A DNA stretch of 64,000 nt from Blepharisma japonicum (lineage: Eukaryota; Ciliophora; Heterotrichea; Heterotrichida; Blepharismidae): positions 124,001-188,000 of the forward strand of contig CATKHK010000030.1 of assembly GCA_949751835.1 (NCBI GenBank), read 5' to 3'. Numbering within the stretch: position 1 is the first letter of the stretch; each line of letters opens with the position of its first letter. Positions 1 to 64,000 of this stretch are shown here, piece after piece. The notes beneath the pieces are model-generated. The model made no database searches. It was not told where the DNA came from and saw only the letters and a list, made by a program, of their open reading frames with translations. The translations under genes and the position numbers were made by a program.

Positions 1-3000
1 TGTCTAAATCAACATAAGCTTCTTCTATTTTGTTGGTGTATTTTTGGATGCTATTAGTTGCCCACTTTTCTATCAAACTACATCTGAATATAAATATTTT
101 ATTATTTTTTTCGATTTCAGCTAGGCCTGAAACTATAGATTTCTTAGCAGTTTCTATCAAAAGATCCAAAACAGGAATAATATTACCAGCTTGCACTTCA
201 AGATTCCAATTTATTTTTAAAATTGGTGTTGGAAATTCAGAAAATTCAGTTTCTGTTGTAAGAGCTTTAAACAAATGAATTAGGTTCATGATTGCATAAT
301 ATTTATTGATTTCAACCTGGAGTAATTGTCTAGCAAGTTTGATGATTCCAGTCAATTCTTTATTTAGAGGAGAGTCTTTCATAATTTCATCTCTATGTGA
401 AATTGCATCTATTTTCCTTCTGTCTGTAATGTCCCATAATAAATCAATCAGCTCTCCTATTTCAGCATAGGTTTGGCTTAATTCAGAAGAGCTAAATACT
501 GTTTTCGCAACAACAAGTCCGTTTAGTCCTTTTATAAAATTATTTAAAATACTTTCTTTTTCGTCATTCCTTTCCAAAAATTCTCTAAACTCATTACCCA
601 TTTCTTGCAAATGCAATAAATATCTTTCTCAATGCATATCTATTAATTTTAATGAAAATCCGAGATCTTTTAGATATTGAAATTTCATTGACTCCCATTT
701 ATCAGCTATAAGCTTTGCACTATCTCTACTTAAATTTAGTGTTTGGCCATTGAAAATAATAGTGCTAACTTCTTCGTTGTTTCCAGGTTGAGATTTAATT
801 ATAGAAATATCAGTAAGTCTTTTTTTAATAATTTCACTAACAACCTCTATAGGCTGATTCGCATCAAAAAATAGCAAAGTTTCCCATCTATCCCCAAATT
901 CGCTAAAACATCTATATAGCTCTTCTTTTCTTTCATTAAAATCTTGTATTTCTTTTTTTAATTCTTCCTCTGTAGGCTTATCAATTGGCTTGCACTTATT
1001 TAGAATATTGTCAGGTGGTGGACGATATGTCAAATTATAAATATTTCCACTATTGTCTACTCTTCTATCAACACATCTTCTAATTAGAGTATTTTTCTCT
1101 ACATCAAGTCAAATTACTAAATCGAAAACACTTCTGAATGGTTTTGGAGGAGGATATTCTTTAGGAGAAGGAAATGCTATAATTTGTGCTTCACGTTTTT
1201 TAATAGATGATAGCGACTCAGGAAGCTCTGAAGGATGAACAAACCCTCCTAGTTCTTTTTCAACATCAATTACTTCTTCCGCTGAACTTGGATAGCTTAA
1301 AATAGCAAAGCCTTGACATTTGACTTCTTCTTTTTTCCCAGGCTTTTTTACCTCTTCCTCTAATTTTGGCTCATCTCCAAACACTCCTCTTAGCCTTCCT
1401 CTTAATAGCTTTGATCTTCCATTTGTTGTTTCCGTACTATTCTCTAATGCTGCCTGTATAAAAATTTCAGGCTCTTCTTCGACTGGTTTTCGTCTTTTAG
1501 GATCATCAGGCTCTGATTTTCTTTGGACAACTTTTATAGCATCTTCTATAATCTTTTGCATCTCAAATATTTTTAACCCAAATAATTCCTGCAATTTTTT
1601 GGCTTGAGTTTTTCTGCCTGAAAAAGGAGGACCAATTATACAAATTTTGTAGGGAAGATAGTGAGGCCCTGGAGGTAAAGGAGGTAACGGATCAGGAGGA
1701 TAAGCAGCGTCCATCACAGCTTCAATAATATCTCCAATGTATTCATCATTTGGCACACTTTCTGCTTCCCATATCCCTTCTGCATTTAAATAGTCATTTA
1801 ATTCTTTTTTTTCAATTTGTACAGAGGTTTTGGGTTCTCCAAATTCATCACTTTCTTCTGCAACTTCAGAAATATTAGCTTGATCTATCAAAGAATTAGA
1901 TTCTTCAGCCCATGGTGGAAGACCATCTTTAAATTTTTCTATTCATCCATTTCATATTTTTTCAGGGATTTTTGGGTTTTCTTTTAAATAACTTGCAGAC
2001 TCTTCAGCTAAATCTAAAATTAAATTCATTACTGGGCTGCATTCTTTTTGGTGCTTTTCTCTACTGGATTTCATTCCTTCAATGATTTTCCTTTTAATTT
2101 CTAATTTTTTCTCAGGAAGCTCTTTGAGAACCTTGTTATTCATTTCTTCAATTTCTAATTGTCGTTGAGCTTCAACTGGTCCTCATTTTTGCATACTTTT
2201 TTCCATGATTTCTTTGATATTTTTCTCAGCTTCTTGTGTATCTCTGATAAATTTTGAAAACTTTTTTACTTTTTTAATTCCAAACCCAAGAATGCCATAA
2301 ATTGGCTTTGCTAGGCCTTCGATAAGTGCTTTTATATGATTTCTATAAATATCAATTTTTTTAGTTCTTAACTGCTCTACATGGATTTTTCTTTGTCTTA
2401 TTTCTTTTTCTTTTGCAGCCTGAACATTTTTGCTTTTATTTTCCTTAATTTTTGCCATAGTAACAGCTGCTTCAGTTTTCAAATTTTGTTTCTGTTTTTT
2501 CCTTTCAGGCTCTTCGCTGACATGGTCAATCCCTAATCTTGTCATATTTCTTTCGAATTCATCTATTCCTTCATTAGCATCTAAAGCGTTTCCATCTATA
2601 TATTTGATTTGGGTATTTTTGAAGTCCTGTGCTAATTTTGTTTTCAATTCAAATTCTTTTTGTTTTCTTGATGCTAAATTAGACTGATTTTTCTTTCACT
2701 CTTTTTTACCTTCCTCTTCCCATTGCTGCATAAACAATTTATTTTCTTTGATTGCGTCTAAGTGAGTTTTTCTTGCTTCTCCTTGCATTTTTTTAATAAT
2801 TTCTTCAGTCTTTTGGTGGTCTTCATAAGCCTTTTTAGACTGCTTTATTCTTTCTTCTTCAAACTTTTGCAGCCGTTGAGCCATCCTTTCTGTTTTTGAA
2901 ATTAATTTAATCGAAACTGCTGATTTAGGTTTTGCAGCTAGAAGAGCACGAGGATCTAGAGTATGAAGAGCTTTAAATAAATTGCTAAGCACCTTTTTAG

Positions 3001-3235
3001 AATATCCAAGTTCTTTGTTCATAAGCCTCTGCGGATCAAATTTTAATCTTAGCCTTTCAAATGATAGCTGGACTTTTGCCAAATTACTTGAAGCGAACTT
3101 TGATTTGTTGATAAATTGGCCAAAATCTTCTTGGCGATCATATCTATATAAAATTTGGCCTAGCAAATAACCATTAGAGAAGTCTTCTTCATAATTTGAG
3201 ATGGAAAATCCTAAGTCTGCAAGTCAATTTTCCAT
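1..3235 (-). CDS. SPEF2: SPEF2/CPC1-like axonemal central-pair protein (3' end outside window)
   Basis: At least 1078 residues, read from the ATG at 3235 through six in-frame TGA codons taken as Trp; no frame change, so no intron. The N-terminal ~110 residues are a CH-like (SPEF) domain with the signature YLLGQILYRYDRQEDF. A long Lys/Glu-rich coiled coil follows, and near residue 530 there is an adenylate-kinase-type P-loop, IIGPPFSGRKTQ, followed by a kinase-like region with the RRCVDRR and YRPPPDN elements. CH + coiled coil + ADK is the order known for SPEF2/KPL2 and Chlamydomonas CPC1, which sit on the C1b projection of the central pair and affect ciliary beating. The coding frame is still open at position 1, so the C-terminus is missing. 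Function is inferred from domain order. Confidence 0.88.
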
Positions 3236-3406
3236 TTTTATTAATTTATATAATTCAAAGGGAAACAGATGATTTTATGATGTATACAATATCAATAATT
3301 ATTAACTATTACTAAAGATTATTATAAAGGTTTAAAAAATTTAATGATGAAATGAAAAATTAAAAGTTAAAACACTAAAATAAATGTGCATTTATTATTT
3401 ATACTC

Positions 3407-3592
3407 TTACACCCTTATAGCTTTTCATAAGGCTAGTTTCTTAGTTTCTGCCTTATTTCTATCGTTTTGCTGCCTTTTTGCTTTACAAATAGAGCTGGAA
3501 AACAACGAACAATGAGATTTCTTGCCATATTCAGTAATAAACAAGGATGGATAAGCCTCAATTATTTCTTTAATTTCAATAAGATTTGGCAT
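3407..3592 (-). CDS. hypothetical 61-residue protein
   Basis: Short frame with ATG at 3592, TAA at 3407-3409 and one TGA read as Trp. The product is basic in its C-terminal half (KAKRQQNDRNKAETKK) and starts MPNLIEIKEIIEAYP. It lies in the 460-bp gap between the LRR gene and SPEF2, on their strand. The balanced, charged composition looks better than the surrounding AT-rich DNA, but I recognise no family and it could be a relic or a chance frame. Confidence 0.3.
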
Positions 3593-3700
3593 ATTTTATG
3601 ATATTTTATTGATAATCAATGAATCCAAATTTTATTTCGCTTATTTGATTATATACAATGTGTAATTAACTTAAGTAGCAATACTAATTTACATTGCATG

Positions 3701-4495
3701 TTACAAAATAACTTGTAAAAACCGATTAGCTTCAAAAAGAAATCTGAGTTTCAAGTTAGTGTTGTTTCTTGAAAGATCAAGATATTTCAAGGTTGAAAAG
3801 TTCTTAGCAATATATTTTGCTCCGATGTCAGAAATCATATTATCACAAACATCAAGAGCCTTGAGACTTGGAAGATTGTATCAAATTTTGCCCAAGGTAA
3901 AAACTCCTTCATCTTCAATCGAATTTTGCTTTAAACTTAAAACCTCTAGACCTTCTAATTTAGCTAAATTGGCACATAGACACTTCATACCATAGGATTT
4001 TAAATTATTTCTGTCCAAGTACAACTCTTTAAGCTTTCTCAAGCGCTTAAATGGATTTAATTGTTGAATCCCATCAACAGAAAATCTGTTCCCCTCAATG
4101 CCCAAAACCTCAAGATTAATCATTTGCTCGATAGAATGTGATAATCTTTTAACATGTACATTCATAATCTCAATGTTACTTAACTTGAGAATTTTTATAT
4201 GTGTAAAATAAGATGTTATCATCTGAAAATGATAAATACCATCTAAACCAAATGGAATAAAATTTAAATTAATTTCGTCGATTTCAGATTCTTCATGGAC
4301 AAAAATCGCCTCAAAAATACTTTTAAAAGATGATGGCATTTTTGAATTGCTTGCATAGTAAGATAGTAAAAGTTTTAAATTTGGCTTAATAGGGGAGTCT
4401 AAATAATAATTGCCATCTGCTGTTGATGCGGAAAGAGGTGATACTTTTGGCTTGATCACTCTTGCTTTCGATTTATGTTGTTGGCAGCAGCCCAT
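3701..4495 (-). CDS. leucine-rich-repeat protein with N-terminal acylation motif
   Basis: 264 residues; ATG at 4495, one TGA read as Trp near residue 205, TAA at 3701. The N-terminus MGCCQQHKS fits N-myristoylation at Gly2 plus palmitoylation at Cys3/Cys4, so the protein is probably membrane-tethered. From about residue 100 it carries ribonuclease-inhibitor-like LRRs, for example LKELYLDRNNLKSYG, LEVLSLKQNSIEDEG and LKALDVCDNMISDIG, ending with LKYLDLSRNN. LRR repeats bind proteins; the partner cannot be told. It is the first of four Met-Gly-Cys proteins in this window. No upstream gene within 1.5 kb. Confidence 0.8.
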
Positions 4496-6033
4496 TTATA
4501 TTATTAATTTCAAGATCTCCAATATAAGATATGTGAATTTTAAGCGAAAATAATGAAGTAAAAGACCCTCTTATCTCAAGGAGTTTATTATAAGCAATCT
4601 TTAATTTTTTTTTTCTTAAATCTGTTTCCGTGGTTTACATTAATTAATGATGCTGAAAAATCTGAAATGGACATCTCTTTAGGAGCTGAAAGAAACTGCT
4701 CTTCATTGCTTAAGAACTATCTATAGCTTATGGCTTGAAAGATTATTATTTTATTTGGTAATTCGCAGTTGTCATGAAATAATTAAAAATGGAAAGTAAA
4801 TCGCAAGATTTGAAAAATCATCAGAAATTGCTTTCAAGATTTCCTTATTTGACTTTTTATAAATGCAATATAAGAAATCAAATTTTCAAATTACTAGAAT
4901 ATGCATACTTTAAGTTATTTGACATTTTGTTGTCGAAAAACTTTTATTATATTTAAAATTTTTATAAATTATACTTTTTACAGGGAGGTAAATTAATGTC
5001 TAACCATATTTTTGTAGCACTTAGCCAGATAGAATAAAGCAATAAAAACATCAAAAAATAATCCAAAAATTATAATTCTGATATCGTAATTTTTTTGGTA
5101 TTTTTACTATAAAAACCTGAGATATATAAAAATACACTTTGTCGAAGGCCTTTAATATATAAAGATAGAAATAGCTGTGCTAAATAAGTTAAAAATAAGC
5201 TAGTTGCTGTCCTATTATTTAAATATCTTAAAATAAGCTAAATAAATGGATAGACTGTAAAGTGCTGAGATAAAAGTCGCATTTATTATTAAAAATTTCC
5301 AGATCTCAAAAAATTACATAAAAGCATGTAAATTTAAAAATTTAGATAGTCTGCAGCGATCTTGTCTAAATGCCTATTTTTATGGCAAGTAGATTAAAAT
5401 TTGGTAAATTTTTGTTGTCTATTGGTCTCTTTATTATGTTAAACATGAACTTGCCATGACAATAGTATTTACACTTTCAGTATAATTTTTCATATAACTA
5501 TTTTTCTCTTTATATATTACTCCAGAGCAATCCAACCAAAAAACGCCAGTAATTTTACACTAAAAAACTATGTGAATACTTTTAAAATATTTTTTCGTTA
5601 GTTTTTCATTTATAATTAGAAAATAGCTACAGTCATTTTATAAAAAAAATTAGAGCAATTTACTCTATAGAGGTAAAGTCATGTTTATCCTTAAAATATT
5701 TATAGTTAACCTCCTATATACTTCTGGTAAAATTGTTATCAGAATTTCAATTTTGAATTTCAAAAAAATGGCATAATAGGCCTAAAGATAAATCATTAAG
5801 ATTGAAATTATTATTTAGTATTTAATATATTTGATAATAATTCATAATATTTAAAATTCATTACTTTTTAATTTGGAAGGCTAATTGTATAAATTAATTC
5901 AATTTGAATTCACAAAGTCTGATTATTATTTACTTTTTAACAAATTTAAATAAATCTTTGTATAAATATTAAAATTAATTTAAAAAAATATTTTGGATAT
6001 AAATCAATTACGAATTGTGTATATAATATACAA
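4496..6033. other. AT-rich gene-poor gap with one coding-like scrap
   Basis: No complete gene seen on either strand after reading TGA as Trp and looking for 15-17 nt introns. At 4622-4726 (+) a 34-codon stretch beginning LFPWFTLINDAEK and ending at TAG reads like the end of a protein but has no start; it may be a decayed fragment. The rest is AT-rich sequence and homopolymer tracts. Confidence 0.5.
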
Positions 6034-7489
6034 TTATTCCGTAAGCAAGGATTGCAGATATACTATATCTTCAGCCATCTTAGAATTGTATTCCTTACCT
6101 CCATATACAAAACAATCAAAAGGAACCGACTTATCTGTTTCTCATTCTTTGATTTTTTCTCTTATTTTTTGGTTTATTTTATATATTCTTAAAACTTTAT
6201 GCTTTCTTTCGTTCATATCAGTGTTTTCGCTTATATTTTTAATAAGATTTTCTCTATAGTGCACTTCTTTTAATAGTTTGGCAGTTAGATTTCTTGCATC
6301 ATACAGCTCTAGCAACTTCAATAAAAGCTTTCTAACTATAACACAATTGGCAGGATTAAACATAGCTTGAAATTGCTCTACATCCTTTTTAGTACCTAAA
6401 AGTTCGATTAAAAGTAACTCCAGAGTCCTTAGCCCTTTAAAGTGTAGTAATGCGCATTCATCAGCATCTTCAGGAATGTTATTTAATATAAGTTTAATTT
6501 CATCCTCAGACATCCTTTCATCATTAGGAGCTGCATTGCTACTTAATTGAAAATTTAATAAAGATTTCTTCCAGTCATCAGTCAGCTTAATATCGGTATT
6601 ATCTAAAAAGCTTTCAACTTCTAAGGGTGAGGATTCTGTAATAGCTAAAACTTCTGGAGAAGCACTTTGGGATCTCCTAGTATTACCTGTAAATTTTTCT
6701 TGGAATTTTCTGAGCTTTTTTTTGTATTCTTCTTTGGGCTTATAACTTTGCTTCGAGCAATTACTAAATTTTCTAATCCTTGGAGTTTTTGAATTTTTGG
6801 CAGAAAATGGTCCTATTTTTTCTGATTTTGGTGTTTTATTTTGTTCAGTTTTTAATGGAATTAAATCCAGCAGCATTTTTGGCTTTGTTTTGAACTCTGT
6901 GATTACTTTATTTCATACTTCTGGCTTATTTATGTACCTAATTTCGTTCATTATCAATTCTGCTTCTCCTGTCTGACATCAAGAATCAACAGCTCGTGGT
7001 CTTGAACACAGAGAAGTATTTCTCTTATTTCTTGTGTTTCTTCATATATTTCTCAGCTGATTTTTTTCTTCATAATTCTGAGGATTCTAAATTCGATCTT
7101 ACGAAAATTTTTTTTAGTTTGCTTTTTGGTGAATATTTATACATGATTCTTATGGATTTTTTGAAGGTTTCGTTATTGAAATCGTTGGAAATTTCAGTGT
7201 TATCTTGAATTGTTGATATGCTGTCATTTGTTCTTTCTGTTTTCAATATTTTTACGGGTCTATTATGCGGTGCGAGTTTTTCGACTGTATTTTCTTTCAT
7301 AGGCATTTCTTCAAATATTGGCTTATTTCGAGCTCTTCTTTTTGAAGCTGAAAGTTTCGGAGATTGACTGTGAAAATCATTTTTTGAGAGAGTTGAATCT
7401 AAATATTCTGAAGGGTATAAAGAATTCACAATGGACTGAAAATTTACAGGTTCAGATGGCTCCATTGAATGGGAATATTTTGGATTCAT
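6034..7489 (-). CDS. hypothetical protein, 479 aa, one 16-nt intron
   Basis: ATG at 7489 is preceded by an in-frame TAG. Exon 1 is 7489-7103, exon 2 is 7086-6034. The intron at 7087-7102 is 16 nt, begins GTAAGAT and ends TTTAG; removing it joins two good frames that otherwise end in stops. Three or more TGA codons are read as Trp. The first ~280 residues are Ser/Lys/Asn-rich and probably disordered. A more ordered helical part follows (about 330-440) with LLLIELLGTKKDVEQF and VIVRKLLLKLLELYDARN. I recognise no family. It lies 126 bp downstream of the stop of the next minus-strand gene. Confidence 0.7.
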
Positions 7490-7615
7490 CTATGATTCAA
7501 AATTATATATAAAATTTAATATATATTTCATAAAAGCTATAATTGTGTAAATTTTCTAAATTAGTCTTATAAATTGTAGCAAAAGTTAGACTATAAACAC
7601 ATATTAGCTAGTTAT

Positions 7616-8191
7616 TTATTCTTCTTCAGTGGTTTCTTCTCCATTTTCAGGGTTTTCGTTACTGAAAATAGTATCAATCATTTCATCTAATGTTTGTATA
7701 GTGCTCGAAACAGTCGCTTCATCTTCGCTATTCTCTACTTCTAAACTATTACGTGTATTTATATACAAAAGTTCAATGTTCGGTTTCTTTCTTAGGTTCT
7801 CGAATTCAGTTATTTTATCAATAACTTCTTCTTTATTAACCTTAATTTCGTACCCAAACCTAGCTAATTTTTCATTTTCTTTTTCTCTATAGTCCTTAAT
7901 TTCATTTTCCAGAGCTTTTTTTTCATACTCCAAAGCTCGCAATTGGTCGATCATTGAGTTTGTTAACTCTTGTTCTGAGAGATTTTGGCTTCGCTTGAAC
8001 TCGATGGAAATTTTTAGTTCTCTTTCAGCTTTTCGAAGGTCTATTAAAAGTCCTTTATTCCTTGCAAGCAAGGCAGGAAGGATTGCAATATCATTACTTG
8101 ATTTTGCTGTGAAAATTGCATCGATATTTTGCTTAAAACGATTAATGCAATTCAAAACCTTATTGTATAATTTTCTAGCGCTATCGTCCAT
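7616..8191 (-). CDS. coiled-coil protein, 191 aa, unknown
   Basis: Single frame, ATG at 8191, TAA at 7616, no TGA codon. It is helical and charged, with a coiled coil at about residues 50-135 (LRKAERELKIS, ALENEIKDYREKENEKL). The acidic tail is NPENGEETTEEE. The pattern resembles small subunits of RNA-export or kinetochore complexes (THO-type proteins look similar), but no diagnostic motif is present, so no name is given. Confidence 0.72.
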   Translation of the reverse strand: MDDSARKLYNKVLNCINRFKQNIDAIFTAKSSNDIAILPALLARNKGLLIDLRKAERELKISIEFKRSQNLSEQELTNSMIDQLRALEYEKKALENEIKDYREKENEKLARFGYEIKVNKEEVIDKITEFENLRKKPNIELLYINTRNSLEVENSEDEATVSSTIQTLDEMIDTIFSNENPENGEETTEEE

Positions 8192-8736
8192 ATTATTATA
8201 TGTACCAGAATTTGAGCCATATTAGTTTTGGGAGCTCTCAAGGTCGGTAGTAACTAATTGATTTATCAGAATTTTAAATTATAGAGATCGTTGCTTATAT
8301 GAATAGCTGATACTATTATTTTTAAGCAAAAGACTTTTTGTATTTCACATTTTAACGGATATAGGACAAAATCTTATGATCAAAGAAAATGCATATCCAA
8401 CTACAGATTTTGATTTGGAGTTTTTTATTATAAGACATTAAAGTGTTTTCTTCTTTTCTATAGGATTAATAAATTATTTAGAGGATTTATCTAAAGGCTT
8501 TAATTTTGAAAAAATTTTATCGTTTAGAAACCTGGAAGAATAAACTAAAATTTTATTACTCTATAATTTCTACTTCAGTAATCATACGATATTAACTTTA
8601 AATTAAAAATTATCTGAACTCAAATAAAAAAAAATGAATTATAAAGGATAATCGCTTGACCAGATTTGACCATTTTTATAAGTATAATATCAATTTTCTA
8701 TAATTTCTGAAATATATAATCCTATTAATTATAAAA
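8192..8736. other. intergenic gap, nothing firm
   Basis: AT-rich. A 70-codon stretch without TAA/TAG on the plus strand (about 8283-8495) lacks a Met start and has a low-complexity aromatic composition, so it was not called. No RNA gene or repeat recognised. Confidence 0.5.
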
Positions 8737-9657
8737 TTAAGAAATCACATTATAATAAGTTGTATAATCATATGCAATCCCATTGAAATTTTGCTTGCAA
8801 AGATTTCCAAGTTCAAGGGCCTTGTTGAAGCATTGTTCACCTCCAGTAAAATCTACAATACCTACAGCTGTAAGAGTCACCGCATTATTTATGACAACGC
8901 GACCCATTATCACCATATCCAGACCAAAAAAGTAAGGCACATTATATCTTTGACAATTTTCTATTAGTTCATTGACCAGCTCATCCAATCCACCTTCTCC
9001 AGGGACTTTTTCAATATTTGGAGCAATAATAACTAATTTCGCTTTATTTTTCATGACACTTCTATTGCACTCCTTCAGCCCTTTTACGATTTTTTTTTTA
9101 ACTCTCGCATTTTTTTCTTTCTTTTTATTATAAAAAGCTATTAATGTAGATAGCAGTTCTTCTAAACGATTATCAAGCTCATGAGTTAAAATTTGGTTAA
9201 CATATTCACGGCAGAAAAAATTTCTTGGCCTGCGAGATTCATCTTTACCTTCTTCTTTTCGATTTTCTTTAATTATTGATTTCAATTTGGAAGGCTTTTT
9301 TGGGACAACCTTATAGCAGCCTGAGTGAAGATCTTTTTTTGGAATTCGAGCAGTAACTACTTGGCCATCAACGATAATTCTGGCTTTTACCATAGGGTTT
9401 GAAGATGGAGCAGATTTTGTTTGGGGTTGGTCTTTGGGCTTTTTATTTGCGGTTTTTGGTGCATCAGATAATATAATGTGCTCCAGGACGATTTCTGATA
9501 GCTGGAATCCTGTTTTTTTAGCTGTTTTGTCAGCTTTTCTTTCTTTTAGCTCTTGCAAAGCTTCTTGTTTCGCATTTTTTGGCTTTTGAATATTTGGAGG
9601 AGGGCTAGGATTGAATGGGACAAATTCAGGTGCATCCAAATTGAATCCACAAGACAT
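8737..9657 (-). CDS. SECISBP2: SECIS-binding-protein-2-like L7Ae RNA-binding protein
   Basis: 306 residues, one frame, ATG at 9657. The N-terminal half is Lys/Pro-rich. From about residue 150 to 290 there is an L7Ae/L30e-type RNA-binding domain in the arrangement of SBP2/SECISBP2L: the REYVNQILTHELDNRLEELL helix, then KLVIIAPNIEKVPGEGGLD, then VPYFFGLDMVIMGRVV. The GGLDE element and the REY lead-in are typical of SBP2 rather than of ribosomal L7Ae, L30 or NHP2. In other eukaryotes SBP2 binds SECIS hairpins and recruits eEFSec so that UGA is read as selenocysteine. Here UGA is the everyday Trp codon, which makes the role uncertain; it may bind other kink-turn RNA. Its start is 45 bp from the stop of the upstream HTH gene. 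Confidence 0.75.
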   Translation of the reverse strand: MSCGFNLDAPEFVPFNPSPPPNIQKPKNAKQEALQELKERKADKTAKKTGFQLSEIVLEHIILSDAPKTANKKPKDQPQTKSAPSSNPMVKARIIVDGQVVTARIPKKDLHSGCYKVVPKKPSKLKSIIKENRKEEGKDESRRPRNFFCREYVNQILTHELDNRLEELLSTLIAFYNKKKEKNARVKKKIVKGLKECNRSVMKNKAKLVIIAPNIEKVPGEGGLDELVNELIENCQRYNVPYFFGLDMVIMGRVVINNAVTLTAVGIVDFTGGEQCFNKALELGNLCKQNFNGIAYDYTTYYNVIS

Positions 9658-9702
9658 TTATTTAAAATTATAATTATTTTAGATTGCATTAAACTAATTT
9701 TA

Positions 9703-10815
9703 CTATAAATACAAAGCTACTTCTTGCTCCTGCATTTTATAATCGCTATTCTCTTCATCATCGTCAATCTCTTTATCCTCCCCTTTTCCCTCTCTCCCTT
9801 GAAAGCTTAAATCTTGAATAGGTAAAAATCCATTTGAATTCTTCAAATATTCAGCTACCAAATTATTATTTCTCTCATAAAGTTCTGAGCTTGGTGGTAA
9901 AATTAGATTCCCCTCGTCTATCGAGTTTTCAAATTTATTAATTCATATATCAATATAATTTGGATCAATATTGCAAGCATTTGCAGCTGCCTCTTTGCTA
10001 TTTGTTTTGTAATAATAATATAGTGTATTTCGGATAGTATCTCTTGGGATTTCTCCTTCAGATTGTATAGAATCTTCATCGCTTAGTTCTCTTCCTTCAC
10101 TTGATGCATTAATTCAATGTTGAAGCTTATAAAATGGCATCCCTAATTCATTGGCTAAACTTTGTTTTGAGACGCCTTCAGCTATTTTATTTATTATGAT
10201 TTGTTTAGATTCAGCAGATTTTAAAAGATCATATGGAGATAATTCGCCTAATAAGTTCATGACCCTTTTTTTGGGGCATTTCATTTTTTTGCCTATATCT
10301 CTAATAGAAAGTCCTTGGTTTTGTAGCCTTTCACATTCAGCTTTCATTTCAGCCATTTTTTGTTGGATTTCTTCGGGAGCTTGCTTTCAATTGCCAATAC
10401 CATGAATACGATCTGGGCTAAGGCTAAAAAGTTTTGCAATAAGAAGAGGATTAACATTTTTCGAGTATAAATCTCGAACTTTGGATTTTATTTGATCCAT
10501 ATGAGCACATAGCTGTTGATCAGAATTTTTTGCCTTTTTGGCTATTGGGGTGTAGGTAGGGGACTCTTTCTGGCGTTTTATTGGAAGCGAAACTTCAGGT
10601 TTTTTGTCATCTAAAGGTTGAAATTTAATAGTTTTACAAGATTTCGTTTCTGAAAGAGGAAGCAAATGATTTTGGAAAAAGTTATACATTTCTTCATCAA
10701 AAGTTTGGATAAAGGCTTGGAACCGGGTTTGAGCAATTCTTTGTATTCCCATAAATTTTTTGAAGATTTCAATGACATCACTAGTTTCTTCAGACATTAA
10801 TTTTATATCCCCCAT
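9703..10815 (-). CDS. tandem helix-turn-helix protein, member 1 of a two-gene family
   Basis: 370 residues; ATG at 10815, TAG at 9703; three TGA codons read as Trp and no TGG. After an N-terminal helical segment (about 12-55) and a basic linker, four HTH-like units follow at about residues 105-145, 155-195, 200-240 and 260-300. Cores are NVNPLLIAKLFSLSPDRIHG, GLSIRDIGKKMKCPKKRV, GVSKQSLANELGMPFYKLQH and TNSKEAAANACNIDPNYID. Three of the units end in a Trp coded by TGA (after HGIGN, KLQH and YIDI), as in HTH units of transposases and homeodomain-like proteins. The acidic tail includes EDKEIDDDEEN. The gene at 39946-41079 has the same N-terminal helix and the same four units in the same order. 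DNA binding is inferred; no nuclease or transposase catalytic domain is visible. Confidence 0.75.
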
Positions 10816-11025
10816 AATTTTTATTATATTTTTATTTTCCTAAAATGGTAGAAAATCTACAATAATTTCTTTTTTGAATTTTTTTTATGAAATACTCTTT
10901 ACTAAAAGATTCAAGATTTCAAAATTTTAAATATTTGACAGAAATAAATTTAGACTTAGTATGCTAAATGATGCCACAGCTCTTTAGACTGATTAAATTT
11001 TAAAAAGATTAGTTTTTGAGAAAGT

Positions 11026-12963
11026 TTACAGATCTACATGAGGAAGCTTCGATGATAAGGTTTTTAGTTGCTCTTGCAATTCTCTTATTTTTTCATCTTT
11101 TTTATTTATTGTAGCCCAAACTCTTTCCTCGATTACTTCAAATTCTTCAGCTTCTTTTTGAGTAATTTCTGCAATTCGAGCTTCGTAATACTCCTTTAGA
11201 ATTTTTATTTGTTCTTTAAGCATGTTGTTTTCATCAATAACAGTTTTATTTTTATTGCTTTCATTTGATTTCAGCTCTTCTAAGCATTTTTTAATGTTTT
11301 CAATTTCAATCATCAAATTTTTATTGTTTTCTTCAAATTTGCCTTTTTCGTAATTTAACTTATTAATTTCTGATTCTTGTTCTTTTGCTCTTTTAGAGAT
11401 ATTTGCAAGCTCAACTGAGTCTTTATAGCTACCTTGCCTATTAATTTTCATTTCTAGCTCTAAAATCTTTAGATTTCTGTCTTCAATTACCTTTTCTTTG
11501 GAATCTTTTTCCAATTTTAATTGGGCCTGCAAGTCTTTTAGATCATTAGATAATTTATCAATTACATTTTCATACTCTTCAATTTTCTTCTTTTCTTTTA
11601 TAGATAAATCTTGACTTTTTGAACTTTCTTGGAATTGCAATTTTTCATTTTCATATATAGTTCTCAGCTGGTTTATCTTAACTCTGTATAGGTTTTCTTG
11701 TTCTTCTAACAAAATATTTGCATTCCTTTGAGCCTCTTGAAACTTTGTCATTCATTCTTGGTCATTTAAATTGATCTTTTCTTGAAAATGGATTTCTATT
11801 TCTTTTTTCTCCTCTTGTAGTTTTACTTTCTCTATTCTTAATTCATCGTTAAAATGTGATAAAATTTTGTTTTTTTCTAAATTAATTTTTTCATTTTGTA
11901 GATTTTGAGCTTCTTTAAGTTTTTCTTGGTATTCTAACTCCAAGTTTGTTTTAGTCTTTTTTATATTTTCATTATGTTCTTCATTTAGCTCTTTTATAAT
12001 TTTTTTATGTTCTTCTTCACATTTTTTCATTGTAGAATCAATTAGTTCTTTTGATTTTTCATTCATCCATTTTTCCTGCTTATTCTTTAATAACTCTTCT
12101 TTATCATACATTTCAGACTGAAGCTTTTCAGTAATTTCTTTTATAGTATTAGAATGAATTTCTTCCATTTCTTTAACTTTTAAGTTTAATTCATTGAGCT
12201 GCTTAATCCTCTGCTCTTTTTCTTTTAATAATTCTTCCATGAATGAAACATTTTTATCTGTGATTTCTTCATATTTAATTTTTTGTTGGTCTATCAATTG
12301 ATTTTCAATTTCTTTTTCTTTTAACTGTGACTTTTGTGTTTGTATAATTTCTTTCAAGGAATCGATAGTTTTGTTTGCTTCTTCGAGCTCAATTTTGTAG
12401 TTAGCAAATACAAGATAACTTTGAGAGTCTGATCTGCTTGTTTTAGCTAAAGGTATATTATTAATAATTGTTGTGCTATTTTCAGATTCATCTAAAAATT
12501 GAAGGAGCTTTTCAGCTCTATTTTCTTTAAATTTGGATTTAAAAGACATATCAAAAATATTATGATTTTCTTTGTTTTCTAGGTTTTCTTTTGGCTTTTC
12601 AAAGCTATTGATTGTATCCAAATATTCTTGTGAAAATCTGGCCGTTGCTAACCCCAATGGACTGCTGCGCTCTTCTATAGACATTTCTTCGTTAATTTCG
12701 ATTTCTGATATGAAACTTTGAATAAGCTCAGGACTCATGCTGGTTGCAACTTGCTCATAAGGAGTTAGAAGTATTTCTGTTATGAATTTTGCTTTATCTA
12801 AGTTTTCCCTTATCTTTCTCCATCACCTTTGTATTACAATTGCTGACTCACTTTTAATTTGAATTGCTGATTTAACGCTTTTCTGCGTTTTTGCTTGCCC
12901 ACATCTCTTTTTAGACCTGAGTTTAAGCGAAGTCCATAGCACTTGTGTAGATGCCCTATTCAT
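11026..12963 (-). CDS. IQ-motif long coiled-coil protein, 645 aa
   Basis: ATG at 12963, stop at 11026; the frame passes through in-frame TGA codons (for example at 11752-11754) read as Trp. The N-terminus is basic and includes an IQ motif, SAIVIQRWWRKIRENL (about residues 40-56), which suggests calmodulin or centrin binding; its first Trp is coded by TGA. A Ser/Asn-rich linker follows, then about 450 residues of nearly continuous coiled coil rich in Lys, Glu and Asn. Such proteins are usual in basal bodies, ciliary rootlets and cortical structures. No specific orthologue recognised. Only 32 bp separate its ATG from the stop of the upstream coiled-coil gene. Confidence 0.78.
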
Positions 12964-12995
12964 AATTTTAAAAAAATAACGTTAAAATATTTAAT

Positions 12996-13859
12996 TTACA
13001 ATAAATCGCTTGGTGTTAATCTTTTTCTTAAAAAGCTTGGAACATACCGTGAGGAAGAACTGGAGCTTGCCAAAATGTTGTTTTTTGGAGAAGATAAAGG
13101 CTTTATTGTCTTTGATTTTTCAGGATCTAAACTAGGAGGTTTTTTGCTTCTTGAAGAAGTTGCTCTTTCTTGTCTCCGAGTTTTTGACTGTGAAGAAGGC
13201 AGTACGGCAACGCTTTGAGTCAGAGTTGTTTTAGCTCTTTGAGGAACTTCAACTTTAGCTATTGAAATTTCAGTGTTCATTATGCTATGATAAGGAGCAT
13301 CTACGCTTCTTTCATACATTGATTTAAGCTCCTGCAGCTCCGAATCTCTGGCTTTAATCTGCTTTTCGTATGCTATTTTTAATTCTTTAATTTCGATTTC
13401 TTTTTTTTCTAGTTGTTTAACTAGATTTTCATTTATTTGTCTCAGATCTAGTGAAGGGCTGCTTATTTTATTTTCCATCAACTTCTTTGTAGCTTCTTTG
13501 AACTTTTGTTCATAAGTATTCTTCAAATGGTTTGATTGCTCCAAGTTAATTTGCATCTGAAATAATGATTCCTGAAGATTTTTGTTACTATTTTCCAATG
13601 ATCTTGCCATTACTTTCGTTTCTGAGTCTTTAATTTTATCTTGCAACTGTTTGATTTGAGATACGGCTGAGGCATATGCTTCTTTGATTTTCCTTATCTC
13701 TTCATCTTTGACTTCAATAATTGTATTAAGCTCTGTAATCGTAACATCTAAATTCGAAATTTGAGCTAATAGCTTTTTGTGAGCTTCTTTAAAAGAGTCT
13801 TTCTCTTGTTTTAAGGCTCTGAGTTCAATAAGTTCTTTAATTAAGCTTTGACTATCCAT
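12996..13859 (-). CDS. coiled-coil protein, 287 aa
   Basis: Single frame without TGA codons, ATG at 13859, stop at 12996. Residues 1-175 form a coiled coil (IEVKDEEIRKIKEAYAS and similar heptads). The C-terminal third is basic and Ser/Lys/Arg-rich with RYVPSFLRKRLTPSDLL at the end, and is likely disordered. No family recognised. It starts 12 nt after the SAC1 stop codon and in the same reading frame, with in-frame TAA codons between; the following gene also encodes a coiled coil. Confidence 0.78.
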   Translation of the reverse strand: MDSQSLIKELIELRALKQEKDSFKEAHKKLLAQISNLDVTITELNTIIEVKDEEIRKIKEAYASAVSQIKQLQDKIKDSETKVMARSLENSNKNLQESLFQMQINLEQSNHLKNTYEQKFKEATKKLMENKISSPSLDLRQINENLVKQLEKKEIEIKELKIAYEKQIKARDSELQELKSMYERSVDAPYHSIMNTEISIAKVEVPQRAKTTLTQSVAVLPSSQSKTRRQERATSSRSKKPPSLDPEKSKTIKPLSSPKNNILASSSSSSRYVPSFLRKRLTPSDLL

Positions 13860-13871
13860 TTAAGTTATTTA

Positions 13872-15617
13872 TTAAGTGTTTATAATAGGTTTATCTACTA
13901 ATTTCGAGCCATTTGATTTTAGCATTTTCAACGACAAACCAAAGCAAAAGACAAAAATAAACCAAAAAGCAAAATTCCCTGCACTATGATTTGCAGTCCA
14001 TATTGAAAACCATATAGCAGCCATCAAAATCATTATAAATTTGAGCAAAGTCATATACTTCCATTTCATTTTTTCCTTTGCTTTTTTCGGAGTGATTTTG
14101 CCAAGAAAAGAATCCCATGCATTTTGATTGGCACCATCTAGGAAATTATTTATCACAAATCTTTGCAAACTGTATTTTCCATCATCTAAAGCCCCTTTTA
14201 TTGTCCTTTTACCTGTTCGAGTAAAATCCGTTTTTTGAGCTGGAGTTCCTGAATAAAGAATGCTTAGCCTATCGGCATTTTGCACCCAGCATTCTCTAAA
14301 GCATTTTTCTAGTTCTTCTGGCAAAGGTTGAAAAGCTTGTCCAGTTGCCTTGTCTCCTATTCCTAGCCCGTTAAGTTGGCTATGCAATGAATTTCTAGCA
14401 AATACACTTTGCACCACATTTGTTCTATCCAAACAGTCCATGCAATTTGTTCTAAAAATCCCACTTTGCTTTCTATACACTTGTGAATGAATCATATAGT
14501 CGTTTTCTCCAGTAGAGACTTGGCAGAAGCCATAGCTTTCTATTTTTTTTGAAACTGAATGCAAAAGTTTAGCTATGTTTTCCCATTTCATTTTTTTGCA
14601 TTCTCCATGGAAATCAAACCACTCATAATTGAGCTTTTCGTTTGAATGGACATGATAAAGATCAGTGAAAGCTGTGCCTATAGCTTTTTGACTTCCTTTT
14701 TTGTCTATTAAATTGACAAGAGTTACTTCACCATACTTCTCCATCAATTCTGTCAAATGAAGACCTGAACTCTCTTCATTTTGTTGAACGGAGCCATTAA
14801 TTTTTGGTTTTGGAGACCAAGCCAGGTTAGGCTTTTGGGACCAAAGCATAGGGATCGAACCTCTTGTTTGTACATAAGAGCATATAATAAAATCTCTATC
14901 TTTTCATAGACCAATAATTTGCTCAGTCTCTACAAAATTCACAGCATTCCCAGCTGAATCCAATCCTCTAGTATTAAATCTTGTCCCATTTCTTCTATGG
15001 TCTCTTCTTGAAATCAAAGCATAATCTAGTGAATTTCCTTTATAGTTTACTGTCTCCACTCTAACAAAGCCATTGATTATAGGTAATATTAATTCATGTA
15101 CGCCAGCTTGTATAAAATCTTGGCACATTGAGTAATTCCAAAAAAATCGCTTTTCAGCACGTTCCCAAAGAGAAAGGGTTTTTTCATGCTCAGAAAAGTT
15201 TGAGATTTTCTGAATAGTGTCTGTTATGTCATAATTATAAGAGAAATAGAACGAGTTTGTATGAATAACACTATGCAGCATCTTCATAAATGTTTTATCT
15301 TCTTTGCATTCAGGCAAGTCATCCATTGACAGACGGTATGGTATGAAATCGATTTCTTTGATTTGATAAATAAAACAATCCTTAATTCTTCCTACTGTCT
15401 GCACTTGGGATATCACTATGAGATACTTTGAAGCTGAAAAATGCGAAATTCCAAGAAAGCCATAACATTCAATAGGAGTCGTATGAGGAAGAGTCTGCTT
15501 TGGTTCGACTGTGATAGACCCTGAGGCGCGGTTTATAATCGCAGTAGAATCTGAAGCTGAACTTTGAAGCGCCAAAAAGTTGGACGTAGAGATTACTAAA
15601 AAGTTCGGCTTTTGCAT
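13872..15617 (-). CDS. SACM1L: SAC1-type phosphoinositide phosphatase
   Basis: 581 residues, ATG at 15617, TAA at 13872, with one TGA read as Trp (GLWKDRDF). It has an N-terminal SAC domain with ECYGFLGI and the KRFFWNYSMCQDF region, then the catalytic CX5R-T loop RTNCMDCLDRTNVVQS, and the RTGKRTIKGALDDGK element. Two membrane segments near the C-terminus (about 520-565) match SAC1, which is anchored in the ER/Golgi and dephosphorylates PI4P and other monophosphoinositides. Length is close to the usual ~590-620 residues. A lumenal loop and short cytosolic tail complete the expected topology. An INO1 gene at 59300 belongs to the same metabolic field. Confidence 0.93.
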
Positions 15618-15759
15618 ATTTATGCCAGTTTAAGTCATCAATTTAAATTAGGTCATATACAAAATTATTTCCAAAGCCAAATTGCCAAAAGATTCTATAT
15701 AAAAAATAATTAAAAAGCTTTCTTTATTTATTAATCTTAAAAGAAGCTTACTATGATCT

Positions 15760-16602
15760 CTAGAAACATATTGTAAGAATACAGATATTATCTTGAGACC
15801 CACCACTAATTGCTCTTTCCATCAATGAATTTCCTATTTCCATGCTATTTCTACCTCTTAGTCCTTCTAACTCTCTTTCATTGACCACATCCCACAGCCC
15901 ATCTGAAGCAAGCACTAAAAATAGCTCGTTTGGTGTAATAACTCTTCTAGTCACATAAGGCTCACTTGAAACTCCGCTCGTTTTCAGATGGTGATCTCCT
16001 AATGCTCTGGTCACTGCTAATTGTCCAGCAACTCTTCCTCTAATTAAATATCCTCCACTTGACACAATCCTATCTATTTCTCCTGCATCTGTCCCTTTGT
16101 GATCATAACTAAGCTGATCAAATCCTGAAGATTTTATAAGAATTGCTTTGGAGTCTCCCACATTTGCGACATAAAGAACTCGTTGATGGCTTTCTTTTCT
16201 GATTAATGCTATTGTAGCTGTAGATCCTGAGGTGCTAGCGCCAGCAAGTCTGAGCTGGTCATCAACTTTTTTAAAGCACCGGCTAAAAGCCATTGGCACA
16301 TCATCTGAAAATTCTTGAAGTGCTTTTCTCAGCTCTTCATGAAGTCGTGTTTTGCAGTAATCAACAGCTTCAGAGCCTCCATGGCCATCATATATTGCAA
16401 AAAATCCTTGATTTGGATCACCTAAATAGGAATCTATTATTTTATGACCATCTTCCATATATGGTCGATAGCGATGATTTGACTCTTCTTTGCAAGAGTA
16501 ACTTTGCACACTGTTAGCACGAGGAGAATATTCATCTTCTGGGTTTGTTGGCTGATAAGAAGCTCCTGGGGATCTGTAGGCTGATGAGTAAGTTGTCATC
16601 AT
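15760..16602 (-). CDS. PP2C-family Ser/Thr protein phosphatase
   Basis: 280 residues, ATG at 16602 (an MM start), TAG at 15760, no TGA. PP2C motifs in order: NHRYRPYMEDGH, FFAIYDGHGGSEAV, VANVGDSKAIL, DHKGTDAGEIDRI, VAGQLAVTRALGDHHLK, LVLASDGLWDVV and SGGSQDNICILTI. The metal-binding Asp residues of DGHG, DG and DN are all present, so it should be an active Mn/Mg-dependent phosphatase. A short Ser/Tyr-rich N-terminal leader precedes the domain. The substrate cannot be told. A second PP2C lies at 35959-37365. Confidence 0.93.
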   Translation of the reverse strand: MMTTYSSAYRSPGASYQPTNPEDEYSPRANSVQSYSCKEESNHRYRPYMEDGHKIIDSYLGDPNQGFFAIYDGHGGSEAVDYCKTRLHEELRKALQEFSDDVPMAFSRCFKKVDDQLRLAGASTSGSTATIALIRKESHQRVLYVANVGDSKAILIKSSGFDQLSYDHKGTDAGEIDRIVSSGGYLIRGRVAGQLAVTRALGDHHLKTSGVSSEPYVTRRVITPNELFLVLASDGLWDVVNERELEGLRGRNSMEIGNSLMERAISGGSQDNICILTICF

Positions 16603-17566
16603 GAGGTTAAAAATGAAATATGAAATAAATAAAAATTAGTTAAATTTTATGCTTTAATTGAATTTATAGAGATTTTTCAAGTATTATTTTCTTCTAAGAT
16701 ATTTATAGGAAATTCTATAGAATGATAAGTGTTGAGTATTTGAAATATTTAAGCATTTCAATCATCTATTATAATCTGAGATTTGCATGATGAAACGTCA
16801 TTAAAAATAGTTTAAGTCTATTGAGTCGCCCTTTGCCAATTAACAAGAAATATTGTTTTATATAGGGAATTTTTCCTTTGAAATATAAATAATAATTATT
16901 TTTATTAAAACTAGCTAATTTGGCTAAAGCATCAAGCTTATTAAATTAGCAATTTTATTATAACTTATTGGGACTTTTTATCAAAAGCAAAACTATAATT
17001 AGCTTGAACACTCATATTAAAAATTTACCTATAATAATTAGATCTTCAAGGGAGGTTAGGTACCTTATAATATTAAATATGATATAAGACTTTTCCTAAG
17101 CAGTTTCTAAGGTTTTATGCATAATTTTAAGTCAAGAATCTTAAGAAAAAATAATTTGCACTGCCAAGATGAGATTTTAGCTTCATCTCTGTATTTTTCC
17201 ATTAAGACTGTATTTCCTATATGTCAAAATTAATAATTGATGATAAAATCATGAAAGTATTTTCAATAGGATGTCATTGTAAACTTTGAATAATAGAGCT
17301 GTAAACTTTCATATGCCTGGCATATCTGATTAAAAAGACAATAAATTTGATCATTGAATTTTTATGAAATTTTTTTCTGATTGAAATTTTGATAATAGCT
17401 AAACAAATTAATCTGAAAAATTCCAAAAAATCTATTTCAAGCCAATTCATAAACTGAATGGTCTTTTAATAAGTTTTAATTGTTAGGCTAGAATTTAATT
17501 TCTAGATTTTAGCTACTGCATTGATTAACGGATAGTAAGTTTTCTTAATGTTAGTTATAAAAAATA
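16603..17566. other. AT-rich intergenic gap
   Basis: Divergent space between the PP2C and ACP genes. I see no gene, RNA gene or repeat on either strand. Confidence 0.5.
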
Positions 17567-17899
17567 ATGTGGAGAGGGATTAGACTCTTATCAGCACCTT
17601 TTAGAGCAAACTACATGATGAAGCCATTCCCAGCAGCCTTTTCTATTCGCGCATTCAGCGCAAGCCAGTCTTCAGTTGAACAGGCAATAATTGAAAGACT
17701 CAAAGAAACTGAGGGGATAAAGATTGAAAAATTGTCACCTAATTCCTCATTCAAAGAAATTAAACTTGATTCTCTTGCACAAATTGAGTTATTTTCGTAT
17801 CTAGAAGAAAAATTTGATGTGACACTGAATGACAATGATACTGAAGGAGTAAAAGGAGTAAATGATTTGGTCAAGATAATTTTGGGAAAGTTTAAGTAA
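17567..17899 (+). CDS. NDUFAB1: mitochondrial acyl carrier protein
   Basis: 110 residues, ATG at 17567, TAA at 17897. The first ~33 residues form a basic, hydroxylated presequence (MWRGIRLLSAPFRANYMMK), suggesting mitochondrial import. The rest is an ACP fold, with Ser69 in the I-K-LDSLAQIELF motif as the 4'-phosphopantetheine site. In mitochondria ACP carries acyl chains for octanoate and lipoate synthesis, is a subunit of complex I and binds LYR proteins of Fe-S cluster assembly. Length is normal. Confidence 0.92.
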   Translation: MWRGIRLLSAPFRANYMMKPFPAAFSIRAFSASQSSVEQAIIERLKETEGIKIEKLSPNSSFKEIKLDSLAQIELFSYLEEKFDVTLNDNDTEGVKGVNDLVKIILGKFK

Positions 17900-18924
17900 A
17901 GTTAGATTATTAATAAACGTTTGAATAAGATGAAATAAATGATTTCATATAGTAAATAGATATTTTATTGAATATTAGAACTTGATAAAGATATTAGAAA
18001 TCCCTATAATTTTGCTAAACCAAATAATAAAAATGCTCTTAGCTTTTTTATAAGGTGCTATTAGATGTTTTTCATTCAATAAGCTTCATATTTTTAAATT
18101 TTCTATGCTTAAAATAACTAAAGGCAATTTGATTAGCATATTACATTAACACTTCATTTAAAAAATTAATTTGATTTTAGATTTTTTATTGAAGAGTTTT
18201 CATTTATAAAAGTTAGCTAACACTGTTACCCTTATTTCCTTTAGGAGAGCTTGCATATATATTATTGATCTAAAAGATTTGTAATTCCCTAATTTTTTCC
18301 AAGATTGTCGCCTACCAACTTTGATTTTAATTTTCTTTCTTTGGCTTTCTTCTTTTGTGAATAAATGATCATTCTGCTTGTGCTTTAATTTTACCTTTAA
18401 TCATTGTTTTATTTTTTCGCTGTTCTTCACTTTATTTTACACTGCAGCTGAATTGAAACTACCTTTCTATGTCCTTTCAAAGTAAGATTTAAACTTATTG
18501 ATTTCTATATCTTTTATTTATGTATTAATTATGAGTTAAAACTTAGCAAATATTTTAATAATACTTATAAGCTTTCATAGATTTTACAAAGATTTTTCTT
18601 CTTTAATGAAGTTAAGAAAGTGTTTTGGACTTTAAATAATTAAGAACAGGGATTTTGAAAGAACCTTTTACTTTTCAAGCTTTTTGTCCTTCAAAGCTAA
18701 TTTTCATTATGAAGAAATAGTGTTTTGGGGTCTTTTACTAAAAATAAATTATTCTTATGAGATTAAAAAAATGAAATCTTTACTAAATAAAAGCTTAATT
18801 AATTTTAGGCATAAGCTTTACCATTTTGTAAATAAAAATAGCTTTCATTTCTTCAACATTTAAATAAGGGAAAAGACTAATTATTGAAATTCAATATTAA
18901 AGGACTTTATATTATACCATACTC
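17900..18924. other. AT-rich intergenic gap
   Basis: No complete gene recognised. On the minus strand near 18400-18280 a short Lys-rich frame (MIKGKIKAQAEW...) is coding-like but broken by TAA and TAG and is not called. No RNA gene seen. Confidence 0.45.
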
Positions 18925-19245
18925 TTATACTTCGGTTTTTCCAATTGACATAGTAACAGAATCTATTGCTTGATCACTATCTCTCATAATTAAACTGCCA
19001 ATTCGCTTATGGCTTTTTCTTTCATTTTTCAACCTTTCCTCTTGCGCGTGTTCTTGGTTTTTATCAATCATCGCAAAACTAACTTCCACAGAGTGCAGCT
19101 TAATTATATCGCTCACAAATTCTTTATCAGAGTTTTTGCACTTTTTCTTTTCGATTATGGGCGCAACAATTCTAGAAGGGATAGACTTTATAATGAAAAC
19201 TCTCTGGTTCCGTCTCTTATTGACCTTGCTATTGTTGCAGCCCAT
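18925..19245 (-). CDS. small N-acylated basic protein, 106 aa
   Basis: ATG at 19245, stop at 18925, no TGA. The N-terminus MGCNNSKVNKRRNQR fits the N-myristoylation rule (Gly2, Ser6) with a palmitoylatable Cys3 and a basic patch, a typical membrane-targeting combination. The middle (about 45-80) is charged and helical. No domain recognised, so the role is unknown beyond probable membrane attachment. It stands alone between two gene-poor gaps. Confidence 0.68.
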   Translation of the reverse strand: MGCNNSKVNKRRNQRVFIIKSIPSRIVAPIIEKKKCKNSDKEFVSDIIKLHSVEVSFAMIDKNQEHAQEERLKNERKSHKRIGSLIMRDSDQAIDSVTMSIGKTEV

Positions 19246-20178
19246 AATATATTTTTATTACCATTGGTATTTTATAGCAAAATTACATAATTTCCTATTA
19301 TGCTTAGCAATCGTATTTATTATGCATTTGAAATATTTCGAAGATATCTAATACTTAGAATATATTTTTTACTCTCCCTCTCATGGAGGGTGGGAATAAG
19401 ACCCTTATTGAATGTAAGAACTTGGTAGATTTATTAATTATTCTCATGAGGTTTAGGCTAAATTCACTAAGATTTAAAATATTAGAGCTAGCCATACTGC
19501 AAGCACTTTTATTTATCGATACTATTTTGCTTAATAAATTTTAGAAGCTGTCATCATTTTCATAAAATGGCGAAATCTGTTCAGTTTATTTATTTTCAAT
19601 TTTATGCTATTTTTAGGTGAGTACCTTCTATTAGAATGCATTTATATATATTCATTTATGATCGGTCTAAAATCGTTTTATCATTTCCTAATCGCATGTA
19701 ACTGGTAAAAATAATTTAAACACTTCTTAAAACACCCGAGAGAAAGTTTAATAATATATCGAGTATAAAAATATTTTGCGGATTGGAGTTGAATAAACGT
19801 ATATTATTAAATATAAATTTTCTAATTCAGCTCAATACTATGAATGCTGTTTTACTCGCCTCATTAAATAAAAGCTTGAATTTCCAAAAGAAGCAAAAAT
19901 TAGTTCAGAGAGCAAAATATTTCAGTAAAAAATTATAGATAAATTTTGGTAGAATTTGTCGAATATTAAAGGTTAAAATATTTCAATAAATGAATTTGCA
20001 ATTATACAGAAGTTTAATTCACTTATTAATAGCTCTCTTTAATTTCTAATTGTCATAGATTAATTTTGATAATTACTAAAAAATACTTTTTTCAACTCAC
20101 TCAAAATTATGTTAGAGTTTTTATTTCAATTCAGTTTAATGCTCAGTATAAATAATCCTTGGCCATTATATAATTCTT
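19246..20178. other. AT-rich intergenic gap
   Basis: Nothing firm. A short perfect hairpin (CCCTC-TCATG-GAGGG) lies near 19380. No gene frame longer than about 35 codons looks real. Confidence 0.45.
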
Positions 20179-21018
20179 ATGTATAGAACAAAAACTAAGA
20201 CCCCGCTATCAAGTCCTCTTCACCAAGATTCTTTGAATCATAAAAAATCATCAAGTACGGAAAGTCCCTATGATGAAGATAGCTCTCCAGACCCACCACT
20301 CCAAAAGACTAAATCGAATATTGACAAGAGCCTCCGCTCTTTGCTCCCTCCGATTAGTCCTAAAAATTATCGTAAAGCCACAACTTTGCAAATAGAAGTT
20401 CCTCAACGTACAGTAAAACAGCCCAGCAAGCCTCACCCATCATCTGCTACTGAAAATAATAAAATAACCAAAAGCAAAATCACAATGATTGACGACTTCG
20501 GTCTGTTGAATTATGAAGATTTAGATTCTGATGCACAAACCTATCATCCTTATACCACTAGAAGGAGAAGCGTTGTTATTTCTGATTTTTGAGGCAAAAA
20601 AACTACTCAGGCCGTATTGCAGTCTCCTGAGCTGAAAGATGCAGTTAGGTATATGAAGCACAAAAGATTTGTTGATGACCTAACACTAAAATCAACAATA
20701 GCAAGCAATTCTTCTCCAAGACATATGGATGAAAATATAAATTTAAAACTTTTGGCTTATAACGCTAAAGGGTCATCAACGCCAACTCTTAACCCTTTTT
20801 CAGTTAAAACACCTGAATTTGTAATTAAAAATGAACAGGACATGAAAAGGTCAAAAGAATTAAAAATGTTGAATGAAATCATGAAAGATTGTGATGAGTT
20901 GCATACTGATATACAGAGCTTGTCGGAAAATAGAAGAAAAAGCTTTCCTATTATCCCTCATAAGCTAACAGCAGATGAAAAAAAGAGAATCAAGTACAAT
21001 AAAAAGCTCTTAATGTAG
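20179..21018 (+). CDS. hypothetical disordered protein, 279 aa
   Basis: ATG at 20179, TAG at 21016, one TGA read as Trp at residue 138 (VVISDF-W-GKKTT). It is Ser/Pro/Lys-rich with likely phosphorylation-rich tracts in the first half and a helical C-terminal part (ELKMLNEIMKDCDELHTDI). I recognise no family. Its stop lies about 70 bp from the left edge of the inverted Lon pseudogene. Confidence 0.68.
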
Positions 21019-21090
21019 CATGTAAATATCTAAATAATCCTTAAAGTTTATATTTAATAAATCAATGAGTTTAGAAACATTCATTGGGCC

Positions 21091-22236
21091 CCATAAGTCA
21101 GTTTTAGCCTCATCGAAAGCGATTCGGCCTCAAAAATCTTCTGGACTTGTGCTGTATCGCGCATATAAAATAGAATAACTCCTACATAGTTCAAGAAATC
21201 ATCATCGTATCTCATACTAAATTCCTGGGTAAATAATTCTAAATTAGTTACTTCTTGAAGAAACAGCAGGCTTCTCAGCTCATCAAGTTGTGCTACAAGC
21301 AGTTTAATATAGTTAAATCAAAGTGTTTAAGATTATCCCTACCCTAATTAGGCCCACTTCAACATGACATCACTTCAACATGACATCACATCAACATCAC
21401 ATCACTTCAACATCACATCGCTTCAACATCACATCACTTCACGATAGCATCGCTTCACGATAACATCACTTCATGATAACATCCCTTCAACACCACATCA
21501 CTTCGACATCACATCACTTCAACATCACACCATCATCACATCAACATCACATCACTTCAACATCACATCAACATCACATCACGTCGCATCACATCAACAT
21601 CACATCACTTCAACATCACATCAACATCACATCACATCAGCATCTCATCGTCATCCACTCCAGCTTCATAGGCCAACAATTCTAAATTAACGAAGGTAGG
21701 TTTCTTTTGTCCTTGCTTGCTGTGGAATTTCGTCATAATGCTTAGTCTGACTAATGGGAATGGGGTTTCTGGAGTAGATGGCTCAACGACTTCTATAAGT
21801 TTGGTCCTATTAGTTGGTTTTAGGGTGATTGCTCTGTCAAACGTATTGAAACTGGTTGTGCAGAGAGCTCTTACTGAGTAGACATTGTCAATTGCCTTCA
21901 GAGGTAAAATCGAACTATCTAGAAATTACTTTAAAGACAATTGGGTCTCCAATTCTTTTGCCTCTTCTTTAGGCTTTAATACAAATGCACCTACCATGTT
22001 CGAGTGGGAATTTGCAACCATGAACTTGAAGTTTTCAGGCGACCCAACAAAATCAGACATAGTGTTTTGGGAAAATTGGATGCTTGGTGATGGGTAGGAG
22101 CCTTACTAGGTCTGAAGTTTGTGATGATTTGGTTTCAGGCTCTTCTATTTAATCGATGATGAAATCTTCTGAAAAGCATCGTCTCGGGAATAGTCCTTTA
22201 AATCTATTTAATGCAAGTAGCATTTTCATCCTCCAG
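21091..22236 (-). pseudogene. inverted broken copy of the Lon protease 5' region
   Basis: Read on the minus strand, this region repeats the functional Lon gene at 32310 to about 33061 with few changes. The copy starts at the Lon ATG and runs to the codons for LKLTYE. It keeps the 15-nt Lon intron (here 21915-21929), so it arose by DNA duplication, not by reverse transcription. It is broken: the codon after FIID is TAA where Lon has GAA, and a +1 shift lies near the VRFRLSPEN codons. A foreign insert of about 390 bp (roughly 21317-21705), containing a 16-bp minisatellite, splits the copy after the QQAS codons. No protease domain is included, and it cannot make a working Lon. Confidence 0.9.
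21356..21660. repeat. 16-bp minisatellite (CTTCAACATCACATCA)n
   Basis: About 19 imperfect tandem units with consensus CTTCAACATCACATCA on the plus strand. Variants include CTTCACGATAGCATCG and CATCAACATCACATCA, and some units are shortened or extended. It is embedded in the insert that interrupts the inverted Lon copy. No comparable array was seen elsewhere in the window. Confidence 0.9.
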
Positions 22237-22291
22237 CTTGTTTTTAACAGATTATTTTATAAATAGTGATTTTTTAGCATAAAAATGGAAC

Positions 22292-23185
22292 TTAGTTTAG
22301 CATTTTATATGTAGCTTCATAGATAACAAAAAATATAGCCTGCGTTGGGACGATCTTTATTAGAGTAATTCCTAGTCCTCTGTAGAAACCAAGCAAGCCT
22401 TGAGTTTTTCAGATTTCACTAACGCAATGCTTGAGGCCTTCATAAACCATATAAGCTTTAGAAAATTTTACAATATCTTTTGACTTTTTAAGTATTGTTT
22501 CTGTGTATTGCTCTTGTTGCAACCTAATTTTTAATAGAGTAACTGGGAAAAATATTGTTGAGGCTCCAAGCTTGCTTAGCCCTCCTGCCATAGAAGTTCT
22601 CAAAAAATCGCTTTCTGTATGCAAATTTTCTTTGAAAAACTCATAGAGATACATAGTTAAAGCTCCATTCAAGCTTAGAATGTTGCCTATTAAATACCCT
22701 CTCCAAAATCCTTTAATTCCATCTACTTTTCATGTCTTAATTCCAGCCTCAATAGTATCTTTAAACCAAGTTTCGCTATTTCTTAATAAGATTGCACGGG
22801 TTTTCATTACCATTAGAGGATTTATAATAAAATTTGAAATAAAAGCACTTTCCGCAGCCACAGTGAACTTGTACAATTCTGGGTGATTCATTCTGAATGA
22901 TGCTGGCTGGAGCTTTTTCATAGTCTCATATATATAAAAATAAACAGCCCAAGCTATACTTATTGATAACTGAAAATGACATCCACGATATAATGACCTC
23001 AGACCTTCGTTATAAATTGTTTTGAAGACCTCTAAAGAGTTTTTGTAGAAAGGAATAAAGTTTTTATTTCTCCCATCTGAAACAATCATATGGAGCTTTA
23101 TCTTTTCTAGAGGAAATAATAAAATATGGACACTTCCAGCACAAAATCCAGCAATACTTGACTTACTTGATGATCTCTGCTGCAT
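22292..23185 (-). CDS. mitochondrial carrier (SLC25), folate/FAD-transporter-like
   Basis: 297 residues from ATG 23185; the frame extends upstream without another ATG. Two TGA codons are read as Trp (IKTWKVDG and SEIWKTQG). Three carrier repeats are visible: LFPLEKIKLHMIVSDGRNKN, then a second repeat with NPLMVMKTRAILL, then a third with FFPVTLLKIRLQQEQY; each is followed by a GLRSLYRG / GFWRGY / GLLGFYRGL type motif. The first and the VSDGR element are closest to SLC25A32/FLX1 (mitochondrial folate/FAD carrier). The Asp of the PX[DE] motif is Glu in repeat 1 and is changed in repeats 2 and 3, so transport specificity is uncertain. Confidence 0.85.
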
Positions 23186-23394
23186 TTTTATTGTTGTTTC
23201 CAAATTAAAAATGAACAAAACATTACTTTAAACGCTAACCCAAATAAAGGGAATTCTTTGAATTAAGAAATCCTAAAAAAAGTCTTATAATTTTTCAATA
23301 TCAAAGTCTCGTTTAATAAGAAAAGTCTAATAAACTGCAGGTCCTAAGACGAAGTTGACGATATTTAAAAAAAATTTAAATGACTGAATATTAG

Positions 23395-24138
23395 TTAGTC
23401 TCTCTCTCCTTCCCCACTTGTCCATAAGGTGATGTTGTCTCTAAGTAACTGCAGTATTAAAGTTGAATCTTTATAGCTTTCCTCAGAAATGTTATCCAGT
23501 TCTGGTACAGCTTCATCAAATGCAGCCTTTGCCATATCGCATGCCTTTTCTTTCTCTTGTTTAATTTCATAATAAAAGACTGAAAAATTAAGAGCCAATC
23601 CTAACCTAGTAGGGTGAGTTGGTGGCAATTCGTTTTTGGCGATATCAAAAGCTTGCAAATATGCCTCCTCAGCTTTGCTTCCTGAGGCGTTTTTGGCAGG
23701 TCCCTGAGCGAATTCTGACATATAGCGGTAGTAGTCTCCTTTCATTTTGGCATAGAAGACTCTGGCTTCTGAATTGGCAGCCCTAGGAATAAGGTCAGTA
23801 TCAATGACATTTAAGACGTCGTCGCAGTGTCTCCTCAATTCTGCTTCCACATCAGTTCTATATTGGTCAGCTGCTGCCTTGTGGGCTGCATTTCCTCTGC
23901 GCTCTTCTTTTTGCTCAATCGAGTTCAGGACTCTCCATGAAGTTCTACGGGCGCCAACCACGTTCTTGTAGGCCACTGAAAGTATGTTTCTCTCTTCTAC
24001 GGACAAGTCTTGACCGGTCTTTTTTACGAAGGCTTTAACATAGCCAACCATCTCTTCATAGCGCTCAGACTGTTCTGCTAGACGCGCAAGGTAGATGAGC
24101 TCATCTCTTTCAAGGGCTTCTGGTCTGTCAATATTCAT
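23395..24138 (-). CDS. YWHA: 14-3-3 protein
   Basis: 247 residues, ATG at 24138, no TGA. Clear 14-3-3: [20 protein letters not shown], the [16 protein letters not shown] signature, [19 protein letters not shown], and the C-terminal NFSVFYYEI...[12 protein letters not shown] and [18 protein letters not shown] motifs. The conserved Lys/Arg/Tyr residues that hold phosphoserine peptides are in place. It acts as a dimeric adaptor binding phosphorylated partners in the cytosol. Both Trp are TGG and the codon choice is GC-richer than in neighbours, consistent with high expression. Confidence 0.97.
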
Positions 24139-24785
24139 TATGAAATTTATTCGCTTAAGAGATATATGAAAGATTGATAAACGGATTTAAGCTTAAATTT
24201 AGGATTATATACAAAATAGATTCTAAGAAAAACGCGGCTATAATTTTTTAGATTTTCTATGCACCATTTATATAAGGCTTTCGCCTTATTTTTGTGAAGA
24301 AATTAATGGGAAGCATGTTTTAATCTAATATAGGTTATAGTTAAGAATCTCATGAGCAATAACAGATTAAATATATTCAAATGGTCGGGGTTTGCAGAGC
24401 CATTAATTAAATATCAAACAAATGCTTAATAATCAATTCGAAATAAGCAGGGATTTGCATTTTGAATTTATTACAAATACTTATAATTTTTATATTTGAA
24501 TAATTGTGCAAGCCTTAAAATTTATTAAAAATAAGAAAATACTTGCAATATCAAGCTCCAATTAAAAACTAATCATCAATCGTTTCACTTGAATATTTTT
24601 CAAAATTTCCGCCAATATTCTAGGTAGCTCTATTTAAGAATAATTGCAAGAATATTACTTATAAATCTCTATAAAACTACCCTAATACTGCCATCATGCC
24701 AAAGCACTTAAAATCACATACATTTGCTATCCATTAATTTTTCTTAATTTAACAAAAACCTCTCTTTCATATTTTTAATCTCCCG
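24139..24785. other. AT-rich intergenic gap
   Basis: Divergent space between 14-3-3 and the acyl-CoA dehydrogenase. No gene, RNA or repeat recognised. Confidence 0.5.
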
Positions 24786-25985
24786 ATGTTGTCAAAAACA
24801 ACTCCTCTTATCAAAAGAAACGTAAGTTCTATCATCAACGGATCCTGGAATTTGACACCTGATCAGCAAGCAATTCAAGAAGCTGCCTTAAAATTCGCAA
24901 AAAGTGAAATATCGCCATATGCAAATGAGTGGGATGAGAAAGGCTATTTTCCTAGAGACGTCATCAAAAAGTCAGCAGATCTTGGATTTGGAGGACTCTA
25001 TTGTAAACCTGATTTTGGAGGGATTGGCTGCAATAGGCTAGAAGCTTCATTAGTATTTGAAGCGCTCGCTACTGGATGTGTAGGGACTACGGCTTATATG
25101 ACAGTTCACAACATGTGCGCATGGGTTCTTGATACTTTTGGAAGCATAGAACAAAGGAAAAGGTGACTTCCTGAGCTGTTTGGATATGAAAGGTTTGCGA
25201 GTTATTGTTTGACAGAGCCACAAAGTGGCTCAGATGCCGCATCATTAAAGACTGTTGCCAAACTTGAAGGGAATTATTTTATTATCAACGGGAGCAAGAT
25301 GTTTATTACTGGTGGTGACGCAAGTGATTTATATTTGGTTATGTGTAGAACTGGGCCTAAAGAAATTTCTTGCATTGCTGTAGAGTCACCAACCCAAGGT
25401 CTCAGTTTTGGTAGGAGAGAAGCTAAGTTGGGGTGGAATTCTCATCCGACTCAGCTTGTGTCTTTTGACAATGTCAAGGTGCCGAAAGAAAACTTAATAG
25501 GTGGGCAAGGGACTGGCTTTAAAATTGCTATGCAAGCTTTGGATGGAGGAAGAATCAACATTTCAAGCTGTGCCTTAGGTGGAGCCTGGTTTGCATTAGC
25601 ACAGGCACAAAAATATATGCAAGAAAGAATGCAATTTGGGAAGAGACTGGTCGATCATCAATATTTACGATTCAAAATGGCTGAAGCACTAACAAAGCTA
25701 ACGGGATCTCGGATTATGGTAAGGCATGCAGCTGATATGTTAGATCAACATAACCCAGCCAAAATTACTATGGGGTCAATGGCTAAGCTGTTTTCAACTG
25801 ATAATTGCTTTGATGTTGCCAATATGGCACTACAGATGCATGGAGGATACGGAGTGATGAGAAGCTATGGAGTCGAAAGAGCGTTCAGAGATCTGAGGAT
25901 TTTACAGATTGTGGAAGGAACTAATGAAATCATGAGACTGGTTATTGCCAGAGAAATGTTCAAAGATCAAGACATTCAAAGCTAA
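24786..25985 (+). CDS. ACAD8: isobutyryl-CoA dehydrogenase-like acyl-CoA dehydrogenase
   Basis: 399 residues, ATG at 24786, TAA at 25983; a TGA at 25164-25166 is read as Trp inside QRKRWLPELFG, which restores one continuous ACAD. It has a short basic presequence (MLSKTTPLIKRNVSS) for mitochondria. Motifs: the FAD-contacting LTEPQSGSDAASL, MFITGG, the GWNSHPTQ loop, GGRINISSCALGG, FGKRLVDHQYLRFKMAE, ALQMHGGYG, and the C-terminal catalytic Glu in LQIVEGTNEIMR. The GWNS-PT and GRINI-SC-LG elements match ACAD8 best, which oxidises isobutyryl-CoA in valine breakdown, passing electrons to ETF. Substrate assignment is by resemblance. Confidence 0.93.
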
Positions 25986-26176
25986 AAAGTTACATATAGC
26001 ATTTTATAGCTAATTAAGCTTTACCATTCATATTATTGCTTATAAATTATTTGTTCTTCTGACTGAAATAAATTAAAGCTAGAATTTGTTTTGGAAGTAA
26101 GTAATTAGTAGATATAACTTTGCAATAGTTTATTAATACTTAAATTTGCATTATCAATTAATATATTTTTTATTCG

Positions 26177-26662
26177 TTAAATATGAAATAACACACAAGA
26201 TTTCGAAAGTAGGGATTCTGCTGGAGTTTTAGGGGATCGTTTAAATTTTATTCGATTTCCGATACTTTTTGTTTGTTTTTTTCTAAAACTACTGGTTTCC
26301 TCTAAGAGTTTGTTGTCAGTTTTAATTTTTGATCCTTTTGTTGAACTTGAGTTTTGAGAACCCTCTTTTTTTTCTGGTATGCATTTCTGAAACCTCATTG
26401 ATAGTCGTTCATTTCTTTCTGCAAATGAATTTTGTCAGTTATGGGTTTCATCAAGTAAATCTTTCAATTTATTAATGTTATTTTTTGACTCTTTGAATGA
26501 GTGTGTAAGTTCTCTTAGAATTTCTTCTTGCCTTCCAACAATATTTTTTAATTCACTGACTTCTTCATTAATTTTTTTCGCAGGCTGCTCTTTATTTTCT
26601 TCATTTTCCTTTAAAGTCTCTTCCTTATAATCATAATCTAATTTGATTTGTGAACTGTGCAT
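26177..26662 (-). CDS. hypothetical small coiled-coil/basic protein, 161 aa
   Basis: ATG at 26662, TAA at 26177, one TGA read as Trp (LDETHNWQNSF). Residues 15-75 are an acidic-to-mixed coiled coil (EEVSELKNIVGRQEEILREL); the second half is Lys/Ser-rich and basic (GSKIKTDNKL, NRIKFKRSPKTPAES). No family recognised. Its ATG is only 15 bp from the ATG of the divergent Frizzled-like gene, so the two share a minimal promoter. Confidence 0.68.
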
Positions 26663-26677
26663 GCTTAGAATTTATAA

Positions 26678-27118
26678 ATGAAATTAATTATACCCCTACT
26701 TGTTTTTGAAGCCTTGAGTGCCTGTGTAGATTATCCAACAAGTGATCCCGCATTATATTGTGATTCTGTAGTCACCTGGCCTGTATCAGATACAATAGCT
26801 AATAATGTATTTGAGCAAAACAGATATGCAATGGAACTCTATCGAAATCTAAAACAAAGATATCTTGACCTATCAACAAAAGATCCAACATTGGACTGCC
26901 TTGCAGTGGCCTACCAATTCTACTGCTCTCATGCATTTCCATACTGCACAGATACAGAGCCTACCCGCGGTGTATGTCATTTTCTATGCGCAATATGAAA
27001 AGATAGATGCCCAAAAGAGCCGCATGCATTTTTCTGTAGCACTAATGAGACGTCTCATTGTTCATATGCAACTTCACTTATCTCATCCCTACTTTTAATT
27101 TATTTGTCTTTTATTTAA
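26678..27118 (+). CDS. small secreted/GPI-type protein with Frizzled-like cysteine-rich domain
   Basis: 146 residues, ATG at 26678, TAA at 27116, one TGA read as Trp (CAIWKDRC). The N-terminus MKLIIPLLVFEALSAC is a signal peptide, and the last ~14 residues are hydrophobic (SLISSLLLIYLSFI), as in GPI-anchor signals or a tail anchor. The Cys spacing in between follows the Frizzled CRD: C-x7-C-x6-C-x9-C-x3-C-x6-C, in DCLAVAYQFYCSHAFPYC, GVCHFLC and CAIWKDRC, against C-x8-C-x6-C-x10-C-x3-C-x6-C in Frizzled. No 7TM or kinase region follows, so this is a stand-alone CRD. Ligand unknown; a lipid or protein ligand at the cell surface is an inference from the CRD superfamily. Confidence 0.62.
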
Positions 27119-27179
27119 AAGCTATTTTGGATAAATTATGATTTTTTACAAAAAATTAATTTGAATCATGGGTGCATAA

Positions 27180-27824
<645 letters not shown>

Positions 27825-27868
27825 TTGTTAAATAAAAGCATTCATTAATAAATATGCTAGTATTTATA

Positions 27869-29977
<2,109 letters not shown>

Positions 29978-30258
29978 TTAATTTTTGATGCCGTGAAGTT
30001 AATTGATAGGTTGCAAAGAGGAATTCATTTTTATCTATATTTTCTTTGTCTAGGTGTTTAATTATCTTGGCTTTATAAATGCTAACTATTGTATTGCTTT
30101 GATTTATTTGAATACTATCATTAAATATTGTTATTAATTTACAATCATCTATAAATTAAGCCTCTATCTTGACTAATAATGCATCCAAATTTTCTTCATA
30201 ATGGCTTAATTGATAAATTCATAATGTCGTTAGATTCTAATATAAAAATTCAGTTAAA

Positions 30259-30957
30259 ATGTCGTTTGAAGTCAACGATCAAGCACTCGAAGACGTCGAT
30301 CATAACACTTTTTGTGAAGCAAAACAAATGAGAAAGCGAGCTGAAGAAGATGCTAAGCTCCTTGCCAACCGTATCGCTCTTTTAAAAGCCGAAGAAGCCA
30401 AAGCTATTAAAAAGCTTGAAGAAACTCGCCAGCAAGCCAACAAAATACTTGAATCACGAGCCAAGCTTCAAGAAGAACAATCCAAAAAGGAAGAAGAGCG
30501 CAAAGCCAAAGAGGAAGAAGAAAGAATCAGGGTACTTGAAAAGCGAAACCAAAAGAGCCTCGAAAGACAATTAAAAGACTTTAAAACAATGTCACTCAAA
30601 AACCGCGTTCAAAATGAAGTAAAAGCGTTAAAACAAAGAAAACAAGAAAATTTGGAAAATATAGAAAGCCAAAAGCAGGAAGAAAGAGCATATAAAATGT
30701 CAATAAAACAAAAAGTCATTGAAATGAAAAAAGAAGCTGAAGAGAAAAAGAGGAGAAAAGAAGAAGAAAGAAGAGAACAGATGAAAATGGAGCTAGCCAA
30801 GAAGATTGAAGAAGAAAATGAAATCAGGAAGTTTAGAGAAGACGAAATCAAAAGAATGGAGCAAGAAGAACTCGAACTTATTCAGAGGCTGCAGAACACA
30901 CAGCAAATGCAAAGAAGCGCATATGACGAACTGGAATGCGCACTGACTGGAAGATAG
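30259..30957 (+). CDS. Lys/Glu-rich single-helix/coiled-coil protein, 232 aa
   Basis: ATG at 30259, TAG at 30955, no TGA and no Trp. After a short start (MSFEVNDQALEDVDHNTF) the protein is one long highly charged helix with EEERKAKEEEERIRVLEKR-type repeats up to residue ~215. Such sequences form coiled coils or single alpha-helices and are frequent in ciliate cytoskeletal and cortical proteins. No orthologue recognised. The next gene starts 47 bp downstream on the same strand. Confidence 0.75.
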   Translation: MSFEVNDQALEDVDHNTFCEAKQMRKRAEEDAKLLANRIALLKAEEAKAIKKLEETRQQANKILESRAKLQEEQSKKEEERKAKEEEERIRVLEKRNQKSLERQLKDFKTMSLKNRVQNEVKALKQRKQENLENIESQKQEERAYKMSIKQKVIEMKKEAEEKKRRKEEERREQMKMELAKKIEEENEIRKFREDEIKRMEQEELELIQRLQNTQQMQRSAYDELECALTGR

Positions 30958-31004
30958 CCAGATTTTATAAATAATTCTTATTAAATCTAAATCATTCTTT
31001 TAAA

Positions 31005-31397
31005 ATGGGATGCATGCAAGATACAACTGTCAAAGGAGCTGATATGAGCCAGCCCAGCCAAGGGCTGGAGTTTGACTTTGAATTAAGCAAGTCGAAGCAG
31101 GATTCAAAAAATGCCCTGATGGCTGGGATTAATGAAAACGTTGTGGAAGAAGAAGTGATCATTGATGATAAGGCATTGTTTGCTGAAGACCTTGAGGTCA
31201 TCACCTTTAGAACTGAGAGAAACGATATAGCACCTCTGCAAAGAGAAGCAATTCTTGAAAAAGCGCTGCAGATCAGCCAACATTCTGTCAATAAGATTAT
31301 TGAAAGACAACGTGAAGAAAGAGGACAGCAAAGACTGAGAATTGATAAAGATGCATTGGTTTCTGGCTTTGGAAAGCGTATAGCGGCAGCTGAATAA
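31005..31397 (+). CDS. small N-acylated protein, 130 aa
   Basis: ATG at 31005, TAA at 31395, no TGA. It starts MGCMQDTTVKG, a plausible myristoylation/palmitoylation signal (Gly2, Cys3). The rest is acidic and helical, with an EREAILEKALQISQ-like segment and a basic end (GFGKRIAAAE). The size and acylated N-terminus recall LAMTOR1-type membrane anchors, but similarity is too weak to name it. Tandem with the coiled-coil gene 47 bp upstream. Confidence 0.68.
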   Translation: MGCMQDTTVKGADMSQPSQGLEFDFELSKSKQDSKNALMAGINENVVEEEVIIDDKALFAEDLEVITFRTERNDIAPLQREAILEKALQISQHSVNKIIERQREERGQQRLRIDKDALVSGFGKRIAAAE

Positions 31398-31762
31398 AAT
31401 TTTAATTTAAGTTACTGATCTCTATTTATATATCTTAATGTACAGTTTATATATTATCTTCAGTGGAGGCCGTTTACTACTTGTCCATTTTGCTTTCTCT
31501 TATAAAAACTCTCAAAATATTCTTTTCAAGATTTTGCAAAATTACCTTATCTAAAGATAAATATTTAAATTGAATATATGATCTAGGAGATCAAGTGTGC
31601 TAGATCTCCATTAAAATGACAGCTTATATATAAAAGCTCAGAAAATTAATAAATCGGTTGAAGATGCAATCTAAAGTTGCATTAAATAGTAAGCTTAAAT
31701 TTTGATTGCAAATCTGTCAAAAAAATTATATTTCACATTATGCTAATTTTGGTTTTAAATAA
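31398..31762. other. short AT-rich gap
   Basis: No gene or repeat recognised; it separates convergent genes ending at 31397 and 31763. Confidence 0.45.
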
Positions 31763-32039
31763 TTATAAATCATTATTTTGTTCTTCAAGCGGCTGAGCAT
31801 CCTCAATTTTAGCTCTTTTAACTGGCTTATCAGCTTTTTTTGTCACAATGTTTAACTTTTCAGTGAGGAATCTTAATAAAGCTTACCTTTTCTCTCTTAA
31901 TAAACAATTAACAGCTTTCATCGCAATCTCTAGCTGAGAAGACAGCTTTAAGTGATCCTTCATTGGGCATTACCACTTGTGCAGCTTTAAATTTACTTTT
32001 TAAAGCCTTATATTTTTCCCTGTAGCTCTCTTCTTCCAT
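31763..32039 (-). CDS. small coiled-coil protein resembling INO80 subunits TFPT/INO80E, two introns
   Basis: 81 residues from three tiny exons: 32039-31974, 31957-31887 and 31871-31763. The introns are 16 nt (31958-31973, GTAATG...GAAG) and 15 nt (31872-31886, GTAAGCTTTATTAAG). Splicing removes every stop and leaves one frame ending at TAA. The product begins MEEESYREKYKALKSKFK, continues with a helix containing LLREKRFLTEKL, and ends with the basic-acidic tail KPVKRAKIEDAQPLEE. The YxxKYxxLK start and the REKRFL-x3-L end of the helix match the short coiled-coil motif of TFPT/INO80E, subunits of the INO80 chromatin remodeller. The gene structure is strong; the family call is tentative. Confidence 0.6.
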
Positions 32040-32309
32040 ACTTAATAATTATAAAATAAATATTTGCCGAAATCATTTCATAAACTGTGCTCTTATAGTA
32101 CACAAAATTTCTTTTTAAATGAATGTTCAACTTATATTTATCATTATTTTACATGTAAATTTAAAATCTGCTTTAAAGCATTCTTTCAACTTTCTCAATT
32201 TATCTCTTTGCGCAGCTAAATAGAAATAACTCTTAAAAATTCTAGAATAATAATATGAATCCATTAAAAATATAAGATAAAAATTATGCCTTAGATTATA
32301 ATAGTAAAA

Positions 32310-34817
32310 ATGCTACGTGCATTAAATAGATTTAAAGGACTATTCCCGAGACGATGCTTTTCAGAAGATTTCATCATCGATGAAATAGAAGAACCTACAA
32401 CCAAATCATCACAAACTTCAGACCTAGTAAGGCTCCTACCCATCACCAAGCATCCAATTTTCCCAAAACACTATGTCCGATTTCGTCTGTCGCCTGAAAA
32501 CTTCAAGTTCATGGTAGCAGATTCCCACTCGAACATGGTAGGTGCATTTGTATTGAAGCCTAAAGAAGAGGCTAAAGAATTGGAGACCCAATTGTCTTTA
32601 AAGTAATTTCTAGATAGTTCGATTTTACCTCTGAAGGCAATTGACAATGTCTACTCAGTAGGAGCTCTCTGCACGACAAGTTTCAATAAGTTTGATAGAA
32701 CAATCACCCTAAAACCAACTAATAGGACCAAGCTTATAGAAGTCGTTGAGCCATCTACTCCAGAAATCCCATTCCCATTAGTCAGACTTCAGCATTATGA
32801 CGAAACTCCACAACAAGCAAGCACAGAAGAAGACCAAACTATATTAAAGCTGCTTGTAGCTCAACTTGATGAGCTGAGAAGCCTGCTGAGTCCTCAAGAA
32901 TTAACTACCTTAGAATTATTTGCCCAGAGGTTCAATATGAGGTACGATGATGATTTCTTGAACTATGTAGGAGTTATTCTATCTTATATGTGCGATACAG
33001 CAAAAGTTCAGAAGATTTTTGAGCCAGAGTCGTTTTCAATGAGGCTAAAACTTACTTATGAGCTAGTTCAGGAGCATGTTCAGATGAGAAATTCAATGCG
33101 AAAGCTGCAAGACGAAGCACAAGCAAAAATGCAAAAAGCAAGTGAAGAGCATATGTATAAGGAAATTTTAAGCCTGATTAAAAATAAGCTGGGATATGAT
33201 AAGGATGAAAAAGAAACTTTGAAAATCAAGTATAGCAAGAATTTGGAAGGAAAAGCTGTTCCTGAGCATATTCAAAAAATAATTGACGAAGAAATGGGGA
33301 GAATGATGATGACTGACAAAAACTCTTCTGAATTCCACGTCATCAGAACTTATTTAGACTGGCTCACATGCTTGCCTTATGGCGTACAAACTGAGGAAAC
33401 CATTGATCTTAAGCGAGCAAAAGAAATCTTAGATAGAGATCACTATGGCATGAAGGACGTAAAAGAAAGAATTCTTGAATTTATTGCAGTCAGCAAACTT
33501 AAAGGAAGCTCCACAGGCAAAATTTTATGTTTTGTTGGGCCTCCTGGTGTAGGTAAAACTTCAATTGCAAAATCAATCGCAGAAGCCTTAAACAGAAAAT
33601 ATCACAGAATCTCTCTTGGTGGCTTAGATGATGTTGCTGAACTTAAAGGACACAGGCGAACTTATATCGGAGCTCAGCCAGGGAAACTTATAACTGCTTT
33701 AAAGCAAGCTGGCTCCGAAAACCCTGTAATTCTAATTGATGAAGTTGACAAAGTTGGTAAGCGAAACTATCAAGGCAGCCCTGAAAATGCTTTACTTGAA
33801 ATTTTGGACCCTCAGCAGAACTTTTCCTTCAACGACCATTATTTAGATACCACAGTAGATCTTAGCAAAGTCCTATTCTTATGCACTGCAAACTTCCCAG
33901 ACGACATTAATCCAGTCCTTTTAGATAGAATGGACGTTATAAATGTTCAAGGCTACACTGCAGAAGAAAAAATGAACATTTTAAATAGACACCTTCTTCC
34001 AGAAATCATCAATAAATGCTCTCTATCTGACAAAGCTGACAAATACGAAATCACAGATTCAGCCAAAGAAATACTCATAAGGGATTACTGCCGAGAAGCG
34101 GGGGTTAGAAGTTTACAAAAAATTATTACAAGGATTTTAGAAAAGATCACAAAGAAAATTGTAGAAGGAGAGCCTGAAAAAATTGTGGTTACTCCTGAAA
34201 ATTTAATTACTTATGCAGGGAGACCTGAGCACGCACATTCAAAAATTTACGACAGAACTCCTAGTGGAGTTGTTATGGGGCTTGCATATACATCAATGGG
34301 AGGGTCAACTCTATATATAGAAGTAGCGAAATCTAAATTTACTGGAGAAGAAACTGAAGGAAAAGTGCAGATTACAGGGAATTTAAAGCAAGTCATGAGC
34401 GAAAGTGTGCATATTGCTTATACCTTCGCTAAGAAGTTGGCATCATCTAAAGGGAATAGCTTCCTTGATAAGAACAGTATTCATATACATGTGCCTGAAG
34501 GAGCAACACCTAAAGATGGGCCATCAGCAGGGATTACTATCACTACAGCTTTGCTTTCTCTCGCTTTTGATAAGCCAGTTATTCCTGACTTAGCAATGAC
34601 AGGAGAAATTTCGCTGACTGGAAAAGTATTGCCTATAGGAGGATTGAAAGAAAAAATTGTAGCAGCAAAGCGTGATGGAGTGAAAAGAGTGATTATTCCA
34701 AAACAGAACAAGCATCACTGGGATGAATTGACTGATATTTTGAAAGAAGGGATTGAAGTAAACTATGTGGAAGATTATTCAGAAGTTTTTAAGATAGCAT
34801 TTGATAACTCACTTTAA
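32310..34817 (+). CDS. LONP1: Lon ATP-dependent protease (mitochondrial type)
   Basis: 830 residues; ATG at 32310, a 15-nt intron at 32603-32617 (GTAATTTCTAGATAG), TAA at 34815. It has a basic presequence (MLRALNRFKGLFPRRCFSED), so import into mitochondria is likely. Order: N-terminal LAN domain (LPITKHPIFPKHYVRFRLS), coiled linker, AAA+ module with Walker A GPPGVGKTS, Walker B VILIDEVDKV and sensor LFLCTANF, then the protease domain with catalytic Ser in PKDGPSAG and Lys in EKIVAAKRDGVKRVIIP. All catalytic residues are present. It degrades damaged matrix proteins. Both Trp codons are TGG. Its first ~750 bp have an inverted pseudogene copy at 21091-22236. Confidence 0.97.
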
Positions 34818-34988
34818 GTAATAACAAAATTTTATTTTTAAATATGACTTTTAAGGTATTATAAAGGTAATCTTCAAGAATATAAATTGATGAGCTTAAT
34901 GCTATAGTTAATGATATATAAATATTTTATAAGTTACTATGTGCTAATTCTTATTTTAAATATTAATTCTTAATTACTTCTCTTAACA

Positions 34989-35663
34989 TTAAGAAACAGC
35001 ATTAAACGTCTTATTAAACCATCTCATGAACTGCCCAGGGTCGTTTGGATTTTTTCTTAAAACATCCAAAATTTTCTTATGAAAAGCATTAAAATTGGTA
35101 AACCTGAAAGGATTTTTCGTGTTACTTTCTTCATCTTCTTCACAAGCCAAAACACATCTTCTTGCTTCTTCATTAAACATTCTTTCATCTTGTGTGTATA
35201 TATACAAAGCTTGTGAATTTAGAACATATTTAGACATAGTCCATGTATCTTTGAAGTAAAATATTTTTTTAATATATCCCAGTATACAAAATATAAAATC
35301 TTTTCCAGGTCTTCACAGAGGGAATTGAGGCCCTAATGCTAACTCTCCTGTCTCTGGATGGATTAATGGGTGAAACACATAAGTATGAAAAAACACTGAA
35401 GGTCGAATGGTTGGGTAGTTTTCAGGAATTTCTATTTTGAATCTGAATACTCCACCTTTATAAAGCCCTTGCCGTACGAAAATAACACCTTGCCAAATTT
35501 TTATATTGTTAAGCTGTGGAAGAACGTATACTCCTACTGGCGCGTAGTGTTTTAAGCTTCGGTATTCTATAAGAAGCTGATATTCCTTTAATTTGTCTTG
35601 ATTATATTTATAGGCATTGAGCATAGCTGATGGATGATTCGAAGTATCAAGCTTGATAGCCAT
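34989..35663 (-). CDS. AKTIP: AKTIP/FTS-like UEV (inactive E2) protein
   Basis: 224 residues, ATG at 35663, TAA at 34989, with a TGA read as Trp in GPQFPLWRPGKD. The N-terminal half is a ubiquitin-conjugating fold: YAPVGVYVLPQLNNIKIWQG, VIFVRQGLYKGGVFRFKIEI and PENYP, then VFHPLIHPETGELAL. The catalytic Cys after the HPxI element is absent, as in AKTIP/FTS, whose GVIFIRxGLYxxGVFKF and HPLVDPxSGEL motifs are very close. FTS forms the FTS-Hook-FHIP complex that links vesicles to dynein; a DYNLT light chain is encoded 6 kb away. The C-terminal ~60 residues are helical and include RFTNFNAFHKKILDVLRKN. Confidence 0.85.
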
Positions 35664-35958
35664 CTTTGATTAATTTATAAACTTAAATCTTTCATAGCAT
35701 AGTAATTTTAAATTTTGTTAAGTTAAATATACCTTATTTTATATTTAAATGACTAAAAATACCAAGAAGCTTTAATTATATACACATAATAGGCTAAATT
35801 TCTATTTATTTTTTAAGCTAATGTATGCAGAATGTATAAGTTTAACTATTTATTATAACTATACATTTATATAAGACTAATTTTCTCTAATAATCTCTAT
35901 ATAAATAAATTCCTGCTCCAATACCATAAACAAACTATTTTTTAATTATTTACGATAT

Positions 35959-37365
35959 CTATATATCATCAAGTTTTTCTGTCACAAAAGATCCTCTTCT
36001 CGGATCTCTCACTTCAATTTCAGGAATTGAAGTAATTTTCAACATATTTCTATTCTCCAAATTTTCCAGATTTTTCGTTGGGGTAAACGTATCTGGGATT
36101 TTCCCATGTTCTTTTGGATCGAGGTTAAACTTGCTTTGATTTAGCTCAATAATTACACAAGAAATATCATCAATCATCACATCTTCTTCCTCCACTATTG
36201 TATGCCACCTTATTCTCGCTTCTTCACACAGCAGCTGTGCGATGCAAGCGTTTTCAGGACTAACAACTCTTTGGTCTGTGTGTGCGTCAACTCCTTTTAT
36301 ACATTTTTCTCTATAAAACTCTACAAAGTGGGCAACATCGTCATTTTCCAACACGTCTCATATCCCATCAGAAGCAGCTACTATAAAATAGTCCAGTTCT
36401 CCAAATAGCTCATACTTTGTACAGACTGGAATCGATATCACGCCTACACGCTGCCCTCGGAGGTCTCCTATAGACCTGCTCATAGCAAGACCTGGACCAT
36501 TGGAGTTCATTTCTCATATACGATATGGACCAATTTTGTTACCATATTCGTCTACAAGCTGCTGAACTCTGCCGCCGCTTTTGGAAATCCTGGCTCATTC
36601 TTCAGGATCATCAGGTTTTTGGTCTCTTGTAAGCTGAACAGCTTGCAAAAGAGGTGAAACGAAGCTTCGACGCCTTTCTTTGACTTCTTCAAACATTTTT
36701 CTTTCTTCTCCAATTATCGCAGGCGGTGCAGGGAGGATTGCAGGAGGGTGAGAAGTTCCTACTATTGCTCGGGAATCCCCTACGCTTGCACAGTATAGGT
36801 TATTATTATGGAAATACACCAAAACTGCAGTACTAAGTATTGATTACCATCCAGAATTTTGAAGGTTAACTCCATGAGCTGGGTCTCTTATTTCATGATC
36901 ACATTGTTTTATAAGCTCTAATAGAAGCTGGGCTGGAGATTTTGAATAATCATTCTTATGAGTTTCATAAAAATCTTCCACTGTCTGTGAACAAATGCCC
37001 ACAACTCTTTCTCCTTCAGCGCCATGCCCATCAAAAAGAGCAATTATAAAGCTATTTTCGTCGTTTAAAAATAAACAAAAATCTTGACACTTTTTATTGA
37101 TTTCGCCATGAGGATCAAATCCAGGAATTACACAGGCAGAGGCTCAGTATGAATTTAAGCCTACTTCAAGTTTGTGTGAGGATACAAGAATGGGTTCTGT
37201 ATAATTAAATTTCAAAGTATTCGTTCCCAGGATTTGGCCTTTTGCGTTTCTTTGTTTGACATTTAGTACAGCGCTTCTACGGTATTCTCTTGTGAGGAAA
37301 CCATTAGTTGGGTCTCTGGTGATTAAATTTACTTTGCTATTTGGTGTGATGTTACCACAGCCCAT
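35959..37365 (-). CDS. PP2C-family phosphatase with N-acylation motif and 15-nt intron
   Basis: 463 residues. Start taken at ATG 37365 because the upstream frame has no other ATG and the product then begins MGCGNITPNSK, a myristoylation-type N-terminus. The intron is 36833-36847 (GTAATCAATACTTAG). TGA codons are read as Trp at several places. PP2C motifs: FIIALFDGHGAEGERVVG, YCASVGDSRAIVG, DQKPDDPEEWARI, GGRVQQ, GLAMSRSIGD, FIVAASDGIWDVLEND and DDISCVIIEL, so all metal-binding Asp are present. A ~25-residue Pro-rich insert with SHPPAILPAPPAI interrupts the domain. The tail (about 400-463) is Pro/Arg-rich. Plant-type acylated PP2Cs are comparable. Confidence 0.9.
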
Positions 37366-37445
37366 GATTTTTTTATGATACAAATACTTAATAAGAAATT
37401 AAAAGATACTATTAATCAAAACGAATAATTTCTTTGTAATAAAAA

Positions 37446-38105
37446 TTATCTATAAAATATTTCATATCTTTCATCAACCTTCATATCTAAATAAATCCAT
37501 GAAGAGATTTCTCTTAAAATTCCTTTTGGAAGGCTGCTAATTCTATTGTTTGAGAATTTGATTACGAAAATAAAATTTTTGCGTTCGTCCCAGCATTTAT
37601 GTCTGTTAAAAACTTGGAGAATGCATTGAGGAACTTTTATAAGGTCATCCTTAATTCGATTAAGAATCAAATTGATATCAGCGTTATACTTAATCAATAA
37701 TTCAGCCATTTGGTCGCTTTGTCGATAAATAGCCTGCATCAAAGGATAGTCTTGATTTTTTATGTTTGGATCTGCTCCTAGTTCAAGGAGTTTTTCAGCT
37801 GCCTGAAATCTTTTATAGTAAGAAGCTCGTATTAATGGAGAATCATCGTTTTTCCCAGTTTTTTCTATGCTGAAACCTTTATTTACAAGATAATCAATGA
37901 TATTTGGCTGATTGTAATATGCTGCATATATCATTGGAGTTAGTCCTTGTCTTGATTGATAATTGTCATCAATTTTTTTGGTTTCTATTATTTCATTAAG
38001 CAGCTCTTGATTTCCTGCTTTAATATAACTAATCATCTGGTTTTCTTCTTGTTGTGTGAGTTTTTCTTTAGAAAAATACTTCTTAAATCTGACTAGGAAA
38101 TCCAT
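37446..38105 (-). CDS. ankyrin-repeat protein, 219 aa
   Basis: ATG at 38105 chosen (MDFLVRFKKYF); an upstream in-frame ATG at 38222 would add 39 residues of AT-rich hydrophobic sequence that looks like leader DNA. No TGA. Three to four ankyrin repeats occupy residues ~25-150: QGLTPMIYAAYYNQPNIIDY, DDSPLIRASYYKRFQAAEKL, LELGADPNIKNQDYPLMQAI, and AELLIKYNADINLILNR. The C-terminal ~60 residues include a FSNNRISSLPKGILREISSW segment, resembling SOCS-box-like ends of ASB proteins, though this is only an impression. Partner unknown. Confidence 0.8.
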   Translation of the reverse strand: MDFLVRFKKYFSKEKLTQQEENQMISYIKAGNQELLNEIIETKKIDDNYQSRQGLTPMIYAAYYNQPNIIDYLVNKGFSIEKTGKNDDSPLIRASYYKRFQAAEKLLELGADPNIKNQDYPLMQAIYRQSDQMAELLIKYNADINLILNRIKDDLIKVPQCILQVFNRHKCWDERKNFIFVIKFSNNRISSLPKGILREISSWIYLDMKVDERYEIFYR

Positions 38106-38275
38106 TTTTATTAATATATTTAAAACTGGTTTTATTGCTTGTAAATAGAGATTTGAAAGTAGTAATAGATTGAATCTAAAAATTAAATTGAACTCTAAGA
38201 ACTTATAAATATAAATTAGCATCAGGAGTTATCCTGCTGACCATGATCTGCATATTTGAATCTTTCATCAAGATT

Positions 38276-39300
38276 TTAGTTATTAGTTTTGTTTTGCAAC
38301 TCTTTTACGAATTTTTTCTGTGCTTTTAGATATTTATCTATATCGATAAGTGCTTCTTTTTCTGAAATAGACATGTATGACTCTTCTCCAGTACAAATAT
38401 GATTTACCATTCTTTCTCCTTCTTCTGGATCAAAAGCTTGGCTTGCCTTTCCTAAATTTATCAGGTCTTCTTCATAATTTGGGTTATATTTTTTAATAAA
38501 TGCAGGATGTGTCAGTAAATAAGACTGCAGCAGCGAAAACCCAGCACTTACACCCCAATAACAAAAAACACCCTAATTTAATAAATACAGCTGGCCAATG
38601 AACTGCAACTGGCAATGTTAAAATTGTTGATATTTGGATTAATCCTTTAATCCTATTTATAATCCAATCTTTCGTCTGTGGGGTGATCCCTCTCTACATA
38701 AATTTTACTTGTAAATTCAAATAAGTTAGAGTCAACGAAATAAAGGGCAAAATCATATAAGGGTCAGGCTCATTTAAATTTTGAAACCACAATGTGCCTC
38801 CGGTTTCCAAGCTTTTATTATTCACACAAAGCATTCTTACAGACCATATGTACGTTAAAAAATGAGGAACCTGCAAAAATCCATATAATCCAGCCCTCAC
38901 AACCTTGACTCCATGGTGTCTAAAATTATTTTTACTTGTTAATCTGGTTGGAGGATTTGAGGAACGTGAAAAGCTTTTTGATTTTATTCATTTTCGCATT
39001 CTTTGTCAACTCATAATTGAAGCGATGATCTGGCCAAGCCCTAGCTAGAGGGCTCATCGATTTCATTTGTAAAAATAAGAAAGGAATCATTGAAGAGCGA
39101 ACCAAGAGAGTTAGAATCCCTATAGAAATCCACCATGGGCAGCCTGTAAATAGTTGGATATTTTCAATAATATGTTGCGTTCCCACAATAACTGGCCTAT
39201 AAAACTCTAGAAACTGAGGTAACCTTGAAATAGCCTCAGCACTTGTAGGAATGAAATTGGGAAGATCTGAAAATCGTCTTCTTGTAAGTGTTCTTATCAT
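38276..39300 (-). CDS. OXA1L: OXA1/YidC-type mitochondrial insertase, three introns
   Basis: 325 residues from four exons: 39300-38936, 38919-38709, 38693-38589 and 38572-38276. Introns are 16 nt (38920-38935), 15 nt (38694-38708) and 16 nt (38573-38588), all GTA...TAG. The N-terminus MIRTLTRRRFSDLPNF is a presequence. Membrane segments follow: PWWISIGILTLLVRSSMIPF, then LYGFLQVPHFLTYIW, PYMILPFISLTLTYL, and the family-typical LTLPVAVHWPAGVFCYWGVS with FSLLQSYLL. The PAG-x3-YW motif is diagnostic. OXA1 inserts mitochondrial-encoded proteins into the inner membrane. The charged, helical C-terminus should bind the mitoribosome. Without intron removal the gene would look broken. Confidence 0.92.
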
Positions 39301-39945
39301 TTTATTTTAGAATATAATTAAGCTTTTACTTTTCTATTAAAAGTTGTTTGTATTGAGCAAAAATTTCACATTCACTTCTTAAATATCCTTCTCTCCTTAT
39401 AATTGCTTTATTCGATACTTGGTGAGCTCTATTACTCAATCGTCTTTATGGATTACTGTCCATGGTTAATTCAAACTTTTTCGGTTGAAATTTAGAGCTC
39501 TTAGGTTAAGCATTTGTCGCAAACTGCTCTATATGACTTTTTTCACTTGAAGCACGCTTAATCCCATTTCTTAAAAAATTCATCTCTCTGAAAATATAAA
39601 AATCACTAATAGATGATATTATTTCAAATAAACTTTGTTAAACTTCTTTCATATTCATGTTTTCATAAGAGAGACTCTGTATTCATTTTTGGGCTTAACT
39701 TTTTAACATCTTCAACTTCATAGAAAGCATTTTAATATTAGCAAGATCCTAATCAATATTTTCTTCCTCGATCAGCCTTTTATCGTTGTCATATTCATAT
39801 TCTTAAGTTCGCTTCCTGACAGCGTTTATCTAAATTTTTTTCCCATTTTTATTCATGCTAATAAGATATAACTAAAATATTCTTCTGAAAAATTATAGTT
39901 TTCATTGAAAACAAGATTTTTGGGGGGATAATCTTAATAATTTTA
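39301..39945. other. intergenic gap with a coding-like minus-strand frame broken by TAA/TAG
   Basis: No intact gene. On the minus strand from ATG 39854 down to about 39301 one constant frame of ~190 codons has a protein-like composition (for example REMNFLRNGIKRASSEKSHI and RREGYLRSECEIFAQYKQLL) but contains eight in-frame TAA/TAG codons and one TGA. It has no frameshift. It could be a decayed gene, or chance in AT-rich DNA. See findings. Confidence 0.4.
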
Positions 39946-41079
39946 ATGGCATACTCAGAAAATGATAAATCGATTTTAGAATTTTATGCAGCACTTTCAA
40001 CTCTTCACCAAGAAGCCCAAAACCGAGTTAATAGTGTTTTCGAGGGCCTAAAACAAGAAGCAATAGCTTTTTTGCACAAATCACTTTTTTCTCGATTAAA
40101 TTTAATGCATGATGAAAATGAAAATTTAAAAGAAAACAATAAACAAAACACCGAAATCGTAGAAAAAGAAAAAAAAAAAGACAAAAAAGATTATAATTCA
40201 AATAAAGAACATGAATTAACACAAAAATGTAAAATAAAGAAAGAAAGCGAAGAAAATGAGGAAAATAAATGAAATAATGAAAGTAAAGAATGTGAAGAAA
40301 TAACAGAATTTGAAGAGAATGAAGGAAATATAGTAAATAGAGACTTTGAAGATGATAAAGTAAACTTGGTGACTAATCCACTTCCAGCAAAAAGGCTAAG
40401 AGAAGCCACTGACAGAGAAGTATATCCTGCATTCTTAGATGAATACAAACCCAAAATTGCAGAGCGTAAAGAAATGATTTGCAGACTCTACTCTTCTAAC
40501 GTTTCACCAAAACTCATCGGAAGACTGCTCAGCTTATCTGTAAACGCAGTTCACATTATTGGAGACTGAAAACAAGTTTCTCAAAAAATTGCTCAAAGAA
40601 ATCGAGAAACCCGTCAAAAACTAAAAAAATTATTATCAGATGGCCACCCATTCCAAGAAGTAGTTAAGCATTCTGGCTTGAACAACACGACAGCAAGTGT
40701 TATGCTAGATGAATACCCTATATGTCTTGTAATTAAATCTCCAGAAGAAAAGAGAAGTTTCATAGAAAAAGCAGTCAATAATAACATATCAAAGAGATTA
40801 TTAGCAAGAGTTACCAGAATACAGCCTGCCAAGATTTACACATGAGCGAACCGTTTGAATAATAATGAAGATTTTAGTGATGAGGAATGCATCGAAGATA
40901 AAAGTGGAGAATATAGCAGGGAAACTATAAGAAAAACTGTATATGATTATTATCTTAACAAATCAATAGAAGGTGCTGCTGAAAGGAATGGAGTTTCAAA
41001 TCTAGTGAAAATAGAAGAGTGAATCAGGACTATAAAGGATCTTAAAAAACATAGAAGAGATGAAAATGGTTTTGAATAA
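39946..41079 (+). CDS. tandem helix-turn-helix protein, member 2 of a two-gene family
   Basis: 377 residues, ATG at 39946, TAA at 41077; four TGA codons read as Trp and no TGG. The N-terminal helix (about 10-45) is followed by a Lys/Glu-rich linker, then four HTH-like units at about 168-209, 212-255, 262-300 and 318-352. Cores are NVSPKLIGRLLSLSVNAVHI, GHPFQEVVKHSGLNNTTA, NISKRLLARVTRIQPAKIYT and NKSIEGAAERNGVSNLVKIE. Units 1, 3 and 4 end with a TGA-coded Trp. It is collinear with the gene at 9703-10815; best-conserved are unit 1 and the RETIRKTVYDYYLNKS / RDTIRNTLYYYYKTNS segment before unit 4. DNA binding is inferred. No catalytic domain seen. Confidence 0.75.
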
Positions 41080-41422
41080 GGCGATATTAATTGCAATGTT
41101 AATATTTTATTTAATTTGATATCTATTTACATCTTTATGTTTTTGCTAGGTTTCAATCCTTAATCAAATTCAAGCCAAATTTATGTAGCTTCTTTTAAAC
41201 TTTTTCATAAGCATAAGAATAGGCATTCGCCTTGCATCTACCTCAATTTTTTTTAGTTTATACTTTTACATGAAAATAGCTTGCCTGACCTACTGCTATG
41301 CATTATATTTTATAAAATTTATCTAGCTCATAGTGCCTTTAAGTCATGGCGACATATACTTTCTTTAAATAATCATTTTACCCATTTAACGATAAGCTAT
41401 ATCAAACTTATGTATAAAATAA
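41080..41422. other. AT-rich intergenic gap
   Basis: Nothing recognised on either strand. Confidence 0.45.
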
Positions 41423-41869
41423 ATGAACATCCCAGACTGAATCAAACAAAAAATATCTTGAGTCCCTACGGCTGATGCAAACCAAATGCTTTTTTTGAAA
41501 TTCTGCAAAGTGCTCTACACAACCAATGAATTAGAACTCACAAAAGAAGAAAAAAAACACTTCGATTCTTTAAGGGAAGAAGAGCGAAAGGACTATGAAA
41601 AGCGAAAATTCTGATTTTGGCCTCTGTTCGTCTCAGGAACCCTTTATCTTGACCAAGTGATCATAATGAAAATCACTAAAACAAACTCCCAGCGCTTGTG
41701 GTGGGCATGTGTTTTTTGTATGCCATTGTCCGGAATTGCAAGCTTAGGTGTCAGCTTTTATAAAGAAAGCTTTCCTTCACACAATTACGCATTTGAACTT
41801 TGCGAAAAATACAAGATTTCAGTTAATGAGGACGAAAAGCGAAAATTTGAACAAACTGGAAGCTTTTAA
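41423..41869 (+). CDS. small membrane protein, 148 aa, unknown
   Basis: ATG at 41423 directly follows an in-frame TAA; stop at 41867. Three TGA codons read as Trp (IPDWIKQK, KISWVPT, KRKFWFWPL). A charged N-terminal half with EELTKEEKK-like helix precedes two probable membrane segments, FWFWPLFVSGTLYLDQVII and LWWACVFCMPLSGIASLGV, and a charged tail. The size and topology would suit a small subunit of a mitochondrial or ER membrane complex, but I recognise no family. Convergent with DYNLT, stops 29 bp apart. Confidence 0.65.
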
Positions 41870-41898
41870 TTAAATAGATTGTTAGTAAAGTCTTAGGA

Positions 41899-42231
41899 TT
41901 AAACATGTACGGCATAAATTGTGACTAAACAATTAAGATTTGGGAACTCTCCAGTAACTGAAATAAGTCCATCAGTCTTAGTGTCCCAAAAACAAGTAGA
42001 GCCCGATTGGAAACCTGCACCAGTTCTTTGCATTATAAAGCATGTAACTACATACTTAAAGGGCTTGTTCATCTTATTGAATTCTTTTAAGCATTGGTCC
42101 ATAATTTGTTGGCACCAAGAGTTTACGCGCTCAGGCTGAAAATAAAGGTCTTGGGTAATCACGTTCTCCATTGAATTTTTGGCTATTGTGCCGAGTTCAT
42201 CAATAAGAATTTCATCATCTTCTAATGACAT
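41899..42231 (-). CDS. DYNLT1: Tctex-type dynein light chain
   Basis: 110 residues, ATG at 42231, no TGA. It matches DYNLT1/Tctex1 in length and sequence: VNSWCQQIMDQCLKEFNK, PFKYVVTCFIMQRTGAGFQS, SGSTCFWDTKTDGLISV and LNCLVTIYAVHV at the C-terminus. It is a homodimeric light chain of cytoplasmic and axonemal dyneins that binds intermediate chains and cargo. The gene is divergent from the small gene at 42283, with 51 bp between the ATGs. Confidence 0.96.
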   Translation of the reverse strand: MSLEDDEILIDELGTIAKNSMENVITQDLYFQPERVNSWCQQIMDQCLKEFNKMNKPFKYVVTCFIMQRTGAGFQSGSTCFWDTKTDGLISVTGEFPNLNCLVTIYAVHV

Positions 42232-42282
42232 TTTACGCTTTATATGATGTTTGAATTATGATTAGGAAATTAAATAATAATT

Positions 42283-42615
42283 ATGAAGAGCTCAAAAGAC
42301 TTATTGAGGGAAATAAATTATGAGTTGACGCTACCTTCAAGCAGAGGCTCCCCGCCAAGAAGAGAGCAGGAATTTAGAAAATCAACTAGTCAGCAAAATA
42401 TGATGTCAAATTCGCAGGGAATGAGAAAATCAATAAGCCCATTCAGAAGAGCCAATGAAGTCCAGGAAGCATCAAGAAGCGAAATAATTGCTGACCAACT
42501 TATTCAAAAAATTGCATTGGGAAGAGAGAAATTTTCTCAAAATTGTAAGGGGTTATTGAGCCAAATTAATCAAATTTTAGATGAAGATCGAAGCTATATT
42601 CATGTTGAAGAATAA
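42283..42615 (+). CDS. hypothetical protein, 110 aa
   Basis: ATG at 42283, TAA at 42613, no TGA and no Trp. The first 60 residues are Ser/Arg/Pro-rich and probably disordered (LPSSRGSPPRREQEF, MRKSISPFRRANE). The second half is a helix with ADQLIQKIALGREKFSQNCK. No family recognised. Confidence 0.65.
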   Translation: MKSSKDLLREINYELTLPSSRGSPPRREQEFRKSTSQQNMMSNSQGMRKSISPFRRANEVQEASRSEIIADQLIQKIALGREKFSQNCKGLLSQINQILDEDRSYIHVEE

Positions 42616-43078
42616 AAATTAAATAAATATTTTAGAAAAGAGAAATGCATTTATAAATGTTTGGTAAGCCGCGCTATTATTAAATTTAAGTTAATAAATT
42701 AAGAAATTTTTTTTGGCTCGAAGATGCGTACCAATGCAATGCAGGCCTGAATCATAACACAAATAAATAATTCGGTTTTTGGGGTACCTTGGGGAAGAAA
42801 AGAACTTATTAGCAGTGAGAATTTATGCTTTGATTAGAATTTTCTCTTTGATCCCCGATATGAAAGGCTTCTAGGCAAATTCTAGCAAGCTGGCGCTAAA
42901 GCAAATTTAAGCTAAATTTCAGAAATTTTCATGGTTATTATAATAACCTACTAAATGCATTCTCTTATAACTGGGTTTCAAACTGTAAATAACTCAAATT
43001 AAGGTCTATAATATTAATTTATTTAAAGAATTAGAATATGAAGTGTCATTGACATCAAAGATAAGCTCTTAAAAATAA
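42616..43078. other. gap with a GC-richer coding-like relic
   Basis: No intact gene. Around 42721-42914 (+) a frame beginning GSKMRTNAMQAWIIT and including PWGRKELISSENLCFD, FLFDPRYERLLGKF and QAGAKANLS is interrupted by two TAG codons and ends at TAA. The sequence is richer in G+C than its surroundings and may be a decayed gene fragment. Confidence 0.4.
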
Positions 43079-43381
43079 ATGGAAATATCTGACGAAAAAA
43101 GCAAAAATTCTTCAGCTACTTTAACCTTGGAGCCTTCCAAAAACAAATGATCACATAAGCCTCAGCTAATGATATGCCAAAATTGCGATTACAAAGGTTT
43201 TAGTAAGTGTGAATATGATAGTGGTTTCATTGCCTGACTGGTATGCTCGACATGTATTTTAGTAGGGTGTGTCTTTGGATGCTGCATGTGTCCTTTTTGT
43301 ATTGCTGGTCTTAAAATATGCACTCACATATGCCCACATTGCAATAAAGTTGTGGGAGCTCATTATCCTGGCAAAGTGTAG
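43079..43381 (+). CDS. LITAF: LITAF-domain zinc membrane protein
   Basis: 100 residues, ATG at 43079, TAG at 43379; two TGA codons read as Trp (SKNKWSHKP and GFIAWLVCS), no TGG. The C-terminal ~70 residues are a LITAF domain: CQNCDYKGFSK knuckle, a hydrophobic Cys-rich insertion (LVCSTCILVGCVFGCCMCPF), then the second knuckle THICPHCNKVVG. LITAF/CDIP proteins are monotopic membrane proteins of late endosomes and plasma membrane, with Zn bound by the two CxxC motifs. The N-terminus is short and lacks PPxY. The standard code would hide this gene entirely. Confidence 0.92.
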
Positions 43382-43717
43382 TGATTAATGCTCTTTTTGA
43401 AATTATATTAATTAGCAAGATTGATAATAAGATTTATTTTGAAATCTAGAGTAATGATTTAATCTAATAATTGCAAAAAAAATCATAAAATATAGACTCA
43501 CATTCATTGCCTTAAAACGTAATTATTTTTGGCGTTCACTTCACTTATTTAAATCATTTAAGCGGTAATCTAATTTAAATAAATAAAATCATAAACAGTT
43601 ACTATCTGAAATTTATTAAGAAATTTTAATGCAATTGTCTATAATAAAACAATATAAAATATTTTTCTTTTTAAGAAGACAATTTAAAATCATTAATAAA
43701 ATTAAGTTTAGATTCAA
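43382..43717. other. AT-rich intergenic gap
   Basis: Nothing recognised between the LITAF and TOG genes. Confidence 0.45.
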
Positions 43718-46447
43718 ATGGAAGACTTAATAGAAAATCTATATAGTCACAACTCTCTAGATAAAATTTTTGCGCTCAAGGAAATACAAAAACTTGTTGA
43801 AAAAAATCAAATTTCATCTGTGCCGAACCCGACAAAACTATTTAAAGCACTTGAAATCTGCTTGGATCTTTCAATGTCAACTGATATTCAAAAGCACGCA
43901 CTCAATATTGTAAATTCTATAATAAATGTAAAACTTATCTAGGACTTTGGGCCAGATCTTGAAATTCATTTTAACCAGCTGATTCCAAAATTTTTGAGTC
44001 TTTTGCATTACCAAGAAAATAAAGAAGATGCATTTCTGGCTTTAAAATCATATATCAATTTAAGTTACAATATTGAGTATGTAGTTGGTATATTAATAAA
44101 AGAAGAGCTTCAAAGCGGCTCCTGAAATATAAGAAAAGAAGCTTTAAGGAATTTAATTGTTTTAATGGACCTTGAAACAGATATATGAAGCAACCCTAAT
44201 TTAATAGCAAAAATCATTGAAGCTGTCGTAAGACTATATGAAGATCCATTCCAAGATGTATCTGATGAAGCTTTAAGTATATCTAAAGAATTGCTGGAAA
44301 AAATCACATGTCTTGAAAAAGTTCTAAAGAGACTTAGCCCATATATCAGGAAATCCTTTGAAAAGCATACAGCAAATATTTCAGGAATCCCAAAAGTCAA
44401 TCCAAATCTAGTTTTTGGGTTTATACCGAAAGATTTAATGTCAAAATTTTCAATTGATGAAAACTGACGAGTTAAGGTTTCTGCTGTAGAAGAACTGGAA
44501 TCTTTAGTTTCATCAATTTCAATCTATGAAGATATTTTAAATCATTTTTCTGAATTTTTGGTGTTTTTAAGCCAACTATTAAAAGAAAGCAATTTTAAAG
44601 TTGTGATTTCTGCTCTTAATATAGTCGAAATGCTATGCAAAAAATCAATTCTCAATACAAAAGAACACATAGATATTATTGTACCATTGTGCATAGAAAA
44701 ACTTGGAGATAACAAAATCGCAATAAGACAAATGGCGTCTAAAATAATGGCTTGTCTATTGGAAAAAGTGAGAAGTTATGATATCTTCCCTCATTTAATT
44801 AAAGATTTACACAATAAAAACTGGCATATACGAGAAGAAGTAGTAACAGTTATAATTTCAGCAATGCTTCGCATGGTAAATTATGATTATTTGCAATTGA
44901 TCCCTTATTTAACTAAGCTTTTAGATGACGATAAAACTAAAGTTAGGCACGTTTCTACTGAATCTTTAGCTGTATTATCAAGTATCTGTGGTGAACAAGC
45001 AGTTATACGAGCACTAGAGCCAATAATTGACAATATGGCATTAAAATCATTGATAGAAAGGTTTCGATATCCAGTCCTTCCTCACTTAGAAGAAAATGCA
45101 ATAGTTTTTCCTCGAATGGTTCCATCAAGTGCTCCTATTATCAGTTCGCCTTATATTACCTCGTCTCCTTTCCCAAACCCAGAAGATATAAAGGATTTTA
45201 AAATTTATAACAATATCATGAACACTGAAGAAATTTCTCCTCTTCTGCCGCCTACGGAAACCAGTGAAACAGTATCCATAAATGATTCAAGAAAAAGAAA
45301 TTCAAGGAATAGCCAAAGCAGCTTGTTTTCTATTAAAATTGAAAACAGACCAGGATTTCTCAAGCCGCCTACTATCCCTGTCAATATGAATACTCGTGCA
45401 GCTGGGATGCAATTTTCAAATAACAAGAGCAAGTATAAAGCAAAAGAATCACAAAATTTGATGAATTTTCTTGCACCAACTGAATCCCCAACAAAAAAAT
45501 CAAATAAGTCGTTTCAAGATTCTCCAGTATTATCCACACAAACTGATGAAGCTGAACAACAAGTTTATCTATCTGAGCATGAGCTGGAGCCGTTATCAGA
45601 CCCAGGAGATGCCATAAGTACATGTATGAATACTGCTGATGACTGGGCAGCTCAATTTGACACTATTAATTTATTAAGAAGACTCGCAAAGCATCATGGA
45701 GAAGTATTAGGCACATCAGGCATGCTTCACCATCTAATAATCCAAGCTACAAACTGGGCTTACTCTTTAAGGTCTTCCTTATGTAAAAACTCCTTAATTT
45801 TATTTGGCGAAATGTGTGAAAAAATTCCAATTTTCATCGAAACTGAGCTAAAAACTATTGTTTCCTGCTTAATGAGAAAATCATCAGACTCCAATAGTTT
45901 CATCTCAGACCAAGCAACAGATTCATTAATTTCGATGGCAAAGTACTGTAACGTCTCTAAAGCTTTATCAGCTGTCATAAATTTTGCATCTACCTCAAAA
46001 GCGACTTTGGTAAAATCAAGAGCATCACTTTGCTTTCAAAAAATTTTCGAAAGAAGTAAAGAAAATGTGTCAAAAATAAAAGAGCTTGATAGGGCAATTC
46101 AACTATTAGCCACTTATATTTATGATGCTTCATCTACAGTTCGAGCAGCTGCTAAAGATGCATTGCAAGCTCTTGGAAGTGAATTGGATCGGCTTTTAAT
46201 GAGATGCTTAAGTGAAGGGGATTATAGAAAAGCTAAAGAGCAATTAGATAAAAAGAGAGGAAGAACGCCAAGAAGAATTTTGAGAAGTGCAGAACCTGGG
46301 TATTTGCAAGAATTTAGAACACCATCACAAACAAGATCATTTAGAGTTAGAAACAGCCCAGCTAAAGACAAAGGAAATAGTGCAACACCTGAGCCAAACA
46401 ATATAGAGAAGTACGCGAAGTTTGGATCGTCAAAGAATATTCCATAA
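43718..46447 (+). CDS. TOG-array microtubule regulator (TOGARAM/crescerin or CLASP-like)
   Basis: 904 residues; ATG at 43718, 15-nt intron 43928-43942 (GTAAAACTTATCTAG), TAA at 46445; several TGA codons read as Trp (SGSWNIRKEA, DENWRVKVSA). HEAT/TOG-type helices fill residues 1-470, with WRVKVSAVEELESLV, NWHIREEVVTVIISAML and VRHVSTESLAVLSSI loops that contact tubulin in TOG domains. A Ser/Pro-rich linker follows (~480-620), then another TOG-like domain (~620-820, DWAAQFDTINLLRRLAKHHG) and a basic tail. This arrangement is that of TOGARAM (ciliary length control) and of CLASP; I cannot separate the two by eye. Confidence 0.85.
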
Positions 46448-46548
46448 TGCAGGTCCAGCTCAAATTATAAAATTTTTTAAATAATGGATTTTAATTATAT
46501 TGTATATGGGTGAAAATAAGCAACTTGCTTATTTCAATTGCGGCTATA

Positions 46549-48876
46549 TTAAAATACAATGCATTTTTCTCTTTCTGAAGACGGCTGAATATCTGTAAAA
46601 TCAAGTTCTCCTGACATTTCATTTTTCTTTTTATCAGCTTCTTTTATAGAATCAAACATCTGGACAGCTGCGTAAGGTCTTCGAGTGACTGTCTTTTTTA
46701 TGTTGTAATTTAAAGGTGCGTTTAATGAAGTCCTTAATGCTGGCTTTGGAGGCGAGTTTTTTGAGTCAGTTGATCTATCAATGACTGTCTTTGTTCTTTT
46801 TTTATCTCTTGAAGTTTCATTTTTTACAAAGTTTTTCATTTCCTTGTATTTTTTTATTTCTTCTTCAGCTAGTTTTGCTCGCTTCAAAGCTCTTATTATT
46901 TTTCTTTCCAATGAATTTTTTTCAATGACTAGTTCAGCCTTCTCTTTTGTTAGCTGATTATTATTTAATGAGACTAACTCTAAGTTTTTACCTAGAGTAA
47001 TGGAGATTTCTCTTAAGCAAATTAGTTCTTTTTTTAAGCTGGACTCTAGTTTTTTGTAATTTACTTTGGATTGATCAAGATCGTATTCAAGCTTGATAAT
47101 TTTTTCTGATTTTTGTTGAAGTTCATCCATTAATTCTTGCTTATCCCCATTCCACTTTTCTTTATTTAATTCTATTTCTGATTCTATGCTTGTTTTGGCT
47201 TGTAGCAAGTCTTCAAATTCATTGATTTTCATTAAAAGATCTTTATTTTTCGCCATTTCTTCTTCTAGCTGCTCTTTTAAAGCAGATTTTGAAATATTTT
47301 CTTCATGAATTGGCAAAACATCAAGTTCAGACTTTAATTGAATAATTTCTATATCTTTATCACAAAAAGACTGCTCTAATTCAAATTTTTTGTCATACAT
47401 GTTCTTCATTTCATTTTTCAGATCTTCTATTTCTGCCATTAACAGCTCAATTTGTTCATCTTTTTCCTTTATCATTTCTTCATTTAAAACATTTTTATCA
47501 GCAGCTTCATTAGTTCTTTGTAATAAAAAGTTATAATTTCCTCTGATTTCTGATATTTCTTTTTCATTTTCAATAAGAAATGCATTTAGTTTCCTATTTT
47601 TTTCGACTTCTTTAGCAAGTCTTTCCCTTGTATCTTCTAGTTCTACTACAATATCATCTAGAGCTGAAACTTTTGATATTTCGATGTCACTTTCTTCTTT
47701 TATGTCTTCTTTTGAGTTTGACTTGGTGTCTATTTCTTCAAAACTAAAAGGCTTCCCTATTTTCTGCTCAAGCATTTCTATTTTTTTGTCTTTTAGATGG
47801 ATTTCTTCTTTTGCTTTTGCTAACATAAGTTTGAGCTCTGCGACTGTGTATTCTTTGTTGACTTTTGCTTTATTTTTAATACTCTTTGCTCGGATTCCAA
47901 AACGTAATGTACTGACAGTTTCTGCTTCATTATAAGCAGAAGGGGAGCATGTAATGATTAATGAAGTTTTTGAGTTGCCACCTAAGGAGTCTTGAAGAAC
48001 TCTTGTTAGCTTAGAATCTCGGTAAGGAACATGAGAGCTTTTTCCATCAGTTAAAGCATTGATTACTTGTCCAAGCGCAGTTAAACTTTTATTAATATTT
48101 TTTGCTTCTTCTAATCTTTTACCTTCAGCTCCAGTCTTACCGACTTTTTCACTTCCAGCCAAGTCAACGAGGTATAATTTTCCAGTTTTAGTTGAACAAT
48201 CAAGAGAGTTAGTTTGAGACAAAGTAACGCAGAATATAGAATGGGATCGAGAAGAGCCTGCATTCATATGTGTGTATCCAACCTCTCTATTACCTGTTCC
48301 TATATTCATGAGTTCATAGACTTCATCTTCATTTGAGACATATCGCTCTGTTAAGTCTTCAATGTAAACCCCTCTTATTTTGTCTTCGTGGATCTTTAAG
48401 TTATTTTTTGTGGGTTCAAGAAGATCTTTGATTTTCTCCATGTAGATCTCACAATAGCCTACTTTTACTGAAAATTCTATATGAGGATCAGAATTCAAAA
48501 TCTTAGCAAAAGCATCTCCAACCATTCTAGGAATAATTCCCATCAAGTCTTTATCATTTAAAACTCCTGTCATTGTAAATGTCTTCCCTGAAGAGGTTTG
48601 CCCATAAGCAAACACGGTCCCATTAAATCCTTGCATAACTGCATCTACAATTGGCCGAGCCGCGATTTGATAAATTTTGGATTGTGGGGTTGAAGGATTA
48701 AAAACATAATCATAGGAAAATCTCAAGGGTTCCCCTTCAGATTTTATAGCGACTGTTTTATTATCAGAGTCGAAATTCACACAAACTGATTCTTCTATTT
48801 GTTTTTCTTTTTCATTCAGCGGTCGAAATCGACACACGACCCGAATGTTTCCTGAAGATTCATCAGATGAGGCCAT
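46549..48876 (-). CDS. KIF5: kinesin-1-type motor with C-terminal CaaX box
   Basis: 775 residues, ATG at 48876, stop at 46549, no TGA. Motor domain 1-~335: VVCRFRPLNEKE, P-loop FAYGQTSSGKTFTM, NAGSSRSHSIF switch I, LYLVDLAGSEKV switch II, and HVPYRDSKLTRVLQDSLGGN; the TAEELK-like neck follows as TVAELKLML. These are kinesin-1 (conventional heavy chain) features. A coiled-coil stalk runs to ~700. The usual kinesin-1 globular tail with its IAK autoinhibitory motif is not seen; instead the protein ends PSSEREKCIVF, a CaaX sequence suited to prenylation. Divergent from glutathione reductase with 39 bp between ATGs. Confidence 0.93.
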   Translation of the reverse strand: MASSDESSGNIRVVCRFRPLNEKEKQIEESVCVNFDSDNKTVAIKSEGEPLRFSYDYVFNPSTPQSKIYQIAARPIVDAVMQGFNGTVFAYGQTSSGKTFTMTGVLNDKDLMGIIPRMVGDAFAKILNSDPHIEFSVKVGYCEIYMEKIKDLLEPTKNNLKIHEDKIRGVYIEDLTERYVSNEDEVYELMNIGTGNREVGYTHMNAGSSRSHSIFCVTLSQTNSLDCSTKTGKLYLVDLAGSEKVGKTGAEGKRLEEAKNINKSLTALGQVINALTDGKSSHVPYRDSKLTRVLQDSLGGNSKTSLIITCSPSAYNEAETVSTLRFGIRAKSIKNKAKVNKEYTVAELKLMLAKAKEEIHLKDKKIEMLEQKIGKPFSFEEIDTKSNSKEDIKEESDIEISKVSALDDIVVELEDTRERLAKEVEKNRKLNAFLIENEKEISEIRGNYNFLLQRTNEAADKNVLNEEMIKEKDEQIELLMAEIEDLKNEMKNMYDKKFELEQSFCDKDIEIIQLKSELDVLPIHEENISKSALKEQLEEEMAKNKDLLMKINEFEDLLQAKTSIESEIELNKEKWNGDKQELMDELQQKSEKIIKLEYDLDQSKVNYKKLESSLKKELICLREISITLGKNLELVSLNNNQLTKEKAELVIEKNSLERKIIRALKRAKLAEEEIKKYKEMKNFVKNETSRDKKRTKTVIDRSTDSKNSPPKPALRTSLNAPLNYNIKKTVTRRPYAAVQMFDSIKEADKKKNEMSGELDFTDIQPSSEREKCIVF

Positions 48877-48915
48877 TTTTGTTAGAATAAAATCAACATT
48901 AAAGATTTAATAAAT

Positions 48916-50259
48916 ATGCAAAACACTTTTGGATGCCTTATAATTGGAGGAGGAAGTGCTGGAGTCGCATCAGCGATTCGGGCAGCTAAATATGGGGTTA
49001 AGGTTGCTATAATAGAATCGGGCAAAATTGCAGGAACTTGCGTTAATTCTGGATGTGTGCCGAAAAAAATCATGTGGAATGCAGCTCTAACTCTTGAAAT
49101 TTTAAAGTCAGCACCAGGGTATGGAATTGAATCTAACTATAATTTGAATTGGAAAACGCTAAAAGAAAATCGTGAGAATTACATTGCGAGATTGCATGAA
49201 ATTTACCTAAGTAAATTGAAATTTCATGGTGTTGAAGTCATTAATGGAGTAGCTTCTTTTACAGGCCCGAATACTATTCTAGTAAATGGCGAAATAGAGT
49301 TATCTGCTCCTAATATATTTATCACTTCTGGTAGTAAGCCATTGCTGCTAAATATCCCAGGAAGAGAATTTTTGTGCACTAGTGATGATTTCTTTCTGTT
49401 GGATGATAGAGTCAATAAAGCCCTCATAGTTGGGAATGGCTATATTGCAGGAGAAATATCAGGCTTACTATGCACTCTAGGTACTGAGACAACAGTAGCA
49501 GTCAGAGAGCCAAGGTTTTTAGAGAGCTTTGATATAGACACTTCTAATATTCTTGAAGAGCAACTCAGGCAGTCTGGTATAAATATTTTTACTAGAACAG
49601 AAGTAGTAGAAATTAAGAAAACTTCTGATGGTTTTGAAGCCATTTTTAATGATGGAAGAAGATTCACTTATGATTTGATAATTTCTGCTATAGGAAGAGC
49701 TGGGAATGTAGAGAAGTTGAATTTGCAAGTAACATCGGTAGAATTAGATCAAATAGGGAACATCAAAGTTGACGAATGGGAAGCTACAAATGCTCCTGGA
49801 ATTTACGCATTTGGAGATGTGACTGGGAAAAAGAATCAAACACCTGTTGCAATTGCTGCAGGCAGAAAGCTCGCTGATAGACTATTTGGGAACAAGCCAG
49901 AAGCTAAATTAGATTATAACTTAATTCCAACCATGATGTTTTCTATGCTACCGGTCGGAACTATTGGACTAACTGAGAAAGCTGCAAGAGAAAAATATGG
50001 TGATGCGATAAAAATTTACAAAACAAAATTCACTAACATGTTTTTCCAAGTCGGGACTTATAAAGAGCCAACTCTATTCAAAATGATTGTATATGGTCCA
50101 GAAGAAAAAATCATTGGTCTACATGCTGTGGGAAGAGGAGTTGATGAAATGATTCAAGGATTTGCTGTAGCGGTTAAAATGGGGGCAAGAAAGCAAGATT
50201 TTGATGATACTGTTGCAATTCATCCAACATCCAGCGAAGAGTTTGTTTTATTATCATAG
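48916..50259 (+). CDS. GSR: glutathione reductase
   Basis: 447 residues, ATG at 48916, TAG at 50257, no TGA; all three Trp are TGG. FAD site LIIGGGSAGVASAIRAAKYG, redox disulfide Cys42/Cys47 in GTCVNSGCVPKK, NADPH site VGNGYIAGEISGLL with the Arg of AVREPRFL, FAD-binding IYAFGDVTG, and the C-terminal HPTSSEEF with the catalytic His/Glu pair. The CVNSGC motif and the HPTSSEE end identify glutathione reductase rather than thioredoxin reductase; there is no C-terminal selenocysteine extension. It starts without a presequence, so it is probably cytosolic. It regenerates GSH from GSSG with NADPH. Confidence 0.95.
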   Translation: MQNTFGCLIIGGGSAGVASAIRAAKYGVKVAIIESGKIAGTCVNSGCVPKKIMWNAALTLEILKSAPGYGIESNYNLNWKTLKENRENYIARLHEIYLSKLKFHGVEVINGVASFTGPNTILVNGEIELSAPNIFITSGSKPLLLNIPGREFLCTSDDFFLLDDRVNKALIVGNGYIAGEISGLLCTLGTETTVAVREPRFLESFDIDTSNILEEQLRQSGINIFTRTEVVEIKKTSDGFEAIFNDGRRFTYDLIISAIGRAGNVEKLNLQVTSVELDQIGNIKVDEWEATNAPGIYAFGDVTGKKNQTPVAIAAGRKLADRLFGNKPEAKLDYNLIPTMMFSMLPVGTIGLTEKAAREKYGDAIKIYKTKFTNMFFQVGTYKEPTLFKMIVYGPEEKIIGLHAVGRGVDEMIQGFAVAVKMGARKQDFDDTVAIHPTSSEEFVLLS

Positions 50260-50403
50260 TTATTATTTTCTGTATTAATGATGCGATTTATTTAACGAAA
50301 TGTCTTTCATGCTATTTTTAATTAAATAAATAATTTAATTAATAATTTCTGATTGATTATTGTTTATTTTAAAAAATTGAAAAGATAATCCAGCTTAATT
50401 TTA

Positions 50404-51495
50404 TTAATTTGAATATTTATGGTAATATTCGATTTCTTTTCTCAGATCTTTTTGGACTTGTACATCAGGCTTAGGCTGTTGGTTTAGCACTTCTAGCTGC
50501 TTCTCGAGAGCTTCTAATAGTAGGCTTAATAGTTCTTTTTTTGATTTTTTAAAATAAGAATTAAAGCATGGGCAAGTTTCGGCAGGTCTCAAGTCATGGA
50601 TTTTTCCTAAATGATTCATAAATAGTCCTTGGAACCCAGGCACTTCTTTGACCTTTTCTAAGCCATCAACTTCAATGGGCTCTACACTTCAGTTTTCTTT
50701 ATTTACAAGCCTCAAGTTATGTTGTTTCAGAGCTGAACTATAATCATAATTAGCTGGAGGCCAATCTTCAGCAATGTACCACCATCTCGCTAATATTTTT
50801 GTAACAATTTCAGCTTTTTCTCTCTCCTCTCTTGTAGTAAATTCTTTGAACTGTATATATTTTTTCGAATTATCCACACTTTTATTTTTCTTTTTTCTTT
50901 CAACTATTTCTTCATATTTCTTTGATTTGTGTTTATCATGCTTCTTTGAAGATTTTTTGTCATGCTTGTCATGCTTTTCATGTTTTTTATGCTTTTTTTC
51001 TCTGTTTTCCTGTTTGTCTTTTTTCGGAGCATTAGGAATCAGCCCACGAGCCCTTTTTTCTTCTAACGCTTGTTTGCCAACTAAAATCTTTTTTGGCTCT
51101 TTGTTTTCTTCATTTAAATCTAAATCTTCTTGAATAGATTCATTAGATTCTGCCAAACTGCTGGTATCTGATGCACTTTCTTCGCTGCTACTTGAAGATT
51201 TACGTTTACGGATTTTGCGCGCTCCTCCTTCTTCATCGGTAGAATGAGCGGACTCAGATGAACTTACAGGTGGACCATATCTATCATATTCGACTTTGTC
51301 AGTAATAAAATCATCCAAGGATGAGTCGTCTTCAAAAACTGGTTTTGTCTCGGAGGATATAAGTGGTTTAGGATTATTGTCTTTAGATAAGGAAGCTCCT
51401 GATTTTTTAGGTATAAAATCTTCAATGAAGGAAGGAGAGCTTGGCTTGTTAGGTTTTAGCTTCTTTAATCTTTTCCGATGTTTGGATTCTTCCAT
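50404..51495 (-). CDS. Lys/Ser-rich probable nuclear protein, 363 aa
   Basis: ATG at 51495, TAA at 50404; a TGA read as Trp in NKENWSVEPIE. The first 60% is Ser/Glu/Lys-rich with a striking His-Lys tract around residues 165-200 (EKKHKKHEKHDKHDKK), expected to be disordered and nuclear. The C-terminal ~150 residues are more conserved-looking: EIVTKILARWWYIAEDWPPA, GFQGLFMNHLGKIHDLRP, a CPCFNSYFKKSKKELL element and a final coiled coil. I do not recognise the family. Convergent with glutathione reductase, stops about 145 bp apart. Confidence 0.75.
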
Positions 51496-52558
51496 TGAAA
51501 ATAATATAGTTAAATTAGAATGTTAGGAGATAGATGCATTTTGGAATTTTTCATAGCAAGGAAAACGCAGTATTTGCTGTGTGTAGCTTATAAGAGAAAA
51601 TGAATGAACAAAATTAGCTATTAAACTTTTGCATAAAATTATTGAATTTATTAATTTTAAGAAAATCGATATCCTTATATGATAATTGGGTAGCACTAAG
51701 ATTTTGAAAAGAAAATTCAGGGAATAAAAATAATATTTTAAGCCCATTAATTCACTCAGAATGTCAATATTTTGTTATTTTCAGAAAATAAGCTATTCTC
51801 TTATCATTAGAAGCGGGCTTAAAGTATACTATTCTAAAAAATTTCAATTTAAGCAAGCTACTTCTTCTTAAATATTGCATAATTTATCTCATTTTATAAA
51901 AAAATAATTCTATTAAGCTTGATTTAATATAGGCATCAAGATTATCTAAGAAATTAAGTTCGAAATAAAATTTTCGCATTACTATTGTATTCCGATCCTT
52001 TAGCTGAATCTTAAATTAAGCCCAAAATGAGAAAGAATTCTCAATCTATATTTAATAATAAAATTTTCTCAAAATAAGGATCATTATTAAGTCTGATAGC
52101 TTTTTACTTTATTCTTCCATTTTATGTCATCTATCTATCAACAATCTAAAATTGTCAACTTAAAAAAAGGATAAATCGAGTAAATTTAAACTAATTATAT
52201 TGATTAAATATAATAATGCATAAGAGACTTTGAAAATACATAATGGTTAATTCTCTCAATTCCACCTTTTTTGGTAAAGATAATCCAGAATAGCATAGAT
52301 GCAGGTTTAATTATAAAATGATCTCTCTCAAGCATCTCAATCTAGTTCTTATCTTCCGTCCTAACTTTACTTCAGAGCAACCCAATCGATTAAATTAGAT
52401 TAGATTTATACGTTTTACATCCCTTACAGTGTAGACTATTTCAGACCTGCCACTGGTTCTTCATCGTGCAGGGCCCACAAACTGTTGGCCCAGACTGCTT
52501 TGTTGCACCAATGCATGCCTCCACTTAATGTCACCGGCTTCGATAGCTCATGTGTTAG
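51496..52558. other. gene-poor gap ending in a GC-rich island
   Basis: AT-rich until about 52430. 52441-52560 is about half G+C by hand count (64 of 120), far above the surroundings, and is open in one frame on each strand (on the minus strand a 43-codon frame from ATG 52565). No family recognised. It abuts the SNF2-type relic. Confidence 0.45.
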
Positions 52559-53160
52559 CGATTTCATTGGGAAAAGTTGCTGGCAGAAAACGAGAGAGAT
52601 TTGGACAATAAAGTAATAAAAGCTGGGCTTTTTAATACCGAAGTAACTGATAAATAAAGAAATGAAAAATTAAGAAATGAGGAAATGAAGAAGCCAGTGA
52701 TAGTAGTTCTGAAGATGAGCTTTTGAATGATTGGAAACTTAATAAAATTATTGCGAGAAATAAAGATGAGTAAAATTTTTTGAGATCCTCGATTATGAAA
52801 GAAAGCAGAAAGAGCCTTATCAAGTCAGATTAATGCCGGATAATAATTTTCCTGATTGATATTTAGATTTAAGCTAAGTTTTGTTGATATTTTAAGCTGA
52901 TTTTTTAATGAAAATTAGATGAAAAATAAGGTTAATAAGAATGAAGGAAAATGATAGGCAAGATATTGTTGAATATGGAAAAGATATGAGACATAGAAAA
53001 AATATTACTTATTCAGATTATTGATACTATGACTTGCCAAGGGTTAGAGAAAAAAGAAGGATCACTATCAGAAAATGCAGGAAGTAAAAGATTCAAACGT
53101 TCTGAATCTCAAGAAGCATCTGAAGGAGTAAGCTCAGAGATGAGATTCAGCCAGAATTAA
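52559..53160 (+). pseudogene. frameshifted relic of a SNF2/BRG1-type remodeller (SnAC region)
   Basis: Five coding-like segments follow each other on the plus strand in changing frames: 52559-52695 (NERDLDNKVIKAGLFNTE), 52684-52773 (EDELLNDWKLNKIIARNKDE), 52773-52877 (FFEILDYERKQKEPY, then LMPDNNFPDWYL), 52941-53087 (YGKDMRHRKNITYSDYWYYD) and 53044-53160 (Ser/Glu-rich). In this order they match the SnAC region after the helicase of SNF2/STH1/BRG1: the LD-KVIQAGMF start, the N-x-(I/M)IAR motif, the FPDW-like P-W element and the RHRK-x-YSD motif. Frameshifts and stops separate them and cannot be removed by 15-17 nt introns. The helicase itself is not here. A remnant rather than a gene. Confidence 0.72.
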
Positions 53161-53659
53161 GTGAGATTTAGTATGAGAGAGTGAAATTATGAACCTAGAA
53201 TACATAGTATACTTTGATCCTTTTTTTTCTGGGAAGACATTTCCTTAAAGCAATTTTGGTGGAAATTTTTATTGCCATAGATTTACTTGATAAAAAAAGG
53301 TATTTTTTGACACGAAAAGTTTTGACCAAATAGTTCCAAGGCAAAATCTACAAAGAAAAATGTATCTAAGTTAGAAATGCACCTATGAATAATTGTAATA
53401 ATATAAATACGTATAGGAATGGAATTCTTGATTTAATTCTTCATGAATTATTAAATGCAAAAGATCATTAATAATAAAGATATATGGCTTTAATGATTAA
53501 AATTAGATAAGATGCAATAATCTTTGGCAGGCATAAGCTTATAAGAATTGATTAAATTATTTTTAAAAAAATCATTGATTTTGATGTGCGTTTTTCACAT
53601 TAAAAGCTTTAAAATTGCCATTCGAAAATGAAATTATAAAAATAATTAAAAAGCTGGCT
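53161..53659. other. AT-rich gap upstream of SWEET
   Basis: Possible further decay of the SNF2-type relic just after 53160, but no motif is recognisable. Nothing else seen. Confidence 0.4.
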
Positions 53660-54340
53660 ATGCTTACAATAATTTTCGGTGCACTTGGCATAACTGCTTC
53701 TGTGTATTTAAACCTATCTCCTATCCCATCTCTAAAACATGCTTATAAAACTAAAGACACAAAAGAAATTTCCAAAACTTACCTCACGATAGCTTCATTA
53801 AATTTTGCATTATGAACTCTATATGGGATTAAGGCTGATTTAATTGAAGTTTTTATAGGAAATTTAATATGCTTTTGCTTATCCACAATATGGATATGCA
53901 TTTATCAATGAATCAAAGGAGATTGACTAATATGAGTTCCTATTTTTATAATATCTATGACAAGCTTATTGGTAGTTTTATATATTTTCTGCCCAAAATT
54001 AATTTTAGGCTTACTTGGGATTGGAGCTTCAGTATTAATGTATGGCGCACCGATAGAAAAAATTCAACCAGTGTTAAAATATAAAGAGCATTCTTATATT
54101 GATATTTGAATTTTAACAGCTTTGATTTTTAATGCAACTGCTTGGATTATTTATGGGATTATTGTTGATGATTGACTTATTTTGGCTCCTAATATTGCCG
54201 GACTAATTTTTTCGATTTTTCAATTAATTCTTTATCTTTGGGCAAGGAGTCTAATTCCTTGCAGCTTATTTACAATGATTAACAAAAAATTAAACTATAA
54301 AAGCCTTGAAGACTGTGAAAACGAAAATGATGTTAATTAA
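53660..54340 (+). CDS. SWEET: SWEET-family sugar transporter
   Basis: 226 residues. Start set at ATG 53660 because the frame upstream to the previous stop has no ATG and this Met sits just before TM1. Six TGA codons are read as Trp, against three TGG. Seven membrane segments in the MtN3-linker-MtN3 layout: TM1 with LNLSPIPSLKHAYKTKDTKE, TM2 with IASLNFALWTLYGI, TM3 GNLICFCLSTIWICIY, then the linker helix, and the second triad with GAPIEKIQPVLKYKEHSYID, NATAWIIYGIIVDDW and APNIAGLIFSIFQLILYLW. The pore Pro (PIPSLK, APIEKI) and Asn/Trp residues are typical. SWEETs move mono- or disaccharides down their gradient. The standard code would cut this gene into fragments. Confidence 0.92.
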
Positions 54341-54525
54341 TTTATCACAGAGCATATCAAAGTTAAATCGAAAAAAGATTTAATTAGCTTTTAATTAAGT
54401 CACTCCTAAAATCATAAAATTATCATTCTATTATATTTCAATTATTGCAACATTTTATTTATATCATTATGAAGTTTATTTAATTGGCAATAAATTCTGT
54501 TCATTATAATTGTTTTTCGGATTAT

Positions 54526-55068
54526 TTAATTTCCAAATGAAAACTCATTTTCGGAGGTTTTACTAAATATATGTCTTTTCTTCTTCACCATTTCGTTGCT
54601 AATCCGTACGCTTTGATTTTTATTTGGAATTCTAAGGCTCAGTGAAGCTTTCTCTAGATAAGTGCAATTAACTGAGGATGGTAATAGACCTTTGAAGCTG
54701 TTTATTTGATTTTGTTTTGATAGCATATTCTTGGCTGCAAAACACACCTTTTTTACTGACTTCTCAATGATCGGTACAGACTTTATATTATTTGAGCTTT
54801 TAATAGGTGGTAGAAATACTACATTTGGATCTCATAGAGATTTTGAACTCCCTTCTATTTGAAACTTAAAATTTGTGCAGGTTTCTGGGAGCTTGAGTTT
54901 AAGAGGACAAACAGGCAAAAGCCTTGGGGAATGTTTTGGGCTATGGTGTTGTAGTAATTTTTGGGTTTTATCTAAGCTATCTATTGAAAGCTGAGATTTT
55001 GGGGATAGCGATGGTAAAACGGGCTGAGATTTCGAACTTTCAAAGCTTGTTTGAATGGTGTTTTTCAT
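54526..55068 (-). CDS. hypothetical Ser/Lys-rich protein, 180 aa
   Basis: ATG at 55068, TAA at 54526; a TGA read as Trp in SSKSLWDPNVV joins the two halves. It is rich in Ser, Pro and Lys with no predicted domain; SQPVLPSLSPKSQLS and SLRIPNKNQSVRISNE are typical stretches. No family recognised. Confidence 0.65.
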
Positions 55069-55311
55069 TAATAACTCAGTTATTTATTAAATATGCTCAT
55101 ATAAGTAAACATTCATTGTGATTTTTGGAAAAAATATTAGCATTTCTAATTTTCTATTCAAATATATCAGTTAAATTTTTATATTTTATTCACTATTAAC
55201 ATAAATTGGCATTATTTTAATTTCATCTTAATACATTATTTTGTATATGGCATCAGAATTTGTAAAAAAGAATCATATAGGTTTAATTATGATATTTTAG
55301 GATCTTATTTA

Positions 55312-56544
55312 TTACTCTGATATAATAAATGACCAAGAGAGCTCAGGAATTATATCTCCAGGTTTACTCAATGTTCGTAAAGCATAAGAAAATTCAATTT
55401 TTCCATACGAAGTATTCCATTGCACACCAACTCCACATGATCCCCTAATCTGATTTTTTGCAAGTTCTTTATCACGAATTGTCTTAATTACTTCTGGATA
55501 TAGCAAATTTCCATAAATAAAAGGAATAAATTTCCCAATTCTTCCAAATGCAGGTGTATTGTAATATAACAACTTCGCCTCAAGATTAAGAGTTGATGAG
55601 CTTCCTAATGGATTTTCTTTCAAAAAATCAAATCCTTTTACAAACTTAGTTTTATATCTATCATTAACCTGTGCTTTTCATTCAAAAAGTGATCCAAACA
55701 ATATAGATGTTTGAAATGAAATATTTGGGGCAATTTGGAAGAATTTCATAAAACTGCAGTCTAAGCGATAAAATTTTGTAAATTCTCCAAATGCAACTTC
55801 ATTTATACACTTGCAAAATGATCCTGTATGAGGCTCATCTTTTTTATCTCTGTTGTCAGAAAGATATGTATAAGCTAGATAATTTTTAGGTGTAACTGGC
55901 AATTCTGTTTTCATGATATCAGAAGATGAAGGCTCCAGTGCGAAATAATTGGTCCTTATGCATCTTCCTGCTTCAAATGTATTTTTCCCATCTACTGATT
56001 TCAAAGCAAAACTACCCCCATAAATTTTTTCAGTCACATTTCTATCAATAACTTCGCTATGCTTTTTAACCGAGTATATCCCTTCCCATTTTCCAGGATA
56101 ATAAAGCCTATCGTGATGGATGAATTCTGCTTCAAAAGTTGAAGTATTTGGCTTATAGCCTAGACAGAATTTTGTTAAGTCAGCTTTGCCTCTTATGTTT
56201 TTAAGGACACCAGAGATGACTCCTTTGCCACCTTCTTTATTGTGCAATAAATTTAAATCCATACCCCACCAAGGAGAGTCTTTTAATGAAAAATGAACTA
56301 AGGCTGAGTCTGTGATTGGACCTGGAAGGACAATAATGTCGCAGCTTCTATAGACACCGAGAGCTTTAAGTCTTTCTGTAGTTATTTTGATGTTGTAATT
56401 GAGCTCAGAGACTGTGTTTGATCTTGAAATTTGCTGTGCATAGTTTTTAAGCAGAACTTTTTCAGTGGAAGTTCCATGGAATTCTACTTCGACGCCTACG
56501 ATAGGATTTTCTTTGAAGTCTTCTAGACTTGTAGGCTTGTCCAT
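55312..56544 (-). CDS. SAMM50: SAM50/BamA-type outer-membrane beta-barrel protein
   Basis: 410 residues, ATG at 56544; a TGA read as Trp in GSLFEWKAQVND joins two frames. An N-terminal POTRA-like domain (about 15-90: VEVEFHGTSTEKVLL...RLKALGVYRSCDIIVLPG) precedes a barrel of alternating amphipathic strands. The end matches the Omp85 family: the GSCGVGVQWNTSYGKIEFSYAL strands and PELSWSFIISE, ending in an aromatic beta-signal-like strand. SAM50 assembles beta-barrel proteins in the mitochondrial outer membrane, which fits the Lon, OXA1 and ACP genes nearby in function only. Length is near that of human SAMM50 (469) but shorter. Confidence 0.85.
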
Positions 56545-56684
56545 TTACCTTTATTAATTCTTTAATGTTAAAAATTGATTATTTTGGTTATTATATAGGA
56601 TATGCATATTGGTCTTATTGTAATTAAGCTTTATTTATATCTTTTTAAAAGAAGCATATTTTTACAAAAATATATATTTATGGC

Positions 56685-57443
56685 TTAACTCCTTGCAGTA
56701 TTGTATGATCCACACTCAGGACACTTCATTCCTAAAAAATGAAATTTTACAGTTGATCTCCTACATAGATTTTACTTTAAGCAGTCGTTACACAAGATCG
56801 GGAACTCTAAATCTGTATACTCTTCAGGCATTTCATTCTGAGCAATTTCTTCATCCAATTCTTGATAAATCATTGACATATCAACTACAGTTTTAAGACA
56901 TAAAGGACAATTATAGCATTTATTCTTAATCATTTCTTTCAAGCACTTTCTATGAATGAAATGACCACATTTCATAGAAATCGTCTGTTCTCTGCTTGTG
57001 AACATGTCTTCTTGGCAAACTGCACAATTTGCTTTCAACATCCCAGGCCTGCAGGTATGAGCATCTATTAAAGCGATCCCAAGACAAGCTTCGCAGGTAT
57101 CACAATGAAAATAATTTTCTTTTGGCCCAACTCTACATATTCCGCATTTTTCACAGTGATAAATCTGCTTACTTAAATTACTATCATATAAGTGGCAAAT
57201 TGAACAAAAATAAGCTCCCATGCAGATTCCACAATTTTGACAAGATTGCTCTAGTGTTTGGATATAAGAACAATGCCGACAGCGAACTCGAATTGTATCT
57301 GATCTAGCCATTCGATGAGCTTTCTTAATGTCTTTTTCGTCTTCAAACTTTACTTTATCATGGCAAAATTTGCAGGGGAAAAATTCTTGGCAGCAAGCAG
57401 CAAGGTAATCACATTCTCTGTCATAATGAGTGCAAGGGTCCAT
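56685..57443 (-). CDS. RCHY1: RCHY1/Pirh2-type CHY-RING ubiquitin ligase
   Basis: 247 residues; exon 1 is 57443-56776, a 15-nt intron at 56761-56775 (GTAAAATCTATGTAG), exon 2 is 56760-56685. CHY zinc finger at the start (CTHYDRECDYLAACCQEFFP, CKFCHD, RCRHCSYIQ), the CTCHY-type knuckles (YHCEKCGICRVGPKENYFHC), then a RING finger (CAVCQEDMF...CGHFIHRKCLKEM...CPLC), and after the intron the rubredoxin-like ribbon CNDCLKRSTVKFHFLGMKCP with ECGSYNTA. All zinc ligands are in place. The C-terminal ribbon is recovered only by splicing. Human RCHY1 (261 aa) ubiquitinates p53 and other targets; here substrates are unknown. Confidence 0.95.
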
Positions 57444-59299
57444 ATTTTTATTTAAAGTGCTTCTCTTTATTTTTTAACTAAAATGGTTGGTTTTAGATTT
57501 TATATAATTTAAAAATCTCTTATTTCTTATTATAAATCATATGCAGACTAAATTGATATTTAGAAAATACACAAAAAATACATAAGAGGAGAGAGATTTG
57601 AGCTATTAGCGAAAATAATAAAATAAAATTTTTGTTCTAGGAAATAAGTCTGACTTTTTATTTATTAATATTTTCAGGATTTACCAATATTACTAAATAA
57701 TAATTTATAATCATATATCCTGAAATTTCCAAATAAAATTATTTTCACAATTTTGATAATGAATTGGAAGATAATGCTATTGGCTTTTATATAAAAACCC
57801 AATAAATTTCATATTAGTGAAATAAAGCTATATCATCATAAACTCTAAATCTATTTGTTAGCGATTTGCAGATAATCTATAATGATGACTAGATTTTTCC
57901 TATGAACTTGAAAAGGATTGTTCAAATTCATATCAATTTATGTAAGAAGCTTCTTATACTATAAAATTACCAAAAAATATATTGGAGTGAACTAAAATTT
58001 AACTATTCTTTCTTATTTGGTGCCACTATATCAAGTTATATTCCCGCCTAAAACTTTAAATAAGCTTACATCGACCATTTAAAAACTCTCAAAACTGATC
58101 CAAAGAAAATTTTTTTAAACTTCAAACTTGACAGAAATCAGGGCTTTTTTAACTTCTGAAAAATCAGAATATCGTATTTGAAACTTAAAAACTAAAATTT
58201 AGCATTTAAAGCTTCAAACAGAATTTAGATGAAACTTCTAAAAAATTGCAAAAGATTTAATTCCTAATTAGCTAAAGATATTAAGACTACGATAAACAGC
58301 CTTCAGGATAATTAGCATAAAGATTTCTAATTTGAAAACTCTTATAGCAGATAAATTCAGAATTTTCGGAAAGATGAATTCTGCGTATTTTGAGCGAAGT
58401 ATAATTTTTTTAAAAGAGATTGACAGCTTAAAACCTAACCTTTCGGTCAGTATTTTTCATAAAATATATTGAAAAAGGTATGGATGATGTTAAATTGAGT
58501 CTACTAAATATTAAATATCATGCAGGTTCGATTCAAAGAAATATTGAGAAAACGAAAATAGAGGAGATTGATAGTTAGTAACCATTAGCAAGATTAATAG
58601 TTAAATTAATTTGTAAATGATAATGCTTAAAGATAAAATAAAGCTGTAATCTTGAAATTCTTAATTTCTGACGCTAGATATAATATTTAAGTACTCGTCA
58701 GAATATTTTCACCAGCTCATCCAATCCATTATTTCATAATTAGCTTAGTAGTTAAGACGTTTGGACTAGTGTAAAGCTCATAATAATTACTTCTAGTAAT
58801 CATGTGCGCCGATACCTGGCTATTATATATCTTACAAATTATACTTCCAGGCAGGTATCATTTCTCAAGCACATGCTAGATCTTAGTGCTATGATTTCTA
58901 TATGGTGAAAAAGAGAGTTAGCACTTAAAAACATCTTCTATGGTTGCATATAATATTTCACTATCTATAAACTTCATCAAAAATATTATTATATTTATTC
59001 CCCAACTTCTTGTCAACTCTCTGCTGAATTATCTTCATAGCAATTATATCAATCCAATTCCAATAACATAATACCTTTATTCCTCTAAATACTAGTTGCT
59101 CTTATTCCTGCAGAAATCACTAAATATCCCAAAATAAAGTTCCGACCAAAAATGGTTATGCATAACCTTTCCAATTCTTCTCCTTCATCAAACCATATTT
59201 TTCTTTGCTCAAATTTTTATAATTTCCTTTACTTTACTTATCTTTACTTAATTTCTGCCATTGAAACCTCAAATTTAAGAATAAAAATCCCGATTACAA
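57444..59299. other. gene-poor gap with coding-like remnants and a possible structured RNA
   Basis: No intact gene. Around 58080-58580 (+) protein-like stretches occur in two frames (for example LAKDIKTTINSLQDN, and IEKGMDDVKLSLLNIKYHAG followed by a TAG) but stops interrupt them. 58742-58859 holds three consecutive hairpins, listed separately. The rest is AT-rich. Confidence 0.4.
58736..58865. ncRNA. possible structured RNA element (three hairpins, tRNA-like A-box)
   Basis: Inverted repeats in series: AGCTT (58742-58746) with AAGCT (58774-58778);  ATTACT (58786-58791) with AGTAAT (58795-58800), loop TCT; GATACCTG (58811-58818) with CAGGTATC (58852-58859). The first arm, TAGCTTAGTAGTTAAGACGT, resembles a tRNA A-box, but no B-box (GGTTCRANNCC) follows, so it is not a normal tRNA. 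Strand and function are unknown. Confidence 0.2.
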
Positions 59300-60853
59300 A
59301 TGTCTGGAATAGGATTCGTAGGAGAGCCTATAATAGTGGATAGTGGGAACGTTGAGTACAGCAAAGATGAGATCATTTCTCGCTATGAGTACCGTGAAGC
59401 AAGAGTTGTTGGTAACCGTGTGTCACCTCTGAACGAGAACCTCATTTTCAAAACTCAAAGACATATCCCTAAGACAGGCGTCCTCTTGGTCGGATGGGGT
59501 GGAAACAATGGCACAACTTTGACAGCAGGGATATTAGCTAACAAGCTCAAAACGACATGGATGACAAAAGAGGGTGAGCATCATGCAAATTTCCTAGGTA
59601 GTATCTGCCGTTCAGTTACCATGAGGATAGGCATTGACCACAACCTACAGCCTGTCTACGCACCTCTCTTCAACGTTATCCCTATGCTTGACCCTGTCGA
59701 CTTAGACATCTGGGGATGGGACATTTCTAGCATGAATATTGCAGACGCTATGAATAGAGCCAAAGTTTTGGACTATGACCTTCAAAGAAAGCTCTATCCT
59801 GAGCTCAAAGACATGGTACCTTGGCCATCTGTGTACTCTGAAGACTTTATAGCGGCAAATCAGTGTGATAGGGCCGATAACATCATTCGTGGAACCAAAC
59901 AAGAACAACTAGACGCATTGAGACAAAATATCAGAGATTTCAAACAGCAAAGAGGCATTGAAAAGGTCATTGTATTATGGACAGCCAATACTGAAAGATA
60001 TGCAGAAATTAGAGCAGGGCTTAATGATACCGCTGATAACCTTTTGGGATCAATTGAAGCCAATGAGGCAGAAATTGCACCATCAACACTCTTTGCGGTG
60101 GCTAGTATTTTGGAAGGATGCACTTATATTAATGGATCACCACAAAATACTTTTATACCTGGTGTGATTGAGCTTGCTGAAAGACACCAAATACTTATAG
60201 CTGGAGATGATTTCAAAACTGGACAAACAAAAATAAAGACTGTGCTCTCAGACTTTTTAATTAATTCAGGGCTCAAGCTACGTTCAATTGTCAGCTACAA
60301 TCACTTAGGCAATAACGATGGAAAAAATCTCAGTGCTCCAAAGACATTCAGATCTAAAGAAATTTCCAAAAGCGGAGTCATCGACGATGTCATCTGCGCC
60401 AACAGACTTATTTACGGAGAAAATGAACACCCAGACCACTGCGTTGTAATCAAATATGTCCCTTATGTAGGAGATAGTAAAAGAGCTATGGACGAGTATA
60501 CAAGTGAAATTTTCATGGGAGGAAGAAACACAATTGTCCTGCATAACACTTGTGAAGACTCGTTACTGGCTGCCCCGATTATTATGGATCTTATTCTTCT
60601 AGCTGAACTCTGCACAAGAATACAAATAAAAAGAGTAGAAGATGAAGAATTTTCAAGAATGCACCCGATATTGAGCATTTTAAGTTTCTTGTTGAAGTCT
60701 CCTCAAGTACCTGAAGGATCTCCAGTTGTGCACTCTTTGTTTAATCAGAGATATTCCATCACAAACTTAATTAGGGCCCTAGTTGGACTTCCTCCAGAAA
60801 CTTTCATGCTGCTTGAACACAAGATTCCATCTATGCAAAACCATGCACAATAA
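59300..60853 (+). CDS. INO1: inositol-3-phosphate synthase
   Basis: 517 residues, ATG at 59300, TAA at 60851, no TGA; all six Trp are TGG. Motifs: NAD-binding VLLVGWGGNNGTTLTAGI, DIWGWDISSMNIADAM, VIVLWTANTERYAEI, SPQNTFIPGVIELAE, the catalytic GDDFKTGQTKIKTVLSDFL, the SYNHLGNNDGKNLSAPKTFR loop, EIFMGGRNTIVLHNTCEDSL and LSFLLKSPQVPEGSPVV. The active-site lysines are present. It converts glucose-6-phosphate to myo-inositol-3-phosphate, the entry to inositol lipids. Length matches the family (about 510-560). A GC-richer codon use than neighbours suggests high expression. Confidence 0.98.
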   Translation: MSGIGFVGEPIIVDSGNVEYSKDEIISRYEYREARVVGNRVSPLNENLIFKTQRHIPKTGVLLVGWGGNNGTTLTAGILANKLKTTWMTKEGEHHANFLGSICRSVTMRIGIDHNLQPVYAPLFNVIPMLDPVDLDIWGWDISSMNIADAMNRAKVLDYDLQRKLYPELKDMVPWPSVYSEDFIAANQCDRADNIIRGTKQEQLDALRQNIRDFKQQRGIEKVIVLWTANTERYAEIRAGLNDTADNLLGSIEANEAEIAPSTLFAVASILEGCTYINGSPQNTFIPGVIELAERHQILIAGDDFKTGQTKIKTVLSDFLINSGLKLRSIVSYNHLGNNDGKNLSAPKTFRSKEISKSGVIDDVICANRLIYGENEHPDHCVVIKYVPYVGDSKRAMDEYTSEIFMGGRNTIVLHNTCEDSLLAAPIIMDLILLAELCTRIQIKRVEDEEFSRMHPILSILSFLLKSPQVPEGSPVVHSLFNQRYSITNLIRALVGLPPETFMLLEHKIPSMQNHAQ

Positions 60854-61555
60854 GATTAAGCTTTCTTTAAAAAAATTTGAAAATAAAACGATTATCTTCT
60901 AAATTATATTAATTTTCTTTAAGTTACAGATTTTCTTGAAGAGCAATTTTAGCACACATTATATTATTATAATTTTTTGCCTTTTATATTGATTACAAGA
61001 ACCAATAATTATAATTTTCAAAATTAATTTAGGCTTTGCAATATAAATTAAATTTTATTTAATTTAGTGAAGCCCACTACAATCTAATAAACTAGAGAAA
61101 AATTACTTGAGATCAATATTCATTTTATATCATGTATTATAAAGCCATATTTAAATAATAAAATAAAGCAATTAATAGAGGATATAATTATAATTTTACA
61201 AAAATTATTTATTACCTCAATGCTAGAAAATGATCAAAATGTTGCACAGATTTCTTATATACTATAAAAGAGCTCATCAAATTATAAAGCAAATAGATGC
61301 TTATAATATTCCTTACAGCTTTTCTTGCAATTTTGTCCTTTTATTCATTTTCTTAGCAAGAATATTTTAATAGGATATATAGTTTATTTACTTTTTAAAT
61401 TTGTTTTTGGGGATTTTGTGTGGTATTTCTTAATAAAAATTCTCCTTAATATATAAGCTTCTATGCATAAGAATTGAAAAAAGTCTACTATGAAACAAAA
61501 TATCCCATTTCCCGTAAATTTTTATAGCTAAAAAGATTGCCATATTATTTCGGTT
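60854..61555. other. AT-rich intergenic gap
   Basis: No gene, RNA or repeat recognised between INO1 and CFAP20. Confidence 0.5.
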
Positions 61556-62131
61556 ATGTTCAAAAACACATTTCAGTCTGGCTTCTTATCAATTCTTTAT
61601 AGCATTGGAAGCAAGCCATTGCAGATTTGGGACAAGAGTGTAAGAAACGGCCACATAAAGCGCATTACAGACTCCGATATTCAAAGTTCAGTGCTAGAAA
61701 TAATGGGCACAAACGTAAGCACAACATTTATCACATGCCCAGCAGATCCGAACCAAACCTTAGGTATAAAATTACCTTTCCTAGTCATGATCATCAAAAA
61801 CCTCAAAAAATACTTCACATTTGAAGTCCAAGTGCTTGATGACAAAAACATCCGAAGGCGATTCAGAGCATCAAATTACCAAAGCACCACACGAGTAAAG
61901 CCATTCATATGTACCATGCCAATGAGGCTTGACGAAGGCTGGAACCAAATCCAATTTAACTTATCAGATTTCACAAGAAGAGCTTATGGGACGAACTATA
62001 TAGAAACATTAAGGGTGCAAATACATGCCAACTGCAGAATGAGGAGAATTTATTTCTCTGACAGACTTTACTCAGAAGAAGAACTGCCGCCAGAGTTCAA
62101 ATTGTTTTTACCACTCCAGAAGCAAGCTTAA
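61556..62131 (+). CDS. CFAP20: CFAP20/BUG22 ciliary inner-junction protein
   Basis: 191 residues, ATG at 61556, TAA at 62129, no TGA. Extremely conserved family: [45 protein letters not shown]-like [60 protein letters not shown] and [20 protein letters not shown] all match. CFAP20 forms the inner junction of axonemal doublets with PACRG and is needed for normal beating; it is also found in basal bodies. Convergent with the acinus-like gene, stops 20 bp apart. Confidence 0.98.
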
Positions 62132-62151
62132 ATATTTAATTGCTAATTTGA

Positions 62152-62546
62152 CTAATCTTCATCTTGATATGAGCGCTTTATGATGGGGTTGTGAGCGCGA
62201 TAATAAATTTGAGGTTGAGCCCGTGTCTTTATGAAATTTAATTCATAAGAGGGCTGCGATAAGGTATCTATTTTGTTAAATCACCGTTTTTGTGGCATTC
62301 TGAATGAGAAACAAAAGAAATCGATAGAGATTGGCCTATTTCTTCAGGCCAAATTGAATTATTAAGAGACTCGTATGCTGAAGCAGCTTGGCTTGGCTCT
62401 TGATACTGCACATAGCAATGTGTTTTGATTTTATCTATCCAAAAATATTGAACAGCACCATGCTCCTCTAACTTCGCTTTCAGCTGATTTACTGTAAACG
62501 GCCTCCTCAAGTTTCTCACAAGAACGCAGTTAGAGCTATTTTCCAT
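62152..62546 (-). CDS. ACIN1: minimal acinus-like RRM protein with RSB motif, 17-nt intron
   Basis: 125 residues; exon 1 is 62546-62285, a 17-nt intron at 62268-62284 (GTGATTTAACAAAATAG), exon 2 is 62267-62152. The RRM resembles that of acinus: NCVLVRNLRRPFTVNQLKAK with YFWIDKIKTHCYVQYQ, matching the acinus NL-RPFT...FWIDKIKSHCFV elements. Exon 2 carries an RSB-like motif, YELNFIKTRAQPQIYYRAHN, comparable to LF-RKTKA-P-IYY in acinus, which binds RNPS1 and SAP18 in the ASAP complex of the exon junction. Human acinus is over ten times longer; only the two functional modules are kept. The frame needs a 17-nt intron with a GTGA donor, longer than the 15-16 nt seen elsewhere. Confidence 0.82.
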
Positions 62547-62634
62547 ATAAAAATAATTATTTGCCCTAAAATTTTCAAAATTTTGTATTTAATTGCTTAT
62601 TCAAAACAGGTGAAGGCTCATTCTCTTGTAAAAT

Positions 62635-63984
62635 ATGGTGTCAGTGGTTAGAGTGTCTAAGTTCAGACATGTCTTTGGTGAAGAATTACAAGAAAAATTC
62701 GAAGACTTAAGGCCAAGCACACTTTCTTCAGAAAGCTCTCTAATCAAGTCCAATGGCACAAATATAGTATTTCCGTGGGAATCGGGTGGGGCAGGCGTTT
62801 TAGCTGTATTTGCGATGTCGGAGATAGGCCGAATTGCCCCAAGTCATCCTTTTATCAAAGGTCATGTGGGTAATATTTTGGATTATGAGTTTAATCCTTT
62901 CAATGACTTTCAGTTATTAAGCTGCGGAGATGATGCGACACTAAAGCTATGGGATATCCCAGAAGGAGGACTAACTGCCGATATCACAGTCCCTAGAGTG
63001 TCGTTATCAGGCCATGGGAAAAAAGTTAGCCTTATAAATTTCCATCCTTCAGCGGCATTTTTGTGTGCTAGTGCATCATTCGATAAAACAATCAAAGTGT
63101 GGAATATTGAAAATGGGAGCCCAGAACTTGAAATTTCAAATATTAATGAAATTATCCTTTCCTTACAGTGGAGTCCTATAGGCAGAATGATAGGCTATAC
63201 AACAAGAGATAAGTATGCAAAGGTCTCTGACCCAAGAACTGGAAGAAATGTAATGGAAGTGCTAGCCCATGAAGGCTCAAAACCAAGTAAAATGGGCTGG
63301 ATCGACGAAGACACTATCGTCACCTGTGGCTTTTCCAAGATGAATGACAGACAGCTCTCTATCTGGGATTTAAGGAATTCCCAAAAAATCAAGACCATAA
63401 ACATTGACCAAGGATCAGGAGTTTTGTACCCATTTTACGACCCTGACACCAAAATCCTCTTTGTTGCTGGCAAAGGTGACGGAAATATCCGCTATTACGA
63501 AATTGTAGGAGACGACCAATATATGTATTATGTGGAAGCTTTTAGGTCAAATATCCCTTGCAGAGGGATCAGTTTTATTCCGAAACGAAAAGTTGACGCA
63601 GATGCATGTGAAATTATGAAGGCTGTCAAGTTGACTAATAACACTGTAGATTTAGTAAGCTTTAAGGTACCTAGGCGTGTAGAATCGTTCCAAGACGATA
63701 TTTATCCAGACTGCATTTCTGGAGAGCCAGCTATGGGCTCATCTGAATGGCTTAGTGGAACTGATAGAGAGCCTAGGAGAGCTCCAATTAAACAAATCGA
63801 TAGTTCACCTACAAGGGTTGAATTGCATGTCCAACCCCACTCACCTGCACCTGTGCAACAAGGCCAGAAGAGCGTTAAAGATTATGAAAAGGAGCTAAAC
63901 GAGGCTAGAGCGACGATTAAAATGCAGCAACAAAGGATTGCTGAATTAGAGGCTCAGTTGGAGTCTAAAACTAAATTAGAATAA
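62635..63984 (+). CDS. CORO: coronin
   Basis: 449 residues, ATG at 62635, TAA at 63982, no TGA; all seven Trp are TGG. The N-terminus MVSVVRVSKFRHVFGEEL is the coronin signature, followed by a seven-bladed WD40 propeller (GHVGNILDYEFNPFND, LLSCGDDATLKLWDIP, LSGHGKKVSLINFHPS, KTIKVWNIENG, LSIWDLRN), the conserved C-terminal extension (FIPKRKVDADACEI...AVKL and YPDC), a Pro-rich linker and a short coiled coil (ATIKMQQQRIAELEAQLES). Coronins bind F-actin and regulate Arp2/3. Length is typical of short coronins. Confidence 0.97.
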   Translation: MVSVVRVSKFRHVFGEELQEKFEDLRPSTLSSESSLIKSNGTNIVFPWESGGAGVLAVFAMSEIGRIAPSHPFIKGHVGNILDYEFNPFNDFQLLSCGDDATLKLWDIPEGGLTADITVPRVSLSGHGKKVSLINFHPSAAFLCASASFDKTIKVWNIENGSPELEISNINEIILSLQWSPIGRMIGYTTRDKYAKVSDPRTGRNVMEVLAHEGSKPSKMGWIDEDTIVTCGFSKMNDRQLSIWDLRNSQKIKTINIDQGSGVLYPFYDPDTKILFVAGKGDGNIRYYEIVGDDQYMYYVEAFRSNIPCRGISFIPKRKVDADACEIMKAVKLTNNTVDLVSFKVPRRVESFQDDIYPDCISGEPAMGSSEWLSGTDREPRRAPIKQIDSSPTRVELHVQPHSPAPVQQGQKSVKDYEKELNEARATIKMQQQRIAELEAQLESKTKLE

Positions 63985-64000
63985 ATAGGCATTATAATAA

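Follow-up and report, generated by a model that had tools for sequence, protein, structure and literature searches.

Two genes with tandem helix-turn-helix units

What might a protein do that consists of helix-turn-helix (HTH) units in a row with no enzyme attached? This question is raised by two genes in a window of 64,000 nucleotides of the Blepharisma japonicum genome (C30:124001-188000; the assembly searched comprises 45.2 Mb in 224 contigs). To our knowledge, the proteins regulating genes in heterotrich ciliates are poorly known. The proteins encoded at 9703-10815 and 39946-41079 are called P0001 and P0002, respectively, and the two genes and their parts were placed in the window as follows.

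9703..10815 (-), group A tandem-HTH gene: 370 codons, TGA=Trp; possible start 10797 (second Met)
10663..10797 (-), P0001 N-terminal long helix, residues 7-51: model; weak A-B profile match
10567..10584 (-), P0001 P-x-K-R-x-K motif, residues 78-83, disordered linker: motif count
10387..10497 (-), P0001 HTH unit 1, residues 107-143: model and profile comparison
10243..10374 (-), P0001 HTH unit 2, residues 148-191: model and profile comparison
10099..10215 (-), P0001 HTH unit 3, residues 201-239, CENP-B_N/pogo-like: model and profile comparison
9925..10044 (-), P0001 HTH unit 4, residues 258-297: model and profile comparison
39946..41079 (+), group B tandem-HTH gene: 377 codons, TGA=Trp
39967..40095 (+), P0002 N-terminal helix region: by alignment
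40384..40401 (+), P0002 P-x-K-R-x-R motif, residues 147-152: motif count
40459..40569 (+), P0002 HTH unit 1: by alignment
40582..40713 (+), P0002 HTH unit 2: by alignment
40741..40860 (+), P0002 HTH unit 3: by alignment
40918..41040 (+), P0002 HTH unit 4: by alignment

The two proteins are 32% identical across ~220 aa (BLASTP; E 1e-24 in a single comparison), and the P0002 locus was recovered with P0001 at E 6.2e-18 when their own assembly was searched. Runs such as LYSxNVxPxLI are common to both, which contradicts an earlier note on this DNA that had seen little identity outside structural positions. The same note had reported that no catalytic domain is attached, and this was borne out, as Pfam searches at E <= 10 gave no credible enzyme domain for P0001 or P0002.

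The identity of B. stoltei orthologues was ~87-91%. That of P0001 is 87% identical; 6 residues at the start and 4 near the end make up the difference in length, and the alignment of this pair contains no 5-aa gap such as a hidden intron would suggest. The B. stoltei report gives UGA as a Trp codon and introns predominantly of 15 and 16 bp (PMC9942806). Since the orthologue begins at the second Met, translation of the gene at 9703-10815 may start there as well, at 10797.

Predicted structure of the four-unit array

P0001 was modelled with AlphaFold2 on nine aligned sequences, and the units of P0002 were placed by alignment. Structure prediction was the check that the earlier note had named for its claim of four HTH folds in tandem, and the model of P0001 does show four consecutive three-helix units, together with one N-terminal helix. 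Block pLDDT values were 86-96 for residues 101-300 and 69-81 for residues 11-50 of the N-terminal helix (7-51), and the linker and the tail were of low confidence. The predicted helices span residues 92-118/123-130/134-141 in unit 1, 148-166/171-178/182-189 in unit 2, 201-212/217-224/228-239 in unit 3 and 258-271/274-281/285-297 in unit 4. The N-terminal helix is a possible dimerisation element.

Units were compared with hhalign between the three subfamilies A, B and C described below, bearing in mind that a shared fold alone may account for part of the scores between HTH units. The same-numbered unit was the best of its row in 12/12 rows, with one column-wise exception, C-unit 3, which was matched by B-unit 4 (84.8) above B-unit 3 (44.0). 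Because same-numbered units match best between groups, the four units were probably passed on together as one block. The layout that the two proteins had been said to share therefore holds for the order of the units, but the match between the N-terminal helices of groups A and B is weak (probability 55%, P 1.2e-4). The likeness between groups of unit 1 to unit 2 (probability 12-89%) and of unit 3 to unit 4 (2.5-90%) is at most suggestive of an origin of the units by internal duplication (1/2, 3/4).

Family size, occurrence and conservation

Although the earlier note spoke of a two-gene family, searching the assembly with P0001, P0002 and their relatives gave 17 core loci, which fall into three groups with maximum-likelihood tree supports of 97/95 (A), 82/78 (B) and 100/100 (C). 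Group A comprises P0001, L024, L025 and L026; group B, P0002 and L027-L030; and group C, L018-L021, two genes at L022, L023 and L032. Every core locus has a single open frame over the core. The start of L018 was not resolved, and unit 4 is shortened in L020 and L030.

Protein searches gave seven distinct relatives among the matches scored, six from B. stoltei and the metagenomic protein P0007 (52% identity); these searches were shallow, since mostly candidates sharing most words were scored, and the 6 B. stoltei proteins returned compare with ~17 expected. Among these matches, named relatives occur only in Blepharisma, plus the one metagenomic protein. As to a viral origin, viral contigs scanned once with the group C alignment pattern yielded 110 pattern matches and no relative, and BFVD gave the one structure match described below; these results speak neither for nor firmly against it. 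No such family is named for ciliates in the titles and abstract openings listed from the open-licence PMC literature.

Signs of purifying selection were seen where tested. In three paralogue pairs pN/pS was 0.25-0.30 (L019/L021, 0.26; L024/L025, 0.25; L034/L038, 0.30), the ratios being rough because dS (1.1 to 3.6) is at or close to saturation. In six B. stoltei orthologue pairs identity was 87-96% in the core and 84-92% outside it, and the core was the more conserved part in only three of the six; for the gene at 9703 it was slightly less conserved than the rest (0.87 vs 0.92).

Kinship with known HTH families

Of 20 relatives, seven reach a Pfam HTH cut-off, while the two window proteins stay below. 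At E <= 1, HTH_23 was matched by 13 and HTH_28 by 14 of the 18 alignment members (25 of 50 families listed). The gathering cut-off is reached for HTH_23 by P0004, P0008 and P0009 and for HTH_28 by P0004, P0008, L036 and L040; P0001 scores 19.8 of 24.6 and 17.3 of 25 bits, respectively, and for P0002 neither family was listed at E <= 10. HTH_23 and HTH_28 are homeodomain-like, are common in transposases and have the three-helix fold of the family described here, a fold predicted by AlphaFold2 for both P0001 and P0008. In contrast to them, our family has four units in fixed order and no enzyme, and group C adds one confident and one tentative unit. The affinity of the units is of transposase type (HTH_23/28, HTH_Tnp_1, HTH_SB and CENP-B_N), and in its unit 2 stretch the family profile finds a match in the PAI subdomain of Sleeping Beauty (E 0.0035). 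Judged by these profile matches, the units are homeodomain-like, transposase-type HTHs.

With the CENP-B/pogo/Distal antenna type of domain (CENP-B_N followed by HTH_Tnp_Tc5), the likeness is that of unit 3 to CENP-B_N, and three relatives described below carry Tc5. P0009 reaches CENP-B_N (21.6 vs 21.2 bits), and P0001 remains below the cut-off (14.1 of 21.2 bits). Unlike proteins of this type, the window proteins are without the Tc5 half: Tc5 was not listed for P0001 at E <= 10, and unit 4 is not Tc5-like. Likewise, the pogo transposase domain DDE_1 was not listed for P0001 or P0002 at E <= 10. A descent of units 3-4 from CENP-B_N plus Tc5 was considered and is unsupported for unit 4 (13% vs Tc5).

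Drosophila Pipsqueak, a nuclear regulator with tandem transposase-type HTHs, carries four tandem Psq HTH repeats plus BTB. The family described here may work in a similar way, but its units are strongly diverged among themselves. In the single-protein Pfam tables of 22 proteins there was no match to HTH_psq, BTB or Myb repeats, and the family differs from Myb R1R2R3 in that units 1, 3 and 4 each have a single conserved Trp, located in helix 3. The best PDB sequence-profile match was the 'CAP repeat' chain 8VD6 (E 9.1e-12), in five stretches that each fall on the unit 2 part of the profile; in contrast to our family it consists of near-identical copies of one motif, and it looks designed rather than a natural relative. 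A structure search with the whole array gave no PDB chain match at E <= 0.001, a result that does not count against kinship with any one family. The predicted array is well supported and, as the earlier note had supposed, no curated family in Pfam covers its layout.

N-domain and Tc5-bearing relatives

Group C proteins start with an additional N-terminal domain (N-domain). In the AlphaFold2 model of P0008, the helices 3-13/15-22/26-33 lie in blocks with pLDDT 80-92 and the helices 42-58/60-66/71-79 in blocks with low values of 50-70, and the model suggests two further HTH-like units, the first confident and the second tentative. The N-domain profile of group C matched the N-termini of nine shorter proteins (probability 99.2%, P 1e-19). 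Eleven further N-domain loci were found (L033-L038, L040-L042, L044 and L045), the assignment being weak for L035 (single-protein match E 0.007-0.011) and L037 (E 0.047). One more HTH could be cut out in seven of the nine shorter proteins, all except L035 and L041, and as a set these are closest to unit 3 (96.6%).

In L042 (C95), L044 (C34) and L045 (C50) the N-domain and an HTH are followed by HTH_Tnp_Tc5, which in L042 scores 31.1 bits against a cut-off of 22.2; the Tc5 domains on all three contigs reached the cut-off when the assembly was searched for Tc5. This search gave 7 Tc5 places. Four have DDE_1 nearby (C5, C24, C37 and C102, the only places where DDE_1 was found in this genome), and in three of these, L047, L048 and L050, Tc5 and DDE_1 lie within one open frame. 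The remaining three are the N-domain genes, the frames of which stop after Tc5 with no DDE. For the germline pogo transposase, a published analysis lists 10 partial matches in the MAC; most cover HTH_Tnp_Tc5 and lack DDE_1, and 7 lie on low-quality contigs (PMC9942856).

The Tc5 parts of the trio match those of the genome's transposases moderately (86.5%). Their first HTHs do not match (4.6%; phmmer E 0.097 at best), and neither does Tc5 match unit 4 (13.4%). Among the units, unit 3 gives the best match both to the first HTH of the transposases (95.7%) and to that of the trio (91.5%). Because unit 3 matches the transposases' HTH, a transposase-type origin of the units, which the earlier note had proposed, is plausible. 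On the other hand, descent from this genome's pogo elements is not shown, since the first HTHs of the trio and unit 4 fail to match. Regulators that arose from transposons and bear related domains have been reported across animals (PMC10027918).

Charge and candidate DNA contacts

Over the 17 members, mean net charge in units 1-4 was +1.3, +1.9, +3.6 and -0.6, unit 3 being the most basic on average and unit 4 slightly acidic; the corresponding values for helix 3 were -0.8, -0.2, +0.6 and +0.2. In group A, a basic PKK[KR] opens helix 3 of unit 2 in 4/4 members. Unit 1 has the most conserved positions (I126 and L129 invariant, H138 in 16/17), and its helix 3 bears a non-basic IHxxGxW-like signature. 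On account of the unit charges, the PKK[KR] motif and the non-basic helix 3 of unit 1, we favour unit 3, plus unit 2 in group A, as the likeliest DNA contacts; units 1 and 4 are possibly structural. The residues of helix 3 in unit 3 are alike within group A and differ between groups and within B and C, a pattern that would follow if different sites were read by many of the paralogues. The idea of four DNA readers was unsupported, as the mean charge of helix 3 is negative in unit 1 (-0.8) and close to neutral in units 2 and 4, and unit 4 as a whole is at -0.6.

In an otherwise variable linker, P.KR.[KR] occurs in 9/9 members of groups A and B, compared with a mean of 0.10 and a maximum of 3 in 2000 shuffles, a control that ignores shared descent. 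The motif was found in 0/8 members of group C, each of which has K[KR]x[KR] somewhere. We take P.KR.[KR] to resemble a monopartite nuclear import signal.

Proposed function

The reading that we hold to be probable is that the window genes belong to a non-enzymatic tandem-HTH family, most likely nuclear, that binds DNA sequence-specifically and regulates chromatin or transcription. In groups A and B, the basic linker motif would import the protein into the nucleus, and the N-terminal helix, or the N-domain in group C, would mediate dimerisation or cofactor contact. Unit 3 would read DNA, in group A with the help of unit 2, and the outer units 1 and 4 would brace the array or bind partners; from such sequence-specific sites the family would regulate chromatin or transcription. 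The transposase/CENP-B-type HTHs were probably co-opted from DNA transposons, which fits the trio of N-domain relatives that have a Tc5-type domain but lack DDE. Weighing against this reading are the charges of helix 3, the slightly lower conservation of the core in three of the six orthologue pairs, the scores of both window proteins below the Pfam cut-offs and the want of a PDB chain matching the whole array.

The HTH units might instead have given up DNA for proteins and serve as a scaffold. The non-basic helix 3 of units 1 and 4 would agree with this, and so would the concentration of conserved positions in unit 1, where helix 3 may be structural or a partner surface. However, unit 3 is basic on average (+3.6), the linker motif in all A and B members suggests a nuclear protein and several relatives reach the cut-offs of DNA-binding HTH families, so that we regard a scaffold as rather unlikely. 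Unlikely too, in our judgement, is a role in developmental genome editing, in which the proteins would bind the ends of germline repeats or IESs (e.g. pogo-type MITEs) and, while a new macronucleus forms, direct the PiggyMac excisase or hold it back. Transposase-type HTHs without a nuclease would suit this role, the three Tc5 genes without DDE are present in this genome and a germline pogo-family transposon with abundant MITEs is described in the published analysis (PMC9942856), but the window proteins have neither a Tc5 match nor a gathering-level CENP-B_N match. The neighbouring genes give no hint of such a role either: the domains found in six of the nine scanned were ordinary (L7Ae-like, Sac-domain phosphatase, PP2C, ankyrin, TOG/HEAT and kinesin), and three had no Pfam match.

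That these are genes of mobile elements, as transposase fragments or homing endonucleases, seems very improbable. UniRef automatically labels two B. stoltei orthologues 'HNH homing endonuclease' and 'Transposase', and in BFVD a single structure match reaches E <= 0.001, that to a phage protein with the name endonuclease (17% identity, E 3e-4, rmsd 28 A). Against this, no nuclease or DDE domain was listed for the window proteins, P0003, P0004, P0006, P0008 or P0009, and P0003, the one named HNH homing endonuclease, has no HNH, LAGLIDADG or GIY-YIG domain at E <= 0.1 in Pfam. The open frames, the B. stoltei orthologues and the pN/pS of 0.25-0.30 between paralogues also speak against it. There are no recent copies, and since the nearest paralogue of the gene at 9703 is only 51% identical, there is no sign of recent transposition.

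If regulation through specific DNA sites is the correct reading, the ~28 related loci would supply candidate regulators of ordinary transcription or of nuclear development during the sexual phase of Blepharisma, and would show how DNA-binding parts of transposon type are reused in multi-unit proteins. It is conceivable, though doubtful, that heterotrichs possess a modular DNA-reading system of their own, in which four to six transposase-type HTH units form an array that is passed on as one block, with recognition helices diversified between paralogues and a place among the major lineage-specific regulators. The role of such arrays would then parallel that of ApiAP2 in apicomplexans or of zinc-finger arrays in animals, and the Tc5 side branch without DDE might still represent a step from transposase to regulator.

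Local gene arrangement and Trp codons

Several loci show arrangements of their own. On contig C9, L022 contains two convergent group C genes (1407-2450 (+) and 2618-3727 (-)) with ~170 bp between them, suggesting local duplication. At L018 (~908-2429), two tandem N-domain copies lie upstream of one group C core with stops between, which means either introns or two genes. The N-domain paralogues L034 (874-1308) and L038 (1909-2343) each adjoin a ribosomal S19-family gene, equally long in both places, which suggests that a whole segment was duplicated. In the short N-domain proteins L033, L034 and L038 the C-terminal tail contains DPFD, a possible cofactor-binding or activation motif. Directly upstream of the group B gene L027, on contig C73, L039 (1877-2488 (-)) encodes an HTH_23-like unit with a sub-cut-off score of 21.3 bits and, by eye, perhaps a second one.

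TGA-coded Trp, which the earlier note had treated as common to the two window proteins, is indeed found at 3/3 Trp positions of P0001 and 4/4 of P0002. As a family feature it did not hold: paralogues often have TGG at the same columns, and the TGA share of Trp codons was 23/62 in the family versus 39/124 in other frames (Fisher p = 0.51). An apparent contrast with the 18 other long frames of the window (12/74) vanished when 13 flanking frames at other loci (27/50) were included, and TGA-Trp was rejected as a family signature. TGA use varies strongly from gene to gene.
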